Below, piece after piece: positions 1 through 64,000 of a stretch of DNA of 64,000 nt. The stretch lies in contig CP013099.1 of NCBI GenBank assembly GCA_001447805.1, positions 1-64,000 of the forward strand. Direction: 5' to 3'. How positions within the stretch are numbered: position 1 is the stretch's first letter; every line of letters begins with the position of its first letter. The position numbers and the translations under genes were made by a program. The notes beneath the pieces are model-generated. The model did no database searches, was not told the origin of the DNA, and was given only the letters and a program-made list of their open reading frames with translations. This stretch comes from Candidatus Tenderia electrophaga (GTDB taxonomy: Bacteria; Pseudomonadota; Gammaproteobacteria; Tenderiales; Tenderiaceae).

Positions 1-1
1 G

Positions 2-253
2 ATTATTTCAGAAGGCAGTAAGGCCAACGCTGTTTCCGTCGGGGTCTATAAAAGCGAAGCGCTGGGCCAAGAGCGCCTCGATTCATTGCGCGAGCTCGGC
101 TACACGGCCAGGCAGGAACCCCTGTTTCGCACTCAGGCGCAATATTGGCTAGAGCTGGAGCTCATGAAGAGCACCCAGATCCCCGAGACCCTTTGGCGCG
201 AAGTCACCGCCGGCTATCCCAACATCCAACAGCTGCGGCACAAGTGTAACTAG
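2..253 (+). CDS. SPOR-domain protein, C-terminal part
   Basis: Only the last 83 codons are in the window; the reading frame begins at base 2 and ends at a TAG at 251-253. The segment reads NAVSVGVYKSEALGQERL followed by RELGYTARQEPLFR, the pattern of a SPOR (sporulation-related) domain, which binds denuded glycan strands of septal peptidoglycan. The tail after the SPOR fold (about 35 residues, ending LRHKCN) is polar. N-terminal anchor and full architecture are outside the window, so the specific protein (FtsN-, DamX- or DedD-like) cannot be named. Confidence 0.75.
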   Translation: MISEGSKANAVSVGVYKSEALGQERLDSLRELGYTARQEPLFRTQAQYWLELELMKSTQIPETLWREVTAGYPNIQQLRHKCN

Positions 254-296
254 TTTGGAATCCGCGGCGGCGTTGAGCTGTCCGGGTCTGGCCTGG

Positions 297-325
297 TGGC
301 GTTTTTTGGGCGGGTCGGTTAAAAT
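297..325 (+). promoter_or_regulatory. Putative tRNA-Thr promoter
   Basis: TAAAAT at 320-325 is a good -10 hexamer placed about 13 bases before the mature tRNA 5' end, followed by a GC-rich discriminator (GCGCGCTCG) typical of stringently controlled stable-RNA promoters. The -35 element around 297-302 is poor. Inference from sequence only. Confidence 0.35.
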
Positions 326-338
326 GCGCGCTCGCGTT

Positions 339-414
339 GCTGGCGTAGCTCAGCTGGTAGAGCAGCTGATTTGTAATCAGCCGGTCGTAGGTTCGAATCC
401 TATCGCCAGCTCCA
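339..414 (+). tRNA. tRNA-Thr (anticodon TGT)
   Basis: A 76-base cloverleaf with CCA encoded at 412-414. The acceptor stem GCTGGCG/CGCCAGC pairs fully, the D arm reads AGCTCAGCTGGTAGAGC, the anticodon stem GCTGA/TCAGC encloses loop TTTGTAA with anticodon TGT (reads ACA), and the T arm has GTTCGAATCC. A rho-independent terminator follows directly, so it is a monocistronic unit. Confidence 0.97.
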
Positions 415-422
415 GAAAGATT

Positions 423-456
423 AAGGACTTAGTCTGAACAGGCTAAGTCCTTTTTT
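423..456 (+). terminator. Rho-independent terminator after tRNA-Thr
   Basis: Perfect 10-bp stem AAGGACTTAG / CTAAGTCCTT with a 10-base loop followed by a run of T to 456. It lies 9 bases downstream of the tRNA CCA. Confidence 0.9.
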
Positions 457-566
457 GGTTTTAAGCGCTTTATGCCGTTGTCGGGCCCTCTCGTTTGTTT
501 ATATGCATACCTTAGAAGAATGCATGCCTTGGGGTGCATGGCTTGTCCATGGCGATCTCCGAACGA

Positions 567-597
567 GAAAAAAAAGCCCGCGCAAAGGCGGGCTGAT
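567..597 (-). terminator. Terminator of the small minus-strand operon
   Basis: On the minus strand the stem AGCCCGC / GCGGGCT (loop CTTTGC) is followed by eight T. It lies about 20 bases after the stop of the small membrane-protein gene ending at 617 and marks the end of that two-gene minus-strand unit. Confidence 0.85.
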
Positions 598-616
598 GGC
601 ACTGCATTGAGGCTTC

Positions 617-853
617 TTATCGTCCTCTTCCCCCCAACGGACTTACGGTGGCTGATGCTCGGCGCGGCTGGCGGCTGGCGGCTGGCGGCTGGCGGCTGTG
701 GCTCTGTGTGGGTTTGTTGCTTGGCTTGGGTCGGTATTGATTCTGATTCGTTAGGGCGGAGCATTGGGGCCGGTTGTGGATCAGCAAGCCGATGGCGAGG
801 ATCGCGCTGGCCAGTAACAGCGCGCCGAGGTAGATCATGCCCGCTTCACACAT
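617..853 (-). CDS. Small membrane protein, phage-module type
   Basis: 78 codons encoding a predicted small inner-membrane protein: a single hydrophobic segment at residues 6-25 (MIYLGALLLASAILAIGLL), then a polar, Ser/Gln/Pro-rich tail. The ATG at 853 overlaps the end of the upstream HTH gene, so the two are probably translationally coupled, and a strong terminator follows 20 bases after the stop. The tail is encoded by five perfect copies of a 7-base unit (664-698); because 7 is not a multiple of 3, a change in copy number would change the frame of the C-terminus. No family recognised. The arrangement (HTH gene, then a one-TM mini-protein, opposite a divergent regulator) resembles filamentous-phage early modules, but that is inference. 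Confidence 0.5.
   Translation of the reverse strand: MCEAGMIYLGALLLASAILAIGLLIHNRPQCSALTNQNQYRPKPSNKPTQSHSRQPPAASRQPRRASATVSPLGGRGR
664..698. repeat. 7-bp tandem repeat, 5 copies
   Basis: Five perfect consecutive copies of GCGGCTG, lying inside the C-terminal coding part of the small membrane-protein gene on the minus strand. Unit length is not divisible by three, so slippage would shift the reading frame. Confidence 0.9.
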
Positions 854-1058
854 GGCGTTGTCCCTTTTGATCCATACATTCTTCCGCCAACAGGGCGATA
901 TTCACCAGCCGATGCTTGCCCAGTTTCATGGAGGGGAGATAGCCTTTGTCTATCCAGCCGTTAACGACACCGACATCGACCCCGACCAGGTCCGCGAACT
1001 TACCTTTTTCCATGACCGGAACGTTTACTTGACGGGATACATTCCCTGGTGTTTTCAT
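846..1058 (-). CDS. Small helix-turn-helix DNA-binding protein
   Basis: 70 codons if started at the ATG at 1058 (an upstream in-frame ATG at 1136 would add 26 residues of unlikely Cys/aromatic-rich sequence). The core FADLVGVDVGVVNGWIDKG followed by YLPSMKLGKHRLVNI is a compact winged/MerR-like helix-turn-helix of the type found in phage and island regulators (excisionase- or Cro-sized). Its stop overlaps the start of the downstream small membrane-protein gene. It is transcribed divergently from the regulator gene at 1196, and the AT-rich gap between them holds repeated ATTGCAATAAT-like motifs that may be shared operators. Exact family not recognised. Confidence 0.6.
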   Translation of the reverse strand: MKTPGNVSRQVNVPVMEKGKFADLVGVDVGVVNGWIDKGYLPSMKLGKHRLVNIALLAEECMDQKGQRHV

Positions 1059-1076
1059 ACCGTTGTCCCACAATTT

Positions 1077-1179
1077 ATTGCAATAATGACCTGTGAATAA
1101 AACAATGCAATAATTACATTGAAGTGATTTCAGCATAGCTGTGGGGTGGTGTCAACAGAATCGAGGTAATTATTTCAAT
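1077..1179. promoter_or_regulatory. Putative shared operator region between divergent regulators
   Basis: TGCAATAAT occurs at 1079-1087 and again at 1106-1114 (27 bases apart), and an inverted near-copy ATTATTTCAAT lies at 1169-1179. The region is AT-rich and separates two divergent DNA-binding-protein genes, the classical place for repressor sites. No footprint data; inference. Confidence 0.4.
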
Positions 1180-1195
1180 GCGTCCGTGGTGGTGA

Positions 1196-1465
1196 ATGAA
1201 AGAGAGATTGCAGGAAATCATCAGGTGGTCCGGTATGAAGCCCAAGCAACTGGAGGAGGCCACCGGTCTCGATAGAAATATCTGGATCAGTCTGAGGTAC
1301 GGACGCCAGCGCGTTAATGAAGATCACATCGAGGCGGTCAAACAGCTTTGGCCGCAATTCAGCTATTGGCTAGTCACGGGGGAAACCATACCGGAAGCGG
1401 GTCAGGTCAGTCCCGCTGAGTTAAACACTTATCCAAAGGTCGCGGAGGATAAGGCCGAGTACTGA
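1196..1465 (+). CDS. Small phage-type transcriptional regulator
   Basis: 89 residues. The start is chosen for GGTGGTGA immediately upstream of the ATG. The N-terminal half (RLQEIIRWSGMKPKQLEEAT, then GLDRNIWISLRYGRQRVNED) is an all-helical Cro/CI-like HTH; the second half (LWPQFSYWLVTGE) is the motif usual in short repressors of prophages and integrated filamentous phages. The C-terminal 25 residues are polar. It faces the 846-1058 HTH gene divergently, as in RstR-type phage switches. No integrase, coat or Zot-like gene is present nearby, so if phage-derived the module is a remnant or a domesticated switch. Confidence 0.6.
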   Translation: MKERLQEIIRWSGMKPKQLEEATGLDRNIWISLRYGRQRVNEDHIEAVKQLWPQFSYWLVTGETIPEAGQVSPAELNTYPKVAEDKAEY

Positions 1466-1577
1466 CGGCGATCGCGTGGGCGGTGCAGCTGCGCCCAAGC
1501 TTGCCGTTAAACTGCAGTGAGCCGCGCGTATTTCAGGGGCTCTTAATATTTTCGCGTCGTACGCCGGATTTCCTTGT

Positions 1578-2999
1578 ATGCCAAAACCCAGTATTAGAAC
1601 GATCACCGTCAAAAGCCTGCTCAATGTCTTGCTGACTGTCGCCATCGTGACCCTAGTCATCACTGCCTATAACTTTCGTGCGCTATCCAAGAAGGCCGTC
1701 GAAAATCAGGCGCTGGCCCATGCCGAGTTGGTCAAGGCCGGACTCACGGCGCATATGAAGGCCGGCATCATGGAGATGCGTGATTATTACCTGGAAGAGA
1801 TCGAGCAACTGCACAATGTCAGCGAGCTGTACATCATCCGCGGTGAAAATGTCACGCGTCAGTTTGGTCCCGGCAACCTAGAGTGGGAACGCACGGAACT
1901 GGATGACAGTGCGCGGCAGGCGTTTCACCGCAAAGAGCCGATATTCGAACTGGATGAGTTCTCTTGGACCCCGGCCATCCGTGTCACGATCCCGTATATC
2001 GCCACTAGTGAAGGCAATCTGAATTGCTTGGTCTGCCACACGGTGGATGAGGGCGCCGTGTTAGGCGGCGTGGTGATAGAAATGGACGTTACCGAATACC
2101 GCAATCAGGCCGCCTGGGTGATCGCCGCGATACTGCTGATCTCTCTGTTGGCGCTGCTGCTGGTGATTGTCAATACGTCCCGGACGATCCGTTCTTACGT
2201 ACAAGTGCCGCTGGAGGAACTGGTTGAAAACGCCATGCTGTCCTACCGTAGCCGCCAGCCGGTGCCGGCGGACAGATTCAATACCGAGGAATTCTCCAAG
2301 GTGGCGGACGAGTTCAACCTATTCAACTCCCGCATTATTGCCCACCAGGAAGAGCTGCGCCGCAAGAATCAACAGCTGCTCGATCTGAACGACGAGATCG
2401 ATAGCACCCTGCGCGAAACGGTTTTCACCATGGGGGTGATCGAAGAGCAACGTTCCAAGGAGACCGCCAATCACACCAAGCGTGTCACGCTCTATGCCAA
2501 GGTGCTGGCTGAGAAACTGGGGCTGGCGCGCGAGCAGGTCGAGCTGCTTGTCGCCGCCTCGCCTTTGCACGATATCGGCAAGCTGGGCATTCCCGACGAG
2601 GTATTGCTAAAACCCGGCTTGTTCGATGAGCACGAGCGCAGGATAATGGAGAATCATCCGCGCATCGGCTATGAAATGCTCAAGCATTCCAGGCGCGATA
2701 TCCTGATGGCGGCCGGCACCATCGCCTATCAGCACCATGAAAAGTGGGATGGTAGCGGCTATCCGCGTGGGCTCAAGGGTGAGGAGATTCACATCTTCGG
2801 GCGCATCGTGGCGGTGGCCGATGTCTTTGACGCGCTTTATTCGCCGCGCCTCTATAAGCAGCCATGGCCGCTGGATGAAGTAATCGACTGGATTAGAAAT
2901 GAGCGCGGTAAGCATTTCGATCCCGCCCTGGTCGACATTTTTCTGGACAACGTGGATGAATTCGTGGCGATCTATGATCGCTTTCCGGCGGATGATTAA
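1578..2999 (+). CDS. Membrane heme-sensor HD-GYP phosphodiesterase
   Basis: 473 residues; predicted cyclic-di-GMP phosphodiesterase. Order: TM helix at about 12-31; periplasmic region at about 35-175 ending in a c-type heme site CLVCH at C150-C153-H154 (a Tll0287/DUF3365-like heme sensor fold is likely); second TM at about 178-198; HAMP-like linker and coiled coil to about 275; HD-GYP domain from about 285. HD residues are HDIGKLGIP (H331, D332), further metal ligands lie in NHPRIGYEML and YQHHEKWDG, and the GYP signature is G394-Y395-P396, so the domain looks catalytically complete. The periplasmic covalent heme suggests redox, NO or O2 sensing coupled to c-di-GMP breakdown; that is inference. 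ppiC follows 24 bases downstream and may be co-transcribed. Confidence 0.9.
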   Translation: MPKPSIRTITVKSLLNVLLTVAIVTLVITAYNFRALSKKAVENQALAHAELVKAGLTAHMKAGIMEMRDYYLEEIEQLHNVSELYIIRGENVTRQFGPGNLEWERTELDDSARQAFHRKEPIFELDEFSWTPAIRVTIPYIATSEGNLNCLVCHTVDEGAVLGGVVIEMDVTEYRNQAAWVIAAILLISLLALLLVIVNTSRTIRSYVQVPLEELVENAMLSYRSRQPVPADRFNTEEFSKVADEFNLFNSRIIAHQEELRRKNQQLLDLNDEIDSTLRETVFTMGVIEEQRSKETANHTKRVTLYAKVLAEKLGLAREQVELLVAASPLHDIGKLGIPDEVLLKPGLFDEHERRIMENHPRIGYEMLKHSRRDILMAAGTIAYQHHEKWDGSGYPRGLKGEEIHIFGRIVAVADVFDALYSPRLYKQPWPLDEVIDWIRNERGKHFDPALVDIFLDNVDEFVAIYDRFPADD

Positions 3000-3023
3000 T
3001 TGTTAAAAAATGGGAGAAAGATT

Positions 3024-3305
3024 GTGGCAACAGCAACGGCAAGACATTTACTGGTAGAAACAGAAGCACAGTGCAATGACATCAAGGCGCAGATCGAAGC
3101 GGGGGCGGATTTCGCCGAGCTGGCCAAGCAACATTCCAAGTGTCCGTCCGGACAGCAGGGCGGTGATTTGGGCGAGTTCGGCAAAGGCATGATGGTGCCC
3201 GAGTTCGACCAGGTGGTGTTCAGCGCACCCATCAACGAGGTGCAAGGGCCGGTGAAGACCCAATTTGGATATCATCTGCTGGAAGTCACCGATCGTAAAG
3301 ACTAG
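3024..3305 (+). CDS. ppiC: Peptidyl-prolyl cis-trans isomerase C (parvulin)
   Basis: 93 residues, the same length as E. coli PpiC, when started at the GTG at 3024, which has GGGAGAAAG 4-12 bases upstream; a longer TTG start at 3000 would give an implausible extension. Cytoplasmic parvulin that catalyses cis-trans isomerisation of X-Pro bonds. Family landmarks are visible: ARHLLVETE at the N-terminus, GADFAELAKQHSKCPSG, GGDLGEFGKGMMVPEFDQVV, and the terminal FGYHLLEV. A perfect palindromic terminator follows. Confidence 0.95.
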   Translation: MATATARHLLVETEAQCNDIKAQIEAGADFAELAKQHSKCPSGQQGGDLGEFGKGMMVPEFDQVVFSAPINEVQGPVKTQFGYHLLEVTDRKD

Positions 3306-3324
3306 TCCAGCTCGCTTTGACGCT

Positions 3325-3356
3325 AAAGGCCGGCCTGTTTAAACAGGCCGGCCTTT
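3325..3356. terminator. Bidirectional terminator between ppiC and the hydrolase gene
   Basis: A perfect 32-base palindrome (AAAGGCCGGCCTGTTT and its complement) between two convergent genes; flanked by A/T on both sides, so it can terminate transcription from either direction. Confidence 0.85.
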
Positions 3357-3357
3357 T

Positions 3358-4191
3358 CTATGGCTGCGTCACCGACTCCAGATAGTCCAGCAGGCGCTGG
3401 CGTTGTTCCGGCCGAAAGAAGACACTGATATGCTGCCCATTCGGCACGCGCCAGAGCTGCTTCGGCTGCTTGGCCGCCTTGTACAGCAATTCGCCATGGT
3501 GGGCCGGCACAATCCGGTCCTCCTCGCTGTACACCAGTAACAGGGGGATGGGCGCGATCTTGGGCGCAGCATCGATCGGGGCATATGCAGCCGACACCGT
3601 CCAGGACAAGGGATACTGAAACGGCCAGGTGAGCCAAAAGGCGCTCAGCTTTTCGCGCGCGATACGGCGGTAACCGGCAAACGCGCTCTCGGCGATCAGG
3701 GCGTCAATGTGTTCACGGTACTGGCTGTGGGCCACGGCATAAATGGCGATGGATGCACCAATGCTTTGTCCGTAAACAATGATGGGCGTATGGTCCGTCT
3801 CCTCCATCTTAACTATCTGTTCGATGGCTGCCTCGGCATCGCGTATCACCCCATGCAGTTCCGGCACGCCGCCCGATTTGCCGTAGCCGCGGTAATCAAA
3901 CAGCAAAACGTTATAACCCTCGGCCGGCAACCAATGAACACTGCCGATATGGGTGCTGATGTTTTCCGCATTGCCGTGTAGAAATAGCGTGGAACCGCGC
4001 GCCGCACCCTCGGCCGGCAGGAACCAGCCATGCAGCTTGGTGCCGTCGCTGGACTCAAACTCAACCTCGCGATACTGCAAACCGATATCCGCCGGTGTGC
4101 GCACCAGCCGCTCCATGGGGATGAAAAACATATTGCTGCAACCCTGCAACAGGCTGATTGACACCATCAGCAGCAGGGCGGGGCGCAGCAT
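3358..4191 (-). CDS. Alpha/beta-hydrolase lipoprotein
   Basis: 277 residues from the ATG at 4191, which overlaps the TGA of the upstream gene (TGATG), so translation is probably coupled; a longer frame to 4260 would run inside that gene. N-terminal signal peptide with lipobox LLQGC (Cys18). Fold landmarks: oxyanion loop LFLHGNAEN, nucleophile elbow YGQSIGAS (Ser of GxSxG), acidic residue in YSEEDRIVP and catalytic His in PNGQHISVF. It belongs to the BEM46/ABHD13-like serine hydrolases; substrate unknown. A lipid-anchored envelope hydrolase working with the DUF4105 protein encoded by the coupled gene is inference. Confidence 0.88.
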   Translation of the reverse strand: MLRPALLLMVSISLLQGCSNMFFIPMERLVRTPADIGLQYREVEFESSDGTKLHGWFLPAEGAARGSTLFLHGNAENISTHIGSVHWLPAEGYNVLLFDYRGYGKSGGVPELHGVIRDAEAAIEQIVKMEETDHTPIIVYGQSIGASIAIYAVAHSQYREHIDALIAESAFAGYRRIAREKLSAFWLTWPFQYPLSWTVSAAYAPIDAAPKIAPIPLLLVYSEEDRIVPAHHGELLYKAAKQPKQLWRVPNGQHISVFFRPEQRQRLLDYLESVTQP

Positions 4192-6092
4192 CAGAAGAAG
4201 TGCTGCCAGCTGAGATTGAAATTGTTGAACTCGCCGTCCAGTTCGCGCTGACGGGTCCATTCCATGCGCAGGGTATTGGCTTTGTTGAGGCTATAACGTT
4301 GCTCCAGGCCGAGGCGTTTTTCAGTATGCACCTCGCCGGCCGTGTAGTCTGTGCTGTGGGCGAACAGGTGCAGGGCCCAGTCCGGCCTGAGCTCCGCCAG
4401 CAGGCCGATGGAGCCGCCGGCACCCGCGGCATACCCCTTGCGCAATTCTTTCGCTTCGGCATCGATGCCCAGCTTGAGCAGGGCATAGGCGATGCTGTGT
4501 GCGCTCGGCGCCCAGCTCATTCCGGCGCCGCCGTTGACGGTGGCGAGCATGCGGTTGTGCTGCTGGCCGTGCTTGCGCGTCAGGCCGAAATCAAACTGCC
4601 AGGAGATGGGCGTGCTGATATCAGAAACCGGGGTCAGCGAGATGATGTTTACCGGTTTGAAATATTGCAGTCGGGTGGTGTCGGCCTGATTGTTATGGCG
4701 CAGCGCCAGATTGAAAAATTCGATCTGCGCACCGCGCGAATAGCCGGGCGTGGGATCGAGCAGATCATGATAGGCCGGGCGCAACTCCAATTGCTGATAG
4801 TAAGCGCCGTCTTCGCGGCCTACGCTGAGTGAGCTGCGCGCGGTGCCATGGCCTTGATCCGGACGGGTGTCCGCCGGCACCTTGATCTCCGGGCGGCTGA
4901 CCGGCAGGGCGCTGCGTGCCTGCAATAAACGATGCAGCTGCCGGTCATTGTCATCGCGGTGGTAATCGGCGTATTCATGGGCCAGCTCCAACACCTCGGC
5001 GCGCGTCGCCAAGGGCAGCGCGGTGATGGCTTCGTCCGCCGGTCGCAGTTCTCCCAGGGCCAGGTTGCGAATGTCATTAATGCGGGCCGGGTCCAGCCCG
5101 CTCATACGATATTGAAGTACGGCGTGGCGCGACGGGCGGTAAACGACGTTCTCCACCAAGCCGGCCCGCTCGGTGACACGCACCGTGTCGGAGGGTATGG
5201 CCCAGACGTCGAAGCGCACGGTGAGCTGCAGCTCCGGGCGGGCGGTTTCGATTAACGACAGCAGGTGGTAGGAACAATTCTCGTCGAAAAAGAAATAGTC
5301 GAACCAGATGCCGCGCAGCTCCCAGGCATGTTGCAGCATGGTGCGGGTTTCCGCCGGCGTCAGGTTGAGTTGATATTCCCAGATGTCGCGGTTTTCCATG
5401 TCGCTGTATTCGCGCACCTTGAGGTAATAGGGCAGAACGGAAAAAGTGCCGGGGTAGCCGCCCAGCAGGCCCTTGAGGGCAAAGGCCAGACCGCCGTCAT
5501 TACCGGTATCGGCGCCGAAGTTGATGGCATAGGCTAGCAGGCGGGTCTGTTCGGTTTGGCCCGCGGCGTCGATACGCAGCAGGGTATGACCGAACATGGA
5601 GGCCGGACTGTTGATATAGGCGGTGGGAAACACCAGGGTCACCCCCTGCGGATTGAGCGCCGCCAACCACTCTTCAAAGCGCCAGCAGCCGTGTTCGGGC
5701 AGGCGCTCCGGATCAAACCCCAGCGCGTGCTTAAGCCAGTGATAGCGGGCCACGAATAAACACTGGGGATGCAGGTGCTGCGCATCCCGGTCGGTAGGAA
5801 AGGCTTCGAAGAAGGCCGCCAGCGTGGCCTCCAGCTCCGCCGCCGGATCGGTCTTGCCGGTCTCGGCCAGGAAGAAGCGCGGCGCATCCACCTGGCTCTT
5901 GAAACTGCCGGGTATCAGACCGGGTTTATAGTGGAGCAGCTTGTGCCACTCGGGTCGCTGGTGCAGCTGTTGCGCGCGTGCCGCCTGGATCAACTCATCG
6001 AGATACGCGGGGGTTGCGGCGGCGGCCGGCGTCGGCAGTGCGACACAAACCAGGCTAAGCAGGCAAAACAACAAGCGTGGAAAGGCAGGCAC
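4191..6092 (-). CDS. Periplasmic DUF4105 (Lnb-type) protein
   Basis: 633 residues with an N-terminal signal peptide ending PTPAAAA (about residue 26). The central region carries the DUF4105/Lnb N-terminal periplasmic domain: ASMFGHTLLRID, AYAINFG, FDYFFFDENCSYHLLSLIE, with the conserved His and Cys expected for a papain-like NlpC/P60-type nucleophile pair. The C-terminal third (from about 430) alternates short beta strands with aromatic ends and finishes NLSWQHFF, typical of an outer-membrane-barrel-like region. Related Lnb proteins in Gram-positives act in lipoprotein N-acylation, but for the proteobacterial family the role is not settled. Co-translated with the downstream lipoprotein hydrolase. 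Confidence 0.88.
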   Translation of the reverse strand: MPAFPRLLFCLLSLVCVALPTPAAAATPAYLDELIQAARAQQLHQRPEWHKLLHYKPGLIPGSFKSQVDAPRFFLAETGKTDPAAELEATLAAFFEAFPTDRDAQHLHPQCLFVARYHWLKHALGFDPERLPEHGCWRFEEWLAALNPQGVTLVFPTAYINSPASMFGHTLLRIDAAGQTEQTRLLAYAINFGADTGNDGGLAFALKGLLGGYPGTFSVLPYYLKVREYSDMENRDIWEYQLNLTPAETRTMLQHAWELRGIWFDYFFFDENCSYHLLSLIETARPELQLTVRFDVWAIPSDTVRVTERAGLVENVVYRPSRHAVLQYRMSGLDPARINDIRNLALGELRPADEAITALPLATRAEVLELAHEYADYHRDDNDRQLHRLLQARSALPVSRPEIKVPADTRPDQGHGTARSSLSVGREDGAYYQQLELRPAYHDLLDPTPGYSRGAQIEFFNLALRHNNQADTTRLQYFKPVNIISLTPVSDISTPISWQFDFGLTRKHGQQHNRMLATVNGGAGMSWAPSAHSIAYALLKLGIDAEAKELRKGYAAGAGGSIGLLAELRPDWALHLFAHSTDYTAGEVHTEKRLGLEQRYSLNKANTLRMEWTRQRELDGEFNNFNLSWQHFF

Positions 6093-6131
6093 TGCGAGCT
6101 CTCTTGGGTTGGGTTGTTGTGTACAGGGTGT

Positions 6132-6169
6132 TTAGAAAAAAATATGCCCGGCGGGATCTCCGCCGGGCA
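6132..6169 (-). terminator. Terminator of the DUF3015 gene
   Basis: On the minus strand: stem GCCCGGCGG / CCGCCGGGC with loop AGAT and then a run of T. It lies 30 bases after the DUF3015 stop and about 40 bases upstream of the DUF4105 start, separating the two units. Confidence 0.9.
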
Positions 6170-6197
6170 CGTGCACTGCAGTTTGTCGACCGAGTAC

Positions 6198-6689
6198 TTA
6201 GATGGCGGTCGCGTACTTGCTCAGCTCGGCATCGGCGGCGACCACGTCACGCAGAGAGGTTTGGATCTCGGCGGCGCTGACATCGCTGCTGGGGAAGATG
6301 CGGGCAAAGTTTTCCTGGGTCAAACGATTGAACGCGACTTTGTCCTGGGCGTCCAGACCGATCAGCTCGGCCAGTACTTCCAGGGTCTCGCCTTGGCCGG
6401 CGGCGGTATCGCGGGCCAGGGCCTTTTTGTTGCCATCGATGAACATGGCGGTCTGCCATGAAGAGTTGACGGTACCGTCCTGAGTACAGCCTGAGGTACC
6501 CGAGGTGATGCCGAAAGTCTGGTTACCGAAGGTGCCGTTGGTGGTGACAGCCAGTGATTGGGGGACAATACCTGATTGTCCATCAAACACCTTTGAGCCC
6601 CAGCCGCATTCACCGACATTGGCGGCCATGGCGCCTGTTGAACCGATTGCAAAGAGTGCTGCGACGAATACTTGATTTTTCCGTTTCAT
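6198..6689 (-). CDS. Secreted DUF3015 family protein
   Basis: 163 residues from the ATG at 6689, with AGGGAGAA just upstream; an in-frame ATG at 6728 would place 13 polar residues before the signal peptide and is less likely. Signal peptide MKRKNQVFVAALFAIGSTGA with an AMA cleavage site. Mature part starts NVGECGWGSKVFDGQSG and contains SSWQTAMFIDGN and RDTAAGQGETLEVLAELIGL, characteristic of the DUF3015 family, two conserved Cys included. Periplasmic; no biochemical function is established for the family. Single gene with its own terminator. Confidence 0.88.
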   Translation of the reverse strand: MKRKNQVFVAALFAIGSTGAMAANVGECGWGSKVFDGQSGIVPQSLAVTTNGTFGNQTFGITSGTSGCTQDGTVNSSWQTAMFIDGNKKALARDTAAGQGETLEVLAELIGLDAQDKVAFNRLTQENFARIFPSSDVSAAEIQTSLRDVVAADAELSKYATAI

Positions 6690-6910
6690 GTTCTTGGTTC
6701 TCCCTCTGGGTTGTGTTTGGTACGTCACCTAAAAAAGCTGGTGTACCAGTGTCTTGTTATAACTACATGTCGTAATTAGGTCAAGCGGGCTCTGGATTAA
6801 GTTTTCTTGTGTAGTATATTAAGGATTGTTAATGCGTTTGGGCGAGGGCTTGATTATGACAAATCCCCTATTCCAGGATAGTCCAGTTAGATCGAGATGG
6901 GGGATTACCC

Positions 6911-7096
6911 ATGGGTGATGTGGTCAAATTCCGCAAACCGAAACTCAGTGACAAGCACAAGGGCAAAACCTTATGCAAGAGCGGATTTCATAAGTGGGAA
7001 GTGGTGCAAGAGAAACAGTTCGATGTGAAGCAGGGCCGGCTGGTGACGGTGTATCACTGTATTCGCTGTGGGGTGAAGAAGACTGAGGCGCGCTAG
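6911..7096 (+). CDS. Small zinc-ribbon-like protein
   Basis: 61-residue basic protein (GGGGGA 8-13 bases before the ATG). Cys and His are spaced like a small treble-clef or zinc ribbon: C-x4-H (LCKSGFHKW) near residue 24 and C-x2-C (HCIRCGVKK) near residue 53. Rich in Lys, so nucleic-acid contact is conceivable, but no function is known to me. Monocistronic, convergent with the next gene. Confidence 0.7.
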   Translation: MGDVVKFRKPKLSDKHKGKTLCKSGFHKWEVVQEKQFDVKQGRLVTVYHCIRCGVKKTEAR

Positions 7097-7120
7097 CGTG
7101 TGCGCGCGGATGGTCGGGCC

Positions 7121-7576
7121 TTAGTGGGTATAAATCTGCCACTCCTTGCGGTCCGCGAGACGATCAAAGCCCTTGATGCGCAGTTCGAATAAATCGTTGA
7201 GCCGGGCATACTGGTGATTGAGTAGTTTTACCCGCGCGTCGCTCTCCTCAATCATCTGCTCAGCCATCAATTCCACCAGCGCCATGTATAAACGATAGGA
7301 CTCAACGCTGTTTTGCGGGATGCCGGTGACATTGATGGTCAGAATAGACCTCAGAGTACGGTTGAGACCGACCAGCTCGCGGTGGTGGGCGCGGTGATAG
7401 TACAAATCGGCGACTGGCTGAGACTCGCATTGTGCGGCGATGGCGCGCAACTCACGCGCCGTATCTTGGGCCATGGAAAATTGTAGGCTGGTGCAGGGGG
7501 CACTCGCCTGAGGCGGGGTCGCCGTAATTGCGCACAGTAATCCAAACAATATCGCTGAGATGGCCTTGATTTGCAT
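7121..7576 (-). CDS. Small exported protein of unknown function
   Basis: 151 residues. N-terminal signal peptide (ISAILFGLLCAITATPPQAS, cleavage near SA-PC at about 26); a single Cys pair (PCTSLQF and AAQCESQ) may form a disulfide. The rest is helical and contains MALVELMAEQMIEESDARVK, suggestive of a helical bundle. Family not recognised. Stands alone on the minus strand, convergent with the zinc-ribbon gene. Confidence 0.65.
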   Translation of the reverse strand: MQIKAISAILFGLLCAITATPPQASAPCTSLQFSMAQDTARELRAIAAQCESQPVADLYYHRAHHRELVGLNRTLRSILTINVTGIPQNSVESYRLYMALVELMAEQMIEESDARVKLLNHQYARLNDLFELRIKGFDRLADRKEWQIYTH

Positions 7577-8130
7577 TATCGCCGTCCTCCTGGCCTTGAG
7601 TTGGCGCCGACGAAATCAATCATGGTCCCTTGTCGGCAAAATCTAGGTCGTTACCAAAGAGATCGTCACGCCGGCATAAATTGTTTAGCTGTTGGCGGTG
7701 CGCAAGGTCAAGTGGCTGGCGCCCGAAGCGATAATGATCGTGCGCTGTAAAATTGGAGCCCGTCGTCTCGCCTTGGTTCGCCTGACGCCGAGCGCAGGCT
7801 TGTCATGGTTGCCAAGAGGGGGGGGGTAGAAACGCGGCGTTTGGAGGGATAGAGGCGCCGAGCGCTGGGTAATCCCCCCTTTAATGCCTTAATGTGAGAC
7901 AGACTATCGTCTGAAGCAGTAAAAGGACCGCTGTGGCACTATTGCCGCTCTGCTGCCCACTGTTCCCGGCCTGAGGAGGCGGTCTGTCGACCGGTTTTAC
8001 ACCGTGTCGCCCCCTGAAATCCGACGACATATTCAAGGCGTTGAAACCCCGGGCAAAAACCTGATGTGGCCCGAATAGTGCTAACAGCGATCTGCAGGTC
8101 AGGAAAACCATGCAACGGGGGAAATAGATC
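7577..8130. other. 554-base non-coding gap
   Basis: Lies between divergent genes (7121-7576 minus and 8131 plus). I see no tRNA, no convincing hairpin terminator and no ORF with good coding character. It contains a G9 homopolymer near 7820 and ends with GGGGGA as ribosome-binding site for the PEP-CTERM gene. It presumably carries both promoters. Confidence 0.5.
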
Positions 8131-8934
8131 ATGAGCAGACACGGATGGATATTGGCCGTGATGGCGTTTGCCATCAGCGCCAACGCCCAGGCGTTGGTGA
8201 TCGACAGCTTTGGTCTGGACCAAGGCCCTTATACGGATTCCACGCCAGGGGGAGGAAGTGAAAAAACGATTACCGGCGGTGTGGGTGGGGAAATCGTCTC
8301 TTTATCCTCGCTAGATGTTATTGGCGGAGCACGCGACCTGTGGACCAGCATGATCTCGGGTAGCGGAATGTCCACGGTCGAGGTTTCGGCAGGGACGCTC
8401 AACTTCAGCACCACCGCAGGTACCGTGGGGCGAGCTCAGGTGCAGTGGGACGGGTTCGATGGCTCTTCGGCGATCGATGCCACCGGGCTGGGGGGGATCG
8501 ATTTTCTTTTTGGCGGCAGCGATATGTCGCTGCATGTCAGCACCAATGCCGGCTTTCTGCTGGAGCTCAGTCTCTATACCGACGCGACGCGCTGGACCAC
8601 GGTCTCCCGGATGACCACCGCTGGCAGCGCAAGCTATCTGTTTCCCTTCGCCGACTTCAATACCCCGACCCTGTGCGGAATGGGTTCGGTAACGTGTGGC
8701 ACTGTCGGCGGGGTGGAGACCTCCAATGTAGGCGCCGTTGTGCTCGACATCAACCGCCTTAGCACTGCAGGTCTCGAAGCTAGTATCGGGCCACTCTCCG
8801 TGGTGCCCGAGCCGGAGATGCTGTATCTGTTTGGCATTGGCATGCTGGCCGCCCTGGTGCGTCACCGCCCGCGGCCGCGGGGGCGGGCAGCCGGATCAAT
8901 AGGGTCAGAGCCATTGGGTTTCACGAATCAATAA
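8131..8934 (+). CDS. PEP-CTERM sorted exported protein
   Basis: 267 residues. Signal peptide (WILAVMAFAISANAQA), a beta-rich Gly/Ser/Thr-rich secreted body, then the tripartite PEP-CTERM signal: VPEPEML, a hydrophobic helix YLFGIGMLAALV and an Arg-rich cluster (RHRPRPRGR). PEP-CTERM proteins are cleaved by exosortase (EpsH/XrtA) and usually displayed or released in exopolysaccharide producers; the exosortase must be encoded elsewhere. Oddity: 14 extra residues follow the Arg cluster, and these are encoded by a GGGTCAGA...TCTGACCC palindromic repeat at the edge of a mobile-element scrap, so the original stop was probably lost and replaced. Confidence 0.85.
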   Translation: MSRHGWILAVMAFAISANAQALVIDSFGLDQGPYTDSTPGGGSEKTITGGVGGEIVSLSSLDVIGGARDLWTSMISGSGMSTVEVSAGTLNFSTTAGTVGRAQVQWDGFDGSSAIDATGLGGIDFLFGGSDMSLHVSTNAGFLLELSLYTDATRWTTVSRMTTAGSASYLFPFADFNTPTLCGMGSVTCGTVGGVETSNVGAVVLDINRLSTAGLEASIGPLSVVPEPEMLYLFGIGMLAALVRHRPRPRGRAAGSIGSEPLGFTNQ

Positions 8935-8943
8935 ATCTGACCC
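8902..8943. repeat. REP-like palindrome at island edge
   Basis: Perfect 8-base inverted ends GGGTCAGA (8902-8909) and TCTGACCC (8936-8943) with a 26-base spacer. It overlaps the last codons of the PEP-CTERM gene. CTGACCC recurs at 9066-9072, on the other side of the IS3 fragment. Confidence 0.6.
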
Positions 8944-8953
8944 GGTTTTTCTT

Positions 8954-9061
8954 ACCAAAGAAACTCTCTGCCACAGCATTGTCCAGGCATTCTCCTTTCC
9001 GGCTCATGCTGCTGATGAGTTTATTTTCTCTTAGCAGTCTTTGGTAGTCTCCTGATGCGTA
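8954..9061 (-). pseudogene. IS3-family transposase fragment (OrfB C-terminal part)
   Basis: 36 codons read YASGDYQRLLREN, ISSMSRKGECLDNAVAESFFG: the conserved stretch around the last acidic residue (E) of the IS3-family DDE transposase. Homology stops sharply at both ends, and each edge carries a CTGACCC-G/T-GTTT copy (8937-8950 and 9066-9080). No inverted terminal repeats or OrfA remain, so it is an inert scrap. Confidence 0.85.
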
Positions 9062-9083
9062 GGTGCTGACCCTGTTTGTTTTT

Positions 9084-9404
9084 TTAACCAATAATTTCCG
9101 CCCTAAATAGATTGCATTGCAGGTCAGTATATAGCTGCACTGTCTTTCCTGACATTTTTGCTGTGAGTAGGTAGCTGACAAGAATTTTATACGATGTTGC
9201 GCTAACGTTCGGATCATTTGTTCGCAATTTCATGGATGTGCAGGTCGGAGATGGATCATCCGTCGTTATGTATATCTCATCATTGTTTGCGCCATGATTA
9301 ATTATCATTCTTTTAATTTTTCCCGTAGCACCCTCTTGTTCGTCTACGGCATACAGGTTACTTGATATTGAAGCCATAAAAGCCAAAGCAATTATTCTTT
9401 TCAT
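9084..9404 (-). CDS. Integron-cassette-type small secreted protein B
   Basis: 106 residues from the ATG at 9404 (AAGGTG 7 bases upstream; a GTG at 9413 is possible). Signal peptide MKRIIALAFMASISSNLYA. The mature part contains IKRMIIN, DEIYITTDD, TCTSMKL, LVSYLLTAKMSGKTVQLY and a final CNLFRAEIIG; two Cys are predicted to pair. It is laid out like cassette protein A next door and like many unnamed secreted proteins of marine integron cassettes. The start lies about 20 bases after the attC core GTTAGAG, the usual cassette geometry. The cassette's own attC should follow the stop at 9084 but is missing, replaced by the IS3 scrap. Function unknown. Confidence 0.75.
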   Translation of the reverse strand: MKRIIALAFMASISSNLYAVDEQEGATGKIKRMIINHGANNDEIYITTDDPSPTCTSMKLRTNDPNVSATSYKILVSYLLTAKMSGKTVQLYTDLQCNLFRAEIIG

Positions 9405-9420
9405 TTTGTACACCTTATAT

Positions 9421-9526
9421 CTCTAACGCCGCAAATCACCGGCACATTGGAGCAACGGGAGGCTTGTGGCATTCGCCACAAACGAGCGTTGCGTAAATGT
9501 GTCCGTGTGAATTTGCATTGTTATGT
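9421..9526 (-). repeat. attC recombination site of an integron gene cassette
   Basis: Read on the minus strand, the 106-base site opens with R'' ACATAAC (9526-9520), then AATGCAAATTCACACGG, and closes with GGTGATTTGCGGC and R' GTTAGAG (9427-9421). The two L arms pair as GCAAAT-CAC-CGG-CAC when three bases (T, A, A) are left unpaired: the extrahelical-base signature of attC sites. The centre forms a second hairpin TTGTGGC-GAAT-GCCACAA. It separates two minus-strand cassette genes. No integron integrase gene is present in the window. Confidence 0.85.
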
Positions 9527-9545
9527 TTTTGATCGCTCCCAAGCG

Positions 9546-9875
9546 TTACGGCACAACTTTTATATTACTAATCTCAGCCCAATCGTTAGGGTCACTACAA
9601 TAGACGTTTATATTTTTACCCGCCGCAAATGCCATTAATATTACTGACATTAACTGCTCTTTATTTCCTTGTGAGCTTCCCACTTTTGTCCAGGTTTTTT
9701 GTACACCGGACTCAACTACTGATGTACATGCATTGTTATATCCGTCTAATCTAATTTCAGTTCCGTCGGAATGGGTTTCCAACTCCAGAATTGTTGTTGG
9801 ACCAGTCCATCCCGTAGCAGCCAAACAATTTCCTGAAATTCCTGCGGCAATACATAGAGCTAATATTTTTTTCAT
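9546..9875 (-). CDS. Integron-cassette-type small secreted protein A
   Basis: 109 residues, ATG at 9875 with GAAGGAAAA upstream. Signal peptide MKKILALCIAAGISGNCLA. Mature part: TTILELETHSDGTEIRLDG, NACTSVVES, LMSVILMAFAAGKNINVY, then CSDPNDW. Same plan as protein B: short beta-rich domain, Cys-Thr-Ser around the middle, AGK(N/T)(I/V)xxY near the end. A core-site sequence GTTATGT (minus strand, 9911-9905) lies 29 bases upstream of the ATG and a complete attC lies 19 bases past the stop, so this is a full cassette of about 485 bases. Function unknown. Confidence 0.8.
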   Translation of the reverse strand: MKKILALCIAAGISGNCLAATGWTGPTTILELETHSDGTEIRLDGYNNACTSVVESGVQKTWTKVGSSQGNKEQLMSVILMAFAAGKNINVYCSDPNDWAEISNIKVVP

Positions 9876-9904
9876 TATTATTTTCCTTCATCTATTGGTT
9901 TAAA

Positions 9905-9911
9905 ACATAAC
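9905..9911 (-). other. Residual attC core site upstream of cassette A
   Basis: GTTATGT on the minus strand, 29 bases before the cassette A start codon. The rest of the upstream attC has been lost: the adjoining bases are the end of an IS1182-type element (GAGTTTTTCTACAGACTC). Confidence 0.6.
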
Positions 9912-10052
9912 GAGTCTGTAGAAAAACTCAAACACAAGTCTCTCCACCATCACTCGCCTCAGTTAATTTTTTACTACTCCCTATTTGACCCAATCCTCAC
10001 CGAGAAATAATACAGATCAATTCTTCCCGATACTTGAGACCTATTCCATTCG

Positions 10053-10241
10053 TTATGCCCCATTCCACGCATATCGGTGTATTTTGAATATGTTGTGGAT
10101 CATGCTAATCAATTGCCACTGGCCGTTGACCTTGTGCTTTCCTCTCAGGCTAAATCGCTTGAATCCTATGCTGCTCGTGATGTTCCCGAATACGGGCTCA
10201 ACAGTACCTAGCCGATGGCTATAGATATGCCTTCCCGTGGC
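10053..10241 (-). pseudogene. IS1182-type DDE transposase, C-terminal fragment
   Basis: 62 codons and a TAA on the minus strand: SHRLGTVEPVFGNI, RFSLRGKHKVNGQWQLISMI, HNIFKIHRYAWNGA. The EPVFGNI / LRG-x-KV-x-GQW series is the C-terminal signature of IS1182-group DDE transposases (E of the triad included). No start codon and no N-terminal part remain; the frame is cut at about 10241 where the RAYT repeat array begins. Downstream on the minus strand, the terminal-repeat-like GAGTTTTTCTACAGACTC (9912-9930) marks the IS end. Confidence 0.85.
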
Positions 10242-10244
10242 GCT

Positions 10245-10411
10245 ATAATAAAAGGGGTCAAAGCCCTTTACGAATAAAAGGGGTCAACGAATAAAAGAAC
10301 GAATAAAAGGGGTAATAAAAGGGGTCAAAGCCCTTTAAAAAGTATCTGTCACTTGCTATCCCGAATAAAAGGGGTCAAAGCCCTTTAAAAAGTATCTGTC
10401 ACTTGCTATCC
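10245..10411 (+). repeat. RAYT-associated repeat array, left side
   Basis: Six units beginning AATAAAAGGGG or a degenerate form (10245, 10273, 10290, 10302, 10314, 10364). Full units contain the hairpin AAAGGG-GTCAAAG-CCCTTT. The last two are an exact 48-base direct repeat with 50-base period (10314-10361 and 10364-10411), including AGTATCTGTCACTTGC. The array ends 31 bases before the transposase start and is inverted relative to the array on the other side of the gene. Confidence 0.9.
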
Positions 10412-10442
10412 TGCACATACTAAAATGGATAGGGTAGTTGCA

Positions 10443-11144
10443 ATGCCAAGAAAACCCCGTTTCTTCCTCCCAGGAGTTCCGGTTCATATCGTTCAGCGTG
10501 GCCATAGTCGTGAGCCTGTTTTCTTTGAAGATAACGACTATCTAGCATACCTACGCTGGTTGAAAGAAGGGGCGTCACGGTACAACATAGATATACATGC
10601 CTATGTGCTGATGACAAACCATATACATATCCTGGCCACGCCACATGATAAGGATGGTATTACAAGAATGATGCAGTATATAGGTAGGTTCTATGTTTCA
10701 TATATTAACCATACTTACGGCACAAGTGGTTCTATCTGGGAGGGGCGCTACAAATCCAGTCTTATTCATGACGAAGAGTACCTGCTTACATGCATGCGCT
10801 ATATAGAACTGAATCCAGTCAGGGCTAATATGGTGCGGTCACCTGGGCACTATCGTTGGTCTAGTTATCGATCTAATGGCCAGGGCAGGGAAGATGAGCT
10901 GCTAACACCCCATACAATGTATGTATCGTTAGGTAAAACTAATGCTGCTCGTACGGAATCATATAAGTCGCTATTTAAAGCCCACCTTGATAAAAATATG
11001 TTGGATGATATTCGAGCGGCCTGGCAGACGGGAACTCCGTTGGGGAATGATTATTTCCGCGAGCAGATCGAGGCCAAGCTGAAGCTCAAAGTAGGCCAGG
11101 CCCGAAGAGGTAGGCCATCTAAGCCAAAGGATAATGATGAGTGA
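10443..11144 (+). CDS. REP-associated tyrosine transposase (RAYT, Y1 family)
   Basis: 233 residues from the ATG at 10443 (AGGG 10 bases upstream; an ATG at 10425 is less likely). Single-strand DNA transposase of the IS200/IS605-like Y1 superfamily. Family features: MPRKPRFFLPGVPVHIVQRG, the HUH motif in LMTNHIHILATP, catalytic Tyr candidate in MMQYIGRFYVSYIN, then GSIWEGRYKSSLI and MRYIELNPVRANMV. It appears intact. Both flanks carry inverted arrays of GGGGTCAAAGCCCTT hairpins, the presumed substrates. Basic C-terminus (GQARRGRPSKPK). The last codons and stop overlap a 34-base sequence that is repeated at 11262-11295. Confidence 0.95.
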   Translation: MPRKPRFFLPGVPVHIVQRGHSREPVFFEDNDYLAYLRWLKEGASRYNIDIHAYVLMTNHIHILATPHDKDGITRMMQYIGRFYVSYINHTYGTSGSIWEGRYKSSLIHDEEYLLTCMRYIELNPVRANMVRSPGHYRWSSYRSNGQGREDELLTPHTMYVSLGKTNAARTESYKSLFKAHLDKNMLDDIRAAWQTGTPLGNDYFREQIEAKLKLKVGQARRGRPSKPKDNDE

Positions 11145-11341
11145 TATGTGGCAATATGCATTATAAGGGCGTTGACCCCTTTAGATTTTTTTATAAGGGC
11201 TTTGACCCCTTTAGATGTGACCCCTTTAGATGACCAAGGGCTTTGACCCCTTTAGATGACCATGAGTGATATGTGGCAATATGCATTATAAGGGCTTTGA
11301 CCTCTTTAGATGGCCCCTTTAGATTTGACCCCTTTAGATAC
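11137..11341 (-). repeat. RAYT-associated repeat array, right side
   Basis: Seven minus-strand units of ATCTAAAGGGGTCAAAGCCC or truncated versions (about 11161-11186, 11191-11216, 11217-11231, 11235-11257, 11286-11311, 11312-11325, 11326-11340). The 34 bases at 11137-11170, including the transposase stop, recur exactly at 11262-11295, so the array grew by duplication of the gene's 3' end. Confidence 0.9.
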
Positions 11342-11674
11342 GAATATTGAGCGTCAGCTCCTGGCCGGAAACAGACGTATAGGAGACGGCGCCCAAATGG
11401 AAGTGAAGTAGGCAAAAAGCAATGCATACCTCGCCCCGGCAGTTACGACGCGCTACCGGTTGGATCGAATGACGAATCCCGACAGACGACGCCTGTACCG
11501 CTCGACCACGGCACCCCACCACGTCGCCTCCGGCACCATGGCTCGGCCCCAGACGGGATGAGGGAGATCTCTTAACAACCTGTTCGTTATATTATCAAAC
11601 CGGCCCTGAAAGCGGCCACAATAGCGCAAGTAATAGACATAATTTATACATATCTTTATGATATTATGTAATTT
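11342..11674. other. Non-coding gap upstream of the Fic gene
   Basis: About 330 bases without a credible gene. The last 60 bases are very AT-rich and contain an imperfect inverted repeat (CATAATTTATACATA and TATTATGTAATTTATG, about 11637-11678) which may be an operator overlapping the Fic promoter. Nothing else identified. Confidence 0.45.
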
Positions 11675-12919
11675 ATGATTAGTTATGATGCGGACAAAGA
11701 AGCGGCCATGAAACCGGACAATAGCACACCCCTGGACAGGGGTGAGCCCGTATCTTTGATGGAACCTATGAGGATCTCCGAAGGTTCTCGCGATAGGGGA
11801 GAGCTCGCCGATCTTGCGGTCGAGTTGGCGGCGCATTCCGCAGGATTTCGCCGGAGCCTCCCGGAAGGCATCCTGACATCCCTGGCGGAGCTGGTCCGGG
11901 CAATGAACTGTTATTACAGCAACCTAATCGAAGGCCACGATACCCACCCGGTCGACATCGAACGCGCCCTGAAAAACGATTACAGCACCAACGCGGAAAA
12001 ACGGAACCTGCAACTCGAAGCCAAAGCACACATCGCGGTTCAGCAATGGATCGACGGCGGCGGAGTGCGCGGGCGCAGCGTAAGCGCGGACGGTATTTGC
12101 GAGATCCACGGTCGGTTTGGTGAACTCTTGCCGGATGAACTGCTGTGGGTTAAAAATCCTGATAATGGCGAACGGATGCGGGTCATTCCCGGTGCGCTTC
12201 GCGGACGTGATGTCAAAGTCGGTGAACACATCCCGATCAGTCCCGGCGCGCTTCCGCGTTTTCTCAAGCAATTTGAACAGACTTACAGCGGCCTGGGAAA
12301 AGCGGAGACGATTATAGCGGCTGCGGCAGCACACCACCGGCTATTATGGATACACCCATTCCTGGACGGCAATGGACGCGTAGCCAGACTGATGTCATAT
12401 GCGATGCTTCTAGACGCCCTGGATACCGGCGGCATTTGGTCTATTGCCCGTGGTCTTGCCAGGAACGTGCGGTCATACAAGAACCATTTGGCCCAATGTG
12501 ATCTTCCGCGCCACAATGATCTCGATGGGCGCGGCAATCTCAGTGAGCAAGGCTTGGTCTCGTTCACGCATTTCTTCCTTGAAATCTGCCTCGACCAGGT
12601 CAAGTTTATGGAAGAGTTAGTCCAGCCCGACCGGCTTAGGGGGCGTATTCTGCTCTGGGTCGAAGAAGAAATCCGCGCCGACGCGCTGCCGCAAAAGGCC
12701 GGGCGCATCCTGGAAGCAATTCTTTACCGAGGAGAACTACGGCGTGGGGACGTTCCGGAACTGATTGGGGCGAGCGACCGCCACTCCCGCCGCGTCGTTG
12801 CCGCCCTAATCGAACGCGGTGTTCTCGTCTCGGAAAGCACGCGCGCACCGCTGCGCCTCGCCTTCCCGGCCAAGCTGGCATCACGGTGGATGCCAGGACT
12901 ATTTCCGGAGCAACGCTAG
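11675..12919 (+). CDS. Fic family protein (AMP transferase-like)
   Basis: 414 residues if started at 11675 (ATG at 11708, residue 12, is an alternative; neither has a strong ribosome-binding site). The Fic core motif HPFLDGNGRVARL (H of HxFx(D/E)GN(G/K)R) is intact, so AMP or another NMP can be transferred to target hydroxyls. An N-terminal inhibitory helix is visible as YYSNLIEG (S/T-x-x-x-E-G), the class II arrangement with autoinhibition in cis. C-terminal winged-helix-like part (GRILEAILYRGELRRGDVPE, then GASDRHSRRVVAALIERGVL) probably binds DNA. Such stand-alone Fic-wHTH proteins are common on islands; no antitoxin gene is adjacent. Lies between RAYT repeats and tRNA-Phe. Confidence 0.92.
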   Translation: MISYDADKEAAMKPDNSTPLDRGEPVSLMEPMRISEGSRDRGELADLAVELAAHSAGFRRSLPEGILTSLAELVRAMNCYYSNLIEGHDTHPVDIERALKNDYSTNAEKRNLQLEAKAHIAVQQWIDGGGVRGRSVSADGICEIHGRFGELLPDELLWVKNPDNGERMRVIPGALRGRDVKVGEHIPISPGALPRFLKQFEQTYSGLGKAETIIAAAAAHHRLLWIHPFLDGNGRVARLMSYAMLLDALDTGGIWSIARGLARNVRSYKNHLAQCDLPRHNDLDGRGNLSEQGLVSFTHFFLEICLDQVKFMEELVQPDRLRGRILLWVEEEIRADALPQKAGRILEAILYRGELRRGDVPELIGASDRHSRRVVAALIERGVLVSESTRAPLRLAFPAKLASRWMPGLFPEQR

Positions 12920-13077
12920 CCTGTGGCGCAGAGACATTGGTCTCTCCTGTTAAGCAGAAAACCGGGTTAGCTCAGGCTTTTTCGTTTTGCCAATTCCAAT
13001 GAGAACCTGATATTGGTCGGTAATCTCAGACGGAGGAGAACAATAGGGGACAGAATAATTGAGTCTGGTTCTGATCG
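12920..13077. other. Short gap after the Fic gene
   Basis: No gene seen. It contains GGGGACAGAAT at about 13046-13056, a string often found in dispersed RAYT-type repeats and coincidentally similar to the 3' part of the nearby tRNA-Phe. Confidence 0.35.
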
Positions 13078-13266
13078 CTATTGATCGTTGAGTGCGTCGA
13101 TGAGCGCGCTGTCGCTGGACAGTTCGCGCAGCCCGGTGGGCGCCTGGTAGTTGGTGAGCAGCTTGCCGCGCGTGCCGTTGACCTTGTAGGTGGCCTGGGC
13201 CTCTTTCGCATCCTCGCCGAGGAGGTAGGAGATGGTTACGGGGGCGAGTTCCTGGAGGTTCTTCAT
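13078..13266 (-). CDS. Small protein of unknown function
   Basis: 62 residues from the ATG at 13266 (AAAGGTG upstream). Sequence such as ELAPVTISYLLGEDAKEA, YKVNGTRGKLLTNYQ and SSDSALIDALNDQ has ordinary amino-acid composition and codon use like the core genome, but I recognise no family and there is no supporting operon. Located between the Fic gene and tRNA-Phe; could be a relic. Confidence 0.4.
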   Translation of the reverse strand: MKNLQELAPVTISYLLGEDAKEAQATYKVNGTRGKLLTNYQAPTGLRELSSDSALIDALNDQ

Positions 13267-13523
13267 GGAGACACCTTTGCCGCCTTTAGCCGCGCCCTGG
13301 GCGTGGCGCCCGAGGCCTTGCCTTGATCGAAGTGTATGACTTGCTAGGACAGAACCATCAGGATGACCGAGCGTTATGCGCAGCTGGCACCGGAAAACGT
13401 ACATGCAGCCGTTGCCCGTTTGGAAACAAACGCAGAGTCACGATCAGGCCACGTTAGAGAGAAGCACGAATCAAGTAAATCCGGTCGGCTTGATGTAATT
13501 ACTTGATAGTGTAGAGAAAATAG

Positions 13524-13599
<76 letters not shown>

Positions 13600-13743
13600 G
13601 CCGGAAGGCGTGTATTAAACCAACAGGCCGTGACCGAGTCAAGTTTCTTTCGGCTTTTTGGGTTTTTTGCCGCCTTGGTGCCCGTGTTATTCTTAACGGT
13701 CCGTTACGCTGGATTTTGGGGTTGGCAAGGCATGGGAAGTGGT

Positions 13744-14769
13744 ATGAACTGGGGGCATTGCTTCATGGTGTTGGTGGCGCTGTTCGGGGCGGCGGCATGG
13801 GCGGCCGAGGAACGCATTGTCCGCTTTCATCACGAGGATATGAACGGTTGTGTGGCCTGCCACCAGGAGGGCGACGCCGAGCTCTTCAAAAAGGCGACTT
13901 CCACCGCCTGTGTCGAGTGCCACAAGCGGAAAGGGCTGAAGACCGATTTCAGTGCCGAGTTGCAACAGCTCGAGTCCGCCATCCGTAAGGCCAAGCCGAA
14001 AAAGCGTGCCGAGGGTCAGGGGCCGGGCATGAGTGTGCCGATCTACTACGATGAGACCCGTATCGGCGCCGATCCTAATGAGATGATCCGGATCCCGGCC
14101 GGTACCTTTATTCGCGGCACCGATTTTCGCCTGCCCGACGAGGGCCCGCGCCACGAGGTGGAGCTGCCGGCCTATTGGATCGACAAATACGAAGTCACCA
14201 ATCTTCAATACAAACAGTTTATCGATGCCACCGGTCATCGCTCGCCGCGCCATTTTCGCAATCGCAGCTTTCCCGAGGGCAAGGCTGATCACCCGGTGAC
14301 TCAAGTCAGTTGGTATGACGCCCACGACTATTGTGAGTGGGCCGGCAAGCGCCTGCCTGATGACAAGGAATGGGAAAAGGCGGCGCGCGGCACCGACGGG
14401 CGCATGTTTCCCTGGGGCAGCGGATTCAGCATCGATAAGGCCAACACCCCGGTGCGTTGGGCGGCTATGTATGTGGAGGGTGATACCACGCCGGTGGGCG
14501 CCTTCGAGGGCGGCAAGAGTCCGTACGGCCTGTACGACATGACCGGCAACGTGTGGGAATGGACCTCATCCTGGTACCTGCCTTACCCCGGCAACCAGCG
14601 CGTCACCGAGAACTACGGCGAGAAGTACAAGGTGCTCAAGGGCGGCTCATGGTGGGATTGTTCGTTCTACAAATGCGGCATCTCGGCGCCGGTGTTCAAC
14701 CGCAGCTTTTTCAATCCGCGTACCAAGAACGACAGCTTCGGCTTTCGTTGCGCCAAAGACGCCGAATAG
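13744..14769 (+). CDS. Diheme formylglycine-generating-enzyme-like protein
   Basis: 341 residues from the ATG at 13744, preceded by GGGAAG; upstream in-frame starts would begin in the tRNA spacer. Signal peptide MNWGHCFMVLVALFGAAAWA. Then two c-type heme sites, CVACH (C36-C39-H40) and CVECH (C56-C59-H60), a Lys-rich linker, and from about residue 115 a SUMF1/FGE-sulfatase domain: MIRIPAGTFIRGTDF, YWIDKYEVTN, WAGKRLPDDKEWEKAARG, MTGNVWEWTSSWY, GFRCAKD. The GGSW motif is followed by two Cys with C-x4-C spacing (C306 and C311), as in copper-dependent FGE, though shifted by one residue. The heme-FGE fusion is unusual; periplasmic electron-transfer-linked function is inference. The lipoprotein paralogue follows 2 bases downstream. 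Confidence 0.88.
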   Translation: MNWGHCFMVLVALFGAAAWAAEERIVRFHHEDMNGCVACHQEGDAELFKKATSTACVECHKRKGLKTDFSAELQQLESAIRKAKPKKRAEGQGPGMSVPIYYDETRIGADPNEMIRIPAGTFIRGTDFRLPDEGPRHEVELPAYWIDKYEVTNLQYKQFIDATGHRSPRHFRNRSFPEGKADHPVTQVSWYDAHDYCEWAGKRLPDDKEWEKAARGTDGRMFPWGSGFSIDKANTPVRWAAMYVEGDTTPVGAFEGGKSPYGLYDMTGNVWEWTSSWYLPYPGNQRVTENYGEKYKVLKGGSWWDCSFYKCGISAPVFNRSFFNPRTKNDSFGFRCAKDAE

Positions 14770-14771
14770 CC

Positions 14772-15713
14772 ATGCGCGCTGCGTCCCTGGTCTGGCCGTT
14801 GCTGCTGGTTGTGCTGCTGGGGTGTGAGCAAGCGCCGCAGTTAATGCCGCCGCCGGACGGCATGGTGCAGGTGCCGGCGGGTGAATTCATCATGGGCAGT
14901 GATGCGGTGGACACCGAGGGCAAGCAGGCGGAGTTCGGTTTTCGTGAGCCCATGTATCTGGACGAACACCCGCGCCACAGGGTCAGGCTCGACGCGTTTT
15001 ACATCGATCGCTACGAGGTGAGCAATGGCGAATACAAGCGCTTTGTGCTGGCCACCGGCATCGACCCGCCGCCGCCCTGGGTGCAGGACGGCTACAACGC
15101 CAGCGAGCACCGTCTCAGTAGCTTTGATCTGGACACCCTGCGCCGCGTGGCGGGTGAGTATTTTCAGCTCGACATGGATACCACTCAGATGGAAAAGGAT
15201 GAGATCCTGGCGCAGCTCAAACGCATCCAGGCCGAACGCGACCGTCTGCCGGTCACCGCCATCAATTGGTACGACGCCGCCAGTTATTGTCGCTGGCGCG
15301 GTAAGCGCCTGCCCAGCGAAGCGGAATGGGAGAAGGCGGCGCGCGGCGCGGACGGACGCCGCTATCCCTGGGGCGATGCATGGGACCCGAGCAGGGCCAA
15401 TGTAGGTGACAACGACATCGGCGTTACCGTACCCCCCGGCAGTTATCCCCAAGACAAATCCATATACGGCGTGTTCGACCTGGGCGGTAACGTATCCGAA
15501 TGGGTCAACGATTGGTATCGGGGCTATCCGGGCGCGGACTACCAGAGCGAGGCCTATGGCGATGTCTACAAGGTAGTGAAGGGCGGCGGCGCCGGGGTGG
15601 GGCATTACGCCCTGAGCTATTTTTATCGTTCCGCGCGGCGGGGCCAGGCCGATCCCTTGAGCTTGAGTGTGGATGTGGGGTTTCGCTGTGCCAAGAGCGG
15701 GGAGTATCGCTAG
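14772..15713 (+). CDS. FGE/SUMF1-domain lipoprotein, Cys-less
   Basis: 313 residues, ATG 2 bases after the stop of the diheme paralogue, so clearly one operon. Lipoprotein signal with lipobox VLLGC (Cys18). SUMF1 domain throughout: MVQVPAGEFIMGSDAV, FYIDRYEVSNGEYKRFV, an insert of about 50 helical residues, WRGKRLPSEAEWEKAARG, DLGGNVSEWVNDWY, GFRCAKSGE. At the position of the FGE cysteines the sequence is KGGGAGVGHYALSYFYR, with no Cys, so it cannot use the FGE chemistry and is likely a structural or binding partner of the upstream protein. Target unknown. Confidence 0.88.
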   Translation: MRAASLVWPLLLVVLLGCEQAPQLMPPPDGMVQVPAGEFIMGSDAVDTEGKQAEFGFREPMYLDEHPRHRVRLDAFYIDRYEVSNGEYKRFVLATGIDPPPPWVQDGYNASEHRLSSFDLDTLRRVAGEYFQLDMDTTQMEKDEILAQLKRIQAERDRLPVTAINWYDAASYCRWRGKRLPSEAEWEKAARGADGRRYPWGDAWDPSRANVGDNDIGVTVPPGSYPQDKSIYGVFDLGGNVSEWVNDWYRGYPGADYQSEAYGDVYKVVKGGGAGVGHYALSYFYRSARRGQADPLSLSVDVGFRCAKSGEYR

Positions 15714-15807
15714 CGGCTGTTTGCGCGCCGCGCAAAGCTGGTGATTGAACCCCTTGCAGGTCCCTTTTTATGCTGCGCGGGGACTCTCCTCAAGGGGGCG
15801 GTGACAT

Positions 15808-15836
15808 ACAAAAAAAGCCCCGCTTGACGGGGCCTT
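15808..15836 (-). terminator. Terminator of the outer-membrane barrel gene
   Basis: Minus-strand stem GGCCCCG / CGGGGC with loop TCAAG followed by seven T. It lies about 30 bases past the barrel gene stop and also lies between convergent genes. Confidence 0.85.
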
Positions 15837-15864
15837 CTTCACCAAGCTCACAAAGGCTGTCGCC

Positions 15865-16425
15865 TTACAGGCTATACCCCAACTTCAGCAATACACGGTA
15901 ATTATCCACATCCGATTCGGTGGCGGCGCCGAAGTTGTCGTCGCCGGTGATCTGATAACGCGCCTCGGCGCCGAGGAACAGGGGGCTGCTGCCATGGTAA
16001 TGGACGCTGGCGCCCAGCTGCAGGGCGAAGACTTCGTCGTCCCCCGCGGCGTTGTCGACCATGACATAGCCCAGACCGGGACCGCCGCCGATCTCCAGGC
16101 CGGGGGAGACTTCCACCACGTAGTGGGGATTGATTTCGATGCTTTCGATCTCCACGCCGCCGTCTTCGTATTTGCTATAGCTCAGTTGCTGGCGGATGCG
16201 GTTGCTGGGCGGCTGTAACAGCGGGCAGTTGAGCGACAGTTCAAGACCGCTGACAGTGTCACTGTTCATGTTGTCACCGGGGTCCATGTGGCCGGCCATC
16301 AATGAGATGGTGGGTTGCGCGCTATAGCCGTCCTGGGTGCCGGCCAGCCAAGTCCATTGTTCAGCGGCCTGAACGCTGCCGCTCAGCAGGGCGATGCCGG
16401 CGATGCTCACGATTTGTCTCTTCAC
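15865..16425 (-). CDS. Outer-membrane beta-barrel protein, small
   Basis: 186 residues. Signal peptide ending SGSVQA-AEQ. Mature part alternates short amphipathic strands separated by Gly/Asp turns (ISLMAGHMDPGD, INPHYVVEVSPGLEIGGGPG, YRVLLKLGYSL), consistent with an eight-strand barrel of OmpA/OmpW size; the final residues YSL are close to the usual aromatic C-terminus. Substrate unknown. Single gene. Confidence 0.75.
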   Translation of the reverse strand: MKRQIVSIAGIALLSGSVQAAEQWTWLAGTQDGYSAQPTISLMAGHMDPGDNMNSDTVSGLELSLNCPLLQPPSNRIRQQLSYSKYEDGGVEIESIEINPHYVVEVSPGLEIGGGPGLGYVMVDNAAGDDEVFALQLGASVHYHGSSPLFLGAEARYQITGDDNFGAATESDVDNYRVLLKLGYSL

Positions 16426-16513
16426 ATGCGTCTCCTGAAATTAATAGAACTTATCCGTATAGCGATAGAGACTTTGATTCTATGCCGCAGACACCTCGCG
16501 CGCAAGGCTTGGA

Positions 16514-16786
16514 TCACTCCTTGGGTGGCACGTAGCCCTCGGGCATTTGGCTGCCCTCGCCGAACAGGAATTTTTCCATCTCTTCGCGCAAAAAGGACTG
16601 GGCCTTGGGGTCGACCATGGACAGACGGTATTCGTTGATGAGCATGGTCTGCTGGCTCAGCCATTGCTGCCAGGCCTGCAGTGAAATGTTCTCGAAGATC
16701 TTTTGACCCAGCGCGCCGGGATAGGGCGGCTGCGGCAAGCCGGGCAGCTCCTGGTTCAGTTTCTTGCAATGCACCATGCGTGTCAT
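16514..16786 (-). CDS. yggX: Fe(2+)-trafficking / oxidative-damage-protection protein
   Basis: 90 residues, matching the family length of about 90. Begins [17 protein letters not shown] with the conserved redox-sensitive Cys7; [18 protein letters not shown] and [16 protein letters not shown], then [13 protein letters not shown] are diagnostic. YggX buffers labile iron and protects Fe-S enzymes against superoxide. Located downstream of mutY on the same strand, as in E. coli, and MutY itself is a 4Fe-4S enzyme. Confidence 0.97.
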
Positions 16787-16867
16787 GTTGTTGTCCCCAC
16801 AGTAGATTCTAGAGTGGGCGCATTTTAGCAGAAGGGCGCGGGTGTCTCTATGACGCTGTCAGTAGGG

Positions 16868-17935
16868 CTATTCCAGGTGCTGTTGTAGCCGCTCGAGCAA
16901 TTGTTTCACCGGCGCTGCCAGTCCCAGTGCCGCGGGGGCGGCGGGCGAAAACCAGGTGGCCTGGTCGTCGGCGACCCGTGCGACAGCGTGTTTGCTGTGC
17001 AGCCACACCGGCTCGATATCGAGATGGAAGTGGCTGAAGGTGTGACGCAGCACCGGCCAGCGTTCGCTTATCTTGACCTGATGTCCCAGCTGCTCCCGAC
17101 ACCAGCGGTTGATCTCGGCATCGCTGGGTGGGTCCCCGGCCAGTTCCGGAAAACTCCATAGGCCGCCCCAGATGCCGCTCGGCGGACGCTGCTGCAGCAA
17201 CACCCGGCCCTCGAGGTCGGCCAGCATCAACATAGTGGTGTTGCGGGCCGGAAGCGGCTTCCTCGGTCTGGGGTGGGGCAGTTGATTCTGCCGGCCTTGC
17301 GCCAGGGCCTGGCAGCTGTGTTGTTGGGGGCACAGCGGGCATAGCGGTTTGCTGCGCCGGCAAAGAGTGGCACCCAGGTCCATGATGGCCTGGGTGTAGG
17401 CGGCATTGTGGGTTCTGGGCGTGTGTTGCTCGCTCAGTTGCCACAGCTGTTTTTCCACCGCCGGCGTGCCGGGCCAGCCTTCGAGGGCGTGATAGCGCGC
17501 CAAGACCCGCTTCACATTACCGTCGAGGATGGTGTGGCGCTGTCCCAGCGCCAGGCTCAAGATGGCGCCGGCGGTGGAGCGGCCGATACCGGGCAGGGCC
17601 ATAACCTGCTCCAACGCGCTGGGAAATTTTCCGCCGTGTTGGTCGCGTATCTGCTGCGCCGCCCGGTGCAGGTTGCGACCGCGGGCGTAATAACCCAGCC
17701 CGGTCCACAGGTGCAGCACCTCGTCCTGTTGCGCCGCCGCCAGGGCGTTGATGTCGGGAAAGCGTTGCGTGAAGCGTTCAAAATAGGGGATGACTGTGGC
17801 CACCTGGGTCTGCTGCAGCATGATCTCCGACACCCAGACGCGGTAAGGCGTAGGGTCCTGCTGCCAAGGCAGATCCGTGCGGCCGTGCTGTTTAAACCAG
17901 CGCAGCAGGCGTCGGCTGAAACTATCATTTTCCAT
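16868..17935 (-). CDS. mutY: A/G-specific adenine DNA glycosylase
   Basis: 355 residues. Removes A mispaired with 8-oxoG or G. Seen: catalytic Glu37 in [11 protein letters not shown], helix-hairpin-helix [14 protein letters not shown] near 112-125, catalytic Asp138 in [11 protein letters not shown], and the 4Fe-4S ligands C192-x6-C199-x2-C202-x5-C208. C-terminal NUDIX-like 8-oxoG recognition domain from about 230 ([19 protein letters not shown]). Middle gene of asmA-mutY-yggX; gap to asmA is 4 bases. Confidence 0.98.
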
Positions 17936-17939
17936 ATGC

Positions 17940-20162
17940 CTAATTGAACAGGCTCTTGAGCTTGTTCTTTAGTTCGTCCTCTTTTTGCTGCAGCTCTTGT
18001 TTCTGCTTTTCTTTCAGCTCCTGTTGCAGGGCCTCTTTTTCGGCCTCCAGTGTTTGCTGCAGTTGCTGTTTCTCGGCATCGGCCTTTTGTTTCAATTCCT
18101 GCTTTTTGCGTTCCAATTCCTGTTTGGCCCGGGCCTTGAGGATCTCGTCGTATTGCAGATCGATTTTCGGCTGAGCGAAGCTGCCTGTGATTTTGACCGG
18201 CACGGTGAGCCCCTTCAGCTGCTCCAGTTCGGCGCCGCCGGCGCCTGTGGCGCTTTCCACCAGGGCGGTCTTGACCAGGTAGTCGAGTTGCTCTGTGACC
18301 AGATTCACCGTGCCCGCGCCGCTAATGCGCACATAAGGCGATTTGGCGCTCAGGTCGTCGTTGTGGATGACGCCGTCTTTAATGTTCAGGGTGGCGCTCA
18401 GCTCGGTGAAGTCAGTGCCCTTGGTCTCGTCCCGGGCGGGTAGCGGCTGCTGGTTGAGTTTGGCCTTGGCCTCGCGTACCAGTTGCGCCAGGTTGAAGCC
18501 CTTGATCTGGCCGTTGTTGAAACTCACTTCGACGCGCCCGTTGAGCGCCCGGGTCATTTGTTCCGGCGTATGGCCGGTGGTGGTCAGGCGGCTGCTGAGA
18601 TCGGCGCGGCCGCTGAGCAGGGCGTCATCCATTAGGTCTTGCAGCAGGGGGCCGGCCTGGACACCGCTGAGGGTGTCGTCGAGTTTGAAACGCGGCGTGT
18701 CTTGCCGCGCATCCAGCTGCATGCTGCCCTTATAGCCGCCTTGATACAACTGTGCCTCGGGTAGCAGCTCGATCAATCCCTGCTGCGCCGTCAGGCGGGT
18801 CTTGATCTGGCTGATATGCAGGCCACTGATCTTCAGCTGGTCCAGGTCCAGTTGGCCCTTGATGTCGAGATCGCGCAGCAGCTCCATGGGCAGGGTGGCG
18901 GCCGCGGCGGCGCCGGCGCTGGGGGGTGCCACCTTGACGTCGTTTTCGCTGGCCGGCGGCAGATAGCGGTCGGCGTCGATAGTGTCGATGTGCAGGGTGT
19001 AGCGAACCGCCGGTAGAGGTTTGTCCTGCGGCAGACGGATGTCCGTTCGACCGCTCAGGGTGGTGTCGTCCAGAAACAGTTGCAGTACCGGGATATTGAT
19101 CGCCGTCGGCGTGCCGCTGAACCGAAGGTTGGCGGCGAGCTTGGTCAGCGCTTCGGGGTCGGCGGTGTCCGGTACTGGCTGGTCCAGTTTGGTTAACAAC
19201 TGGCGCGCGTTAAACGGTGCCAGCGCCAGCTCACCCTTAAACGCGGGTGAGGCCAGTATGCGTTCGGCATCAATTTGGCCGCGGGCGGTGACGCCATAGG
19301 TTTGAATAGTGAGATTGTTCACGGCGGCGGTCTGCTGTTGCAGGTCGGCCCGGATATCCGCGCTCACTCTGGCCTGGGCGCGGCCGCCGGGCAGTGTCTC
19401 GCCATCCAGGGTGGTTTCCAGCACCAGGTCGTCGAGGCGATAGCGCTCCTGCTTGAGATCAAAACCGATGCGGGTGCTGAGCTCCAGTTGGCCCTTGAGC
19501 GGCGGTTGGCTGCTGCTGAAGCGGCTGTCGAGGGCGACATCCACGGGCGTGTCCAGGGACACCGGGCCGGTCACCAGGTTGAGCTGTTCGACCGTGTAGT
19601 GCGTGTCGGCGGCGCGATCGTCATAGCTGATGTGGGCGTCGCTGATTTCGATGCCGCCGATGGCCAGGGCCGCCAGGCCGATACCGCCCCCGGTGGAGGC
19701 GGCGGCCTGTTGCGGCGTGGCCGGCGGTATCTGGCCGGAAGTCGCCGTGGGCTCGGGTTGGGCCAGGTCGGCCCAGTTGCTGGTGCCGTTTTCATTGACC
19801 TGCAGGTTGAGCCGCAGGCCGCGCAGTACCACGGCACGGGTTTCCACTTCTTGGCGCAATAACAGGGGCAGCAGGCGCAGCTTGACCTCGGCGGCGTCGA
19901 GGCGGGCGAAAGGGGCGTCGCCGAAGCCGGGGGCGTTGCTGAGGCTGGTCTGGCCCAGCTCCATGCCGATCCAGGGAAACAGGGACAGCTCGATGTCGCC
20001 CTTGATGTCGAGTTCGCGGCCGGTGGCGTCCTGTACCGCCTGGCTGATCTGGGGCTTGTAGGCGTTGGGATCGAACAACAGCAGGATGGCGATAAGCGCC
20101 GCGGCGATCAGCAGGATGATCGCGCCTAATGCAATGCCGATGATCTTCAGGGGTCTGGCCAT
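17940..20162 (-). CDS. asmA: AsmA family inner-membrane-anchored protein
   Basis: 740 residues. N-terminal TM helix ([20 protein letters not shown]) and then [20 protein letters not shown] and [16 protein letters not shown], the AsmA/YhjG signature; AsmA-like proteins are bridge-like and implicated in outer-membrane lipid transport. The C-terminal domain has the conserved [20 protein letters not shown] region. After about residue 670 a charged coiled coil of Lys/Glu/Gln repeats (about 60 residues) extends to the end (NKLKSLFN), longer than usual. Start at ATG 20162; first gene of the operon with mutY and yggX. Confidence 0.93.
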
Positions 20163-20258
20163 GGCCGCTTGTCCTTAAGGCTTCGAGAAGGCTATATGGT
20201 AAATCTTCCCGGGCGCTTATGTTACCCTTGAGCCACACAACTTCTTTGGGAGGGGAGG

Positions 20259-20663
20259 ATGTCGGAGAGTCGGGTCGAGCCGATTACCATCAAGGGAAAC
20301 GAATCGTCCGCCAGTGTCGGCGAGCTGCATACACGCAGCTTCACACCGGCGGAGCGCATGGCGCGCGCCGGCAAGATACTGGGCGTCGCCTGGCTGCTGG
20401 CGCTGATTACGCTGTTCATCCCCATCGCCCATTTTGTTCTGGTGCCGCTCTTTGGCATCGGCGGGCCGATTATGGCCTTCCTGCGCTACCGCGTTGAAAC
20501 CGTGATGGAAAAGGCCCACGGTGTGTGTCCCGAATGCGAGCAGGCCGTGGATATTCAGTTGGATCCCGCAGATAAACTACCGAAATGGACCTATTGCCCC
20601 GCCTGTAACAAACCGCTGCAACTGATGTATCATGGCGGGCCGACCACAGCTCCGGAAAAATAG
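20259..20663 (+). CDS. Membrane protein with C-terminal zinc ribbon
   Basis: 134 residues; strong ribosome-binding site GGGAGGGGA before the ATG. Polar N-terminus of about 35 residues, hydrophobic hairpin ILGVAWLLALITLFIPIAHF and VLVPLFGIGGPIMAFL, then a zinc ribbon with two CxxC pairs (VCPECEQ near 90 and YCPACNK near 113). Family not recognised. A 33-codon membrane peptide gene begins 2 bases after the stop, suggesting a two-gene operon divergent from asmA. Confidence 0.75.
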   Translation: MSESRVEPITIKGNESSASVGELHTRSFTPAERMARAGKILGVAWLLALITLFIPIAHFVLVPLFGIGGPIMAFLRYRVETVMEKAHGVCPECEQAVDIQLDPADKLPKWTYCPACNKPLQLMYHGGPTTAPEK

Positions 20664-20665
20664 AT

Positions 20666-20767
20666 ATGCGTGCAGCAATGGCCATGATGGTGCTAGGTAT
20701 TATGCTGGTGGCTGGAACCGCCACCGTAATGCTGATGCTCTACATGCTCGGCTTTATCGGCCAGTAA
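20666..20767 (+). CDS. 33-residue membrane peptide
   Basis: Begins 2 bases after the stop of the zinc-ribbon membrane-protein gene (TAGATATG). Sequence is almost wholly hydrophobic with seven additional Met residues: MMVLGIMLVAGTATVMLMLY followed by MLGFIGQ, one transmembrane helix. Small size and tight coupling suggest a subunit or regulator of the upstream membrane protein; function unknown. Confidence 0.5.
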   Translation: MRAAMAMMVLGIMLVAGTATVMLMLYMLGFIGQ

Positions 20768-20791
20768 TCCTACTATAGATTTTCCGGTTCA

Positions 20792-23389
20792 TCAGGGAAA
20801 GTTCACGGTGCCCTTGTAGCCGAGACGCCAAGTGACGCCGTCGGCGGAGGACCACACATGGTTCTGGCTGCTACCGTCGCTGCCGCCGATGAGCCACAGC
20901 TTGTTGTCCCACGCCAGGGCTTGCGGCACTTGCGGCGCAGGAAACTCGGCCGCGGCGCTTGCCTGGGTCCAGCTGACGCCGTCGCTGGAGGACCAGACAT
21001 CGTTTTTCACGCTGCCGTCCCAACCGCCAATCAGCCACAGCTTGTTATTGAAGCTCACCACCTGGTGATCGTAGCGCGCCGAGAACGCGGCGGCGGCCGT
21101 TTCCTGGCTCCAGGTGACGCCGTCGCTGGAGGACCAAACATCGTTTTTCATGCCGCCGTCCCAACCGCCGATCAGCCACAGCTGGTTGTTGAAGACCGCC
21201 ACCTGGTGGTCGTAGCGCGCCGAGAATGCGGCGGCAGCCGTTTCTTGAGTCCAATTAATACCGTCGCTGGAGGACCAGACATCGCTTTTCGCTGTGCCGT
21301 CATAGCCGCCGATGAGCCACAGCTTGTTGTTGAAGACCACCACCTGGTGATCGTAGCGCGCCGAGAACGCGGCGGCGGCCGTTTCCTGGTTCCAGCTGAC
21401 GCCGTCGCTGGAAGACCAGACCTCATTTAGGTTACCGCCGTCATCACCGCCGATCACCCAGAGCTTGTTGGCGAACGCCACCGTCTGATGTGAATGGCGG
21501 GCGGAAAACGGCGCGGCGGCGCTGTGCCGAGTCCAGCTCAGGCCATCGTTCGAGGACCAGGCATCGTTCCTGAAAGCGCTATCGCGTCCGGCGACTACCC
21601 ACAAGGCATTATTGAAAACCGTGGCTTGATGATCGTAGCGGGCGCTGAATTCGGCGCCGGCGGTTTGCTTGCTCCAGCTCAGGCCGTCACTCGATGACCA
21701 GATGTCGTTGCGTCGCGCCCCATCGTTGCCGCCGATCAGCCACAGGGCGTCATGGAATGCCACCATGTGATGACGCTCGCGGGCCGAAAACTCCGCCGCG
21801 GCGCTGACTTGGGTCCAGTTGGCGCCGTCGGCGGATTTCCAAACATCGTTGGTCAGCGCGCCGTCGTGGCCGCCCGCCAGCCACAGCTGATTGTTCAACA
21901 CCGCCACCTGATGACCGTCGCGCGCGCTGAAGGCGGCCGCGGCGCTGGCCTGGGTCCAATTGCTGCCGTCGCCGGACCACCAGACATCGTTCTGCAAACT
22001 GCCATCCCAGCCGCCGATGAGCCACAGCTTGCTGTCGAAGACCACTACCTGGGGATCGACACGCGCGGAAAAGGCGGCCGCGGCCGTGGCCTCGGTCCAA
22101 GTGACGCCGTCACTCGAGTACCAGACGTCATTGTTGGGTGCGCCATCCCAGCCGGCCATTACCCACAGTTTGTTATCAAACACGGTGGCGTGGTGGGCGT
22201 AGCGCGCCGAGAATCCCGCTGCGGCGGTTTCCTGGTTCCAGTTGACACCGTCGCTGGAGGACCAGACATCGTTCAGGGCGGCGCCGTTATAGCCGCCGAT
22301 GAGCCACAGCTTGCCGTCGAAGCTCACCACCTGATGATCGGAGCGTGCCGAAAAGCCGGCGTTGGCACTGACCTGGGTCCAGTTGACGCCGTCCGTTGAC
22401 GACCAGACATCGTTGCGGAAACTGCCGTCGTAGCCGCCGATGAGCCACAGCTTGTCGTCGAAGGCCACGGTTTGTACGTATTCGCGGGCGCTGAAGCGAG
22501 TCTGGGTAACATTCAATGAGGCACTGGTGTTCGCGCCGTGTTGCAGCCAGTACCACGCCTGTTGATTGAGCCGGGCGGCGCTGTCGTTGATCGTGATGCC
22601 GGTCAGCGTATCCAGCTGGCCGTCGGCGCATACCGAATAGTTGGTCAGGTCACAGTCGGCGTCGGTGGCGCGGACAAAGCTCAGGCCGTCGGCCGCGGCC
22701 GGAAACTCCACCTCGGTATTGGCCGCGCCGAGCCAGGCCTTGAGTTGAGTCTGGCGCGGAGCCATCACCACGCTATACGAGGCCTGGGCGGAGTTGTAGT
22801 AGGTGTCGGCGGCCTTAGTGGCGGTAATGGTCGTGTTGCCGGGGGCGACAGGCGTGACCGCCCCGGTTGCAGGATCTACCGTGGCGACGGCCGTGTCGCT
22901 GCTGCTGTAGCTGAGCGCGCCGCTGCCGCTGCCGCCGCCGGCGAGGTTGGCAAACGAGGCCTCGTCAGCGAGTTTGTACAACGGTCCGGCGTTATTGAAG
23001 GCGATGCTCTGATCGGCGCGCGCCACAGTCAGGGTATAACTGGCTTGGGCGGCCAGCTGGCGCCGGTCGGCGGCCTTGGTTGCCGTGATGACGGTGCTGC
23101 CGGGGGCGATGAGGGTGACCGTGCCGTTGTTCGCAGCGACGCTGGCGACAGCGATGTTGCTGCTGTCATAGCGGATGGCGCCGCGACCGTCGCCGCCGCT
23201 GGCGGTGTTGCTAAAGGGTGCATCGCCGTAGGTCTTCTGGATCGGGCCGGGTGTGGCGAAGCTGATGTCTTGCAGCGACGCGCCAAGCAGCGCCGTCAGG
23301 GAGCCGGTTTTGTCGTTTTCGCCGCAGCCGCCGAGTGCCAATGAGAGCAGCAAAATGAGTAGTGATAATGTTGTATATCTGCGATGCAT
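20792..23389 (-). CDS. Kelch-repeat lipoprotein with two Ig-like domains
   Basis: 865 residues. Lipoprotein signal with LALGGC (Cys22). Two tandem bacterial Ig-like (Big) domains at about 42-123 and 124-208 (each ending in a TVITATKAAD / TTITATKAAD motif), a linker with Cys pair at about 246-254, then twelve units of exactly 47 residues from 313 to the end. Each unit reads KLWLIGGxDGxxxNDVWSSx, then DGVxWTQ...FSARxxHQVVVF. This is the Kelch/galactose-oxidase propeller repeat; twelve blades suggest two six-bladed propellers. Neighbouring units are nearly identical in DNA (141-base period), so copy number is likely to vary. A surface adhesin or scaffold is plausible. Stands alone. Confidence 0.92.
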   Translation of the reverse strand: MHRRYTTLSLLILLLSLALGGCGENDKTGSLTALLGASLQDISFATPGPIQKTYGDAPFSNTASGGDGRGAIRYDSSNIAVASVAANNGTVTLIAPGSTVITATKAADRRQLAAQASYTLTVARADQSIAFNNAGPLYKLADEASFANLAGGGSGSGALSYSSSDTAVATVDPATGAVTPVAPGNTTITATKAADTYYNSAQASYSVVMAPRQTQLKAWLGAANTEVEFPAAADGLSFVRATDADCDLTNYSVCADGQLDTLTGITINDSAARLNQQAWYWLQHGANTSASLNVTQTRFSAREYVQTVAFDDKLWLIGGYDGSFRNDVWSSTDGVNWTQVSANAGFSARSDHQVVSFDGKLWLIGGYNGAALNDVWSSSDGVNWNQETAAAGFSARYAHHATVFDNKLWVMAGWDGAPNNDVWYSSDGVTWTEATAAAAFSARVDPQVVVFDSKLWLIGGWDGSLQNDVWWSGDGSNWTQASAAAAFSARDGHQVAVLNNQLWLAGGHDGALTNDVWKSADGANWTQVSAAAEFSARERHHMVAFHDALWLIGGNDGARRNDIWSSSDGLSWSKQTAGAEFSARYDHQATVFNNALWVVAGRDSAFRNDAWSSNDGLSWTRHSAAAPFSARHSHQTVAFANKLWVIGGDDGGNLNEVWSSSDGVSWNQETAAAAFSARYDHQVVVFNNKLWLIGGYDGTAKSDVWSSSDGINWTQETAAAAFSARYDHQVAVFNNQLWLIGGWDGGMKNDVWSSSDGVTWSQETAAAAFSARYDHQVVSFNNKLWLIGGWDGSVKNDVWSSSDGVSWTQASAAAEFPAPQVPQALAWDNKLWLIGGSDGSSQNHVWSSADGVTWRLGYKGTVNFP

Positions 23390-23540
23390 CTTATAATCCG
23401 CCGTTACCCGAGGTTAACGGGTTTCACCGCGGTATCCTGAAGTGATATCCCGGCCTCAATCCGGGTGGCCGTGCTGACCCGGGGTGGGGCGAAACGGTGG
23501 GTGATGGAAGACCGGAAACGGCGGCCGGCGCGTGTGAGAT

Positions 23541-23614
23541 TGGAGCGGGTGAAGGGAATCGAACCCTCGTATGCAGCTTGGGAAGCTGCCGTTCTACCAT
23601 TGAACTACACCCGC
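23541..23614 (-). tRNA. tRNA-Gly (anticodon CCC)
   Basis: 74-base cloverleaf on the minus strand with encoded CCA. Acceptor GCGGGTG/CACCCGC, D arm TAGTTCAATGGTAGAAC, anticodon stem GCAGC/GCTGC with loop TTCCCAA (anticodon CCC), T arm GAGGGTTCGATTCCCTT. Very close to E. coli glyU. Confidence 0.97.
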
Positions 23615-23752
23615 ATCGGCGTGGCATTCTACCGCAAGCGCGCTGATTCGGGTACAGGCCCGGCGGTCAGCCGGCGTGCTCCGGCTCTATTGCGCGTGGA
23701 TCTGTAGTAAAATCGCGCCCCTGATTGGTCACCAATGAATGACAGTGAACGC

Positions 23753-23953
23753 ATGGAAATCATCGTAAACGGAGAATCGCGCCAGATCGCCGAGCCCTAT
23801 TCGGTGGCGCAGTTGGTTGAGGAAATGGGCCTGGCCGGCCGCCGCCTGGCGGTGGAGGTCAATCTGGAAATCGTGCCGCGCAGCCGTCACGCCAGTCACC
23901 GGCTGCAGGCCGGCGACCGGGTGGAGATCGTGCACGCCATCGGCGGCGGTTAG
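23753..23953 (+). CDS. thiS: Sulfur-carrier protein ThiS
   Basis: 66 residues from ATG 23753, the length of E. coli ThiS; an ATG 18 bases upstream is possible. Ubiquitin-like carrier whose C-terminal GG (HAIGGG) is adenylated and thiocarboxylated to deliver sulfur to the thiazole of thiamin. MEIIVNGESRQI, VAQLVEEMGL and GDRVEIVHAIGGG are diagnostic. thiG follows 65 bases downstream. Confidence 0.95.
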   Translation: MEIIVNGESRQIAEPYSVAQLVEEMGLAGRRLAVEVNLEIVPRSRHASHRLQAGDRVEIVHAIGGG

Positions 23954-24018
23954 GGAAACCCGGGTACGGCGGGTTATAATTACGCTCTTTCGTTTCATCT
24001 CCGCAAACAGGAATGCAT

Positions 24019-24822
24019 ATGTCGGATACAGCTCAAACGCCTACCCATGACCCGCTGATCATCGCCGGCGTCGAATACCACTCCCGCCTGCTGGTGGGCT
24101 CGGGCAAGTACAAGGATCTGGAAGAGACCCGCCTGGCCACCGAGGCGTCCGGTGCCGAGATCATCACCGTGGCAGTGCGCCGCACCAACATCGGCCAGAA
24201 CCCGGACGAGCCCAACCTGCTCGACGCCGTGCCGCCGGAGAAGTACACCATCCTGCCCAATACCGCCGGTTGTTATAACGCCGAGGATGCGGTGCGCACC
24301 TGCCGTCTGGCGCGCGAGTTGCTGGACGGCCACGACCTGGTCAAGCTGGAGGTACTGGGCGACGAAAAGACCCTGTTCCCCAATATCATGGAGACCCTCA
24401 AGGCGGCCGAGACCCTGATCAACGACGGCTTCAAGGTGATGGTCTACACCACCGACGATCTGATCGTGGCCAAGGAGCTGGAGGCCATGGGCTGCGTCGC
24501 TGTCATGCCCCTGGGCGCGCCTATCGGTTCCGGGCTGGGTATCCGCAACCCCTACAACATCCGCTTTATTGTCGAGGAACTGAGCGTGCCGGTGCTGGTG
24601 GATGCGGGGGTGGGCACCGCCTCCGACGCCGCCGTGGCCATGGAGCTGGGTTGCGACGGGGTGTTGATGAACACCGCCATCGCCGGCGCCAAAAATCCCG
24701 TGCTGATGGCCGCCGCCATGAAAAAGGCGGTCGAGGCCGGCCGCGAGGCCTATCTGGCCGGACGCATGCCGGCCAAGCGCTACGCCAGCGCCTCATCGCC
24801 CATCGACGGGACTTTTTTCTAA
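24019..24822 (+). CDS. thiG: Thiazole synthase ThiG
   Basis: 267 residues from ATG 24019 (AGGA 8 bases upstream; the ATG at 24013 is alternative). Forms the thiazole phosphate from DXP, dehydroglycine and ThiS-thiocarboxylate. Seen: [45 protein letters not shown], Schiff-base Lys in [22 protein letters not shown] and [20 protein letters not shown] phosphate-binding loops. Second gene of thiS-thiG; no thiH/thiO in the window. Confidence 0.98.
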
Positions 24823-24829
24823 ATTATTG

Positions 24830-24898
24830 TTTAACCGCAAAGGCCGCCAAGGATCGCAACGTTTTTTTGCGTCCCTGCGCGACCTTTGCGGTTAGTGT
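24830..24898. repeat. Dispersed CCGCAAAGG palindrome
   Basis: Inverted ends AACCGCAAAGG (24832-24842) and CCTTTGCGGTT (24885-24895), with an inner GCAACG...TTTTGCGT. A related element lies at 50751-50796. It may act as the terminator of thiSG; it is also a common dispersed repeat type. Confidence 0.7.
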
Positions 24899-24914
24899 TT
24901 TTGCCTGAATTACC

Positions 24915-25604
24915 ATGACAGCCACCGATAACCCCCACCGCCCCATCCGCAGCTTCGTGCGCCGCCAGGGGCGCATGACCGCCCGTCAGGAATGGGCGCT
25001 GCGCGAGCTGTGGCCCACATACGGCCTGGAGCCGGGGGCTGAAGTATTGGATCTGGATGCCGTATTCGACCGTTCGGCGCCGAAAATATTGGAAATCGGC
25101 TTCGGCATGGGCGACGCCCTGGCCGAGATGGCCCTGAACCACCCGGAGCAGGATTATCTCGGCATCGAGGTGCACCGCCCCGGTGTCGGTCGCCTGCTGG
25201 ACAAGCTGGCGGCGCAGGGCAGCAGCAACGTACGCATCTTCTGTCACGACGCGGTGGAGGTCCTGCAGCGGCAGATTCCCGATAATTCACTTGATAAAGT
25301 GCTGCTCTTCTTTCCTGACCCATGGCACAAAAAGCGTCACCACAAGCGCCGCATCGTGCGGCCGGCATACGTCGAGCTGATTCGCACCAAGCTGAAATCG
25401 AGCGGTGTGTTTCATATGGCCACCGACTGGCAGGAGTACGCCGAGTGGATGATGACGGTGATGTCCGCCGCCGCAGGCTTCGGCAACCTGGCCGGCGCGG
25501 GCACCTATTCGGAAAAGCCGGACTATCGCCCCGAGACCAAGTTCGAGCGCCGCGGCCAACGCCTGGGCCACGGTGTTTGGGATCTGCTGTTCAAAAAAAC
25601 GTAG
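24915..25604 (+). CDS. trmB: tRNA (guanine-N7-)-methyltransferase
   Basis: 229 residues. Makes m7G46 in tRNA using SAM. Seen: [22 protein letters not shown] site [30 protein letters not shown], and the family signature [18 protein letters not shown] with PD and the basic patch; C-terminal [17 protein letters not shown]. Length is usual for the family (about 230-240). Confidence 0.97.
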
Positions 25605-25678
25605 GGTGCGCATAGCGCACCAATTGTCTTTCGTACGGCATTACCCTTTAAAGGCCATGGTGCGCTGTGCACTCTACA
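25602..25678. repeat. GTAGGGTGCGC inverted repeat
   Basis: GTAGGGTGCGCATAGCGCACC at the 5' side (itself a hairpin GGTGCGC-ATA-GCGCACC) and GGTGCGCTGTGCACTCTAC at the 3' side. Lies between convergent trmB and serB and may serve as bidirectional terminator; this repeat type is widespread in Gammaproteobacteria. Confidence 0.7.
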
Positions 25679-26516
25679 TATTGATATTCAACAACCCCAA
25701 CACACCCTCCAGGCCGCAGTGATTGAGGGCGGCGTGGGCCTGATCCTGCACCTTGGGCTTGGCGTGATAGGCGATGCTCAGCCCCGCCCGTTGCATCATT
25801 ACTAGGTCGTTGGCGCCGTCGCCCATGGCCACCGCCTGTGACGGGTCGATATTCAGCTCTTCACACTTCTGCAGCAGAAAGTCGGCCTTGGCCTCGGCGC
25901 CGACGATGTGACCGTGGATCTCACCGGTGAGTTTGCCATTTTCGAATTCGAGCACGTTGGCCAGGGTGTAGTCCAACCCCAGACGTTCTTTGAGTCGTTC
26001 GGTGAAGTAGGTAAAGCCGCCGGAGACCAAAGTGGTTTTGATGTCGCGCGCCTTGAGCCCGGCCAGCATCTGTTTGGCGCCGGGATTGAGCGCCAGGCAT
26101 TCGTTATAGACATGATCCAGCGCGCTGGGCTCCAGCCCCTTAAGCAGGGCGATGCGGCGCCGCAGCGAAGTCTCGAAGTCGATCTCGCCGCGCATGGCCG
26201 CCTCGGTGATCTCGGAGACCTGGGGTTTGACGTCAATGAAGTCGGCGATCTCGTCGATGCATTCGATGCTGATCAGGGTGGAATCCATGTCGGTGACCAG
26301 CAGCTTGACCTGTGCCGGATCAAAGCCCGCGGGTAGCAGGTTGATGTCAAACTCTTCCTGTTGCTTGTGCATGGCCAGTTTGGCCGGGTCGACCGTGCCG
26401 TCTACCTGGATGCGGTAGTAGCCTTTGTGCTCTTCCAGTCGACCGTTAAACGAGTGACTCAGGGTGACCGCTTCCTGTTCGGTCAGGCGCGGACCCTGCA
26501 ATACCAGTGTTGCCAT
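25674..26516 (-). CDS. serB: Phosphoserine phosphatase
   Basis: 280 residues from the ATG at 26516; longer frames would run into hemW. Last step of serine synthesis. N-terminal ACT-like region (MATLVLQGPRLTEQEAV), then HAD core: nucleophile motif LLVTDMDSTLISIECIDEIA, motif II TTLVSGGFTYFTERL, Lys loop and motif III AVAMGDGANDLVMM. Downstream of hemW on the same strand with a 56-base gap. Confidence 0.97.
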   Translation of the reverse strand: MATLVLQGPRLTEQEAVTLSHSFNGRLEEHKGYYRIQVDGTVDPAKLAMHKQQEEFDINLLPAGFDPAQVKLLVTDMDSTLISIECIDEIADFIDVKPQVSEITEAAMRGEIDFETSLRRRIALLKGLEPSALDHVYNECLALNPGAKQMLAGLKARDIKTTLVSGGFTYFTERLKERLGLDYTLANVLEFENGKLTGEIHGHIVGAEAKADFLLQKCEELNIDPSQAVAMGDGANDLVMMQRAGLSIAYHAKPKVQDQAHAALNHCGLEGVLGLLNINM

Positions 26517-26572
26517 GCGCAATGCCTTTATAAATGTTTGGACGGGCCGCGTATTTTCACACAGCCGCCGGG

Positions 26573-27730
26573 TCAGGGCAAAAACAGCTGCAACAGTTCG
26601 TTGAGATAGTTGCGCCCTTTTTCGGTGGGGCGGATCAAACGCACGCTCCAATCGATCAGGCCCTGCTCTTCAGCTTGACGTAATGGTTGTTCCACCACTG
26701 AGATGGGCAGGCCGGTGTGATCGCTGAACAGGTGCGGCGCAAAGCCATCGGTGAGGCGCAGGGCATTGAGCATGAACTCGAAGCCGGCGTCTCTTTCGGA
26801 AAGCGTTTGCTCAGTACTGATGCGCGCCGGGCTGTGGGCCTGGGCCAGGTAGTCCTCCGGGCGACGCAATTTGCTGCGGCGTTGGATGGTTTGCAACTGG
26901 GCGTTGCTGATCTTGCCATGGGCACCGGCGCCAATGCCCAGATAATCGCCGAACTGCCAATAGTTGAGGTTGTGGCGGCAGCGGCGCTGGTCTTTGGCGA
27001 AGGCCGAGACTTCGTAATGCTGATACCCGGCGTCGCCCAACTGCGCTTGACAGTGTTCCTGCATACGCCATAGCAGTTCGTCCTCGGGCAGCGGCGGCGG
27101 TTTGTGGTGAAACAGGGTGTTGGGCTCCAGGGTCAGCTGGTAATGGGAAATGTGGCTCGGCTCCAAAGCGATGGCCGTGGCGACGTCTTCCCGCGCCTGC
27201 TCCAGGGTTTGTTGCGGCAGGCCGAACATGAGGTCGAGATTGAAGTTGTCGAAGCCGGCGTCGTGGGCCCGCTCGGCGGCGCGGGTCGCCTCGCGGCGGC
27301 CGTGGATGCGGCCGATGCGCTGCAGGGCGTCGTCGTTGAAACTTTGCACGCCGATGGAGAGGCGGTTGATGCCCAGGGCGCGAAATTCGCGGAATTTGTC
27401 CGCCTCGATGGCGCCCGGGTTGGCCTCCAGGGTGATCTCAGCGTTGGCGGCCAGGTTGAGGCGGGCGCGCAGCGCCGAGAACAGCTGGTCCAGGGCCTCG
27501 GCGGAAAACAGGCTGGGCGTGCCGCCGCCGATGAAGATGCTGTGTACCTGCCGGCCCCAGACGTCGGGCAGCTCCTGCTCCAGGTCGCTGATCAGGGCCG
27601 CCACATAGGCGTGTTCGGGGATATCGCGTTTGGCCTCGTGCGAATTGAAATCGCAATAGGGACACTTACGCACACACCAGGGGATGTGCAGATACAGGCT
27701 GAGCGGTGGCAGGGTGGTGAAATTAAACAT
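26573..27730 (-). CDS. hemW: Heme chaperone HemW (radical SAM)
   Basis: 385 residues. Radical SAM 4Fe-4S ligands C19-x3-C23-x2-C26 in IPWCVRKCPYCDF; FIGGGTPSLFSAEALDQL and GINRLSIGVQSFND are hallmark motifs of the HemN-like family, and the N-terminus lacks the extension of true coproporphyrinogen dehydrogenase HemN, so HemW (heme chaperone) is the better call. C-terminal HemN domain ends NYLNELLQLFLP. Start ATG 27730. Confidence 0.95.
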   Translation of the reverse strand: MFNFTTLPPLSLYLHIPWCVRKCPYCDFNSHEAKRDIPEHAYVAALISDLEQELPDVWGRQVHSIFIGGGTPSLFSAEALDQLFSALRARLNLAANAEITLEANPGAIEADKFREFRALGINRLSIGVQSFNDDALQRIGRIHGRREATRAAERAHDAGFDNFNLDLMFGLPQQTLEQAREDVATAIALEPSHISHYQLTLEPNTLFHHKPPPLPEDELLWRMQEHCQAQLGDAGYQHYEVSAFAKDQRRCRHNLNYWQFGDYLGIGAGAHGKISNAQLQTIQRRSKLRRPEDYLAQAHSPARISTEQTLSERDAGFEFMLNALRLTDGFAPHLFSDHTGLPISVVEQPLRQAEEQGLIDWSVRLIRPTEKGRNYLNELLQLFLP

Positions 27731-27798
27731 TTTTGCCTTAAGGTGTCGGGTGGCAATGGCATAATCGCTGTTCCGATTGGTATGACCACTGAAACGTC

Positions 27799-28563
27799 GT
27801 GATGATAGAGCTGTATCTTACCAAGATTCTCAAGAGCCTGATCTTCCCCCCGGGCGGATTATTGCTGCTGTGGTTGCTGGGCCTGCTGCTGCTGAGACGC
27901 TCCGTGTTACTGGCCAAGACGCTGCTGTGGGCTGGGCTGGCCGTTGCGTATCTGTTATGCACGCCGCTGGTGTCGGGACTGTTGTTGCAACAACTGGACG
28001 TCTATCCGGCCCTCACGCGGGAGCAGATCGAGCAGGCGCCGGCGCGCGCCATCGTCGTGCTGTCGGCCGGGCGTTATAAAGACGCGCCGGAATACGGCGG
28101 CGATACGGTGGGTAATCACACCCTGGTACGGGTGCGCTACGGCGCCCATTTGCAGCGCTTGAGCGGCCTGCCGGTGCTGGTCAGCGGCGGCCACGTCTTC
28201 GACAAGCAGGGCGCCAGCCTGGCGCAAGTGATGGCTGACAGCCTGCGTAACGATTTTCACATCGGACAGGTCTGGCTCGAAGACAAAAGCCGCACCACGG
28301 CGGAAAACGCCCGGTTCAGCCGCGATCTACTGCAGCAAAAGGGAATCGATACGGTGTTTCTGGTGACCCATGCCATCCACATGCCGCGGGCGGTGGCCAT
28401 GTTCGAACAGGTCGGGCTGACAGTGATTCCGGCGCCCACCCGTTTTTACGCCGCCGAAGGCGGCTGGTTGGTTCAGCTCCTACCCGAGCCCGGGGCGATC
28501 GTGAATTCCTACATGGCCCTGCATGAGCTGGTGGGACGGTTCTGGTATCGGTTGCGCTACTGA
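27799..28563 (+). CDS. DUF218 (ElyC/SanA/YdcF-like) membrane protein
   Basis: 254 residues. Two N-terminal TM segments (about 16-30 and 38-58), then a DUF218 domain: ARAIVVLSAGRYKDAPEYGG, LPVLVSGGHVFDKQGASLAQ, WLEDKSRTTAENARFSRDLL, VFLVTHAIHMPRAVAMF. In ElyC this family influences peptidoglycan/undecaprenyl metabolism. Divergent from hemW; its 3' end meets the terminator of the first predicted small RNA. Confidence 0.9.
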   Translation: MMIELYLTKILKSLIFPPGGLLLLWLLGLLLLRRSVLLAKTLLWAGLAVAYLLCTPLVSGLLLQQLDVYPALTREQIEQAPARAIVVLSAGRYKDAPEYGGDTVGNHTLVRVRYGAHLQRLSGLPVLVSGGHVFDKQGASLAQVMADSLRNDFHIGQVWLEDKSRTTAENARFSRDLLQQKGIDTVFLVTHAIHMPRAVAMFEQVGLTVIPAPTRFYAAEGGWLVQLLPEPGAIVNSYMALHELVGRFWYRLRY

Positions 28564-28569
28564 GTCGGT

Positions 28570-28687
28570 AAAAAAAATGCGCACACGGGACTGATTCGTC
28601 TTTGGGGGGAGGGGGGGAGGAGATAAAGACTCGCCCCGTGTGCGCCAACAAGAGATAACTATGTTTACTACGGTTGTTACTATGCCA
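28570..28687 (-). ncRNA. Predicted twin small RNA 1 (C-rich loop)
   Basis: About 118 nt on the minus strand; ends inferred. -10-like TATATT/TATTAC at about 28694-28700. The 5' linear part GGCATAGTAACAACCGTAGT is shared with copy 2 and is followed by TTATCTCTTG (partly anti-Shine-Dalgarno). Then a long stem: outer GCGCACACGGG / CCCGTGTGCGC, inner GTCTTT / AAAGAC, with apical loop ATCTCCTCCCCCCCTCCCCC, and a run of eight T for termination (28577-28570). No ORF with coding character. Relative to copy 2 the outer stem has a C-G for U-A compensatory change. Confidence 0.6.
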
Positions 28688-28693
28688 ATATCG

Positions 28694-28699
28694 TAATAT
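28694..28699 (-). promoter_or_regulatory. Putative -10 of twin small RNA 1
   Basis: AT-rich hexamer (TATTAC, overlapping TATATT) aligned with the -10 of copy 2; no clear -35, so an activator may be needed. Confidence 0.35.
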
Positions 28700-28823
28700 A
28701 AATGATAATAGAAATATTTTATCGAATGTATAGATCATGATTGATCATATGCCCTGCGCAGCCGGGACGAACAGATTCGGCCGCCCGCTGTGTTCCGCGT
28801 CACGGACAGGTAAAGACGACGAT

Positions 28824-28941
28824 AAAAAAAGTGGCGCACATGGGTTTGGGTTGTCTTTATGGAGGTTGGGGGGGGAGGAGATTAAAGACCCCCATGTGCG
28901 CCAAAAGGAGATAACACGTTCACTACGGTTGTCACTATGCC
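28824..28941 (-). ncRNA. Predicted twin small RNA 2 (C-rich loop)
   Basis: About 118 nt, minus strand. TATAAT at 28953-28948 is a perfect -10; a -35 is not evident. 5' part GGCATAGTGACAACCGTAGT, then TTATCTCCTTTT, which is complementary to a strong Shine-Dalgarno. Outer stem GGCGCACATGGG / CCCATGTGCGCC, inner GTCTTTA / TAAAGAC, apical loop ATCTCCTCCCCCCCCAACCT, then seven T at 28830-28824. Head-to-head with the LysR-family gene at 29019, the usual geometry of a LysR target. Confidence 0.62.
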
Positions 28942-28947
28942 GAAATC

Positions 28948-28953
28948 ATTATA
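28948..28953 (-). promoter_or_regulatory. -10 element of twin small RNA 2
   Basis: TATAAT on the minus strand, 7 bases before the inferred RNA start; the region between here and the LysR-family ATG at 29019 would hold regulator binding sites. Confidence 0.45.
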
Positions 28954-29018
28954 TAAATAATAATAGAAAGTTTTTATTATATTGATAGTATATCGTCTAT
29001 ATCAGTAGGTGGCCGTGA

Positions 29019-29975
29019 ATGATCAAGATCCGCAACGCAACCTTTCGTCAGCTCCAGGTGTTTGAATCCATCGCCCGAAACGGGTCGTATACCGAGGCGG
29101 CCGCGGAACTGCATCTGACCCAGCCGACCTTGTCCATGCAGGTCAAGAAACTCACCTCTATCATCGGCATGCCCCTGTTCGAGCAGATCGGCAAGCGTAT
29201 CTCTCTGACACCGGTGGGGCAGGAATTACTCAAGACCTGCCGCGCCGTCTTCGCCTCTCTGGATGAATTCCAGATGACCATTTCCGATATCAAGGGCATC
29301 AAGAAGGGGGATCTGCGCATCTCCGGCGTGACCACGGCCGAATACTTCGCGCCGCGCATCCTGGGCGATTTCTGTAAGAAATATCCGGGCATCAACGTTA
29401 CCCTGGAAGTGACCAACCGCCGCCGGGTGCTGGAGCGGCTGGAGGACAATCTGGACGACATCTACATCGTCGGCCAGACCCCCACCGGTCCGGGCATCCA
29501 CGCCATCCCCTTTCTCACCAATCCGCTGGTGATCCTGGCCTCACCCTCCCATCCGCTGGCCAACAAGAAGAACATTCCGGTGGAGGCCCTGGCGCGTGAC
29601 AATTTCATCATGCGCGAGCCCGGCTGCGGCACCTTTCTTACCATGGAGCGCATGGTCAAGGGCGGCACGGTGCACTTTAACTCCAGTATGGCCCTGGGCA
29701 GCAACGAGGCCATCAAGCAGGCGGTGATCGGCGAGCTGGGCATCTCCATGCTCTCCGTTTACGCCCTGGTGCACGAGATCAACAGCGGCGAACTGGTGGT
29801 GCTGGATGTGGAGGGCTTTCCGGTGGAGGACGTCTGGTACCTCTGTTTTCCCGAGGGCAAGAAACCCTCGGTGGTGGCCCAGGTGTTCACCGAGTACATG
29901 CTGCAGGAGGGCCGCGATCTCACCCTCAGCTCCCTGCCCGCTTCATGGAAAGAGAAGGACAAATATAATCACTGA
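29019..29975 (+). CDS. LysR-family regulator, CbbR-like
   Basis: 318 residues. Winged HTH at the N-terminus (FRQLQVFESIARNGSYTEAA, LHLTQPTLSMQVKKL), then a periplasmic-binding-protein-like effector domain with KKGDLRISGVTTAEYFAPRI, DDIYIVGQTPTGPGIHAIPF, GSNEAIKQAVIGELGISMLS. The GVTTAEYFAPRI and PGCGTF features are those of CbbR regulators of Calvin-cycle genes, but no cbb gene is in the window. AGGTGG is 6-11 bases before the ATG. Divergent from predicted small RNA 2 and overlapping hrpB by 7 bases at the 3' end. Confidence 0.85.
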   Translation: MIKIRNATFRQLQVFESIARNGSYTEAAAELHLTQPTLSMQVKKLTSIIGMPLFEQIGKRISLTPVGQELLKTCRAVFASLDEFQMTISDIKGIKKGDLRISGVTTAEYFAPRILGDFCKKYPGINVTLEVTNRRRVLERLEDNLDDIYIVGQTPTGPGIHAIPFLTNPLVILASPSHPLANKKNIPVEALARDNFIMREPGCGTFLTMERMVKGGTVHFNSSMALGSNEAIKQAVIGELGISMLSVYALVHEINSGELVVLDVEGFPVEDVWYLCFPEGKKPSVVAQVFTEYMLQEGRDLTLSSLPASWKEKDKYNH

Positions 29976-32440
29976 CCACGAGGCTTGGCGCGCCGGGTGG
30001 GTTCGGCCTGCAACGGGTCGTCGGGCCAGTAGTGTTTGGGATAGCGCCCCTTCATATCCTTTTTTACCTCGGCATAACTGCCTTGCCAGAAGCCTTTCAG
30101 GTCTTGGGTCACCTGCACCGGCCGCTGTGCCGGCGACAGCAGGTGCAGCTGCAGTTTCACCCGACCGCCGGCGATGGCCGGGGTGTCGGCGGCGCCGAAC
30201 ATCTCCTGTAATTTGACCGGCAGCACGGGCGGGTCCTTGCTGTAATCGAGGGCGATGCGCGAGCCGCTGGGTACCTGCACGTGGGTCGGCGCCAGTTCGT
30301 CCAACCGGCGTTGCTGGGGCCAGGGCAGCAGGGTGTTCAGCGCGGTCTGAAGATCCAGCCGCTGCAGATGGCTGAGACGGCGCATGCCGCTCAAAAACGG
30401 CGCCAGCCAGTGTTCCAGGCTGTGCAGTAACGCGGCGTCGGAGACATCGGGCCAGCATGCGCCGTCGTGACGATGCAGAAATTGCATGCGCCGCTGCCAA
30501 GTGCGGCTGCGCTTGCACCAGGGCAGGCACTGGCTGCCGGCCTGGCGGATGCCCTCAATCAAGGCGCCGCAGACGTCTGCGGCGTCCGGTGTGTTCAAGG
30601 CCTTATCGTCCAGCACCAAGGCGTCGAGGCGCCGCTGGCGCCGTGCCTGCACCGCCTGTTCGCGCGCGTCCCACTGAATGATGTCCTGCGTCTGAATCAG
30701 CGCGCCGAAATGCTGTTCGATCTGGTCAAGCTCAAGAGCGGCGGCGAGGAAGATGCGCGCCTCGCGTCCGCCCGCCAGTGACGCGATCACCAGCCAGGGC
30801 GCCTTGGCCAGCGCCTCGTGTTCGGCGAACAGGGCGCCGCGGCCGTTGGCCAGCCGATAACGGCCCTGCTCGCCGGGGCGACGCTGGGCGATGCGGTCGG
30901 GGTAGGCATGGCCGAGCAGCACCCCGGCCCAGGCAAGATCGTTCGCTTCGCCCCGCAGGCCCAGCTGGCGCTGCAATTGCTGCGCTGCGTGTTGAATATG
31001 ATGCAGCGCGCGGGCCGGTTTGGCATTACCTTGCAGCAGGCGCAGACGGCTAAGCAGGTCGCTGTCGGGTACGTCGCCGCGGCGCAGCGGATCGCGCTCC
31101 GACAGCAGCGCGGCGATTTGGCAGGCCAACGCACCGGCGCTCAATTCACGCCCCTTGAGCACCATGTGGGCCAGGCGCGGATGGAGGGGCAGGGCGGCCA
31201 TCTGTTCTCCGTGGGCGGTGATGCGTCCCTGGCCGTCGACGGCGCCCAGGTGCCGGAGTAGATCAAGGGCCTGCCGGTAGCTGGCCGGCGGAGGCGGGTC
31301 GAGCCAGCGCAGTTGACCCGGGTCGCGACAGCCCCAGCGCGCCAGTTCCAAGGCCAGGGGGGCCAGGTCCGCCTCCAGTATCTCCGCCGTGCCGTGGGCC
31401 AGCAGGTGGCGGCCTGCGGGCCAGAGCCGGTAACAAATGCCCGGCTCCAGGCGCCCGGCGCGACCGGCGCGTTGTGCGGCCGAAGCCTGGGAGATATTGA
31501 CCGTCTCCAATCGCGTCAGGCCGCTGGCCGGTTCGAAGCGCGGCACCCGCGCCAGGCCGGCATCGATGACCAGGCGGATGCCCTCGATGGTGAGGCTGGT
31601 CTCGGCGATGTTGGTGGCCAGCACGATTTTGCGTTTGCCCGGCGGGGGCGGGCGGATGGCCAGTGCCTGTGCCGTCAGGGAGAGTTCGCCGTAGAGCGGC
31701 GCGATGAGCACATCCGCGCCCGGCACGCTCGCCTGCAGCAGTTGCTCGACACGGCGGATCTCGGCGGCGCCGGGCAAGAACAGCAGGGCGCTGCCGCTCT
31801 CTTGCTGCAGCGCCTCCAGGGTGACGGCGGCCACGTGTTGCAGCCATTGTTGGTGATGGGCCCGTGGCGGCGGCGGGGCATGGCGGATGTCCACGGCATA
31901 GCTGCGCCCCTGGCTGGTGATGATGGGCGCGTCGCCCAGCAGCTCGGCCGTGGCGGCGCCGTCCAGGGTGGCGGACATAACGAGAATCTTCAGGTCCTCG
32001 CGCAGGGCGGCCTGGCTCTCCAGGCACAGGGCCAGGCCGAGATCGGCCTGCAGACTGCGCTCGTGGAATTCGTCGAAGATCACCAGGCCCACGCCCGCCA
32101 GGGCCGGGTCGGCCTGCAGCATGCGCGTCAGCACCCCCTCGGTGACCACCTCGATGCGCGTGGCCGGGCCAATCTTGCTGTCCATGCGCACCCGGTAGCC
32201 GACCGTCCCGCCCACCTCTTCAGCAAGGCTTGCCGCCATGTAGTGGGCGGCGTTGCGGGCCGCCAGGCGGCGCGGTTCCAGCATCATGATCTTGTTCGCG
32301 CCGAGCCAGGCCTGGTCCAGCAGGGCCAGCGGCACGCGCGTGGTCTTGCCGGCCCCGGGCGGGGCCTGCAGGACGACGTTGGAATGTTGGTTGAGCGCCG
32401 CGAGCAGTTCGGGCAGGGCGGAATCGATCGGCAGGGACAT
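29969..32440 (-). CDS. hrpB: ATP-dependent helicase HrpB
   Basis: 823 residues, normal for HrpB (about 800-850). DEAH/RHA-type helicase: Walker A APPGAGKTTRVPLALL, Walker B DEFHER (DExH variant), SAT motif VMSATLDG, NIAETSLTIEGI and AQRAGRAGRLEPG; the C-terminal HrpB-specific domain has KDPPVLPVKLQEMFG and DLKGFWQGSYAEVKKDMKGR. Role in nucleic-acid metabolism or RNA remodelling. ATG at 32440. Convergent overlap with the CbbR-like gene. Confidence 0.97.
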   Translation of the reverse strand: MSLPIDSALPELLAALNQHSNVVLQAPPGAGKTTRVPLALLDQAWLGANKIMMLEPRRLAARNAAHYMAASLAEEVGGTVGYRVRMDSKIGPATRIEVVTEGVLTRMLQADPALAGVGLVIFDEFHERSLQADLGLALCLESQAALREDLKILVMSATLDGAATAELLGDAPIITSQGRSYAVDIRHAPPPPRAHHQQWLQHVAAVTLEALQQESGSALLFLPGAAEIRRVEQLLQASVPGADVLIAPLYGELSLTAQALAIRPPPPGKRKIVLATNIAETSLTIEGIRLVIDAGLARVPRFEPASGLTRLETVNISQASAAQRAGRAGRLEPGICYRLWPAGRHLLAHGTAEILEADLAPLALELARWGCRDPGQLRWLDPPPPASYRQALDLLRHLGAVDGQGRITAHGEQMAALPLHPRLAHMVLKGRELSAGALACQIAALLSERDPLRRGDVPDSDLLSRLRLLQGNAKPARALHHIQHAAQQLQRQLGLRGEANDLAWAGVLLGHAYPDRIAQRRPGEQGRYRLANGRGALFAEHEALAKAPWLVIASLAGGREARIFLAAALELDQIEQHFGALIQTQDIIQWDAREQAVQARRQRRLDALVLDDKALNTPDAADVCGALIEGIRQAGSQCLPWCKRSRTWQRRMQFLHRHDGACWPDVSDAALLHSLEHWLAPFLSGMRRLSHLQRLDLQTALNTLLPWPQQRRLDELAPTHVQVPSGSRIALDYSKDPPVLPVKLQEMFGAADTPAIAGGRVKLQLHLLSPAQRPVQVTQDLKGFWQGSYAEVKKDMKGRYPKHYWPDDPLQAEPTRRAKPRGQ

Positions 32441-32571
32441 GGCCGTATTCTAACCGCTTTGCGTGCGCCCAGCCGGGGGCAATGGAGACGGCGGCGGTAA
32501 AGCTGCGCGGCCACGGGCCGCCATATATCTAGAGATAATGACTCGGTCCGGGACGGGCCAAAGAGAGCGCT

Positions 32572-34362
32572 GTGACGGATTCGATGAGCGGTACACCACA
32601 ACAGCTCGTGCCACTAGGGCTGCGGCAGATCGCCGAGCTGTTGTTCGAGGAAGGGTTGCTGGCCAAGCAGGCCTATGAAAATCTCCAGGTCCAGGCGCGT
32701 TATCGCGATCTGGGCGACAAGCATCCCCTGACGCTGATCGCCGATCAGCGGCTCAAGTCCGCGTTGCCGCCGCAGCGCTTGCTGAGCGAGGACTTTCTCA
32801 GCGAGTGGCTGGCGCACAAGCTCGGCCTGCCCTATCGACGTATCGATCCCCTCAAGGTGGACATGGCGGCGGTGACCCAGGTGGTGTCCTATGCCTATGC
32901 CGAGCGCCACAAATTGCTGCCGGTGGAGGTCGGCCCGGACTACGTGGTGATGGCCACCGCCCAGCCCGATGCCACCGGCTGGCTCAACGAACTGGCCCAC
33001 ATCCTGCGCAAGGACGTGCGCCTGGTGATGACCAGCCCGTCCGATATCCAAAGCTATCTGGTGGAGTTCTACACCGTCTCCCATTCGGTGCAGGGCGCCA
33101 GCGCCGACGACAGTGCCCATCCCCAGTTCATCAATGGCCAGCAGATGCTGGAGTTGGGCAAGGCCGGCAGTCTGGACGCCAACGACCAGCATGTGGTGCG
33201 CATCGTCGATTGGCTGTTGCAATATGCGTTCGATCAACGCGCCAGTGATATTCATTTGGAACCGCGTCAGGAAAAGGGCAATATCCGCTTCCGCATCGAC
33301 GGCATGTTGCACACTGTCTATCAACTGCCCAGCGCGGTGATGGCGGCGGTGCTGAGCCGCTTGAAGATTCTCGGCCGCATGGACCTGGCGGAAAAGCGCC
33401 GCCCGCTGGATGGCCGCCTCAAGACCAAATCCCCCGACGGCAACGAGGTGGAACTGCGCCTGGCCACCCTGCCCACCGCCTTCGGCGAAAAGATGGTGCT
33501 GCGTATTTTCGATCCCGACGTGCTGGTGAAGAACTTCACCGACCTCGGTTTCAACCGCCATGAAGAAAAGCAGTGGCGCGGCATGTTGAAACAGCCCAAC
33601 GGCATCATCCTGGTGACCGGGCCGACTGGTTCGGGCAAGACCACCACGCTCTATTCATCCCTGAAATATCTGGCCAAGCCGGAAGTCAATATCTGCACCA
33701 TCGAGGACCCCATCGAAATGGTGGTGCCCGACTTCAACCAGATGCAGGTGCAGCACAACATCGATCTCAATTTCGCCGACGGCGTGCGCGCCCTGCTGCG
33801 CCAGGACCCGGACATCATTATGGTGGGCGAGATTCGCGACCTGGAGACCGCCGAGATGGCCATCCAGGCGGCGCTCACCGGCCACCTGGTGATCTCCACC
33901 CTGCATACCAACGACGCCGTCTCCGCCGTCACCCGCCTGCTGGACCTGGGCGTGCCCCATTACATGATCACGGCCACCCTGTTGGGGGTGGTGGGACAGC
34001 GCCTGGTGCGTACCCTCTGTCCCCACTGTAAACAGCCCGTCGCGCCCGATGCCGCGATGTGGACCAGCCTCAGCCGGCCCTGGAAGGCGGCGCTGCCGGA
34101 ACAGGTCTACGGCCCGGTCGGCTGTCTGGAGTGTCGCCAAACCGGCTATGTCGGCCGGGTCGGCATTTACGAGATGCTGGTCATGTCGGGGGCCATCAAG
34201 CGGCTGATCAACGCCAACGACTGTGATATGGCCGCCGTGCGCCGTCAGGCCCGGCAGGACGAGATGCGCCCCATGCGTATCAGCGGTATCCAGAAGGTGG
34301 TCAGCGGGCAGACCACCCTGGACGAGGTGTTCCGGGTGGCGCCGTTACACCAGGACGATTGA
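32572..34362 (+). CDS. Stand-alone GspE/PilB-type secretion ATPase
   Basis: 596 residues from GTG 32572 (ATG 32584 possible). N-terminal MshEN/T2SSE_N-like domain to about 165, then the AAA core: SDIHLEPR, Walker A GPTGSGKTTT (K356), Asp box TIEDPIE, Walker B-like LRQDPDIIMVGEIRD, His box TLHTNDA, and a four-Cys zinc site (CPHCKQ and GCLECRQTG). Hexameric motor for type II secretion or type IV pilus assembly. No other pilus/secretion genes adjoin, so it may serve a machinery encoded elsewhere. Confidence 0.93.
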   Translation: MTDSMSGTPQQLVPLGLRQIAELLFEEGLLAKQAYENLQVQARYRDLGDKHPLTLIADQRLKSALPPQRLLSEDFLSEWLAHKLGLPYRRIDPLKVDMAAVTQVVSYAYAERHKLLPVEVGPDYVVMATAQPDATGWLNELAHILRKDVRLVMTSPSDIQSYLVEFYTVSHSVQGASADDSAHPQFINGQQMLELGKAGSLDANDQHVVRIVDWLLQYAFDQRASDIHLEPRQEKGNIRFRIDGMLHTVYQLPSAVMAAVLSRLKILGRMDLAEKRRPLDGRLKTKSPDGNEVELRLATLPTAFGEKMVLRIFDPDVLVKNFTDLGFNRHEEKQWRGMLKQPNGIILVTGPTGSGKTTTLYSSLKYLAKPEVNICTIEDPIEMVVPDFNQMQVQHNIDLNFADGVRALLRQDPDIIMVGEIRDLETAEMAIQAALTGHLVISTLHTNDAVSAVTRLLDLGVPHYMITATLLGVVGQRLVRTLCPHCKQPVAPDAAMWTSLSRPWKAALPEQVYGPVGCLECRQTGYVGRVGIYEMLVMSGAIKRLINANDCDMAAVRRQARQDEMRPMRISGIQKVVSGQTTLDEVFRVAPLHQDD

Positions 34363-34375
34363 ACGCCAAACAGGC

Positions 34376-35239
34376 CTAGCGCAGCAATAACAGGGGTACG
34401 GTGGTGTCGCGTATCAACTTGGTGGTGGTGCTGCCCACCAGAAAACGACGAATACGCGAGTGGCCGTAGGCCCCCATCACCAGCATGTCGATACCGTGTT
34501 GGCGGCGGTATTCCCTCAATACGTCTTCGACGCCCCCCTCATGGATTGAGGTGATGGCCTCAAAGCCGGCCGCCTCCAGGGCTTGTCGGGCCCAGTCCAA
34601 GTGAGCCAGATTCTCCGGACTGTCGTTGCCCACCATTACCACATGACAGGGCAGGCCCTTGAACAGCGGGCTGGCGGCGATCATTTCGACGCCCTTGCGG
34701 GTGGTGGCGCTGCCGTCGAAGGCGACCATGATCTGGGCCGGGGTCTTGAAGGACGCATTGGCGGTGAGCAGGATGGGGCGGTCCAGGGTGCGCACCACGT
34801 TTTCCACATGGGTGCCGATATGCTCGCCCAGGCTGTCGCCCTCTTCGCCCTGACGCCCCATCACCAGCAGACGGATCTCGTCTTCCAGTTCGGCCACGGT
34901 ATCGACCAGCTCGCCGTGGCGCTGCAGGGTGGTGGCGTTGCCCACGCCGTCTTCCACGGCGCGCTGTTGCGCGGCCTCCAGCATCATGCGGCCCTGTTCC
35001 ATGGCCAGCTTGGCGCGCTTTTCGTCCAGCTCTGCCAGTTCCTTGAGCAAGGCCTCGCGACTGCCCAGGCCGATGTTGCCGCTGAGGTTCTGTTTGACCG
35101 GGTATTCCGATTTGTCGAGCACATGAAGAAACACCAGGGGTGCCTCCAGGCGCAGGCTGGCCCAGGCGGCATAGTCACACACTGTCTCCGCCGCGCGTGA
35201 ACCGTCGATACACGCCATTACATTTTTTGTCATCGCCAT
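34376..35239 (-). CDS. Tandem universal stress protein
   Basis: 287 residues with two Usp domains (about 1-140 and 150-287). Second domain keeps the ATP-binding signature G-x2-G-x9-G-S/T in MGAYGHSRIRRFLVGSTT. Ends IRDTTVPLLLLR, identical to a Usp fragment at 37401-37598, showing recent duplication. Gap to the upstream sulP-type gene is 7 bases, so the pair forms an operon. Confidence 0.94.
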   Translation of the reverse strand: MAMTKNVMACIDGSRAAETVCDYAAWASLRLEAPLVFLHVLDKSEYPVKQNLSGNIGLGSREALLKELAELDEKRAKLAMEQGRMMLEAAQQRAVEDGVGNATTLQRHGELVDTVAELEDEIRLLVMGRQGEEGDSLGEHIGTHVENVVRTLDRPILLTANASFKTPAQIMVAFDGSATTRKGVEMIAASPLFKGLPCHVVMVGNDSPENLAHLDWARQALEAAGFEAITSIHEGGVEDVLREYRRQHGIDMLVMGAYGHSRIRRFLVGSTTTKLIRDTTVPLLLLR

Positions 35240-35246
35240 CTCCTTC

Positions 35247-36737
35247 CTAGTGGTCCATCAGTTTATCAACCGCGTCCGGTTTGTCGTGCACGGCGAACCT
35301 GTCCACGATGGTGGCGCTCGCCTCGTTGAGGCCGATCAGCTCCACCTCCGTGCCTTCGCGGCGGAACTTGATCACCACCTTGTCCAGAGCGCTGACCGAG
35401 GTGATGTCCCAGAAGTGCGCCTGGGTGAGGTCGATCACCACCTTGTCGATGACCTCCTTGAAGTCGAAGAACTCGACGAACTTGTCCGCCGAGGCAAAGA
35501 ACACCTGCCCCACCGCGGTGTAGGTGCGCGTGGTGCCGTCTTCGCTCAGCTCTGATTTTACGTACTTGAACTGGGCCACCTTGTTGGCGAAGTTTATGGC
35601 GGCCAGCAGTACGCCGACGAACACGCCCCAAGCGAGGTTGTGGGTGAACACCGTGACGATGACCGTGACGATCATCACCATGCTGGTGCTCTTGGGGTGG
35701 GTCCTGAGATTCTTCAGCGACTCCCAGCTGAAGGTACCGATGGAGACCATGATCATGACCGCCACCAGGGCCGCCATGGGGATCTGGCCCACCATCTCGT
35801 CGAGAAACACCACCATCAGCAACAGGAAGATACCTGCGGAAAGGGTCGAAAGCCGTCCGCGACCACCCGATTTCACATTGATCACCGACTGGCCGATCAT
35901 GGCGCAGCCGGCCATGCCGCCCAGCAGGCCCGAGCCGATGTTGGCGATGCCCTGGCCCTTGCACTCGCGATTCTTGTCGCTGGGGGTGTCGGTTAGGTCG
36001 TCGATGATGGTGGCGGTCATCAGCGACTCCAGCAGGCCGACCATGGCCAGCGACAGGGAGTAGGGCAGGATGATCCACAGGGTCTCCAGGTTCAGCGGCA
36101 CATCGGGCCACAGGAACACCGGCAGGGTATCGGGCAGCTCGCCCATGTCAGCCACGGTGCGGATGGGCAGATCGAGCACGATGGCGATGATGGTCAGCAC
36201 CACGATGGTCACCAGCGGCGAGGGGATGCTCTTGGTGAGATAGGGAAACAGATAGATGATCCCCAAGCCGGCGGCGGTGACGGCGTAGACGTGCCAGGTG
36301 ACGCCGGGGTTGGCCAGGTTCAACTCGGGCAGCTGGGCCAGGAAGATCAGGATCGCCAGGGCGTTGACGAAGCCGGTGACCACCGAGCGCGACACAAAGC
36401 GCATCAGCGAGCCGATCTTGATATAGCCGGCGATGATCTGAAACACGCCGGTGAGCAGGGTGGCGGCGAGCAGGTATTCCAGGCCGTGCTCTTTCACCAG
36501 CGTCACCATCAGCAGCGCCATGGCCCCGGTGGCGGCGGAGATCATGCCGGGACGGCCGCCGACGAAGGCGATGATCACGGCGATACAGAAGGAGGCATAC
36601 AGCCCGACCTTGGGGTCAACGCCGGCGATGATGGAAAAGGCGATGGCCTCGGGGATCAGGGCCAAGGCCACCACGATGCCGGCGAGCAGATCCCCGCGGA
36701 CGTTGCTGAACCAGTTGTTCTTTATGGAGAATTGCAT
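35247..36737 (-). CDS. SulP family anion transporter with STAS domain
   Basis: 496 residues. About 12 TM helices from residue 13; SulP signatures [19 protein letters not shown] and [21 protein letters not shown]-terminal STAS domain from about 390 ([32 protein letters not shown]). The SLC26/SulP family exchanges sulfate, bicarbonate or other anions; bicarbonate uptake would fit an autotroph, but substrate cannot be read. Co-transcribed with the downstream Usp gene. Confidence 0.93.
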
Positions 36738-37054
36738 GTTTTATCCAATGTTTGGTGATATGCGCCGCGCGCTGGAAAGCACCGCGACAGCCGCCGCCGG
36801 CGATCGATTTCCGGCAAGACCAAGAAACAAGAAAAAATGAACCCCAATCCATATCCCCGGGGTTTAGGGACGGCGAATGATTCGAAGCTGCGCTATGGCG
36901 GGGTAGGGGAGCGGTGCGGGTGACAGGGCATAATTTATAGTGTGGTTTTGTTTGTGAGGCGCGGCACTTTACCACAACCCAGCGCCATGCTCAAAAATAC
37001 CCGGCGGCGGGTGTTGGATGAGGTGGGTTAGGCCGGGAAAAGGCGGGCGGTGCC
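36738..37054. other. 317-base gap with one terminator
   Basis: Upstream region of the sulP-type gene. GCATAATTTATAGT near 36927 could be a promoter element. A minus-strand hairpin ACCCGCCGCCGGGT followed by ATTTTTGA (37012-36991) lies downstream of the kbl fragment. No gene seen. Confidence 0.5.
36991..37012 (-). terminator. Terminator downstream of the kbl fragment
   Basis: Minus strand ACCCGCC / GGCGGGT-type stem (CCCGCCGCCGGG) followed by TATTTTTGA. Weak, short loop. Confidence 0.45.
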
Positions 37055-37406
37055 CTACTCGATAAACTTCATCTCGCGCCCGATCTTGCCGAAGGCGCGG
37101 ATCGCCCGGTCCAGATGGGCGTGTTCATGGGCGGCGGAGATCTGCACCCGGATGCGCGCCTGGCCTTGGGGCACCACCGGATAGGAAAAGCCGATGACAT
37201 AAATCCCTTCCTCCAATAGTTTCGCCGCCATGCGTTGAGCGATGGTGGCGTCGAACAGCATCACCGGCACGATGGGGTGTTCGCCTGCATTGATGTCAAA
37301 ACCGGCGCTGTACATAGCATTGCGAAAATAGGCGGTATTTTGCCGGAGCCTGTCGCGCAGTTCGGCGGAACGGGTGACCAGTTCCAGGGCCTTGATGCCG
37401 GCCGCC
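37055..37406 (-). pseudogene. 3' fragment of kbl (glycine C-acetyltransferase)
   Basis: About 117 codons matching the last third of the intact kbl at 45929-47116: [49 protein letters not shown], ending in FGKIGREMKFIE and a stop. Differences are scattered (DATIAQR for DAAIAQH). The copy stops at about 37406 within GCCGGCCGCC and is joined there, via a GCCGG microhomology, to an inverted Usp-gene fragment. No start codon; not functional as an enzyme. Confidence 0.92.
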
Positions 37407-37598
37407 GGCTTCGAGACCGCCGTTTCGATGCTCGAAGGTGAGGTGGAAAAGGTATTGCACGACTATCGCCGGCAGCATGAGATCGACCTGCTGGTGATGG
37501 GCGCCTACGGCCATTCCCGCATCCGCCGTTTTTTGGTGGGCAGTACCACCGCCAACGTCATTCGTGATACCACGGTGCCGCTATTGTTGCTGCGCTGA
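37401..37598 (+). pseudogene. 3' fragment of a universal stress protein gene
   Basis: 65 codons AAGFETAVSMLEGEVEKVLH, then DLLVMGAYGHSRIRRFLVGS and IRDTTVPLLLLR with a stop: the C-terminal half of a Usp domain almost identical to the end of the gene at 34376. It is fused head-to-head to the kbl fragment; an ATG at 37374 read from kbl antisense sequence would give a 74-residue chimeric ORF, whose expression is doubtful. Confidence 0.88.
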
Positions 37599-37646
37599 CA
37601 GGCGCATCCCTCGAGTGTCGTGATTGAGCCCCGGCGCGGCTTGATT

Positions 37647-38624
37647 TTACTGTTCCGGCGTGACCGGTGAAACAAACCCCTCGGGTTTCACCGCCAGCAC
37701 CGAACAATCGATGCGGTTGAGGATGATCTCGGCGGTATTGCCGATGATGAAGCCCGGGATGCCGGTGCGCGCCACCGTGCCCATCACCATCAGGTCGATA
37801 TCCAACTCCTTGCTCAGCGCCGGAATGACATCGCGGGCCCAGCCCTTGCTCAGGTGGATCTGAGGGCGCAGGTAATCCCCTGCCTGCTTGGCGATCTTGG
37901 CGACGGTCTGGTCTATCAATCCGTCCAGCCAACGGCTGTGATGGCGGTGCTCGCGCTCGACATAGGCGTTCACCGATTCGGGCGCCACCTGGCCACGGCC
38001 GTGGCGCAGCAGTTGTTCGCCAAAGGCATCCCAGACATGGACGATGTGCAGCTCGGCGAGCTCGGCGATGGCGAGTGTGGTGGCCAGCTCCAGGATCTGC
38101 CGGTTGAGGTGCTCCGAGGTGTCTTGATCCAGATTTTGTCCCGGGTCCACGGCCGCCATGATCTTGTGGAAGCCCGCTTGGGGGGGCGGGCGCAGCAGCC
38201 ACACCGGGCAGGGGCATTTGCGCAGCAGGTGGGTGTCCTGACTGCCGAAGATGCGCTCCTTGAAGGTAGTGTCGTCATGGGCCGCTTTGATCACAAGGTC
38301 GTGGCCGTTGCGCAGCACCGCGCGAATGACGGCCAGAAAGTGCGGCCCGGAGAGCACCTGGATGTCGATCGCCAATCCCCGCCCGTGGGCGGCGACCAAT
38401 TGCGCCAGGGCGTCGCGGCGTTCCTCGCGTAGGGCGTCCATGAGCATGGCGGGAGAGAGTTCGTCGGCAATGGATTGCAGGCGCGCGGGCGATTCGGGGA
38501 CGACGTCCACCACGCTCAGGCGCGCCTGGTGTTGTTCCGCCAGGGCGACGGCGCGTTCAAAGGCGGCCGGGTTGTGGTCCAGCGGTTCTTCGCTGACGAA
38601 TAGGATATTGTTGAAGCGCTTCAT
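37647..38624 (-). CDS. Universal stress protein, UspE-like tandem
   Basis: 325 residues with two Usp domains (about 1-150 and 155-315). Features: NILFVSEEPLDHNPAAFERA, DDTTFKERIFGSQDTHLLRK, and MGTVARTGIPGFIIGNTAE with a degenerate G-x2-G-x9-G(N) nucleotide motif. Length and layout match UspE. Third gene of an operon with the P-type ATPase (2-base gap) and the antiporter. Confidence 0.92.
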   Translation of the reverse strand: MKRFNNILFVSEEPLDHNPAAFERAVALAEQHQARLSVVDVVPESPARLQSIADELSPAMLMDALREERRDALAQLVAAHGRGLAIDIQVLSGPHFLAVIRAVLRNGHDLVIKAAHDDTTFKERIFGSQDTHLLRKCPCPVWLLRPPPQAGFHKIMAAVDPGQNLDQDTSEHLNRQILELATTLAIAELAELHIVHVWDAFGEQLLRHGRGQVAPESVNAYVEREHRHHSRWLDGLIDQTVAKIAKQAGDYLRPQIHLSKGWARDVIPALSKELDIDLMVMGTVARTGIPGFIIGNTAEIILNRIDCSVLAVKPEGFVSPVTPEQ

Positions 38625-38626
38625 GG

Positions 38627-41362
38627 CTAATTCTCCGGTTCGGGGGTGCGACGCGCCGTATGGCGCCGACGGACCAGTTTTTCCAGTTCCAGTATGAACA
38701 ACAGCAGCACCCCCAGCATGATGATCTCCAGGCCGTGGACGAAATCCACCGGCCGGGTATCGAACAGGCGTTCCATGAAGGGGGCGTAGGTGAAGATCAA
38801 TTGCAGCGCGAGCACCAAGCCAACGGCGATCAAGACCGCGCGGGTGCCGAGCAGGCCCCTGAGGGTGAGCGAGGGCGCGCGCAGATAACGCACACTGAAC
38901 AGATAAAACACCTCCATGGCCACCAGGGTATTCACCGCATAGGTACGCGATTCCTCCAGGGTCGAGCCGTGCAGTTGGGACCAGCTGAAGATGCCGAACA
39001 CGCCCGCGGCGAACAGCACCGACACCAGCAGGATGCGCCAGATCAAAAAGCCGGACAACAACGGCTCGCGCGCCGGGCGCGGCGGCTGGCGCATGACATC
39101 GGGCTCGGCCGGCTCAAAGGCCAGCGCCATGGCCAGGGCCACCGAGCTGACCATATTGACCCAGAGGATCTGCAGCGGCGTGATGGGCAAGGTGAAGCCC
39201 AGCAGTACGGCGGCGATGATACTGAGCGACTCGCCGCCGTTGACCGGCAGCAGGAAGATGATGGATTTCTTCAGATTGGTGTAGACCGTGCGTCCCTCCT
39301 GCACGGCCCGGGCGATGGAGGCGAAGTTGTCGTCGGTGATCACCATTTCGGCCGCCTCCTTGGCCGCCTCGGTGCCCTTGTGGCCCATGGCGATGCCCAC
39401 ATCGGCGCGCTTCAAAGCCGGGGCGTCATTGACGCCATCGCCGGTCATGGCGACGACGGCGCCGCGCTCCTGCAATAGTTTGACCAGGCGCAGCTTGTGC
39501 TCGGGGCTGACCCGGGCGTAGACGTCGACATCGGCGACGCGGCGGCGCAACGTCTGGTCGTCCATTTGATCCAGGTCGTGGCCGGTGATGACCGAGTCGG
39601 TATGGGTCAGCTTGAGCTGGGCCGCGATGGCGGCGGCGGTGACAGCATGATCGCCGGTGATCATCTTCACCTGCATGCCCGCCGCCTGACATTGGGCCAC
39701 GGCCGCGATCGCCTCGTCGCGGGGCGGATCGATCAGGCCGAACAGGCCGAGCAGCACCATGCCGTCGGCCACGTCGGCGAATTCCAGGGTCTGTTGGGTC
39801 GTTGGCGCCTGTTTGTAGGCCAGCGCCAATACCCGCTGCCCCTGCCGCGCCAGGGTGTCGATGCGGGCGTGCCAGTCATTCACATTCAGCGGCTCCAACT
39901 GCTCGCCATTGTGCTGTTGTGTGCACAGCTGCAATACGCGCTCGGGCGCGCCTTTGAGCAATATCAGGGCCTCGCCGGCGTGGCTGTGGTGCAGGGTGGC
40001 CATGTACTTGTGTTCGGAATCGAAGGGGATCAGGTCGGTACGGGGCAGGTTTTGCGCCTCTGCGGTGAGGTCCAGGCCGGCCTTGGCCCCGGCCACCAGC
40101 AGCGCCCCTTCCATGGGGTCGCCATGCACGCACCAGCCGCTCTCTCGGTGCTCCAGCGCGGCATCGTTGCAGAGGCAGGCGGCGCGCAGGGTCTGTTGCA
40201 GCAGCGGGTGACGGTCCGGATCGAGACTCACGCCCGCCAGGGCGAAATCGCCGTGAGGATCGTAGCCGGTGCCGCCGACCTCGAGGGTCTCGGCGGCCAG
40301 GGCCAGGCTGCGCACGGTCATCTCGTTACGTGTCAGGGTGCCGGTCTTGTCGCTGCAGATGATGCTCACCGAGCCCAGGGTCTCCACCGCCGGCAGGCGC
40401 CGGATGATGGCGTGGCGCCGCGCCATGCGCTGCACGCCGATGGCCAAAGTCACCGTCAGGATGGCCGGCAGGCCCTCGGGGATGGCCGCCACCGCCAGGC
40501 CCACCACAGTCATGAACATCTCGGCGGCGCCGAACTCGCGCAGGGTGACGCCGAAGACAAACACCGCCGCCGCCAAGGCCAACACTGCCAGGGTCAGCCA
40601 GCGGGCGAAACGGTCCATCTGGGCGATCAGGGGCGTGGTCAATGTCTCCACCCGGGCGACCAGGGTGCTGATGTGGCCGATCTCGGTGTCGACGCCGGTG
40701 GCCACCACTACCCCCAGGCCGTGGCCGGCGCTCACCAATGTGCCGGAATAGGCCATGTTGCGCCGGTCCCCCAGCAGCGCGTCCGCCGCCACCGCCGCCA
40801 CCTGCTTCGGCACCGCCATGGACTCGCCGGTGAGCACCGCCTCCTGAATCTGCAGGTTTTTGACTTGGAGCAGGCGCAGATCGGCGGGGACCTTGTCGCC
40901 CGCCTGCAGCACGACGATATCGCCCGGCACCAGCTGATCGGCGGCCAGGCTCTGACGCCGTCCGTCGCGCAACACCATGGCCTGGGGCGAGAGCATCAGG
41001 CGGATCGCCTGCAGGGCGTCCTCGGCCTTGCCTTCCTGGATGAAACCGATTACGGCGTTGAGCAGCACCACCCCCATGATCACCGCCGTGTCCACCCAAT
41101 GGCCCAGCAGCGCGGTGATGAGCGCGGCCGCCAGCAGGACATAGATCAACAGGTTGTGAAAATGGATGAAAAAGCGTGCCAGGGCGCTGCGCCGTTTGCC
41201 CTCCGGCAGGCGGTTGGGGCCGTGTTGATCGAGGCGCAACTGTGCCTCGGCGGCGCTGAGGCCGGCAGCACTGGCAGCGCGTGACTCGAGCGTCTGAGCG
41301 GGCGACAGGGTGTGCCAGAGTCGAGCGGTGTCGTGAGCGCTAAGCGGTGATGCAGTGGCCAT
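38627..41362 (-). CDS. Cation-transporting P-type ATPase (P2-type)
   Basis: 911 residues. N-terminal cation ATPase domain (LSAAEAQLRLDQHGPNRLPE), TGES actuator motif at 178-181, PEGLP in M4 (295-299), phosphorylated Asp338 in CSDKTGTLTRNE, KGAPERV nucleotide site, TGDGVNDAPALK hinge, and six C-terminal TM helices. Closest in plan to P2A/P2B Ca2+ or Na+/K+-like bacterial pumps; the PEGL signature fits Ca2+ ATPases, but the ion is not certain. In an operon between the antiporter and UspE-like genes. Confidence 0.93.
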   Translation of the reverse strand: MATASPLSAHDTARLWHTLSPAQTLESRAASAAGLSAAEAQLRLDQHGPNRLPEGKRRSALARFFIHFHNLLIYVLLAAALITALLGHWVDTAVIMGVVLLNAVIGFIQEGKAEDALQAIRLMLSPQAMVLRDGRRQSLAADQLVPGDIVVLQAGDKVPADLRLLQVKNLQIQEAVLTGESMAVPKQVAAVAADALLGDRRNMAYSGTLVSAGHGLGVVVATGVDTEIGHISTLVARVETLTTPLIAQMDRFARWLTLAVLALAAAVFVFGVTLREFGAAEMFMTVVGLAVAAIPEGLPAILTVTLAIGVQRMARRHAIIRRLPAVETLGSVSIICSDKTGTLTRNEMTVRSLALAAETLEVGGTGYDPHGDFALAGVSLDPDRHPLLQQTLRAACLCNDAALEHRESGWCVHGDPMEGALLVAGAKAGLDLTAEAQNLPRTDLIPFDSEHKYMATLHHSHAGEALILLKGAPERVLQLCTQQHNGEQLEPLNVNDWHARIDTLARQGQRVLALAYKQAPTTQQTLEFADVADGMVLLGLFGLIDPPRDEAIAAVAQCQAAGMQVKMITGDHAVTAAAIAAQLKLTHTDSVITGHDLDQMDDQTLRRRVADVDVYARVSPEHKLRLVKLLQERGAVVAMTGDGVNDAPALKRADVGIAMGHKGTEAAKEAAEMVITDDNFASIARAVQEGRTVYTNLKKSIIFLLPVNGGESLSIIAAVLLGFTLPITPLQILWVNMVSSVALAMALAFEPAEPDVMRQPPRPAREPLLSGFLIWRILLVSVLFAAGVFGIFSWSQLHGSTLEESRTYAVNTLVAMEVFYLFSVRYLRAPSLTLRGLLGTRAVLIAVGLVLALQLIFTYAPFMERLFDTRPVDFVHGLEIIMLGVLLLFILELEKLVRRRHTARRTPEPEN

Positions 41363-41437
41363 GGACGGCTCCTTCGCTTATTTTGCTCTTGTCCTTGTGG
41401 TCGGTACTGCGTCCACCCTCTCAATGCGACAGTGGAT

Positions 41438-43117
41438 TTATAGTCCGGGTTCCTTGCCGGGCGTTGCCGGGTGCTCATGGCCTTGCAGCAGATCCGCCGC
41501 CTCCCCGGCGGCATCGGCGAACGGTAACAATACCAAGTGCGCGCCCGCCTGGCGCAGCCGCTCCGCATCCGCCGCATGGTGGGCGGTGACCGCCACCCGG
41601 CCCCGATAGCCGTGTTGACGCAGGTTCTGTAACAGAGCCAGATTCACCTGGCGCTCGCGCGCCGTGCTCACTATCCACTTCACCCCTTGCAGCGGTAGAG
41701 AGCCCAGCAACGCCGGGTCCTCGGCATCGCCATAGTGCACCGCATAAGCTTCGCGCTGGAGCGTTGTCACCGTCTCCGGATCGAAGTCCACGCCCAGTAC
41801 CCGGTAGCCGCGTTGCTGCAGTATCCAGGCGAGACTGCGGCCGTAACGCCCCAGGCCCAGCACGACCAGGTCCACCGCGCCTGCGCCGGGCGTGTCATCG
41901 GTATCTTCGCGGTAGGGGCGGCGGCGTTCGAAGATGCCCAACCAGGGGGCCAGCCGCTCATAGAGTGCATGGGAATAGAGGATCATGTACGTGGAGCCGC
42001 TGATGGTAATCAGGCCCACCAAGGTCACCAGACCCACCGCGGCGTGGTCGAGGTGGCCGAGAGTCAGCCCCAGCGCGGCCAGGATCAGGGAGAATTCGCT
42101 GATCTGCGCTACCGTCAAGCCGGCCAGAAAGCCGGTGCGTTTGCGATACCCCATGAGGCCCATGATGACCATGACGATGAGCGGATTGCCGAGCAGTACG
42201 AACAGCGACAGCACCAACGCCGCGCCCAGCTGGCCGCTCAGCGCGTCCATTTCCAGTCGGGCCCCCAGATCGATAAAGAAAAACAGCAGCAGAAAGTCCC
42301 GCAGCCCCACCAGGCGCGCGCTGATGGCCTCGCGATAGGGGGTGGAGGCCAGCGCAACACCGGCCAGAAAGGCGCCCACCTCCTTGCTGAAGCCGAGGGC
42401 ATCGCCGAGCGCGGCCAGGGACACCGCCCAGGCGATGGCGAACAGCGCCAGCAATTCCACCGAGCGCGCCAGCTGGTAGGTCAGGCGCGGGATCACATAG
42501 CGCATCGCCAGTGTCACCAGCCCCAGCAGCAGGGCGCCCTTCAGCAACACCGCGAGCATGGCGAGCCCGAGATTGCCGCCCGGTTCGGCCAGGGTGCCGG
42601 CCCCGAGCGCGGTCAGGCCGATCATGACCAATACCACGACAATGTCCTGGACGATGAGAAAGCCCACCGCGATGCGCCCGTGCAGGGCGTCGATTTCCTT
42701 TTTATCGGAGAGCAGTTTGACGATGATGATGGTGCTGGAGAAGGTCAGCGCCACCGCCACGTAGAGCGCGGTCAGCGGCGGCTTGCCCAGGGCGATGACG
42801 ATGAGATAGCCGACCATGGAGGTGAACAATACCTGTCCCAACCCGGTGGCCAGGGCCACCGGGCCGAGGGTGCGGATGATATGCAGATCCAGCTTCAGGC
42901 CGACCACGAACAGCAGCAGGGCAATGCCCATCTTGGCCAACAGGTCGACCTGGTCGCTGGCCGCCACCCACTCGAAGCCGGCCGGCCCTACCAGGATGCC
43001 GGCGGCGAGGAAGGCGACGATCAGGGGCTGGCGCAGGCGCATGGCGACGGCGCCGAGAGCGGCGGCCACGGCCAGCAAGGCGGCGACTTCATAGAACACA
43101 TTGTCAAAGGCCGGCAT
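41438..43117 (-). CDS. CPA2 cation:proton antiporter with TrkA-N domain
   Basis: 559 residues from ATG 43117 (568 from 43144). About 12-13 TM helices: IVAFLAAGILVGPAGFEWV, LLLFVVGLKLDLHIIR, ALTFSSTIIIVKLLSDKKE, then a C-terminal RCK/TrkA-N Rossmann domain from about 415 (DLVVLGLGRYGRSLAWILQQ, GVDFDPETV). Resembles KefB/YbaL-type K+ or Na+/H+ antiporters. First gene of the operon with the P-type ATPase and UspE-like protein. Confidence 0.93.
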   Translation of the reverse strand: MPAFDNVFYEVAALLAVAAALGAVAMRLRQPLIVAFLAAGILVGPAGFEWVAASDQVDLLAKMGIALLLFVVGLKLDLHIIRTLGPVALATGLGQVLFTSMVGYLIVIALGKPPLTALYVAVALTFSSTIIIVKLLSDKKEIDALHGRIAVGFLIVQDIVVVLVMIGLTALGAGTLAEPGGNLGLAMLAVLLKGALLLGLVTLAMRYVIPRLTYQLARSVELLALFAIAWAVSLAALGDALGFSKEVGAFLAGVALASTPYREAISARLVGLRDFLLLFFFIDLGARLEMDALSGQLGAALVLSLFVLLGNPLIVMVIMGLMGYRKRTGFLAGLTVAQISEFSLILAALGLTLGHLDHAAVGLVTLVGLITISGSTYMILYSHALYERLAPWLGIFERRRPYREDTDDTPGAGAVDLVVLGLGRYGRSLAWILQQRGYRVLGVDFDPETVTTLQREAYAVHYGDAEDPALLGSLPLQGVKWIVSTARERQVNLALLQNLRQHGYRGRVAVTAHHAADAERLRQAGAHLVLLPFADAAGEAADLLQGHEHPATPGKEPGL

Positions 43118-43260
43118 AGTGTCGTCCCAGTAGTGCGTCAACATTCATATCCGGACTCGCCCGTATCCGCGGCGCGCCCAAGGGTGAAGGTACTTTATAT
43201 AAAAACGTCCCTGCGTGCATTGCGCGCCGGGCGTCGGACATGTAGCGATGGGCGGCGGCG

Positions 43261-43337
43261 CTATTTGATGGTAGCCAAGTCGCGGCCGATCTTGCCGAAG
43301 GCGCGCATGGCTGTGTCCGGATGTTCGCGTTCATGGG
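43261..43337 (-). pseudogene. Second, short kbl 3' fragment
   Basis: 25 codons HEREHPDTAMRAFGKIGRDL-ATIK and a TAG, aligning with the last 25 residues of intact Kbl ([24 protein letters not shown]). It abuts and overlaps the stop of the GGDEF-EAL gene (TGA at 43333-43331), so it sits as a tail downstream of that gene. Third occurrence of a kbl 3' end on the same strand within 9 kb. Confidence 0.85.
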
Positions 43338-45889
43338 CGCGCGATCAGCGCCTCATACTCGGCCGCCGGCAAGGGGCGGCCGACGAAGTAGCCCTGGGCC
43401 TCGTCACATTGGTGCTGGCGCAGAAAATCCAGCTGGGCGGCGGTCTCGACCCCTTCGGCGACGACTTTTATATTCAGTGTTCTGGCCAGCGAGATAATCG
43501 CCCGCACAATGGCCGCCTCGTCGGAACCCGTGCTGAGGTCGCCAATGAAGGAGCGATCGATTTTGATGATGTCGATGGGGAAGCGCTTCAGATAATTGAG
43601 CGAGGAATAGCCGGTGCCGAAGTCGTCCAGGGCGATGGAGATGCCGTGATCACGCAGCTGCTTGAGGATCGGAATCGTAACCAAGGTATCGTCCATCAAC
43701 AGGCTCTCGGTGATTTCCAGTTCCAGCAGCCGGGTCGGGAATGCCTGCTCTTCGAGGATGCGTAGTAAGTCCAGTACGACATTTTTTTTATAAAGTTGCC
43801 GAATCGATAGATTGACCGCCACACGCAGTTGAGTGCCGAAGCGTTGGTTCCATTGCCGGGTTTGGCGGCAGGCCTCCGCCAGCACCCAGTCGCCCATGGG
43901 CACAATTAGCCCGGTCTCCTCGGCGCAGGGGATAAACTGCTCTGTGGGGATTGGCTTGCCGCCCGGTTTGGGCCAGCGCATCAGTGCCTCGCTGCCTATT
44001 AAACGCTGGTCCTTGAGTCCGATTTTCGGTTGGAAATAGAGTTCAAACGCGTTTTCCTCCACGGCGTTATGGAGGTCGTGGATAAGAGACAGGCGTTCCA
44101 CAGCCTTGGTGTTCATCGCCGGCAGAAAAAAGGTGTAGTTGTTCCTGCCGCTATTCTTCGCCTGATACATAGCGATGTCGGCATTCTTGTATAGGTCGTC
44201 GACGGTTTGCGCGTCATCCGGATAGACGGCGATGCCGATGCTGGCGGCGATGCGGACCTCTTGCTCGCCGACGGTGACTGGGGAACGGATCAATTCCAAC
44301 ATTTTCTCCGCCAGGGAACCGATCTGCTCAGGGTGTTCCAGGTCCCTGACCAAAACGCCGAATTCATCGCCGCCCAAACGCGCCACGATGTCGGATTTTC
44401 GCGCCCGCGCATGGAGGCGCTGCGCCACTTGTTTCAACAGTGAATCGCCGGCGGCATGCCCCAGACTGTCGTTGACGTCCTTAAAGCCATCCAGGTCGAT
44501 GAACATTAAGGCGGCCTGCTTACGGCTGCGTTGAGCGGTGGAGGTGATTTCCTCCAAATGTTCCCGAAACAGGGCGCGATTGGGCAGGGCGGTCAGTGGA
44601 TCGTAAAAGGCCAGGTTCTTTAACTTTTCCTCGTCCGACTTTTTTTCCGAGATGTCATTGAATATTCCGACGTAATGCGTGGTGTTTCCCCTGTCGTCGC
44701 GGATAGCGTTAATGGTCAGGCGCTTGGGAAAGATTTCGCCGCGCTTGCGGCGGTCCCATATCTCCCCGGACCAATGGCCGGTGCTGAGCAGTTGCCGCCA
44801 CATGTCTTGGTAAAACCTGTCATCATGAATGCCGGATTTGCTGATGTTGGGATTGCCGCCAATGAGTTCATGACGTTCATAACCGGTGATCTGGGCATAG
44901 GCGTCATTGATGTCCAGGATTTTCCCCTGAGGGTCGGTCACTACAATCGCCTCGCTGGTGTTGTCGATGACCTTTTTGGAAAGATGCAGTTGTTTTGCGT
45001 TGCGGTTGTAGAGGCTGAGAAAAAACCAGAGAATCACCAAATAGGCGAAGAGACGCAATACATGCCACAGCCACCAGGTCGCATCCCAAAGTATGGAAAA
45101 GTGAAACAGTATCCCGGCCATGCCGAACAGCAGGCAGTGATTGGCAAGCAGCAGGCGTTCCTCCCGGTCGTCAATACGTGCGCGCCATGCAAAATGGAAC
45201 CACGCGATCAGGAATCCGGCGCCGCCGACGATATTTAACAGCTCGGCCGTAAGCGTAAACGTTCCGCTGGATGCCATGTTCGGGATCCATTGGGTGAATA
45301 CGATTGAGCTTATCCCCAATACGACGCTCAATGTTGCCATTACGTAGGGTGCGGTCTGCAGTATTGGGTTCCGCGAGACGCGCTCGGGCAGTACCACCAG
45401 GGCGAAGGTGAGGCCGCCGATTAAAGTCGCTATGCTATGCAGCCAGACAAAGGCGACACCCGGTTCTAGGGCGGCATGAAACCCGTCAAGCAGGCCCATT
45501 CCCATCAAGGTGGTGGCCACCCAAATGTAAGTCGGTCGCAGTAGATTGCTGCGGCGCATGATCATAATGAATACGGCGAGCAGGATCGCCGCGAAGGAGC
45601 CCATTGCTTCCATCAACGAATGCAGGGCGATATTGGTCCAGCGATCTGATTCTAGATACAGATTAAAGAGTACGGCGGCGGCGACGGGGACGACGGCACT
45701 GGGGACTACGGTGGTCAAAAGCGGATACCACCAGTGATTCGCTGAGCGGTCTGGGTTTTCAGTCAAAATCAGTGACACGTTTAGGCGCCGGTCTTCTTTT
45801 TGGGGTGCTACAAGTGTAACCGGCGCCGCTGATGGCCGCGAGCGGTAATCACTTGGGTGTTGGGAATGGCGAAACCTTGGTGCCTGCAA
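43331..45889 (-). CDS. Membrane GGDEF-EAL protein with PAS domain
   Basis: 852 residues as the longest frame; a GTG at residue 38 is a possible true start. About eight TM helices at 55-295 (MASE-like sensory region), PAS domain at about 303-415 (NTSEAIVVTDPQGKILDIND, YERHELIGGNPNIS), GGDEF at 506-510 in RLGGDEFGVLV with an I-site RKSD at 497-500, EAL at 634-636 in SEALMRWP, DDFGTGYSSL and EGVET present. Both cyclase and phosphodiesterase motifs are intact. c-di-GMP turnover at the inner membrane. The gene ends inside a kbl fragment. Confidence 0.94.
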   Translation of the reverse strand: MQAPRFRHSQHPSDYRSRPSAAPVTLVAPQKEDRRLNVSLILTENPDRSANHWWYPLLTTVVPSAVVPVAAAVLFNLYLESDRWTNIALHSLMEAMGSFAAILLAVFIMIMRRSNLLRPTYIWVATTLMGMGLLDGFHAALEPGVAFVWLHSIATLIGGLTFALVVLPERVSRNPILQTAPYVMATLSVVLGISSIVFTQWIPNMASSGTFTLTAELLNIVGGAGFLIAWFHFAWRARIDDREERLLLANHCLLFGMAGILFHFSILWDATWWLWHVLRLFAYLVILWFFLSLYNRNAKQLHLSKKVIDNTSEAIVVTDPQGKILDINDAYAQITGYERHELIGGNPNISKSGIHDDRFYQDMWRQLLSTGHWSGEIWDRRKRGEIFPKRLTINAIRDDRGNTTHYVGIFNDISEKKSDEEKLKNLAFYDPLTALPNRALFREHLEEITSTAQRSRKQAALMFIDLDGFKDVNDSLGHAAGDSLLKQVAQRLHARARKSDIVARLGGDEFGVLVRDLEHPEQIGSLAEKMLELIRSPVTVGEQEVRIAASIGIAVYPDDAQTVDDLYKNADIAMYQAKNSGRNNYTFFLPAMNTKAVERLSLIHDLHNAVEENAFELYFQPKIGLKDQRLIGSEALMRWPKPGGKPIPTEQFIPCAEETGLIVPMGDWVLAEACRQTRQWNQRFGTQLRVAVNLSIRQLYKKNVVLDLLRILEEQAFPTRLLELEITESLLMDDTLVTIPILKQLRDHGISIALDDFGTGYSSLNYLKRFPIDIIKIDRSFIGDLSTGSDEAAIVRAIISLARTLNIKVVAEGVETAAQLDFLRQHQCDEAQGYFVGRPLPAAEYEALIARP

Positions 45890-45928
45890 AACCAGCGGTC
45901 AGGGGCTGTATCGAGGCCGGATGATCTG

Positions 45929-47116
45929 TTACTCGATAATCTGCATCTCTCGTCCGATCCGCCCGAAGGCCCGAATGGCATGGTCCAGGTGTTCACGTTC
46001 GTGGGCCGCCGAGATCTGGACGCGGATGCGCGCCTGGCCTTGGGGCACCACCGGATAGGAAAAGCCGATGACATAAATCCCTTCCTCCAATAGTTTCGCC
46101 GCCATGTGTTGAGCGATGGCGGCGTCGAACAGCATTACCGGCACGATAGGATGTTCGCCTGCATTGATGTCAAAACCAGCGCTGTACATGGCATTGCGAA
46201 AATAGGCGGTGTTTTCCGCGAGTTTATCGCGCAGTTCAGAAGAACGGGTCACCAGTTCCAGGGCCTTGATGCCGGCCGCCGCCAGGGCCGGCATCAAGGT
46301 ATTGGAAAACAGATAGGGACGCGAGCGTTGACGCAGTAAATCGATAATGGGTTGACTGGCGGCGGTAAAACCGCCCGAGCCGCCGCCCAGGGCCTTGCCC
46401 AGGGTGGAGGTGAAGATGTCGATCTTGTCCAGCACACCATGATGCTCGGCCGAGCCGCGGCCGCCGGGGCCGACGATGCCGGTGGCGTGGGAGTCATCCA
46501 CCATCACCAGGGCATCGTGATGTTGCGCGAGTGCCACGATCTCATCCAGTCGGGCGATGTCACCGTCCATGCTGAAGACACCGTCGGTGGCGATTAAACG
46601 AGTGCGATGCTGTCGCGCCTGTTTCAGTTTATCTTCCAGGTCGTCCATGTTGCTGTGTCGGTAACGCAGGCGCGTCGCCTTGCACAGGCGGATGCCGTCG
46701 ATGATGGAGGCGTGGTTGAGTGCATCGGAGATCACTGCGTCTTTATCATCCAATAATGTTTCGAACAGGCCGGTGTTGGCATCGAAACAAGACGAATAGA
46801 GTATTGCGTCATCGGTGCCAAGAAAGGCGGCGATCGTTGCTTCCAGTTCCTTGTGAAGATCCTGGGTGCCGCATATGAATCTCACCGATGCCATGCCGAA
46901 TCCGTGTGTGTGCAGCGCCCCAGTCGCGCTTGCAATCATCTCCGGGTGGTTGGCCAGGCCGAGATAATTATTGGCGCAGAAGTTGAGCACTTGTTTGCCT
47001 GCCTGAGTGTCGATTGTTACGCCCTGGGGTGTGGTGATAACGCGTTCGCGTTTATACAGGCCTTGTTGTTCGATGTCGTTTAATATGTCTTTTATGCGTT
47101 GTTCAGTCGTGTTCAT
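45929..47116 (-). CDS. kbl: Glycine C-acetyltransferase (2-amino-3-ketobutyrate CoA ligase)
   Basis: 395 residues from ATG 47116 (E. coli Kbl 398); a longer frame to 47161 overlaps the tdh stop. PLP enzyme converting 2-amino-3-ketobutyrate and CoA to glycine and acetyl-CoA. PLP Lys is K241 in [33 protein letters not shown] and [14 protein letters not shown] are diagnostic. Follows tdh by 4 bases: the threonine-degradation operon. Two truncated copies of its 3' part lie at 37055 and 43261. Confidence 0.98.
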
Positions 47117-47120
47117 TGCA

Positions 47121-48146
47121 TTATTCCCATTCCAAGATAACCTTGCCGCAATGACCGTCATGCACTACGCGAAAGGCTTCTTCATAATCATCGACGGCGA
47201 AGCGGTGGGTGATGATGGGGGTGATGTCCAGACCGCTGCGTAGCAGTTGCGTCATCTTGTACCAGGTCTCGTACATCTCGCGGCCGTAGACCCCTTTGAT
47301 GTGCAGCCCCTTGAATATGATCTGGTCCCAGCTGATCTCGGTCTCGGGCGGCAAAAAGCCGAGCAGGGCGACATGACCGCCGTGATACATGTTTTGGATC
47401 ATGCTGTTGAAGGCCCTTGGGTTGCCCGACATCTCCAGGCCCACATCGAAGCCGTTCGACATTTTTAATTCCTCCATGGCCGCTTCGATGGAGTTTCCGC
47501 TTACGTTGACAGCCTTGGATGCACCCATGTTTTCGGCCAGTTGCAAACGTTCATCATTGACATCGGTGATGACGATATGGCGCGCACCGATAAAACGGCA
47601 GGCCGCTGCGGCCATGATGCCAATGGGGCCGGCGCCGGTGATGAGCACATCCTCCCCGACGACATCGAAGGAGAGGGCACAGTGCACGGCGTTGCCGAAG
47701 GGATCGAGGATGGCGGCGATGTCCGAGCTGATGTCGTCATGGATGGGCCACAGGTTGCCGGCCGGCATCACCAGGTATTCGGCAAAGGCGCCGTCGCGAC
47801 CGCCGCCGATGCCCACCGCTTTGTGGCAGAGATGACGCTTGCCGGCACGGCAGTTGCGGCAGAGGCCGCAGTTGATGTGGCCCTCCGCCGAGACGCGCGC
47901 GCCGAGTTCGTAACCTTTGACACCGGGGCCGATGTCGACGATACGACCGACAAACTCGTGGCCGATAATGCGCGGTGTTTTGATGTTGCGCTGGGCCCAG
48001 GCATCCCAGTTGTAGATGTGCAGATCGGTGCCGCAGATGCCGGTCTTTTCGATGCGGATCAGCACCTCGTTGGTGCCGGGTTTGGGGATGTTGACGTCTT
48101 GCAGCCAGATACCGGGCTCACTGCGGCTCTTTACCAGGGCTTTCAT
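47121..48146 (-). CDS. tdh: L-threonine 3-dehydrogenase
   Basis: 341 residues, identical in length to E. coli Tdh. Zinc-dependent medium-chain dehydrogenase oxidising threonine to 2-amino-3-ketobutyrate. Catalytic zinc site [11 protein letters not shown] and GHEFVG, structural zinc Cys cluster [18 protein letters not shown] Rossmann motif [11 protein letters not shown], and a C-terminal [11 protein letters not shown]. Upstream gene of tdh-kbl. Confidence 0.98.
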
Positions 48147-48200
48147 CCTAGACTCCAGCGTTTTCCCTGAGTCTAGTTGAGTGCGGGGAATTGATAAAGA

Positions 48201-48440
48201 TCAGGCGTAGGCGTCGAGCAGGCTGCCTTTGAGCGGATCAGCGAGGGAGGAACGGTTTTGGTCGTGGTCTTGCAGCCCCTGTTCTGCCGGGTCACCAGGC
48301 TGACTCTCCTGAGCCTTGTGCAAGCGCTGCTGTTGCAGCTCGCGTTGTTGTTCTAGCCGCTGGGCCGTCTGTTGTTCGATACCATGTTGGAATAATTGAC
48401 TGGCGAGACTGGCGCCGCATGTGCCCGAGATGCCGCTCAT
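48201..48440 (-). CDS. Small Gln-rich protein of unknown function
   Basis: 79 residues. Short N-terminal segment ending in SLASQLFQHGIE, then a Gln/Arg/Glu-rich amphipathic helix (QQTAQRLEQQRELQQQRL), then a flexible stretch ending in LLDAYA. Such short proteins ending in L(L/V)D(A/T)(Y/F)A are seen in many Gammaproteobacteria; function unknown to me. Just upstream of tdh on the same strand in the reverse sense (it lies before tdh start by 54 bases). Confidence 0.55.
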   Translation of the reverse strand: MSGISGTCGASLASQLFQHGIEQQTAQRLEQQRELQQQRLHKAQESQPGDPAEQGLQDHDQNRSSLADPLKGSLLDAYA

Positions 48441-48508
48441 GATTTCACCTGCATAGGGTTTTTCATATTCGCCATATTACTGGGGAAAAATCACAAAAGT
48501 ATCACAAT

Positions 48509-48539
48509 AAAAAAGGGTGCCTTCTGGCACCCTTTTTTA
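48509..48539. terminator. Terminator of the CHRD gene
   Basis: Symmetric hairpin AAAAAAGGGTGCC / GGCACCCTTTTTT with loop TTCT; works in both directions and ends the CHRD gene (stop at 48564, minus strand). Confidence 0.9.
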
Positions 48540-48563
48540 TCCAAGTTGAGTCATTCCGAAGAC

Positions 48564-49208
48564 TTAGCGCTCAAACGGAAACCCGGGGCCGAAGGGCGAA
48601 TTCTTTTTCCCGAAGGGAAACTTATTGCCGAAGGGTGGGTGGTCTTTATGCATCTTGATCTGGCCGCGGATCTCGCCGGGGGGGTTGGCGGTGGTGTGCA
48701 GATTGACATAGGCATTGCCGTTCATGATGTTGGCCACTGCATCGGCAAAGGTGTTGATGCCCAGGTCGGGACGGGGGTTCAAATCCGCCTCGGTCAGCAC
48801 GCCGCTGATGGAGCCGGTAAACGGGCCGTCATCGCGCGGCAGCGGGAACGGGGCGTTGCTCTGGTCGCCGAACAGCCACATTATGACCGGGCCGTTGGCG
48901 CCCTTGGGGCCCAAGTGGATATGAGCCATGAACAGGGGAGTCGCGAAGCCGGTGGCCTCAAACTCGTAATGCAGCATGGTGCCATCGGGTGAGAGTTTGA
49001 AATGGGCTTTGCCGTAGGCGCCGGTGACCAGGGGACCAAGGGGAATGGTGACTTCCGCGCCTGAAGAATCAAGAATGTCGGCTGTGCGCACCTGCTGGCC
49101 GCCGCTAAGCTTGGCCTTGAATTTATGGGAATCATTGTCGGCAACGGCGCCACCGCTCAGACTCAAGCCGAGTGCGAGCGCGGATAACATACAGGTGATT
49201 GTTTTCAT
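48564..49208 (-). CDS. Exported CHRD-domain protein
   Basis: 214 residues from ATG 49208 (a start 15 bases upstream is possible). Signal peptide ending SGGAVA-DND. CHRD domain (chordin-type) at about 30-185: FKAKLSGGQQVRT, GAYGKAHFKLSPDG, FMAHIHLGPKGANGPVIMWL, NAYVNLHTTANPPGEIRGQI. The tail is an unusual Pro-Phe-Gly/Lys repeat (HPPFGNKFPFGKKN, SPFGPGFPFER). CHRD domains bind partner proteins or ligands outside the cell; the function in bacteria is not settled. Own terminator. Confidence 0.88.
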   Translation of the reverse strand: MKTITCMLSALALGLSLSGGAVADNDSHKFKAKLSGGQQVRTADILDSSGAEVTIPLGPLVTGAYGKAHFKLSPDGTMLHYEFEATGFATPLFMAHIHLGPKGANGPVIMWLFGDQSNAPFPLPRDDGPFTGSISGVLTEADLNPRPDLGINTFADAVANIMNGNAYVNLHTTANPPGEIRGQIKMHKDHPPFGNKFPFGKKNSPFGPGFPFER

Positions 49209-49376
49209 TGCTATCTCCTCCATGATCTGAGATGGGATAAGGGTTTATCGCGTGCTGCATCCTGCGGGTGGTAACGCCTGGGCTTTGCGCTCAGGTATAC
49301 GTCAACATTAGCACAAGCGTGTCGCCCCGCAAGGAAAAGCGTATGGGGAGGAAGGGTGGCGGCTTGCGACTAGGGT

Positions 49377-50738
49377 TTAGCCGGGGGGCAGTTGGCGTGT
49401 CACCAGCCCCAAGTTGACATCTTCATCCGGCCACGGGATTTTGACTTGATAGCCGCCGCCGGGGGCGACCTCCATGGGTTGCTTGAATAAGTCTTCCATA
49501 TGTTCGAGTTTGATGCGGCGATTGCCGGCGGGGAGGATGATCTCCAATTCGTCGCCGACGGCGAATTTGTTTTTGACATCCACCTGCATCATCTTGCGCT
49601 CGTGGTCGTAGCCGGTGATCTCGCCGCAGAATTGTTGCCGGTTGCTCTTGGAATAGCCGGTCATATAGTTCTGGTGTTCGGCGGTGTGATGACGTTTATA
49701 AAAGCCGTCGGTGTAACCGCGATTGGCCAGGTTTTCCAGCACACCCAGTAGTTCGGGTTGGAACGGGCGGCCGGCGACGGCGTCGTCAATGGCCTGGCGG
49801 TAGATCTGGGCCGTGCGCGCGACATAATAGTGTGACTTGGTGCGCCCCTCGATCTTGAGCGAGTCGATGCCGATGCGGGCCAGCCGTTCCACATGCTCCA
49901 CCGCGCGCAGGTCTTTCGAATTCATGATGTAAGTGCCGTGCTCGTCCTCGAAGATGGGCATGTATTCGCCGGGTCGATTCTTCTCTTCGATCAGGTAGGC
50001 GCGATCGGCCAGCGGATGACGTTTCAGTTCGCCGCAATCGGACAGCCCCGATTGGTTCATGGCTTTGAAGGGATCGAAGTCGATCTTTTGAATATCGCCG
50101 GCGTCGTCTTCCTCGGCCGTCTTCATGCCGTACTCCCAGCGGCAGGCATTGGTGCAGGTGCCCTGGTTCGGGTCGCGGTGGTTGAAATAGCCGGACAGTA
50201 GGCAACGACCTGAATAAGCGATGCATAGCGCGCCGTGGACGAACACCTCCAACTCCATATCCGGACAGCGCTGGCGAATATCCTCGATCTCGTCCAGGGA
50301 GAGTTCGCGCGACAGGATGATGCGCTCCAGGCCCATGGATTGCCAGAACTTCACCGCGGCGTAGTTGACGGTGTTGGCCTGCACGGATAGATGAATGGGC
50401 ATCTCGGGCCATTGCTCGCGCACCAGCATGATCAGGCCCGGGTCGGCCATGATCAGGGCGTCCGGTTGCATGGCGATCACCGGCGCCATGTCTTTCAGAT
50501 AGGTGTCCACCTTGGCGTTGTGCGGCAGCAGGTTGGAGGCGACGAACAACTTCTTGCCTTGGGCGTGGGCCTCGTTGATGCCGATCTCCAGATTGTTTAG
50601 ATCGAAGTCGTTGTTGCGCGCCCGCAGACTGTAGCGCGGCTGGCCGGCATACACGGCGTCGGCGCCGTAGGCGTAGGCGTAGCGCATGTTCTTGAGGGTG
50701 CCGGCGGGGGCCAATAACTCTGGTGCTTTCATAGTCAT
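49377..50738 (-). CDS. trhP: tRNA 5-hydroxyuridine modification protein (U32 family)
   Basis: 453 residues; the YegQ/TrhP branch of the U32 'peptidase' family, which with TrhO makes ho5U34 from prephenate-dependent chemistry. Seen: MKAPELLAPAGTLKNMRYAY, GADAVYAGQPRYSLRARNND, VFVHGALCIAYSGRCLLSGY, RDPNQGTCTNACRWEY (iron-sulfur Cys cluster), then C-terminal peptidase U32 domain. Start ATG 50738 (ATG 50732 possible). Confidence 0.93.
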   Translation of the reverse strand: MTMKAPELLAPAGTLKNMRYAYAYGADAVYAGQPRYSLRARNNDFDLNNLEIGINEAHAQGKKLFVASNLLPHNAKVDTYLKDMAPVIAMQPDALIMADPGLIMLVREQWPEMPIHLSVQANTVNYAAVKFWQSMGLERIILSRELSLDEIEDIRQRCPDMELEVFVHGALCIAYSGRCLLSGYFNHRDPNQGTCTNACRWEYGMKTAEEDDAGDIQKIDFDPFKAMNQSGLSDCGELKRHPLADRAYLIEEKNRPGEYMPIFEDEHGTYIMNSKDLRAVEHVERLARIGIDSLKIEGRTKSHYYVARTAQIYRQAIDDAVAGRPFQPELLGVLENLANRGYTDGFYKRHHTAEHQNYMTGYSKSNRQQFCGEITGYDHERKMMQVDVKNKFAVGDELEIILPAGNRRIKLEHMEDLFKQPMEVAPGGGYQVKIPWPDEDVNLGLVTRQLPPG

Positions 50739-50746
50739 AAAACCTG

Positions 50747-50798
50747 TTTAACCGCAAAGGCACGCAAAGAAAAGACTTTGCGTCCTTTGCGGTTCAAA
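50747..50798. repeat. Dispersed CCGCAAAGG palindrome
   Basis: AACCGCAAAGGCACGCAAAG and the inverted CTTTGCGTCCTTTGCGGTT at 50778-50796; related to 24830-24898. Between rdgB and trhP. Confidence 0.75.
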
Positions 50799-51390
50799 TG
50801 TTTTTCATCGCCTCGACCAGCTTGCGCAGCGCCTGAGCGCGATGACTCAGTTGGTTCTTTACGTCCGGCGCCAGCTCGGCCGAGGCGCAGTCGTGGCTGG
50901 GCACATAAAAGACCGGATCGTAACCGAAGCCGCCGTCACCTCTCGGTGCCGGCAGGATACGCCCTTCCCAGCTGCCCTGGCAGATCAGCGGCGTCGGGTC
51001 CTGGTCATGCGTCAGGAACACCAATAGACACTGGAAGCGCGCCGTGCGTTCCGCATCCGGCACACCTTGCAAGGCGGCCAGTAGCTTGTCCACGTTGTCA
51101 CCATCCGATGCCCCGGGGCCGGCAAAGCGGGATGAATAGATGCCCGGTGCGCCCTTGAGCCAATCCACCTCCAGCCCCGAATCGTCGGCGATGGCCGGCA
51201 AGCCGGTGTGGGCGGCGGCATTGCGCGCCTTGAGGATGGCGTTCTCGACAAACGTCAGCCCGGTTTCCTGCGCCTCGGGCACGTCGAACGCCGACTGCGG
51301 CAGGATCTCCATATCCAGCTCGGCCAGCAGGGCGCCCAATTCGCGCACCTTACCCGGGTTGCCGGTGGCCAGCACGATGCGTTGGGTCAT
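50794..51390 (-). CDS. rdgB: dITP/XTP pyrophosphatase
   Basis: 198 residues. House-cleaning nucleotide pyrophosphatase of the HAM1/RdgB family. ATGNPGKVRELGALLAELD at the N-terminus, TFVENAILKARNAAAHTGLP, ADDSGLEVDWLKGAPGIYSS and GDGGFGYDPVFYVP are the family motifs. Same strand as rph; separated by a repeat-rich gap. Confidence 0.97.
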   Translation of the reverse strand: MTQRIVLATGNPGKVRELGALLAELDMEILPQSAFDVPEAQETGLTFVENAILKARNAAAHTGLPAIADDSGLEVDWLKGAPGIYSSRFAGPGASDGDNVDKLLAALQGVPDAERTARFQCLLVFLTHDQDPTPLICQGSWEGRILPAPRGDGGFGYDPVFYVPSHDCASAELAPDVKNQLSHRAQALRKLVEAMKNI

Positions 51391-51748
51391 GACTGTCCCC
51401 CTTTTTGTACAGGGGAGATTTCATCCTGCCGCCGCTTGAATAAGCCGGTAAGGTCTGCTGTTGTCGTCGTTAAATCCCCCTCAATCCCCCTTTTGCAAAG
51501 GGGGAGGTCAGCTGTGGTGCCAATCAGCCCTCTCTGTCGAAAAAAGGGGAGGCCAGGTATGGTGCCCATCAGCCCTCTTTGTTGAAAAAGAGGGAGGTCA
51601 GGCGTGGCGCCAATCAGTTCCCTCCTTTGCAAAAGGGGGGCGAGGGGGGATTTGATGGGCGTGGCAGAAATCCCCCCTACCCCCCCTTTGGCAAAGGGGG
51701 AAGCTACAATAGTGTCCGCGCTCCGCTGTATCCGGTTGCCCATTCGTC
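51391..51748. repeat. Tandem CCCCCTTT...AAAGGGGG repeat cluster
   Basis: No gene seen. From about 51473 to 51708 lie five palindromes of the CCCCCTTTTGCAAAGGGGG type; the middle three are in units of about 54 bases (starting near 51508, 51562, 51616) that share AGGTCAG-x-(T/C)GTGG(T/C)GCC-AATCAG. A continuous open frame passes through them but it is a by-product of the repeat. Confidence 0.85.
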
Positions 51749-52462
51749 TTAGCCCCGCAAGGCCTCGGTCTGCGCCTCGATCAGCTCGCCGATACCCCGT
51801 TCCGCCAGCACCAGCATGGCGTCCAATTCGTCGCGGCGGAAGGCGTGACCCTCGGCGGTGCCCTGTACCTCGATGAAGGCGCCGGCCTCGTTCATGACCA
51901 CGTTCATATCGGTTTCGGCGTTGGAGTCCTCGGCATAGTCCAGGTCCAGGACCGGGGTGCCGTTGTAGATGCCCACCGACACCGAGGCGACCTGGCCGTA
52001 AAGCGGATTGCGCTTGATGAGCCTTTTGTCCAGCAGGTGCTGCACCGCATCGGCCAGGGCCACATAGCCGCCGGTGATGGAGGCGGTGCGGGTGCCGCCG
52101 TCGGCCTGGATGACGTCGCAGTCCAGCGTGATGACACGCTCGCCCAGGGCCTCCAGATCCACCACGGCGCGCAGCGAACGGCCGATCAGACGCTGGATCT
52201 CCATGGTGCGGCCGCCCTGGCCGGCCTGGGCCTCACGGCGCATGCGCGAGCCGGTGGAGCGCGGCAGCATGCCGTATTCCGCCGTTACCCAGCCCTGGCC
52301 TTTGCCCTTGAGCCAGCGCGGCGCGCGATCTTCCACCGAGGCGGTGCAGATCACCTGGGTGTCGCCGAATTCCACCAATACTGAGCCCTCGGCATGTTTG
52401 GTGAAATTGCGGGTGAGCTTGATGTGGCGTAGTTGATCGGGGGAACGGCCGCTGGGGCGCAT
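51749..52462 (-). CDS. rph: Ribonuclease PH
   Basis: 237 residues. Phosphorolytic 3' exonuclease that trims tRNA 3' ends. [60 protein letters not shown] and [20 protein letters not shown] are diagnostic; Asp residues in the last motif bind metal. Complete C-terminus ([15 protein letters not shown]). Divergent from yicC, as usual. Confidence 0.98.
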
Positions 52463-52921
52463 GGGAACTCCTTTAACTTCATTGCGGGATAGGAATGGGG
52501 CCGGATTATAGCGGATTCGGCTGCTTGAGGTGTCCGCCGAGTTTCCCGGGGCAAAAAAAACCGCGCTCGAAGGCGCGGTCTATAGATGGCGCCGATACTT
52601 GGTCGACGCTGTTCTTATTGTTATTTATTGTTGGTTGTTACCCGTCACGGTTTGCACAATCGGTTGTTAAACCGGAGCGCAGCGCTGTCTTCTCTTCCTA
52701 ATAACCGCGAGGCCAGTGATTAACAAACTGTTAAGCACGAGCTATGCCAAAGGGGCTAACAGATTGATTTGTTGACGGTTGGTCTGGGGCGACCGGCGCT
52801 GTCGAAGGCCTGGCTGTAAAAAATGTCGACATGTGCCGCGGCCGTGTGGGCAGAGTGCGCTTGTTTTGTGCCGCCGTCCTATCCCGGTTACCATAACGGC
52901 CTCGCACTGTGGAGTATCCCC
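52463..52921. other. 459-base gap between rph and yicC
   Basis: Contains a clear minus-strand terminator (52553-52579) that lies upstream of the rph start, with no annotated gene ending there. TTGTTATTTATTGTTGG near 52617 is AT-rich. The minus-strand stretch 52580-52800 is a candidate leader or small-RNA region, without convincing promoter. GTGGAG before the yicC ATG is its ribosome-binding site. Confidence 0.5.
52553..52579 (-). terminator. Minus-strand terminator upstream of rph
   Basis: On the minus strand ACCGCGCC-TTCG-AGCGCGGT followed by eight T; position 90 bases upstream of the rph ATG. Confidence 0.75.
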
Positions 52922-53788
52922 ATGATTCTGAGCATGACCTCTTTCGCCCGTCGCGAACAGGCCACCGATTTCGGCAGTTTGCGCTGGGAGCTGCGTTCGG
53001 TGAATCACCGCTATCTGGATGTCAGCCTGCGTCTGCCCGACGAACTGCGCGGTCTGGAGCTGAAGGTGCGCGAACGGGTCGGCCAGCGTCTCAAACGCGG
53101 CAAGGTAGAATGCAGTTTGCGGTTTCAAAGTGCCGCCGCCGAGAGTGCCGATGTGGCCATCGACCTGGAGGCGGTGAAACGCCTTTCCAAGGCATTGGAC
53201 GAGGTGTCGCACCGACTGAGCAATCCGGCGCGCATCAATCCCGTCGACGTGATCAATCTGCCCGGTGTGATTCAGCGCCAGGAACCGGACCTGGAGCCCC
53301 TCTACCAGGCGGCCCTGGACTTGCTTGACGACACCCTGGATGACATGGTCGACAGCCGCGCGCGCGAAGGGGACAAGCTCAAGGCCTTGATCGAGCAGCG
53401 TTGCGCGATCCTCGATGAGCGGGTGCAACAGGTGCGCGAGCGCCTGCCCGATCTGCGCCTGGCCCTGCGCCAAAAGCTGGAACAGCGCCTCGGCGAACTG
53501 AAGGAGCAGCTCGATCCGGGCCGCCTGGAGCAGGAAATCGCCCTGATGGCGCAGAAGATGGACGTGGACGAGGAGGTGGACCGCCTCAGCGGTCATGTGC
53601 AGGAAGTGCGTCACATTCTCGAGCGTGAAGAGCCGGTGGGACGTCGGCTCGATTTCCTGATGCAGGAGCTGAACCGCGAGGCCAATACCCTGGCGTCCAA
53701 ATCGGTCGATGCTGAAGTTACCCGCATTTCGGTCGATCTCAAGGTGCTGATCGAGCAGATCCGCGAGCAAGTGCAGAACATAGAATAG
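52922..53788 (+). CDS. yicC: YicC family endoribonuclease-type protein
   Basis: 288 residues from ATG 52922 (E. coli YicC 287), with GTGGAG upstream; the longer frame to 52823 would add 33 unlikely residues. SMTSFARREQATDFGSLRWE, RSVNHRYLDVSLRLPDELRG at the N-terminus and DFLMQELNREANTLASKSVD near the C-terminus are the two signature regions. YicC is linked to RNA turnover (endoribonuclease activity reported in E. coli). Upstream of gmk. Confidence 0.97.
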   Translation: MILSMTSFARREQATDFGSLRWELRSVNHRYLDVSLRLPDELRGLELKVRERVGQRLKRGKVECSLRFQSAAAESADVAIDLEAVKRLSKALDEVSHRLSNPARINPVDVINLPGVIQRQEPDLEPLYQAALDLLDDTLDDMVDSRAREGDKLKALIEQRCAILDERVQQVRERLPDLRLALRQKLEQRLGELKEQLDPGRLEQEIALMAQKMDVDEEVDRLSGHVQEVRHILEREEPVGRRLDFLMQELNREANTLASKSVDAEVTRISVDLKVLIEQIREQVQNIE

Positions 53789-53800
53789 AAAAGGTAGTGA

Positions 53801-54457
<657 letters not shown>

Positions 54458-54521
54458 ATAAGGGGGGAATTGCTGTATAATCCCCGGTTTGCCAATTAAT
54501 ATCTAACTGGAGTTAAGCAAC

Positions 54522-54809
54522 ATGGCACGAGTAACTGTCGAAGATTGTCTGGACCACGTCGATAACCGCTTTGAGCTGGTGCTGGTGGCCACCAAGCGTG
54601 CCCGGCAGATCGCCAACGGCAAGGAAGCCCTGGTGCCGCTGGAGAACGACAAGCCCACCGTGGTCGCCCTGCGCGAGATCGCCGAAGATTTGGTCACGCC
54701 GGAAATGCTGGAAGCGCCGGCCGAGGAAGAGGCCGCGGTCGCCGCCCCTGATGCCGAGATTCTGGCCGAGACCACTCAGGTTGCCGAGGAGGGGGGCGAC
54801 GCGTCCTGA
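54522..54809 (+). CDS. rpoZ: RNA polymerase omega subunit
   Basis: 95 residues. [57 protein letters not shown] are diagnostic; acidic Ala/Glu-rich tail follows. Needed for polymerase assembly and part of the ppGpp site. GGAG upstream of ATG. Followed by spoT 17 bases on. Confidence 0.98.
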
Positions 54810-54826
54810 ACTGAGGAAGCCGGCGT

Positions 54827-57064
54827 TTGAGTACATCCGAGTCTGCAGAGAGTAAAGACTTAGTTTCCACGCAAGACAGCCTGGAGCCCCTTTTCGACGG
54901 GCTCCGTTCCGAAATCGACAACTATCTTGAGCCCGAGCAGGTCGACCTGGTGCATCGGGCTTTTTTGTTTGGCGCCGCTTCGCATAAGGAGCAAAAGCGC
55001 AAGTCGGGCGAACTCTACATCACCCATCCTCTGGCCGTGGCCACCCTCATGGCGCAGATGCGTTTCGATACCGAGACCCTCATCGCCGCCATCCTGCACG
55101 ACGTCATTGAGGATACCCCGGTGGCCAAGGAGGAGATCGGCACCATCTTCGGCAACGACGTGGCCGAGCTGGTGGACGGCGTCACCAAGCTGACCAAGAT
55201 CAACTTCGAATCCAAGGCCGAGGCCGAAGCCGAGAGCATGCGCAAGATGCTCATGGCCATGGTGCGCGACCTGCGTGTCATGCTCATCAAACTCACCGAC
55301 CGCCTGCACAACATGCGCACCCTGGGCTACATGCGCCCGGACAAGCGCCGCCGCATCGCCCGCGAGACGCTGGACATCTACGTCCCCATCGCCAACCGTC
55401 TGGGCCTCAACGCCATGCGCCTGGAGCTGGAGGACCTGGGTTTCGCCGCCCTCTATCCCGAGCGTCACCGCGTCCTGGTGGAGGCCATCAAAAAGGCGCG
55501 CGGCAACCGCCGCGAGATCGTGGAAAAGATCGAGTGCGCCATCGGCGAGCGCCTGGAGCAGGAGGGCTTGAGCGGCCGGGTGCACGGCCGCGAAAAGCAC
55601 ATCTACAGCATCTATCAAAAGATGCGCCGCAAGGGTCTGCCGTTTTCCGAGGTGCACGACGTTTACGCCTTTCGCATCATCGTCGACTCGGTGGACATGG
55701 CCTACCGCGTGCTGGGCGCCGTGCACAACCTCTATAAGCCGGTGCCGGGCAAGTTCAAGGACTACATCGCCATCCCCAAGGCCAACGGTTACCAGTCCCT
55801 GCATACCGTGTTGTTCGGTCCCTTCGGCGTGCCGGTGGAGGTGCAGATCCGTACCGCCGAGATGGAAAAAGTGGCCGAGGCCGGCGTCGCCGCCCATTGG
55901 CTCTACAAGACCGGCGAGGGCAGCGGCTACGGCACCCATGCCCGGGTGCGCGAGTGGATGCGCAACGTGCTGGAGATGCAGCAAAACGCCGGGGATTCGC
56001 TGGAGTTTCTCGAAAACGTCAAGATCGACCTGTTTCCCCGCGAGGTCTATGTGTTCACCCCCAAGGGCGAGATCATGGTGCTCAAGCGCGGCTCCACGCC
56101 GGTGGATTTCGCCTATGCGGTGCATACCGCCATCGGCAATCGCTGTGTCGCCGCCAAGATCGACCGCAAACTGGCGCCGCTGCGCACCCCGCTGATGAAC
56201 GGCCAGACCGTGGAGGTGATCACCGCCGGCAACGCCAGTCCCAATCCGGCCTGGCTCAACTTCGTCGTTACCGGCAAGGCGCGCGCCAATATCCGCAGTT
56301 ATCTGAAAAACCTCAAGCGCGACGAGGCGGTGCAGTTGGGTGAGCGCCTGCTCAACAACGAACTGGCCGGTTATTCCACCTCGGTGGCGCAGTTGCCGGC
56401 GCAGCGGGTGGCGGCCCTGCTGGGCGAACTGAAACTGGAAGCCCTGGACCAGCTGCTTGAGGATGTGGGGCTGGGTAACCGCATGGCGGTGCTGGTGGCG
56501 CGGCGCCTGATGCCCAAACAGGACGGCGATGACGACGGCGTGGAGAGTCGGCGGCGCTTGAAGAAGGCGCTGTCGCGTTACATGCCGTCCTGGTTGTGGG
56601 GTGAGAAGACCGATACGGCGCGGCCGCTGATGATCAAGGGCACCGAGGGTATGGTGGTCAATTTCGCCCGTTGCTGCCGTCCCATTCCGGGCGATCCCAT
56701 CGTCGGTTTCGTCACCTCCGGGCGCGGCATCGTGATCCACACCGAGACCTGCAAGAATGTCGCCGAATACCGCAAGCTGCCGGAAAAATGGATCGAGACC
56801 CAGTGGGAGGACGAGGTCAAGGGCGACTTTCCGGTGGAGATCCGGGTCGAGGTGATCAACCAGCGCGGCGTGCTGGCCACGGTGGCGGCGGCCATCGCCG
56901 AGATGGGGGGCAACATCGACAACGTCAACATGGAAGAGCGCGACGGCCGTCACAGCACCATGACCATGGTGGTGGAGGTTCATAGTCGCCAGCACCTGGC
57001 CAATCTGATGCGCAAGATCCGCACCATCGAGCCGGTATTGCGGGTACTGCGTTCGCGCGGCTGA
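54827..57064 (+). CDS. spoT: Bifunctional (p)ppGpp synthetase/hydrolase
   Basis: 745 residues from TTG 54827 (an unusual start codon; the true start could be slightly different). HD hydrolase domain with H91-D92 in ILHDVIEDTPV, so hydrolase-competent; synthetase domain with GREKHIYSIYQKMRRKGLPF, DVYAFRIIVDSVDMAYRVLG, GYQSLHTVLFGPFGVPVEVQ; TGS domain VYVFTPKGEIMVLKRGSTPV; C-terminal ACT domain. Stringent-response control; adjacent to rpoZ, whose product is a ppGpp target. Confidence 0.97.
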   Translation: MSTSESAESKDLVSTQDSLEPLFDGLRSEIDNYLEPEQVDLVHRAFLFGAASHKEQKRKSGELYITHPLAVATLMAQMRFDTETLIAAILHDVIEDTPVAKEEIGTIFGNDVAELVDGVTKLTKINFESKAEAEAESMRKMLMAMVRDLRVMLIKLTDRLHNMRTLGYMRPDKRRRIARETLDIYVPIANRLGLNAMRLELEDLGFAALYPERHRVLVEAIKKARGNRREIVEKIECAIGERLEQEGLSGRVHGREKHIYSIYQKMRRKGLPFSEVHDVYAFRIIVDSVDMAYRVLGAVHNLYKPVPGKFKDYIAIPKANGYQSLHTVLFGPFGVPVEVQIRTAEMEKVAEAGVAAHWLYKTGEGSGYGTHARVREWMRNVLEMQQNAGDSLEFLENVKIDLFPREVYVFTPKGEIMVLKRGSTPVDFAYAVHTAIGNRCVAAKIDRKLAPLRTPLMNGQTVEVITAGNASPNPAWLNFVVTGKARANIRSYLKNLKRDEAVQLGERLLNNELAGYSTSVAQLPAQRVAALLGELKLEALDQLLEDVGLGNRMAVLVARRLMPKQDGDDDGVESRRRLKKALSRYMPSWLWGEKTDTARPLMIKGTEGMVVNFARCCRPIPGDPIVGFVTSGRGIVIHTETCKNVAEYRKLPEKWIETQWEDEVKGDFPVEIRVEVINQRGVLATVAAAIAEMGGNIDNVNMEERDGRHSTMTMVVEVHSRQHLANLMRKIRTIEPVLRVLRSRG

Positions 57065-57134
57065 GCGGTTTGCCTAGCGGTCCGGATTGCGTTACAACGC
57101 AGGGAGCAATTTCAATGCAACAGAGAGAACAGCA

Positions 57135-57521
57135 ATGACGCGTGAAATTATTCAAACCGAGCAAGCCCCGCAGGCCATCGGCCCCTATTCGCAGGCAGTC
57201 AAGGTGGGCACCACCGTGTATTTGTCCGGCCAGATCCCGCTGGTGCCGCAGACCATGGAGCTGGTGGAGGGCGACATGGAGGTGCAGATCCGGCGCGTCT
57301 TCGACAACCTGCAGGCCGTGGCCGAGGCCGCCGGCGGTTCACTGCAGGATGTGGCCAAGCTCAATATCTTTCTTACCGACCTGGCTCATTTCGCCCTGGT
57401 GAACCAGGTCATGGCGGATTATTTTCAGGAACCCTATCCCGCCCGCGCCGCCCTCGGTGTGGCCGCCCTGCCCAAGGGGGCGGCGGTGGAAATGGACGCC
57501 GTTCTGGAGCTGGGCGACTGA
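57135..57521 (+). CDS. ridA: Reactive intermediate deaminase RidA
   Basis: 128 residues from ATG 57135 (CAGAGAGA upstream). Hydrolyses 2-aminoacrylate and similar enamines. [57 protein letters not shown], and the Arg-containing [20 protein letters not shown] are the family motifs. Between spoT and recG, as in many Gammaproteobacteria. Confidence 0.97.
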
Positions 57522-57661
57522 ATATTTGTTCAGCCACAAAGAGCACGATGGGATACGAAGCGTAATATGTAGAGGCGGGTGTTGATCGTCACCACTGCCC
57601 AGCCTCATATTCTTTTTTCTTTGTGATCCTTGGTGGCCTGTGTGCTTGAAAATTTTTCAAG

Positions 57662-59737
57662 ATGACTCTCTCCGCACCGCTTACTACGCTCAAGGGCGTC
57701 GGCCCGCGTGTCGCCGAGCGCCTGGAGAAGCTGGGCCTGCGCCGCGTGGAGGATCTGCTGTTCCACCTGCCCTATCGTTATCAGGACCGCACCCGCGTCG
57801 TTCCCATCGGCGCCCTGCGGCCGGGCGAAGAGGCGGTTGTCGAGGGCGAGATTCAGGCCGACGACATCAAGTTCGGCAAGCGCCGTTCCCTGTTGTGCCG
57901 CCTTGGCGACGGCAGCGGCAGCCTGTTGCTGCGCTTTTTTCATTTCAATGCCAGTCAGCGGGCCGCCTTGGCGCGGGGTAAGCGCCTGCGTTGTTACGGC
58001 GAGGTGCGTCGCGGACCGGCCATGCTGGAAATGGTGCATCCGGAATATCACCTTATCGATGCCGAGGCGCAGGCGCCGATGGAAGCGCACCTGACCCCGA
58101 TTTATCCCACCACCGAAGGCATGGCCCAGAAGAGCCTGCGCCAATTGATTGAACAGGCCCTGCAGCTACTGCGTCAGGGCCGGGTGGCGGATCACCTGCC
58201 GCCCGAGTTGCTTGAGGAATACCACCTGCCGAGCTTGCGGCACGCCTTGCTCGAGATGCACCAACCCGCGCCGCACACGCCGGTGGCCGAGCTGCTGGAG
58301 GGCGAACATCCGGCCCGGCAGCGTCTGGCGCTGGAGGAGCTGCTGGCCCAGCATCTCAGCCTACGCCAGCTGCGTCACAAAGTGCAGCAATACAGCGCGC
58401 CGCCGCTGGCGCCGCCGGGACACTTGCGGCAACGCCTCATCGACGCCTTGCCCTTTGCCTTGACCGGCGCCCAAACACGGGTGATGCAAGAAATCGATGC
58501 CGACCTGGCCCGGCCTCATCCCATGCAGCGTCTGGTGCAAGGCGATGTGGGCTCGGGCAAGACCGTGGTGGCCGCCGCCGCGGCGGCGCAGGCCATCGAG
58601 GCCGGTTACCAGGTGGCGGTGATGGCGCCCACTGAGCTGCTGGCCGAGCAGCACCGCCGCAATTTTACCGCCTGGCTGGAACCGTTGGGCTTGACGTCGG
58701 CCTGGCTCAGCGGCAAGTCGGGGGCCAAGCAGCGCCGCGAGAACCTGGCGCTGTTGGCCGAGGGCAAAGCGGCCCTGGCGGTAGGCACCCACGCCCTGTT
58801 CCAGGACGAGGTGATGTTCGATCGTCTCGGCCTGGTGATCGTCGACGAACAGCACCGCTTCGGCGTGCACCAGCGTCTGGCCCTGCGCGAAAAGGGCAGC
58901 CGCAACGGCAGTGTGCCGCACCAGCTGATCATGACCGCCACCCCCATCCCGCGCACCCTGGCCATGACCGCCTACGCCGACCTGGACAGCTCCGTCATCG
59001 ACGAACTGCCGCCCGGCCGCACCCCGGTGGAGACCGTGGCCATCTGCGACGAACGCCGCGACGAAGTGGTGGCGCGGGTGCATCGCGCCTGTGTCGGGGA
59101 GCGGCGCCAGGCCTACTGGGTCTGCACCCTGATCGAGGAATCGGAGGCATTGCAGTGTCAGGCGGCGGAAGACACCGCCGCCCTGCTAACCGAGGCCCTG
59201 CCGGAGCTGCGCATCGGCCTGGTGCATGGCCGCATGAAAGCGGCCGAGAAAGCGCGTGTGATGGCCGGTTTCAAGGCCGGCGAGCTGCAGCTGCTGGTGG
59301 CCACCACGGTGATCGAGGTGGGGGTGGACGTGCCCAACGCCAGTCTGATGATTATCGAAAACGCCGAACGCCTGGGTCTGGCCCAACTGCATCAATTGCG
59401 CGGCCGGGTAGGGCGCGGCAGCGTCAGTAGCAGCTGCGTTTTGATGTATCATAAGCCCCTTTCGCAACAGGGCCGGGCGCGCCTGGCGGCGCTGCGCGAG
59501 ACCAACGACGGCTTCGAGATCGCGCGCCGCGATCTGGCGCTGCGCGGCCCCGGTGAGCTGTTGGGCACGCGCCAGAGCGGCATGCTGCGGCTGCGCGTCG
59601 CCGATCTGGAGCGCGATCGGGACCTGCTGCCGGACGTGGCGCGCCTGGCGACTGCCTTATTGCAACGCTGGCCGCAGCACGTAGCGCCCCTGATTCAGCG
59701 CTGGCTGGGCGACCGCCAACGCTATGGCGATGTTTGA
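57662..59737 (+). CDS. recG: ATP-dependent DNA helicase RecG
   Basis: 691 residues, usual length. Wedge domain at the N-terminus (LTTLKGVGPRVAERLEKLGL), Walker A GDVGSGKTVVAAAAA, Walker B VDEQHRFGVHQR, TATPIPRTLAMTAYADLDSS, and the C-terminal helicase part VHGRMKAAEKARVMAGFKAG, ATTVIEVGVDVPNAS, LRGRVGRGS. Reverses stalled forks and branched DNA. ATG at 57662. Confidence 0.98.
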   Translation: MTLSAPLTTLKGVGPRVAERLEKLGLRRVEDLLFHLPYRYQDRTRVVPIGALRPGEEAVVEGEIQADDIKFGKRRSLLCRLGDGSGSLLLRFFHFNASQRAALARGKRLRCYGEVRRGPAMLEMVHPEYHLIDAEAQAPMEAHLTPIYPTTEGMAQKSLRQLIEQALQLLRQGRVADHLPPELLEEYHLPSLRHALLEMHQPAPHTPVAELLEGEHPARQRLALEELLAQHLSLRQLRHKVQQYSAPPLAPPGHLRQRLIDALPFALTGAQTRVMQEIDADLARPHPMQRLVQGDVGSGKTVVAAAAAAQAIEAGYQVAVMAPTELLAEQHRRNFTAWLEPLGLTSAWLSGKSGAKQRRENLALLAEGKAALAVGTHALFQDEVMFDRLGLVIVDEQHRFGVHQRLALREKGSRNGSVPHQLIMTATPIPRTLAMTAYADLDSSVIDELPPGRTPVETVAICDERRDEVVARVHRACVGERRQAYWVCTLIEESEALQCQAAEDTAALLTEALPELRIGLVHGRMKAAEKARVMAGFKAGELQLLVATTVIEVGVDVPNASLMIIENAERLGLAQLHQLRGRVGRGSVSSSCVLMYHKPLSQQGRARLAALRETNDGFEIARRDLALRGPGELLGTRQSGMLRLRVADLERDRDLLPDVARLATALLQRWPQHVAPLIQRWLGDRQRYGDV

Positions 59738-60019
59738 TACCGTTTCTCGACAGGCGGGCCCGCATTTCTCACCGGGCGACCAACGGCTGTGGTGTCGATG
59801 ACTGCAACGGATGAAGAACCATCAAGAATGTCGATCGATCAGACAATGACATGCTGTTCCCGCCCGTGGCCTATCCCGGTTCGGGCCGGTGTTCGCGCGC
59901 GTGTGCGTGCGCTTCACGCAACGCCTAGCGGTAGCGACGTGTTGGGCTTTAGCGCGGCGTCTACGAACGCGAAGCCTGCGCCGGTTGCCGCGATCCCGGT
60001 GGTAAATGCGAGCTAGAGT
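59738..60019. other. Gap upstream of ubiC
   Basis: 282 bases; open frames on both strands lack family resemblance and good start contexts, so I leave it non-coding. GTGTTCGCGCGCGTGTGCGT near 59890 is a CpG-rich stretch. Presumably holds the ubiC promoter. Confidence 0.4.
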
Positions 60020-60610
60020 TTGAGACGTATTGCCACAGGTAAGGCTGGACTTGAACCCAGGTGGCGACTCGGGCATGGTAGGTGCCCGGCGGGGCTGCCC
60101 GCGGAGATGGCCTTATGGCTGTTCGACAGTGAGTCGCTGACCAAGCGCCTCAAGCAGGCCTGTGGCGGCGGCTTCCGGGTACGGCTGTTGAAACAGCAAT
60201 ACGAACGGCCGCTATTGTGCGAGCGCCTGCCCCTGGGCATGGATGAGCGCAGCCTGGCCCTGGTACGCCAAGTGCATTTGTATTGCGGTGATGTGATCAA
60301 GGTCTATGCCCGCACGGTGATGCCGTTGGCGTTGCTGCAGGGGCATGGTCGCGGCTTGGCCAACCTGGGTGGGCGGCCGTTGGGCGAACTGCTGTTTCGG
60401 GATAAGTCCATGCGCCGCAGCCCCATGGAAATCGCCAGGATCGAGGTGGGCGAACTGTTTCACCGCTGGGCCGTGCCCGAGCAGGCCGGGTTTGACCAGC
60501 CGCTGTGGGGGCGGCGCTCGGTATTCCGCCTGGCCGGCCTGCCGCTGCTGGTGAATGAAATCTTTCTGCCACCGCCGCCGCGGGCGGCGTGCTTCAGAAT
60601 TAAAGCATAA
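60020..60610 (+). CDS. ubiC: Chorismate--pyruvate lyase
   Basis: 196 residues from TTG 60020; an ATG at 60107 would give 167 but would cut the conserved GRCPAGLPAEMALWLFDSES segment. Makes 4-hydroxybenzoate from chorismate for ubiquinone. UbiC features: SLTKRLKQACGGGFRVRLL, CGDVIKVYARTVMP, LGGRPLGELLFRDKSMRRSP, IEVGELF. ubiA follows 15 bases downstream. Confidence 0.88.
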   Translation: MRRIATGKAGLEPRWRLGHGRCPAGLPAEMALWLFDSESLTKRLKQACGGGFRVRLLKQQYERPLLCERLPLGMDERSLALVRQVHLYCGDVIKVYARTVMPLALLQGHGRGLANLGGRPLGELLFRDKSMRRSPMEIARIEVGELFHRWAVPEQAGFDQPLWGRRSVFRLAGLPLLVNEIFLPPPPRAACFRIKA

Positions 60611-60625
60611 CTAAGGTTTGGCTGA

Positions 60626-61495
60626 GTGCTAAAACTCGATCGTCAACATTTGCGCGGCTATGCGCTGCTGATGCGGCTCGACCGCCCCATCGGCACGCTG
60701 CTGCTGTTGTGGCCGACCCTGTGGGCGTTATGGATCGCCGGCGAGGGGCGCCCGGATGGGTGGGTGGTGACGGTGTTCGTGGTGGGGGTGTTCCTGATGC
60801 GTTCGGCCGGCTGTGTCATCAACGACTATGCCGATCGCGAATTCGATCCCTTTGTCGAACGCACCCGCAACCGGCCGCTGGCGGTGGGCCTGGTGACGCC
60901 CAAAGAGGCGCTGCTGTTGTTCGCGCTGCTGTCACTGGCCGCCTTCCTGCTGGTGTTGACCCTGAATTGGCTCACGGTGGTGTTGTCCTTCGTGGGCGCG
61001 GCCCTGGCGGCCAGTTATCCCTTCATGAAGCGCTACACCTATTTGCCCCAGGTCTATCTGGGCCTGGCTTTCGGTTGGGCCGTACCCATGGCCTTCGCCG
61101 CCGAGACCGGTGCGGTGCCCATCGTCGGCTGGCTGCTGCTGATCGCCACCGTGCTGTGGGCCACCGCCTACGACACCATCTACGCCATGGTGGACCGGCC
61201 CGATGATTTGAAGATTGGCGTTAAGTCCACCGCCATCCTGTTCGGTGACGCGGATCGCGCCATTATCGCCATAATTCAATTGATGCTGCTGGCCGTGCTG
61301 ATTATTATCGGTCAGCGTCTGGCGCTGAGCGGGGTGTACTATGCGGGCGTGTTGGCCGCCGCCTTGTTGATGCTGTATCAACAGCGCTTGATCAAACACC
61401 GTGACGGCATGCAGTGCATGCGCGCCTTCCGCAACAATAATTGGGTCGGGGCGGTCATCTTTCTTGGTCTGTTGGGCCATTATCTTCAGGCCTGA
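60626..61495 (+). CDS. ubiA: 4-hydroxybenzoate polyprenyltransferase
   Basis: 289 residues, GTG start at 60626. Membrane prenyltransferase of the ubiquinone pathway with about nine TM helices. Two Asp-rich sites: [20 protein letters not shown] (NDxxDxxxD) and [20 protein letters not shown] (DxxxD). [19 protein letters not shown] at the N-terminus. Pairs with ubiC. Confidence 0.98.
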
Positions 61496-61531
61496 GTATC
61501 TATCAGAGTATTTTTATAGAGCCTTTTTTAT

Positions 61532-62500
61532 ATGTTGCTATCCATGATTGCCGTGATCGGCGGATTTGTGTTGCTGGCCTGGAGTGCCGACCGCACGGTG
61601 CTGGGGGCCTCGGCCACAGCGCGCAATTTCGGTATCTCGCCGCTGGTGATCGGCCTGACCATTGTCGGTTTCGGTACCTCGGCGCCGGAGATGCTGGTGT
61701 CGGGCATGGCCGCCTGGGACGGCAACACCGGCCTGTCCATCGGTAACGCCCTGGGCTCCAATATCACGAATATCGCCCTGGTATTGGGAGTGACGGCATT
61801 GGTCGTGCCGCTGACGGTGCAATCCGATACGGTGCGGCGCGAGATCCCCATCCTGCTGGCGGTCTCTCTGTTCGCCTTCGTGCTCATGAACGACGGCTAT
61901 CTGGGCCGCCTGGACGGCGCCCTGCTCATGGGTGGTTTGGCGCTGATGCTGGTCATGGTGGTGAGCCTGGGCCTGAAGTCGCGCAATGGCGACCCCTTGG
62001 AAGACGAATATACGGAAGAAATGCCGGCGGCCATGACCACCGGGCGGGCTGTGTTTTGGCTGTTGTTCGGCATCGTCGTGATGCTGCTGGCCTCGCGCCT
62101 GTTGGTATGGGGGGCGGTGAATATCGCCCAGGCCTTCGGTGTCAGTGACCTGGTGATCGGTCTGACCATCGTCGCCATCGGTACCAGCATGCCGGAACTC
62201 ATGGCCACTCTCATGAGTGCGCGCAAAAACGAGCATGACCTCGCCCTGGGCAATATCATCGGCTCCAATATGTTCAATCTGCTCGGCGTGCTGGGGCTGC
62301 CGGGCCTGATCGCCCCCGACGCCTTTCTGCCCGAGGTGATCATGCGTGATTTTCCCTGGATGATCGGCCTGACCTTGGCCCTGTTCGTGATGTCTTTCGG
62401 CTTTCGCGGGCCGGGGCGCATCAGCCGTATCGAAGGCGGTCTGCTGGTGGCGGCTTATGGTGCCTACATGGTCATGTTATATTTTTCGGCCATAAGCTGA
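61532..62500 (+). CDS. yrbG: CaxA/YrbG-type Na+/Ca2+ exchanger
   Basis: 322 residues. Two homologous halves each with GTSAPEMLVSG / GTSMPELMATL alpha-repeat motifs and about ten TM helices; SIGNALGSNITNIALVLGV and LGNIIGSNMFNLLGVLGLPG are the paired signatures. Calcium/sodium antiporter. Precedes the KDO genes as in E. coli yrbG-kdsD-kdsC. Confidence 0.95.
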   Translation: MLLSMIAVIGGFVLLAWSADRTVLGASATARNFGISPLVIGLTIVGFGTSAPEMLVSGMAAWDGNTGLSIGNALGSNITNIALVLGVTALVVPLTVQSDTVRREIPILLAVSLFAFVLMNDGYLGRLDGALLMGGLALMLVMVVSLGLKSRNGDPLEDEYTEEMPAAMTTGRAVFWLLFGIVVMLLASRLLVWGAVNIAQAFGVSDLVIGLTIVAIGTSMPELMATLMSARKNEHDLALGNIIGSNMFNLLGVLGLPGLIAPDAFLPEVIMRDFPWMIGLTLALFVMSFGFRGPGRISRIEGGLLVAAYGAYMVMLYFSAIS

Positions 62501-62516
62501 GTTGAGGGGTGTTGGG

Positions 62517-62720
62517 ATGGAAATGCTGGAATTAAATGTCGCCAACGTCAAATGCGACGGCTGCGCCGCCAATATCAAGCAAGGCCTGAGTGCCATGGAG
62601 GGTGTCGAAGCCATTGAGGTGGATGTGCTTGACGGCCGCGTCCGCGTCAGCGGTGAGGCCTTGGACCGCGCGGCCATCGCCGCCAAGTTGGCCGAGCTGG
62701 GTTATCCCGCAGCCGCCTAA
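62517..62720 (+). CDS. Heavy-metal-associated (HMA) domain protein
   Basis: 67 residues from ATG 62517 (GAGGGGTGTTGGG upstream; a longer frame from 62502 adds 5). Single HMA fold with metal-binding CDGC (CxxC) in VKCDGCAANIKQGLS and a C-terminal hydrophobic LGYPAAA. Copper-chaperone-like (CopZ type). Unusual position, inserted between yrbG and kdsD. Confidence 0.88.
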   Translation: MEMLELNVANVKCDGCAANIKQGLSAMEGVEAIEVDVLDGRVRVSGEALDRAAIAAKLAELGYPAAA

Positions 62721-62729
62721 GGAGATCTT

Positions 62730-63737
62730 GTGAAGTCGGACCAGCAGCCCGTTAAACTCGCCCCGGATGAGGGCGCCAAGCTCAAGCAACTGGGCACCGC
62801 GGTGGTGGAGACCGAGGCCGCCGCCGTGGCGGCGCTGACGGCGCGTATCGACGATAATTTTATCCATGCCTGTGAGTTGATGCTGGCCTGCGAGGGGCGC
62901 ATCGTGGTCATCGGCATGGGCAAGTCGGGCCACATCGGCAGCAAGATCGCCGCGACGCTGGCCAGCACCGGCAGCCCCGCGTTTTTCGTCCATCCCGGCG
63001 AGGCCAGTCACGGCGATCTGGGCATGATCACCCCCAAGGATGTGGTGATGGCCTTTTCCAACTCGGGCGAGACCGATGAAATCCTCACCATCCTGCCCCT
63101 GATCACGCGCCTGGGGGTGCCGCTGATCGCCCTCACCGGCAATGCGAATTCCAGTCTGGGCAAGGCCGCCGATGTGCATATCGACGTCAGTGTCGAACAG
63201 GAAGCCTGTCCGCTCGGCTTGGCCCCCACCTGCAGCACGACGGTGGCCCTGGTGATGGGCGATGCCCTGGCCGTGGCCCTGCTGGAACAGCGCGGTTTCA
63301 CCGCCGAGGATTTCGCCCGGTCCCATCCCGGCGGTCGTTTGGGGCGGCGACTGTTGCTGTTGATTCGTGACATCATGCATAGCGGCGACGCGCTGCCGCA
63401 GGTCGATGACGACGTGCTGCTGGTGGACGCCTTGATGGAGATGAGCCGCAAGGGGCTGGGGATGACCGCGGTGATCGACAAGCAGGGCCGGCTGGCGGGC
63501 ATTTTCACCGACGGCGACCTGCGCCGCGCCGTGGATCAAGGGGTGGATATCTATCACGCCCGCGTGGGCGAGCTGATGACCCGCAATGGCCGCAGCGTCG
63601 GGCCGGACGAGCTGGCCGCCGAGGCCCTGCGCCTGATGGAAACCCACAAGATCAACGCCCTATTGGTGGTCGACGAACGGCAGCACTTGGTGGGCGCGCT
63701 TAATATGCACGATCTGTTGCGTGCCGGTGTGGTGTAA
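62730..63737 (+). CDS. kdsD: Arabinose-5-phosphate isomerase
   Basis: 335 residues, GTG start at 62730 with AAGGAGAT upstream. Converts ribulose 5-P to arabinose 5-P for KDO/LPS. SIS domain with IVVIGMGKSGHIGSKIAAT, SNSGETDEIL, then a pair of CBS domains (LIRDIMHSGDALPQ; MTRNGRSVGPDEL). Ends AGVV. Followed by kdsC 23 bases on. Confidence 0.97.
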   Translation: MKSDQQPVKLAPDEGAKLKQLGTAVVETEAAAVAALTARIDDNFIHACELMLACEGRIVVIGMGKSGHIGSKIAATLASTGSPAFFVHPGEASHGDLGMITPKDVVMAFSNSGETDEILTILPLITRLGVPLIALTGNANSSLGKAADVHIDVSVEQEACPLGLAPTCSTTVALVMGDALAVALLEQRGFTAEDFARSHPGGRLGRRLLLLIRDIMHSGDALPQVDDDVLLVDALMEMSRKGLGMTAVIDKQGRLAGIFTDGDLRRAVDQGVDIYHARVGELMTRNGRSVGPDELAAEALRLMETHKINALLVVDERQHLVGALNMHDLLRAGVV

Positions 63738-63760
63738 GGCTTGGCAGGAGAGGACGGACA

Positions 63761-64000
63761 ATGAAAGACATCATGGCCCGCGCGGCACGCATTAAACTGG
63801 TGGTCTTCGATGTCGACGGCGTGCTCACCGACGGCGGCCTGTTCATGGATAAGGACGGCCACGAGTACAAGATGTTTCACTCGCGCGACGGCCACGGTAT
63901 GAAAATGTTACTCAATACCGGCGTGGAGATCGCCATCATCACCGGTCGCAGCTCCACCGTGGTGGAGCATCGCATGAGCGGCCTGGGGATCAAATATGTG
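63761..64000 (+). CDS. kdsC: KDO-8-phosphate phosphatase, 5' part
   Basis: First 80 codons (ATG 63761, GGAGAGGA upstream); the rest lies beyond the window. HAD-type phosphatase that makes KDO from KDO-8-P. Nucleophile motif VVFDVDGVLTDGGLFMDKDG, then FHSRDGHGMKMLLNTGVEIA and ITGRSS (motif II), all as in KdsC. Confidence 0.95.
   Translation, partial: MKDIMARAARIKLVVFDVDGVLTDGGLFMDKDGHEYKMFHSRDGHGMKMLLNTGVEIAIITGRSSTVVEHRMSGLGIKYV

What the first reader, a model, noticed from the sequence alone, without database searches (positions are those of the whole stretch)
9072..9911. Integron-type cassette remnant with a foldable attC site
Seen: attC (9421-9526) with R''/R' core sites, paired L arms with three extrahelical bases and an internal hairpin; a 485-base cassette with start codon 29 bases after one core and stop 19 bases before attC; a second cassette starting 17 bases after the next core. 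No integrase gene in the window. Known: clusters of attC without integrase (CALIN) exist. Both genes encode signal-peptide proteins of the same plan.
Basis: partly seen in the sequence, partly recalled or inferred. Interest (0 to 1): 0.7.

Follow-up and report, generated by a model that had tools for sequence, protein, structure and literature searches.

The report
Displaced integron cassettes beside attC-seeking transposon
The hairpin is a genuine integron recombination site (attC) from a broken-up two-gene cassette array, and it borders the remains of a jumping element whose relatives in several phyla land, in one orientation, on exactly this kind of site.

Summary
Window 9421-9526 (minus strand) is a true attC: it folds with three extrahelical bases, and a covariance model of this genome's attC sites shows 19 covarying pairs and detects class 1 integron attCs. 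It lies between two small-gene cassettes cut off at both ends. The genome has two full-length integron integrases (chromosome 3.096 Mb; 107 kb replicon) and six more strong chromosomal attCs, so these cassettes are displaced from a resident integron system.

Its transposase is IS1182-type (DDE). In 39 of 40 junction-resolved insertions (Gammaproteobacteria, Desulfobacterota, Nitrospirota, Rokubacteria, a Bacteroidetes bin) the element sits between two GTT triplets. In 24 of 35 assessable foreign insertions the left GTT is the R' core of an attC, always R', always one orientation; chance expectation is about 1%. Known attC-targeting elements are IS1111-attC (DEDD) and group IIC-attC introns; no IS1182-type case turned up in the literature I could search. 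Targeting is strongly supported by sequence; recognition of the folded site is inferred.

The parts
9421..9526 (-). attC site: R'' ACATAAC (9526-9520), arms with three extrahelical bases, inner hairpin, R' GTTAGAG (9427-9421)
   Evidence: fold z -4.9; 19 covarying pairs; 109.5 bits with model R1
9546..9875 (-). cassette 1 gene, 109 aa, signal-peptide-like start, function unknown
   Evidence: ORF; no Pfam/NCBIfam family over cut-off
9084..9404 (-). cassette 2 gene, 106 aa from ATG 9404, signal-peptide-like start; its own attC is missing
   Evidence: ORF; only sub-threshold DUF5992 similarity, E 0.15
9905..9911 (-). core of cassette 1 (GTTATGT); its GTT at 9911-9909 directly abuts the IS end
   Evidence: sequence
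9912..10241 (-). remnant of the right end of the 1735-bp IS1182-type element (IS positions 1406-1735), carrying the C-terminal part of the transposase
   Evidence: 92.7% identity over 330 bp to complete copies; last 63 aa 95% identical
8921..9065 (-). IS3-family transposase fragment that truncates the distal end of the array
   Evidence: NF033516, E 4.4e-12 over 43 aa of ORF 8921-9217

Best explanation
The locus is a fragment of an integron cassette array (two small secreted-protein-like cassettes with one genuine attC) displaced from the genome's own integrons and eroded at both ends by mobile elements. The upstream edge is the right end of an IS1182-type insertion sequence. That lineage uses a DDE transposase to insert at the R' core of attC sites: the target triplet GTT ends up on both sides, the transposase-start side faces the attC and the other end faces the next cassette. 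Shown by sequence: attC identity, GTT on both sides, the attC R' preference, the fixed orientation, and several near-identical copies in this genome. Inferred: that the transposase recognises the attC hairpin (folded strand or cruciform) rather than a sequence, that the GTT pair is a 3-bp target duplication, and that cassettes were scattered by integrase action at secondary sites before IS insertion.
For: attC. Two integrases in the genome; attC hits beside both. IS copies and their GTT junctions in this genome. GTT on both sides in 39 of 40 resolved insertions. attC model hit ending exactly at the left junction in 24 of 35 foreign loci, all on the transposase-sense strand; chance about 0.9% per GTT, P about 1e-40. 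IS-end pattern search that does not presuppose GTT gives the same picture. Relatives at 45-51% identity keep GTT, distant IS1182 members do not. Conserved flank letters are only C-GTT and GTTA. DDE transposase families. Stem-loop targeting is reported for IS1272, also IS1182 family (PMC5678879).
Against: The window copy has lost its left end, so its own target cannot be seen. About a third of foreign insertions show no attC at the left end, and two or three of the own-genome copies sit at GTT without an attC on the left (926 kb, 329 kb). Five of the 24 attC junction hits are weak on their own (E above 0.1). Three of the six attCs used to train the model are IS-adjacent. No experiment shows transposition or attC activity.
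Confidence: 0.85

Rival explanations
1. The IS recognises only a short double-stranded core (CGTT / GTTRRRY); attC sites are hit because they carry that core, without structural recognition.
For: Only C-GTT and GTTA are well conserved around the junction; some insertions are at GTT sites without an attC (926 kb copy, L062).
Against: R'' carries the same core on the other strand, yet none of 24 attC insertions is at R''. GTT triplets are about 100 times commoner than attC R' sites in these loci, yet most insertions are at attC.
Confidence: 0.2
2. The transposase is guided by integron integrase bound to attC, as was suggested for ISAjo2-type transposases and XerC.
For: Explains R' over R'' and the fixed orientation; IS1202-family elements target dif/pdif sites in one orientation (PMC10132070); the host here has two intI genes.
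Against: Insertions also occur at GTT sites without an attC; whether every host carries intI was not tested.
Confidence: 0.2
3. The IS does not target attC; it was picked up and moved by the integrase as part of cassettes, so it merely ends up at core sites.
For: GTT on both sides coincides with the IntI crossover triplet; the IS terminus GAR recreates a GTTRRR-like core.
Against: The lineage also inserts cleanly at GTT inside non-cassette DNA, for example an OmpA-like gene in L062 and the 926 kb site, with the same exact ends, as expected of its own transposase.
Confidence: 0.08
4. The hairpin at 9421-9526 is a chance palindrome or terminator, not an attC.
For: Short inverted repeats are common.
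Against: Folding z-score, 19 covarying pairs with shared bulges, related sites between cassettes elsewhere in the genome, and a model that also finds class 1 attCs.
Confidence: 0.01

Closest known systems
attC sites of chromosomal and class 1 integrons
   Same: R''/R' cores, paired L arms, three extrahelical bases, position between cassettes; one model detects both
   Different: Sequence is specific to this genome; single attC in a truncated two-cassette fragment without adjacent integrase
IS1111-attC group (IS110/IS1111 family; Tetu & Holmes 2008, Post & Hall 2009, cited in PMC11187229 and PMC12444791)
   Same: Insertion sequences found at one end of attC sites
   Different: Those have a DEDD transposase, subterminal inverted repeats and seekRNA guidance (PMC11187229); here a DDE IS1182-type transposase, terminal inverted repeats and GTT on both sides
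IS1182 family, including IS1272
   Same: Transposase family (NF033551 268.7 bits) and, for IS1272, stem-loop targets (PMC5678879)
   Different: IS1272 replaces its stem-loop target and lacks target duplication; this lineage keeps the attC and leaves GTT on both sides
Group IIC-attC introns
   Same: Target attC hairpins, also in CALINs (PMC7923331)
   Different: Ribozyme/retroelement, inserted at the R'' side in TTGT/T and opposite to the cassettes (PMC7923331); here R', same orientation as the cassettes
ISAjo2 group, IS1202 family (PMC10132070)
   Same: DDE insertion sequence that targets a tyrosine-recombinase site in a fixed orientation
   Different: Targets dif/pdif 5 bp from the XerC site with a 5-bp duplication; different IS family

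Membership tests
attC site | R'' and R' cores flanking paired arms with extrahelical bases | tested here: met
attC site | structure conserved through compensatory changes among related sites | tested here: met
   19 of 37 pairs with both-side changes in six sites
attC site | recombination by an integron integrase | not testable with these tools
   needs an assay
CALIN | at least two attC sites close together without an integrase (definition from general knowledge) | tested here: not met
   only one attC in the window; met elsewhere, for example C1:327339-327919
IS1182 family | transposase over the curated NCBIfam cut-off (270 bits) | tested here: inconclusive
   268.7 bits over 487 of 488 positions, 1.3 bits short; a 47%-identical relative is over it at 288.9
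IS1182 family | DDE catalytic domain | tested here: met
   DDE_Tnp_1_6 and DDE_Tnp_1; D142 and D303 invariant in 14 aligned sequences, EPVF motif at 461 in own
IS1111-attC group | location at one end of attC sites | tested here: met
   24 of 35 loci; works like it, is not a member
IS1111-attC group | DEDD transposase with subterminal inverted repeats | tested here: not met
   DDE transposase; inverted repeats are terminal
Group IIC-attC intron | group II intron with reverse transcriptase, opposite orientation | tested here: not met
   protein is a DDE transposase; element reads in the cassette direction

The most novel reading that the evidence does not exclude
A widespread IS1182-type lineage carries a DDE transposase that recognises the folded attC hairpin itself and inserts at its R' foot. 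Because its GAR terminus recreates a GTTRRR core, the upstream attC stays usable and the IS becomes part of the next mobile cassette, so the element rides the integron system.
Probability: 0.3. Interest if true: 0.75.

Novelty: new variant of a known kind. Interest (0 to 1): 0.62.

Why it matters
attC sites share structure more than sequence, so a simple DDE transposase that finds them would be a tractable example of structure-guided target choice. It would add a second, unrelated IS family that shapes integron arrays and marks displaced cassettes, and the IS end is a simple probe for attC clusters that other methods miss.

Tried and rejected
Rfam scan of the locus found nothing relevant. Arm-pairing and duplex-energy scores for attC discriminated poorly (the stricter version put 13 of 40 left flanks at the 1% and 21 of 40 at the 5% control level) and were replaced by the covariance model. 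IMG/VR held no relatives of the transposase; plasmids held three, on marine replicons of 0.67-1.3 Mb. Cassette proteins had no plasmid homologues, no family over cut-off and no usable predicted fold (mean pLDDT 42). No uninterrupted copy of the 926 kb site was found in the same genus. In L062 the flanks joined with one GTT give an open 262-aa OmpA-like frame, but keeping both GTTs also stays in frame, so this is compatible with, not proof of, a 3-bp duplication. Distant IS1182 relatives L170 and L173 lack GTT flanks; with so few outgroups no tree was built.

Full report
CHECK OF THE OBSERVATION. The minus strand of 9421-9526 contains R'' ACATAAC, a pair of arms with three extra bases on the L'' side, an inner hairpin and R' GTTAGAG. 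Folded as ssDNA it reaches -27.4 kcal/mol against -14.7 (sd 2.6) for shuffles. Similar sites exist elsewhere in the same genome. An alignment of six of them gives 37 pairs, 19 with compensatory changes, and shared bulge columns. The covariance model R1 made from it finds seven full-length chromosomal sites above 58 bits in five places. It also finds class 1 integron attCs it was not trained on, behind dfrA12/aadA2, dfrA14, VIM-11, aac(6')-Ib and catB8. The attC is real.

INTEGRON CONTEXT. The genome (3.657 Mb chromosome, 107 kb second replicon) has two full-length integron integrases well above the curated cut-off. One is at 3.096 Mb, with weaker attC hits 3-4 kb away at 3,092,524 and 3,091,813; the other is on the second replicon, with a weak attC hit at about 80.8 kb. 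Homologues of the chromosomal intI at 64-68% identity occur in four of the six other genomes searched from the genus, some broken. The window cassettes are therefore best read as displaced members of a resident integron system. They hold only one attC, so the formal CALIN definition is not met here.

WHAT BOUNDS THE REMNANT. On the distal side the second cassette is cut off within about 20 bases of its stop by sequence containing an IS3 transposase fragment. On the proximal side, base 9912 is the terminus GAGTCTGTAGAAAAAC of an insertion sequence of which 330 bp remain (92.7% identity). The genome holds five complete copies (1735-1737 bp; four differ by at most one base from each other or the reference) and one further truncated copy. 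The 508-aa transposase matches DDE families and NCBIfam IS1182 at 268.7 bits, just under the 270 cut-off.

TARGET OF THE ELEMENT. In this genome every complete copy reads ...GTT|GAGG...ACTC|GTT.... Complete attCs precede the left end at 1409.8, 3051 and 3087 kb. At 329 kb and in the window the right end abuts the first core of a cassette. One copy (926 kb) is at a lone GTT. All five places with a strong chromosomal attC thus carry an end of this IS at a cassette core. Forty-seven related loci from other genomes were fetched. Where both ends could be placed, GTT is present on both sides in 39 of 40 insertions, own copies included (one, L076, after a one-base shift of the called end); the exception is L072, a relative at 42% identity. 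R1 hits end exactly at the left junction in 24 of 35 foreign loci, all on the transposase-sense strand. Nineteen of these have E of 0.1 or less; the other five are weak on their own but sit at the same exact position. With 59 R1 hits among 6292 GTT triplets, chance would give about 1% (P about 1e-40). None lies at R''. A pattern search for the IS end alone, in nine genomes, again showed GTT at element ends and new attC-like junctions (L141, L142, L166), while other pattern matches, apparently chance ones, lacked GTT. Relatives at 45-51% identity (L084-L087) keep the GTT, two of them beside a visible attC; distant IS1182 members L170 and L173 do not.

MECHANISM. The conserved flank letters are essentially C-GTT and GTTA, which cannot alone explain the choice of attC, nor of R' over R''. 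The simplest reading is that the transposase senses the attC hairpin or cruciform and joins at its 3' foot with a 3-bp stagger. This fits the reported stem-loop targeting by IS1272 of the same family (PMC5678879). Guidance by bound IntI, as suggested for ISAjo2 and XerC (PMC10132070), is a live rival. The terminus GAR would restore a GTTRRR core, so the attC may remain usable; this is inference.

NOVELTY. attC-targeting IS (IS1111-attC) and group IIC-attC introns are known. Searches of the open-access library for IS1182 with attC or integrons gave nothing on point, but subscription papers and ISfinder were not available, and the IS1111-attC paper itself was not held. I rate it a new variant of a known kind.

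LIMITS. No experiment was done. Three of six training attCs are IS-adjacent. About a third of foreign insertions show no attC hit. The window copy cannot show its own left target.

Noticed in passing
window 10425-11144; repeats 10246-10411 and 11161-11320: REP-associated Y1 transposase gene (NF047646, 74.3 bits, cut-off 80) flanked by short repeats of the type ataaaaggggtcaaagccctt; the repeats begin where the IS1182-type remnant stops.
   Followed up: partly
G000 C1:1407466-1409851 (L033): Two copies of the IS in tandem sharing one GTT (CTC-GTT-GAGG), the outer one truncated.
   Followed up: partly
G000 C1:3094.6, 3493.3 and 1412.5 kb: Three copies of a 282-283-aa tyrosine recombinase; one lies directly beside the chromosomal integron integrase.
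   Followed up: no
G000 C2:62296-62332; window about 9866-9902: The leader and start of cassette 1 (TAAACCAA...AAGGAAAATAATAATGAAAAAA) is 89% matched before a lipoprotein-like gene on the second replicon.
   Followed up: no
G000 C1:327.3-329.3 kb (L015, L031): Displaced cassettes with two attCs, one encoding a cold-shock-like protein; the IS left flank here runs into the middle of an open reading frame, suggesting a secondary-site insertion.
   Followed up: partly
window 8131-8934 and 11675-12919: PEP-CTERM-type protein gene (just under the Pfam cut-off) and a Fic-domain protein gene flank the mobile-element cluster.
   Followed up: no

Follow-up and report, generated by a model that had tools for sequence, protein, structure and literature searches.

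Inverted arrays of terminal units around a transposase gene of Candidatus Tenderia electrophaga, a probable TIRtron

TIRtrons and their TIRYT transposases were published by Di Nocera et al. 2013 (PMC3733652). Passages of that paper describe a RAYT-like Y1 gene between inverted repeats (TIRs) that are unrelated to the GTAG REPs, carry the motif GGGGWSAS and occur as singles, dimers or clusters in some genomes; unit boundaries, inner stops and the boundary of the mobile unit are not given in these text passages. According to passages of Quentin et al. 2018 (PMC6006769), the TIRYTs probably correspond to subclass 2.1 of TnpA_Y1, long proteins with a C-terminal extension past the HUH core. In the passages concerned, one TIRYT paper reports shared inverted-repeat motifs (PMC3733652); the other, having seen no REP-like sequence beside the majority of these genes, asks for further analysis (PMC6006769).

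The TnpA_REP enzyme of REPtrons is, in the passages of PMC8266576 that treat it, a Y1 enzyme acting on single-strand hairpin units and cutting both sides of the hairpin, with a GTAG tag and a CT/CA cleavage rule. The IS200/IS605 elements (IS608, ISDra2) are compact, with an HUH/Y1 fold and subterminal hairpins as found here. With IS91 and Helitrons, one-ended transposition yields copies that keep one end and stop at varying inner points, as in the present arrays, the difference being that their enzymes are of the two-tyrosine Rep type.

The locus described here lies in a stretch of 64,000 nucleotides of Candidatus Tenderia electrophaga DNA, below called the window. Judged by its sequence, the element agrees with the TIRtron/TIRYT description except for the last position of GGGGWSAS, where the window units, GGGGTCAA, are one base off the motif; GGGGTCAG of most relatives fits, and G is found at position 7 in 78% of 153 ends (position 0 being the first G of GGGGTC). 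The explanation that appears rather probable is that the locus is a TIRtron whose Y1 transposase recognises the terminal units, the arrays being the result of local, abortive end processing by the transposase.

Gene, arrays and surroundings in the host genome

The transposase gene is an intact open reading frame of 239 codons with its probable true start at the ATG at 10443 (MPRKPRF...), where the alignments of homologues begin. PF01797 (Y1_Tnp) is the sole Pfam domain of the protein (2e-12), and the NF047646 model of REP-associated tyrosine transposases gives 74.3 bits, which is under the cut-off of 80. H66 and H68 of the HUH motif (H66-I-H68) and Y126-x3-N130 are invariant columns in an alignment of 32 rows, and the HUH and YxxxN motifs are both present in 75 of 75 open homologues. 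The best PDB match of the predicted model (pLDDT 83, pTM 0.82) is 4er8, TnpA_REP on a REP hairpin (E 6e-8), with IS608 second. The RAYT identity given in the original prediction thus holds for a RAYT-like Y1 transposase, by domain, by the NF047646 score below cut-off and by fold, but not for a usual REP/RAYT system, which is replaced by TIRtron/TIRYT. The protein likely belongs to TnpA_Y1 subclass 2.1. The extension of that subclass is HTH-like (Bac_DnaA_C, HTH_23, HTH_28); the window protein has C-terminal helices in the model (173-182, 190-202 and 209-219), but no match to the Pfam HTH models was found in the 32 family members searched.

Table 1. Features of the locus, in window coordinates, and of related genes and copies on contig C1 of the host genome
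Feature	Position	Strand	Description
IS end fragment, 336-bp	9909..10244	+	broken off exactly at left array
Left-end array	10247..10424	+	six units starting AATAAAAG (at 10247, 10273, 10290, 10302, 10314, 10364); inner truncation points differ between units
Left units	10247-10272, 10273-10289, 10290-10301, 10302-10313, 10314-10363, 10364 on	+	
Innermost left full end	10366..10386	+	WAAGGGGTCAAAGCCCTTT core, 6-bp AAAGGG/CCCTTT stem; from sequence and consensus of 153 distinct ends
TIRYT (Y1/HUH tyrosine transposase) gene	10425..11144	+	ORF, 239 codons, intact
Right-end array	11130..11339	-	seven units, inward start ATCTAAAG; inverted relative to left array
Right units	11325-11339, 11312-11324, 11258-11311, 11232-11257, 11217-11231, 11187-11216, 11130-11186	-	
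Fic-gene segment (PF02661)	11340..13029	+	from 11353 on 98.6-99.1% identical to contig C2
Y1 gene	C1:1394891		inverted ends around GGRTCAGAGTCATT
Y1 gene	C1:1404714		28-bp perfect inverted repeat CGGGTCAGAGAGC...; right-side partial array, AGGAGAAAACCGGGTC twice
Y1 gene	C1:1499351		left end alone retained
Own-genome copies of 1503-bp IS	C1:1396588-1398104, 1399384-1400900, 3482353-3483869, 3487668-3489184		L261, L264, L266-L268, L271, L272

Six left and seven right units in inverted orientation had been proposed around the intact gene, and this anatomy is confirmed by the AATAAAAG starts of the left units and by CTTTAGAT, in which all seven right units end (last bases 11186 to 11339). Neither 8-mer is found beyond the arrays on either strand of the 64 kb window. 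The common core of the units, AAAGGGGTCAAAGCCCTT, can fold with a 6-bp stem as AAAGGG-loop-CCCTTT. GGGGTCAAAGCCCTT is exact in three left and two right units only; in two further right units it has a single mismatch, and all other units are truncated. With at most three mismatches, 10 matches were observed in the window against 1.92 expected, and none of 100 shuffles reached 10. A search of Rfam gave nothing above chance.

The 48-base duplication reported for the left array is exact (10314-10361 = 10364-10411). One right-array unit carries an exact 34-base copy (11137-11170 = 11262-11295), which had been described as a copy of the 3' end of the gene; because the gene ends at 11144, just 8 of the 34 copied bases are genic, and the remainder is trailer and repeat unit. 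The copy is a right-end unit reaching inward to the last codons of the gene. Array growth in place was upheld.

In the host genome (3.76 Mb, two contigs, nearly closed) genome-wide mapping, a check that had been proposed, places the exact 15-mer of the repeat at this locus only, with five exact and two one-mismatch copies; one one-mismatch copy lies at another host position. Neither a second copy of the window element nor solo or dispersed exact copies of the repeat were found in the host genome. Three further Y1 genes are present (Table 1), and by inspection their flanks carry ends of this class in which the inner sequences are different. The recent, continuing activity suggested by the original prediction is unsupported, as the element is single in the genome and the units carry substitutions between one another. 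These same two features would suit a dead or dying element with arrays as old residue, a description of the state of the locus that is compatible with a TIRtron and abortive end processing; it is possible but somewhat doubtful, since the gene is open with all catalytic residues and the 48-base duplication has stayed exact.

The parent of the IS fragment at the left array is about 1.74 kb long and has five near-identical full copies elsewhere in the genome. On the right, the copy of the Fic segment on contig C2 is without the TIRtron element. The stretch shared with C2 may start at ACGAAT (window 11340, right after the array), on the basis of six bases before an indel. An empty site was not found in the host genome, where the left flank in the IS fragment and the right flank shared with C2 are never joined elsewhere. 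Orthologous right flanks were found in relatives; a clean empty site was not, the flanks never being cleanly joined. A target-site duplication at the window was considered and rejected, the left prefix (AATA) and the right prefix (ATCT) being different. The duplicate of the Fic segment (window 11353-13029) spans the ends of C2, which suggests that this contig is a circular replicon.

A second IS, of 1503 bp with ends CTTAAGTAAGTGCCATTC, sits inside TIRtron-type ends, in four copies in the host genome (Table 1), and is also found beside ends at L045, L124, L126, L179, L039, L095 and L231. Its 461-aa transposase presumably resembles IS4-type enzymes. The 11-bp target duplications match in two of the four own-genome copies (GACTCTGACCC, GTATCTGACCC) and equal the GGGTCAG core, while the flanks of the other two copies are mismatched to each other, as after exchange between copies. 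This IS looks like one with TIRYT ends as its target, much as REPs are targeted by some IS.

Homologues, mobility and the boundary of the mobile unit

The scan for homologues used one genome per species, and 80 of 375 loci were kept, most of them from metagenome-assembled genomes, where repeats can be misassembled. Of the 80 loci, 61 have an inward GGGGTC within 400 nt upstream and 46 have one within 400 nt downstream; 43 have it on both sides and 64 on at least one. Seven of the loci have less than 150 nt of flank on one side. GGGGTC was in the wrong orientation in 7 of 80 homologues and no inward GGGGTC was present within 400 nt in 16; in a control region 1.5-1.9 kb out, the counts were 6 upstream and 3 downstream. 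Of 37 genomes reached via 39 of these loci, 34 contain exact AGGGGTCRRAGCCCTT, with copy numbers ranging from 1 to 22; the reversed control pattern was absent. Confinement to this locus together with absence from homologous loci had been named as the outcome that would speak against the prediction; the repeats are confined in the host, but they are present at homologous loci elsewhere, and the association of repeat and gene is therefore real. Hairpin-capable units flank most homologues, whereas passages of PMC6006769 report no REP-like sequences near subclass 2.1 genes. Solitary units as inverted pairs, another of the proposed checks, are lacking in the host genome but were found in relatives: 15 gene-less short inverted pairs in seven genomes among 40 fetched stretches, with core starts 57-119 nt apart.

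One P. aeruginosa plasmid record (L227, NZ_CP116719.1) has three TIRtrons with GGGGACAG ends and three annotated transposase genes, lying among annotated toxin-domain and nuclease genes; in one of the three, part of the left end is repeated in tandem. None of 5,426 E. coli genomes contains a match to the P. aeruginosa relative, and phage records gave one weak match.

Both ends were recognisable in 48 of 91 elements (the 80 homologues, the window and 10 kin loci); 47 of these are 755-862 bp long and one is 1027 bp. Within single genomes, two copies are 94.8% identical over 774 bp in G006 (L027 and L037) and two are 94.7% identical over 773 bp in G007 (L028 and L033), with unrelated flanks in both cases, and the same element is found at 93-96% in other genomes (L034, L074). 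Homology restricted to the element at unrelated sites, together with the gene-less inverted pairs in relatives, implies that the unit moves, and these comparisons indicate that gene and ends move as a whole unit.

Partial copies can be anchored at an outer end, with fragments as long as a 467-bp right end in L098. At L151 (G038:C215:1977-5678) tandem 364-bp units, comprising the left end and the start of the transposase gene, stand ahead of an intact copy. That every partial copy is end-anchored proved too strong, as internal flank matches without an end anchor were found in L030, L062, L074, L076, L077 and L094; these are mostly old copies, 66-80% identical. In a deleted copy in G006 the left breakpoint lies directly after GGGGTCAG, and the inner stop thus serves as a deletion joint too.

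Where ends at unrelated sites were compared, 7-10 prefix bases were common to 8 of 10 pairs with an inner identity of at least 97%; these ten pairs are not independent: two types of miniature-element end in G022 account for most of them, and in three (L033, L060, L151) the ends compared belong to one locus. At 93-97% inner identity mostly 6 prefix bases were common, and at 85-93% mostly 3-4. By inspection, the own-genome pair L161/L164 (97%) has 8 in common, and among older copies, those at 95% identity or less, the prefix is not the same from site to site. The older copies had led to a first reading of the prefix as target DNA, which was dropped on the shared prefixes of the copies at 97% or above. 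From a few fresh sets, mostly G022 and L161/L164, we read the mobile unit as ending at about -7 to -10; its prefix would decay fast because nothing conserves it. We also read its outer boundary as the point where the array units begin.

Array geometry and its explanation

Among 153 distinct full ends, a conserved consensus extends from -4 to +16 and is lost further out. Array units begin 7-9 nt outside GGGGTC with a prefix that is private to each site. The prefix common to adjacent array units peaks at 7 nt (22 of 72 pairs), and 53 of the 72 pairs have 6-9 nt in common. Units drawn at random from different loci typically have 2-4 bases in common, with at least 6 in about 2.4% of pairs. The 7-nt prefix of a unit is recopied within 150 nt outward in 98 of 275 distinct units, compared with 4 matches for equal inner stretches; the unit counts are not fully independent.

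The inner stops are discrete and fall after WAAG, after GGGGTC(AG) or after the hairpin. Counting one copy per array side (n=60), 33 were at 0-2, 1 at 3-4, 21 at 5-8, 1 at 9-15, 3 at 16-19 and 1 beyond; the full set includes longer units, 36-86 nt past the first G. The window arrays obey the same start and stop rule as those of relatives. No array rule for TIRtrons was found in the literature, as covered by titles and abstracts and by passages of the TIRYT papers, and the letters of the repeat matched only unrelated papers among the matches listed.

In the main rival account, which needs no transposase, forks would stall at the terminal hairpins and slippage or template switching would let short tandem duplications build up there. 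It agrees with units that are short, tandem and close to the hairpin and with the stops at +16-19, which match the far foot of the stem. It is nevertheless unlikely. Array units start outside the stem, and the distance is fixed even where the sequence varies by site; discrete stops at 0-2 and at 5-8, separated by a gap, would not be predicted. In 38 abutting duplications k+m was barely above the period, with little and never long microhomology, and like partial units occur where the inner part cannot form this stem (GGGGTCAGCTTCGCAT ends in L073 and L077; CGGGTCAGAGAGC ends in own-genome L155).

A classical REPtron, that is, a domesticated RAYT serving REPs spread through the genome, is highly improbable: the protein is RAYT-like, has its best fold match in TnpA_REP with a REP hairpin and is encoded beside hairpin units, but a GTAG-type tag is missing 5' of the hairpin, as the original prediction had noted in proposing another recognition rule, no consensus exists upstream of -5 in the 153 ends, the host has no many-copy dispersed unit, and in relatives the gene moves with its ends, while REPtrons are said in passages of PMC6006769 not to transpose as a unit. 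Instead of the tag and CT/CA rule that passages of PMC8266576 describe for TnpA_REP, the ends here show, as read from sequence, a prefix private to each site and a constant distance from GGGGTC. The locus differs from IS200/IS605 in that its ends are inverted copies of each other. In 110 ends, neither guide pairing nor stem extension between the prefix and the bases 3' of the hairpin was detected in excess of shuffled pairings.

Under the TIRtron explanation with abortive end processing, an autonomous element of about 0.8-1.1 kb would encode a Y1 (HUH) transposase recognising inward terminal units [W]WAAGGGGTCAGAGCCCTTW (here ...TCAAAG...) that are able to fold as hairpins. At about 7-9 nt 5' of GGGGTC, a point 3-5 nt beyond the conserved tip, the enzyme would cut one strand, and the 5' end from this outer cut would be held on its tyrosine. 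In a productive event the same cut would be made at both ends and free the whole element or a gene-less inverted pair. In an abortive event one end alone would be processed, as a stretch running inward from the outer cut to a stop just past WAAG, GGGGTC(AG) or the hairpin, or to one lying deeper; this stretch would be copied from the freed 3' end, or exchanged from the sister strand, and rejoined to the outer cut as a tandem unit, and repeated abortive events would give the arrays. A reaction at one end is plausible because TnpA_REP cuts both sides of its hairpin, as passages of PMC8266576 describe. Anatomy, cross-species association, element-only homology, fixed outer start, discrete stops and the same boundary in fresh copies are direct observations; we infer from sequence that the joints are the work of the transposase, and likewise the strand that is cut and the source of the duplicate, by copying or sister exchange.

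A further step, put forward tentatively and with a little less than an even chance, is that each TIRtron end is a micro-element with a fixed outer cut and two or three fixed inner sites. Ends would be duplicated, trimmed and joined on the spot, the arrays would be a footprint of Y1 cleavage chemistry, and the same joints would give rise to internal deletions and gene-less pairs.

The TIRYTs are a class without a known DNA rule, according to passages of PMC3733652 and PMC6006769, and the outer start with discrete inner stops is the part that was not found described in the literature, as far as the passages and abstracts extend. The arrays appear to mark where the enzyme cuts DNA and so offer a test of how such elements move, with the concrete prediction that cuts would fall 7-9 nt outside GGGGTC and at inner points that follow WAAG, GGGGTC or the hairpin. 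They may also serve as a model for the origin of short palindromic repeat families from a mobile gene. If each end is indeed a micro-element, the arrays would be a readable cleavage footprint for a Y1 class for which no biochemistry was found in the literature searched, and the joints of internal deletions and gene-less pairs would be a route to such element families.

Follow-up and report, generated by a model that had tools for sequence, protein, structure and literature searches.

In the Rhizobiales, the Hfq-binding small RNAs AbcR1 and AbcR2 (114–121 nt) are tandem homologues encoded beside the gene of the LysR regulator VtlR/LsrB (PMC7486931, PMC8844928). VtlR/LsrB activates one of the two siblings, AbcR1 (PMC7486931, PMC8844928), and its site at abcR1 extends from -61 to -49 (PMC8844928). 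In the Gammaproteobacteria, the pairs OxyR-OxyS and GcvA-GcvB each consist of a LysR regulator and a small RNA that it controls and that is transcribed divergently from it; the most distal regulator sites lie at -66 (OxyR) and -65 (GcvA) (PMC5002191). Two further systems resemble the present one in the RNA itself. The 115-nt sX13 of Xanthomonas is strongly structured, and its C-rich loops act on G-rich motifs close to the start of translation (PMC3771888); the tandem siblings NmsRA and NmsRB of Neisseria carry anti-Shine-Dalgarno motifs and control central metabolism (PMC5362039). CbbR regulators, which belong to the LysR family, are known to activate the genes of CO2 fixation; their sites have been described as T-N11-A/TNA-N7-TNA (PMC2942843).

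The locus studied here lies in a window of 64,000 nt (the whole stretch of DNA analysed) from Candidatus Tenderia electrophaga. Like AbcR1/AbcR2, it encodes tandem sibling RNAs beside a LysR gene, and its two siblings share an operator. However, the pair is found outside the Alphaproteobacteria, the regulator is of the CbbR and not of the VtlR type, and the operator differs from the LsrB box GCAT-N3-TG-N3-T. Furthermore, only AbcR1 is LysR-driven in the AbcR system, whereas both copies carry the operator here. OxyR-OxyS and GcvA-GcvB differ in having a single RNA of unrelated sequence, and another LysR branch and signal. The strongly structured RNAs with accessible C-rich loops recall sX13, which in contrast has three hairpins and is Hfq-independent, and NmsRA/NmsRB are under the stringent response instead of a divergent LysR. 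As in CbbR-RuBisCO control, a CbbR-type LysR stands divergent from its (here putative) target, with sites of the T-N11-A/TNA-N7-TNA type (PMC2942843) and the same promoter layout, but the divergent target is a small RNA pair and not the cbb genes. The original prediction knew of no described family for these RNAs, and this was borne out: the region had no match to any of 4,227 Rfam models at the gathering threshold, nor did positions 28500–29020 up to an E-value of 1. By analogy, the pair may work like VtlR-AbcR, OxyR-OxyS and sX13, yet without an Rfam match. We assign a probability of roughly 80% to our best model, in which the siblings are trans-acting small RNAs that serve the neighbouring CbbR-type LysR as its dedicated output and whose loops block Shine-Dalgarno regions; no transcript, binding or target data are available.

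A strand reading of positions 28300–29200 revealed two minus-strand units of ~103 nt at ~28672–28570 and ~28927–28824, the places where two copies had been proposed. In each, the 5' end is conserved, the stem is long, the UCUCCUCCCCCC loop is fully accessible, and a terminator U-run closes the unit. The LysR-proximal sibling A (28824–28927, predicted start ~28926) and the LysR-distal sibling B (28570–28672, predicted start ~28671) were delimited by alignment, constant -10 spacing, structure and covariation, with the U-run as the end. The copies are 79% identical, and no third copy exists in the 3.76 Mb genome.

The original prediction had taken GGCATAGT as the shared 5' end, which gave RNAs of 118 nt with starts near 28687 and 28941. 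We read GGCATAGT as the -10 element instead, because its distance to CGTAG is a constant 14 nt with a variable stretch between. GGCATANT-like elements stand exactly 14 nt before CGTAG in all ten intact copies of the genus. CATANT would thus be the -10, with a discriminator after it and transcription starting at about the G of CGTAG; this start is inferred and was not measured. The transcripts therefore probably begin near 28926 (A) and 28671 (B) and are ~103 nt long. The minus-strand -10 elements, both CATAGT, are located at 28934–28939 (A) and 28679–28684 (B), with the same constant spacings in both: 14 nt from GGCATA to CGTAG and, in related promoters, 12 nt to an upstream TTTATA block.

Folding of both copies was better than that of dinucleotide-shuffled sequences (z = -3.66 and -2.98). 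The outer stem comprises 11 bp in each, with arms at 28891–28901 and 28834–28844 in A (28834–28901, minus strand) and at 28635–28645 and 28579–28589 in B (28579–28645, minus strand). The whole is a terminator hairpin with a very large apical part, which a simple terminator scan missed. The compensatory change noted before between the copies (CACACGGG/CCCGTGTG versus CACATGGG/CCCATGTG) is real, and many further ones occur in relatives; the LysR-adjacent copy of genome G007, for example, has GTGCGTATGGG/CCCATACGCAC in place of the GCGCACATGGG/CCCATGTGCGC of the genus. A covariance model (R1) built on the ten genus copies retrieved copies in further genera. In an alignment of 19 copies, 98.3% of the stem cells were paired and 11 of 17 pairs showed double-sided changes; none of 500 shuffles matched the observed covariation score, and slid controls scored far lower. 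This alignment was fitted to the structure model, and the shuffles ignore relatedness. When the outer-stem arms of the 19 copies were read directly from the sequences, 204 of 205 cells were paired, and none of 5,000 arm permutations reached this value. Homologues without stem covariation would have refuted the original prediction; in the relatives examined, covariation was found. On this comparative evidence, the RNA structure is under selection, and the proposed sibling pair of structured RNAs with anti-Shine-Dalgarno loops is upheld by the covariation across 19 copies, the loop accessibility and the lack of a conserved reading frame.

The C-rich anti-Shine-Dalgarno loops, AUCUCCUCCCCCCCCAACCUCC in A (28861–28882) and AUCUCCUCCCCCCCUCCCCCC in B (28604–28624), both on the minus strand, have predicted unpaired probabilities of ~0.9 or more. 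Hfq is encoded in the genome. In a genome search, strong G-rich sites before ATG were no more frequent than in a reversed-pattern control (4 versus 4), and pairing of the loops with the RuBisCO start regions was weak. Loop pairing at -17 kcal/mol or better was obtained for the start regions of two of the 45 window genes. Strong G-rich start regions, partly kept in relatives, were found for cytochrome c4 (GGGGGGGAG before ATG) and for the gene after the ccoO/fixO gene in the cbb3-oxidase operon. Both were picked by pattern and are only candidate targets. As a separate observation, the cytochrome c4 start regions of several relatives (L136–L140) contain runs of four to seven G. Within the window, the best loop complementarity of the 45 start regions belongs to a 134-aa frame without Pfam match at 20259–20663 (GGGAGGGGAGG, -25.8 kcal/mol).

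The missing enrichment of perfect target sites would also fit RNAs that are real but sponge-like, the loop being a decoy that titrates an RNA-binding protein without any pairing to mRNA. A protein could bind C-rich loops of a generic kind, and it is the loop composition that is conserved while the exact sequence drifts. Nevertheless, distant copies too retain CUCC(U)CC, which is complementary to the Shine-Dalgarno sequence, and they do so in two separate hairpins, a feature in line with known antisense RNAs (PMC3771888); we consider a pure decoy unlikely. The distant relatives concerned (L030, L031 and L034) have two hairpins per RNA with C-rich loops. In the RNAs of genome G008 (L029:2500-2913), an additional CCUCCUCCCCC segment is present on the 3' side beside the apical one.

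The gene divergent from the RNA pair (29019–29975, plus strand) encodes a CbbR-type LysR regulator as judged by NCBIfam, Pfam and a phylogenetic tree; both this gene and its operator had been missed by the earlier reading of the sequence. The protein contains the Pfam domains HTH_1 and LysR_substrate, and its best NCBIfam match is CbbR with 236.8 bits. As this score is below the cut-off of 450, the signal of the regulator may differ from that of classical CbbR. Three more CbbR-like proteins (43–45% identity) and two RuBisCO large-subunit genes are encoded in the genome. Two of these paralogues are located near the two RuBisCO genes, and the LysR gene at 29019–29975 is not divergent from cbb or RuBisCO genes. 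In the tree, RNA-adjacent LysRs were separated from RuBisCO-adjacent CbbRs with one change per label (SH-aLRT 93). No LysR relative was found among the viral contigs searched. At three other loci (L066, L080 and L107), CbbR-like LysR genes of a neighbouring group are divergent from a small DUF2892-like membrane protein, assigned by eye, and not from RuBisCO genes or RNAs.

A CbbR-type operator is present at the promoter divergent from the LysR gene according to a weight-matrix layout test, without binding data. The matrix was derived from 22 promoters of the RNA family, which follow the pattern TCTAT-N7-ATAA ... TTTATA-N12-CATANT with nearly invariant length. The predicted operators occupy 28952–28990 (A, two mismatches to the consensus) and 28697–28735 (B, exact match) on the minus strand, and at up to three mismatches the pattern occurs at only two sites in the genome of the window, both before these RNAs. 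The recognition part is predicted at about -60 relative to the RNA start, a position similar to that of the LsrB site at abcR1 and of the most distal OxyR and GcvA sites. The layout is shared with most RuBisCO promoters of CbbR loci, which scored above all 40 first-order Markov shuffles when 220 bases on the divergent side of other CbbR-type genes were scanned.

Autoregulation from a shared intergenic region is common among LysR proteins (PMC5002191), and the operator-like block could serve this purpose only, the linkage to RNAs that the LysR does not regulate being historical. We regard this as less likely still, since copy B and the G007 RNA copy away from LysR (L015:1501-1601), where there is no LysR promoter, carry the full operator-promoter block at the same distance from the -10. 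Additionally, RNA and LysR orthologue are jointly present or absent in the window's own family of genomes: nine genomes have the RNA together with a close orthologue of the LysR, and two (G006 and G010, with completeness of only 85% and a rated 100%, respectively) have neither. The view that the units are mere transcription terminators, DNA palindromes or small-peptide genes draws on the U-run after each hairpin and on short frames in some copies, but it is barely tenable given a conserved promoter and 5' end for each unit, a conserved and accessible loop, and frames and stops that vary across copies, with peptide coding unsupported and the in-stem ATG missing from the intact copies W_B and G4_B.

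Under the preferred reading, in which the siblings are the output of the LysR and act on Shine-Dalgarno regions, the trigger would be a change in the metabolite or redox signal of the regulator. The LysR is inferred to bind the ATCTAT-N7-ATAA recognition site and an activation site on the TTTATA side, and this binding would turn on transcription of both RNAs from the CATANT -10 promoters. Each RNA would fold into a terminator-like hairpin that displays the pyrimidine loop UCUCCUCCCCCC, and the loop would block the translation of target mRNAs, possibly with Hfq, by pairing with their G-rich Shine-Dalgarno regions. Selection on the RNA structure, loop accessibility, promoter layout, LysR linkage and co-occurrence, and operator specificity are established as far as genome comparison can do so; the signal, the use of Hfq, the targets and the direction of regulation are inferences, as are transcription and LysR binding. 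The same holds for two elements of the original prediction, an action antisense to ribosome-binding sites and a dosage- or condition-tuned role of the pair.

The pair suggests a carbon-fixation sensor that works through RNA, because the sibling RNAs adjoin a CbbR-family regulator and carry the promoter type of that family. In the literature searched, we found no paper that connects a CbbR with a small RNA that it controls. If the reading is true, the control of autotrophy would gain a post-transcriptional arm from a conserved branch with an operator reserved for two sibling RNAs, and this branch would parallel VtlR-AbcR and OxyR-OxyS independently. A more specific scenario, which we offer as a doubtful possibility, is that a CbbR-family branch swapped the RuBisCO operon for the RNA pair, and that a carbon-fixation sensor now represses translation of cytochrome c4 and the cbb3 oxidase, balancing electron flow against CO2 fixation. 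With its strong covariation, the pair would also provide a new RNA family open to direct search and testing.

Among 80 named loci with LysR relatives, all ten with ~60% identity or more have an RNA-like unit with a C-rich loop upstream; L033 was assigned by eye, and the L028 locus is truncated at a contig end. Most of the remaining loci adjoin RuBisCO genes; this group of 43 includes the paralogue in the genome of the window itself. A class-wide model search of 369 genomes with strict filters gave matches in three genomes only, all from the family of the window. Support was weak for a grouping of the A and B copies by position (bootstrap 51, SH-aLRT 0, 4 of 500 shuffles as low), which merely hints at a duplication that predates the genus. 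Individual copies showed peculiarities. In genome G005, the 5' stem arm is gone from the LysR-proximal copy (L006:1223-1338), which looks decayed, and the distal copy is intact. In G009, a contig break falls inside the C-run of the LysR-proximal RNA (L028:1-162), and its apparent 3' end (L016:1-40) opens another contig, which carries the second copy.
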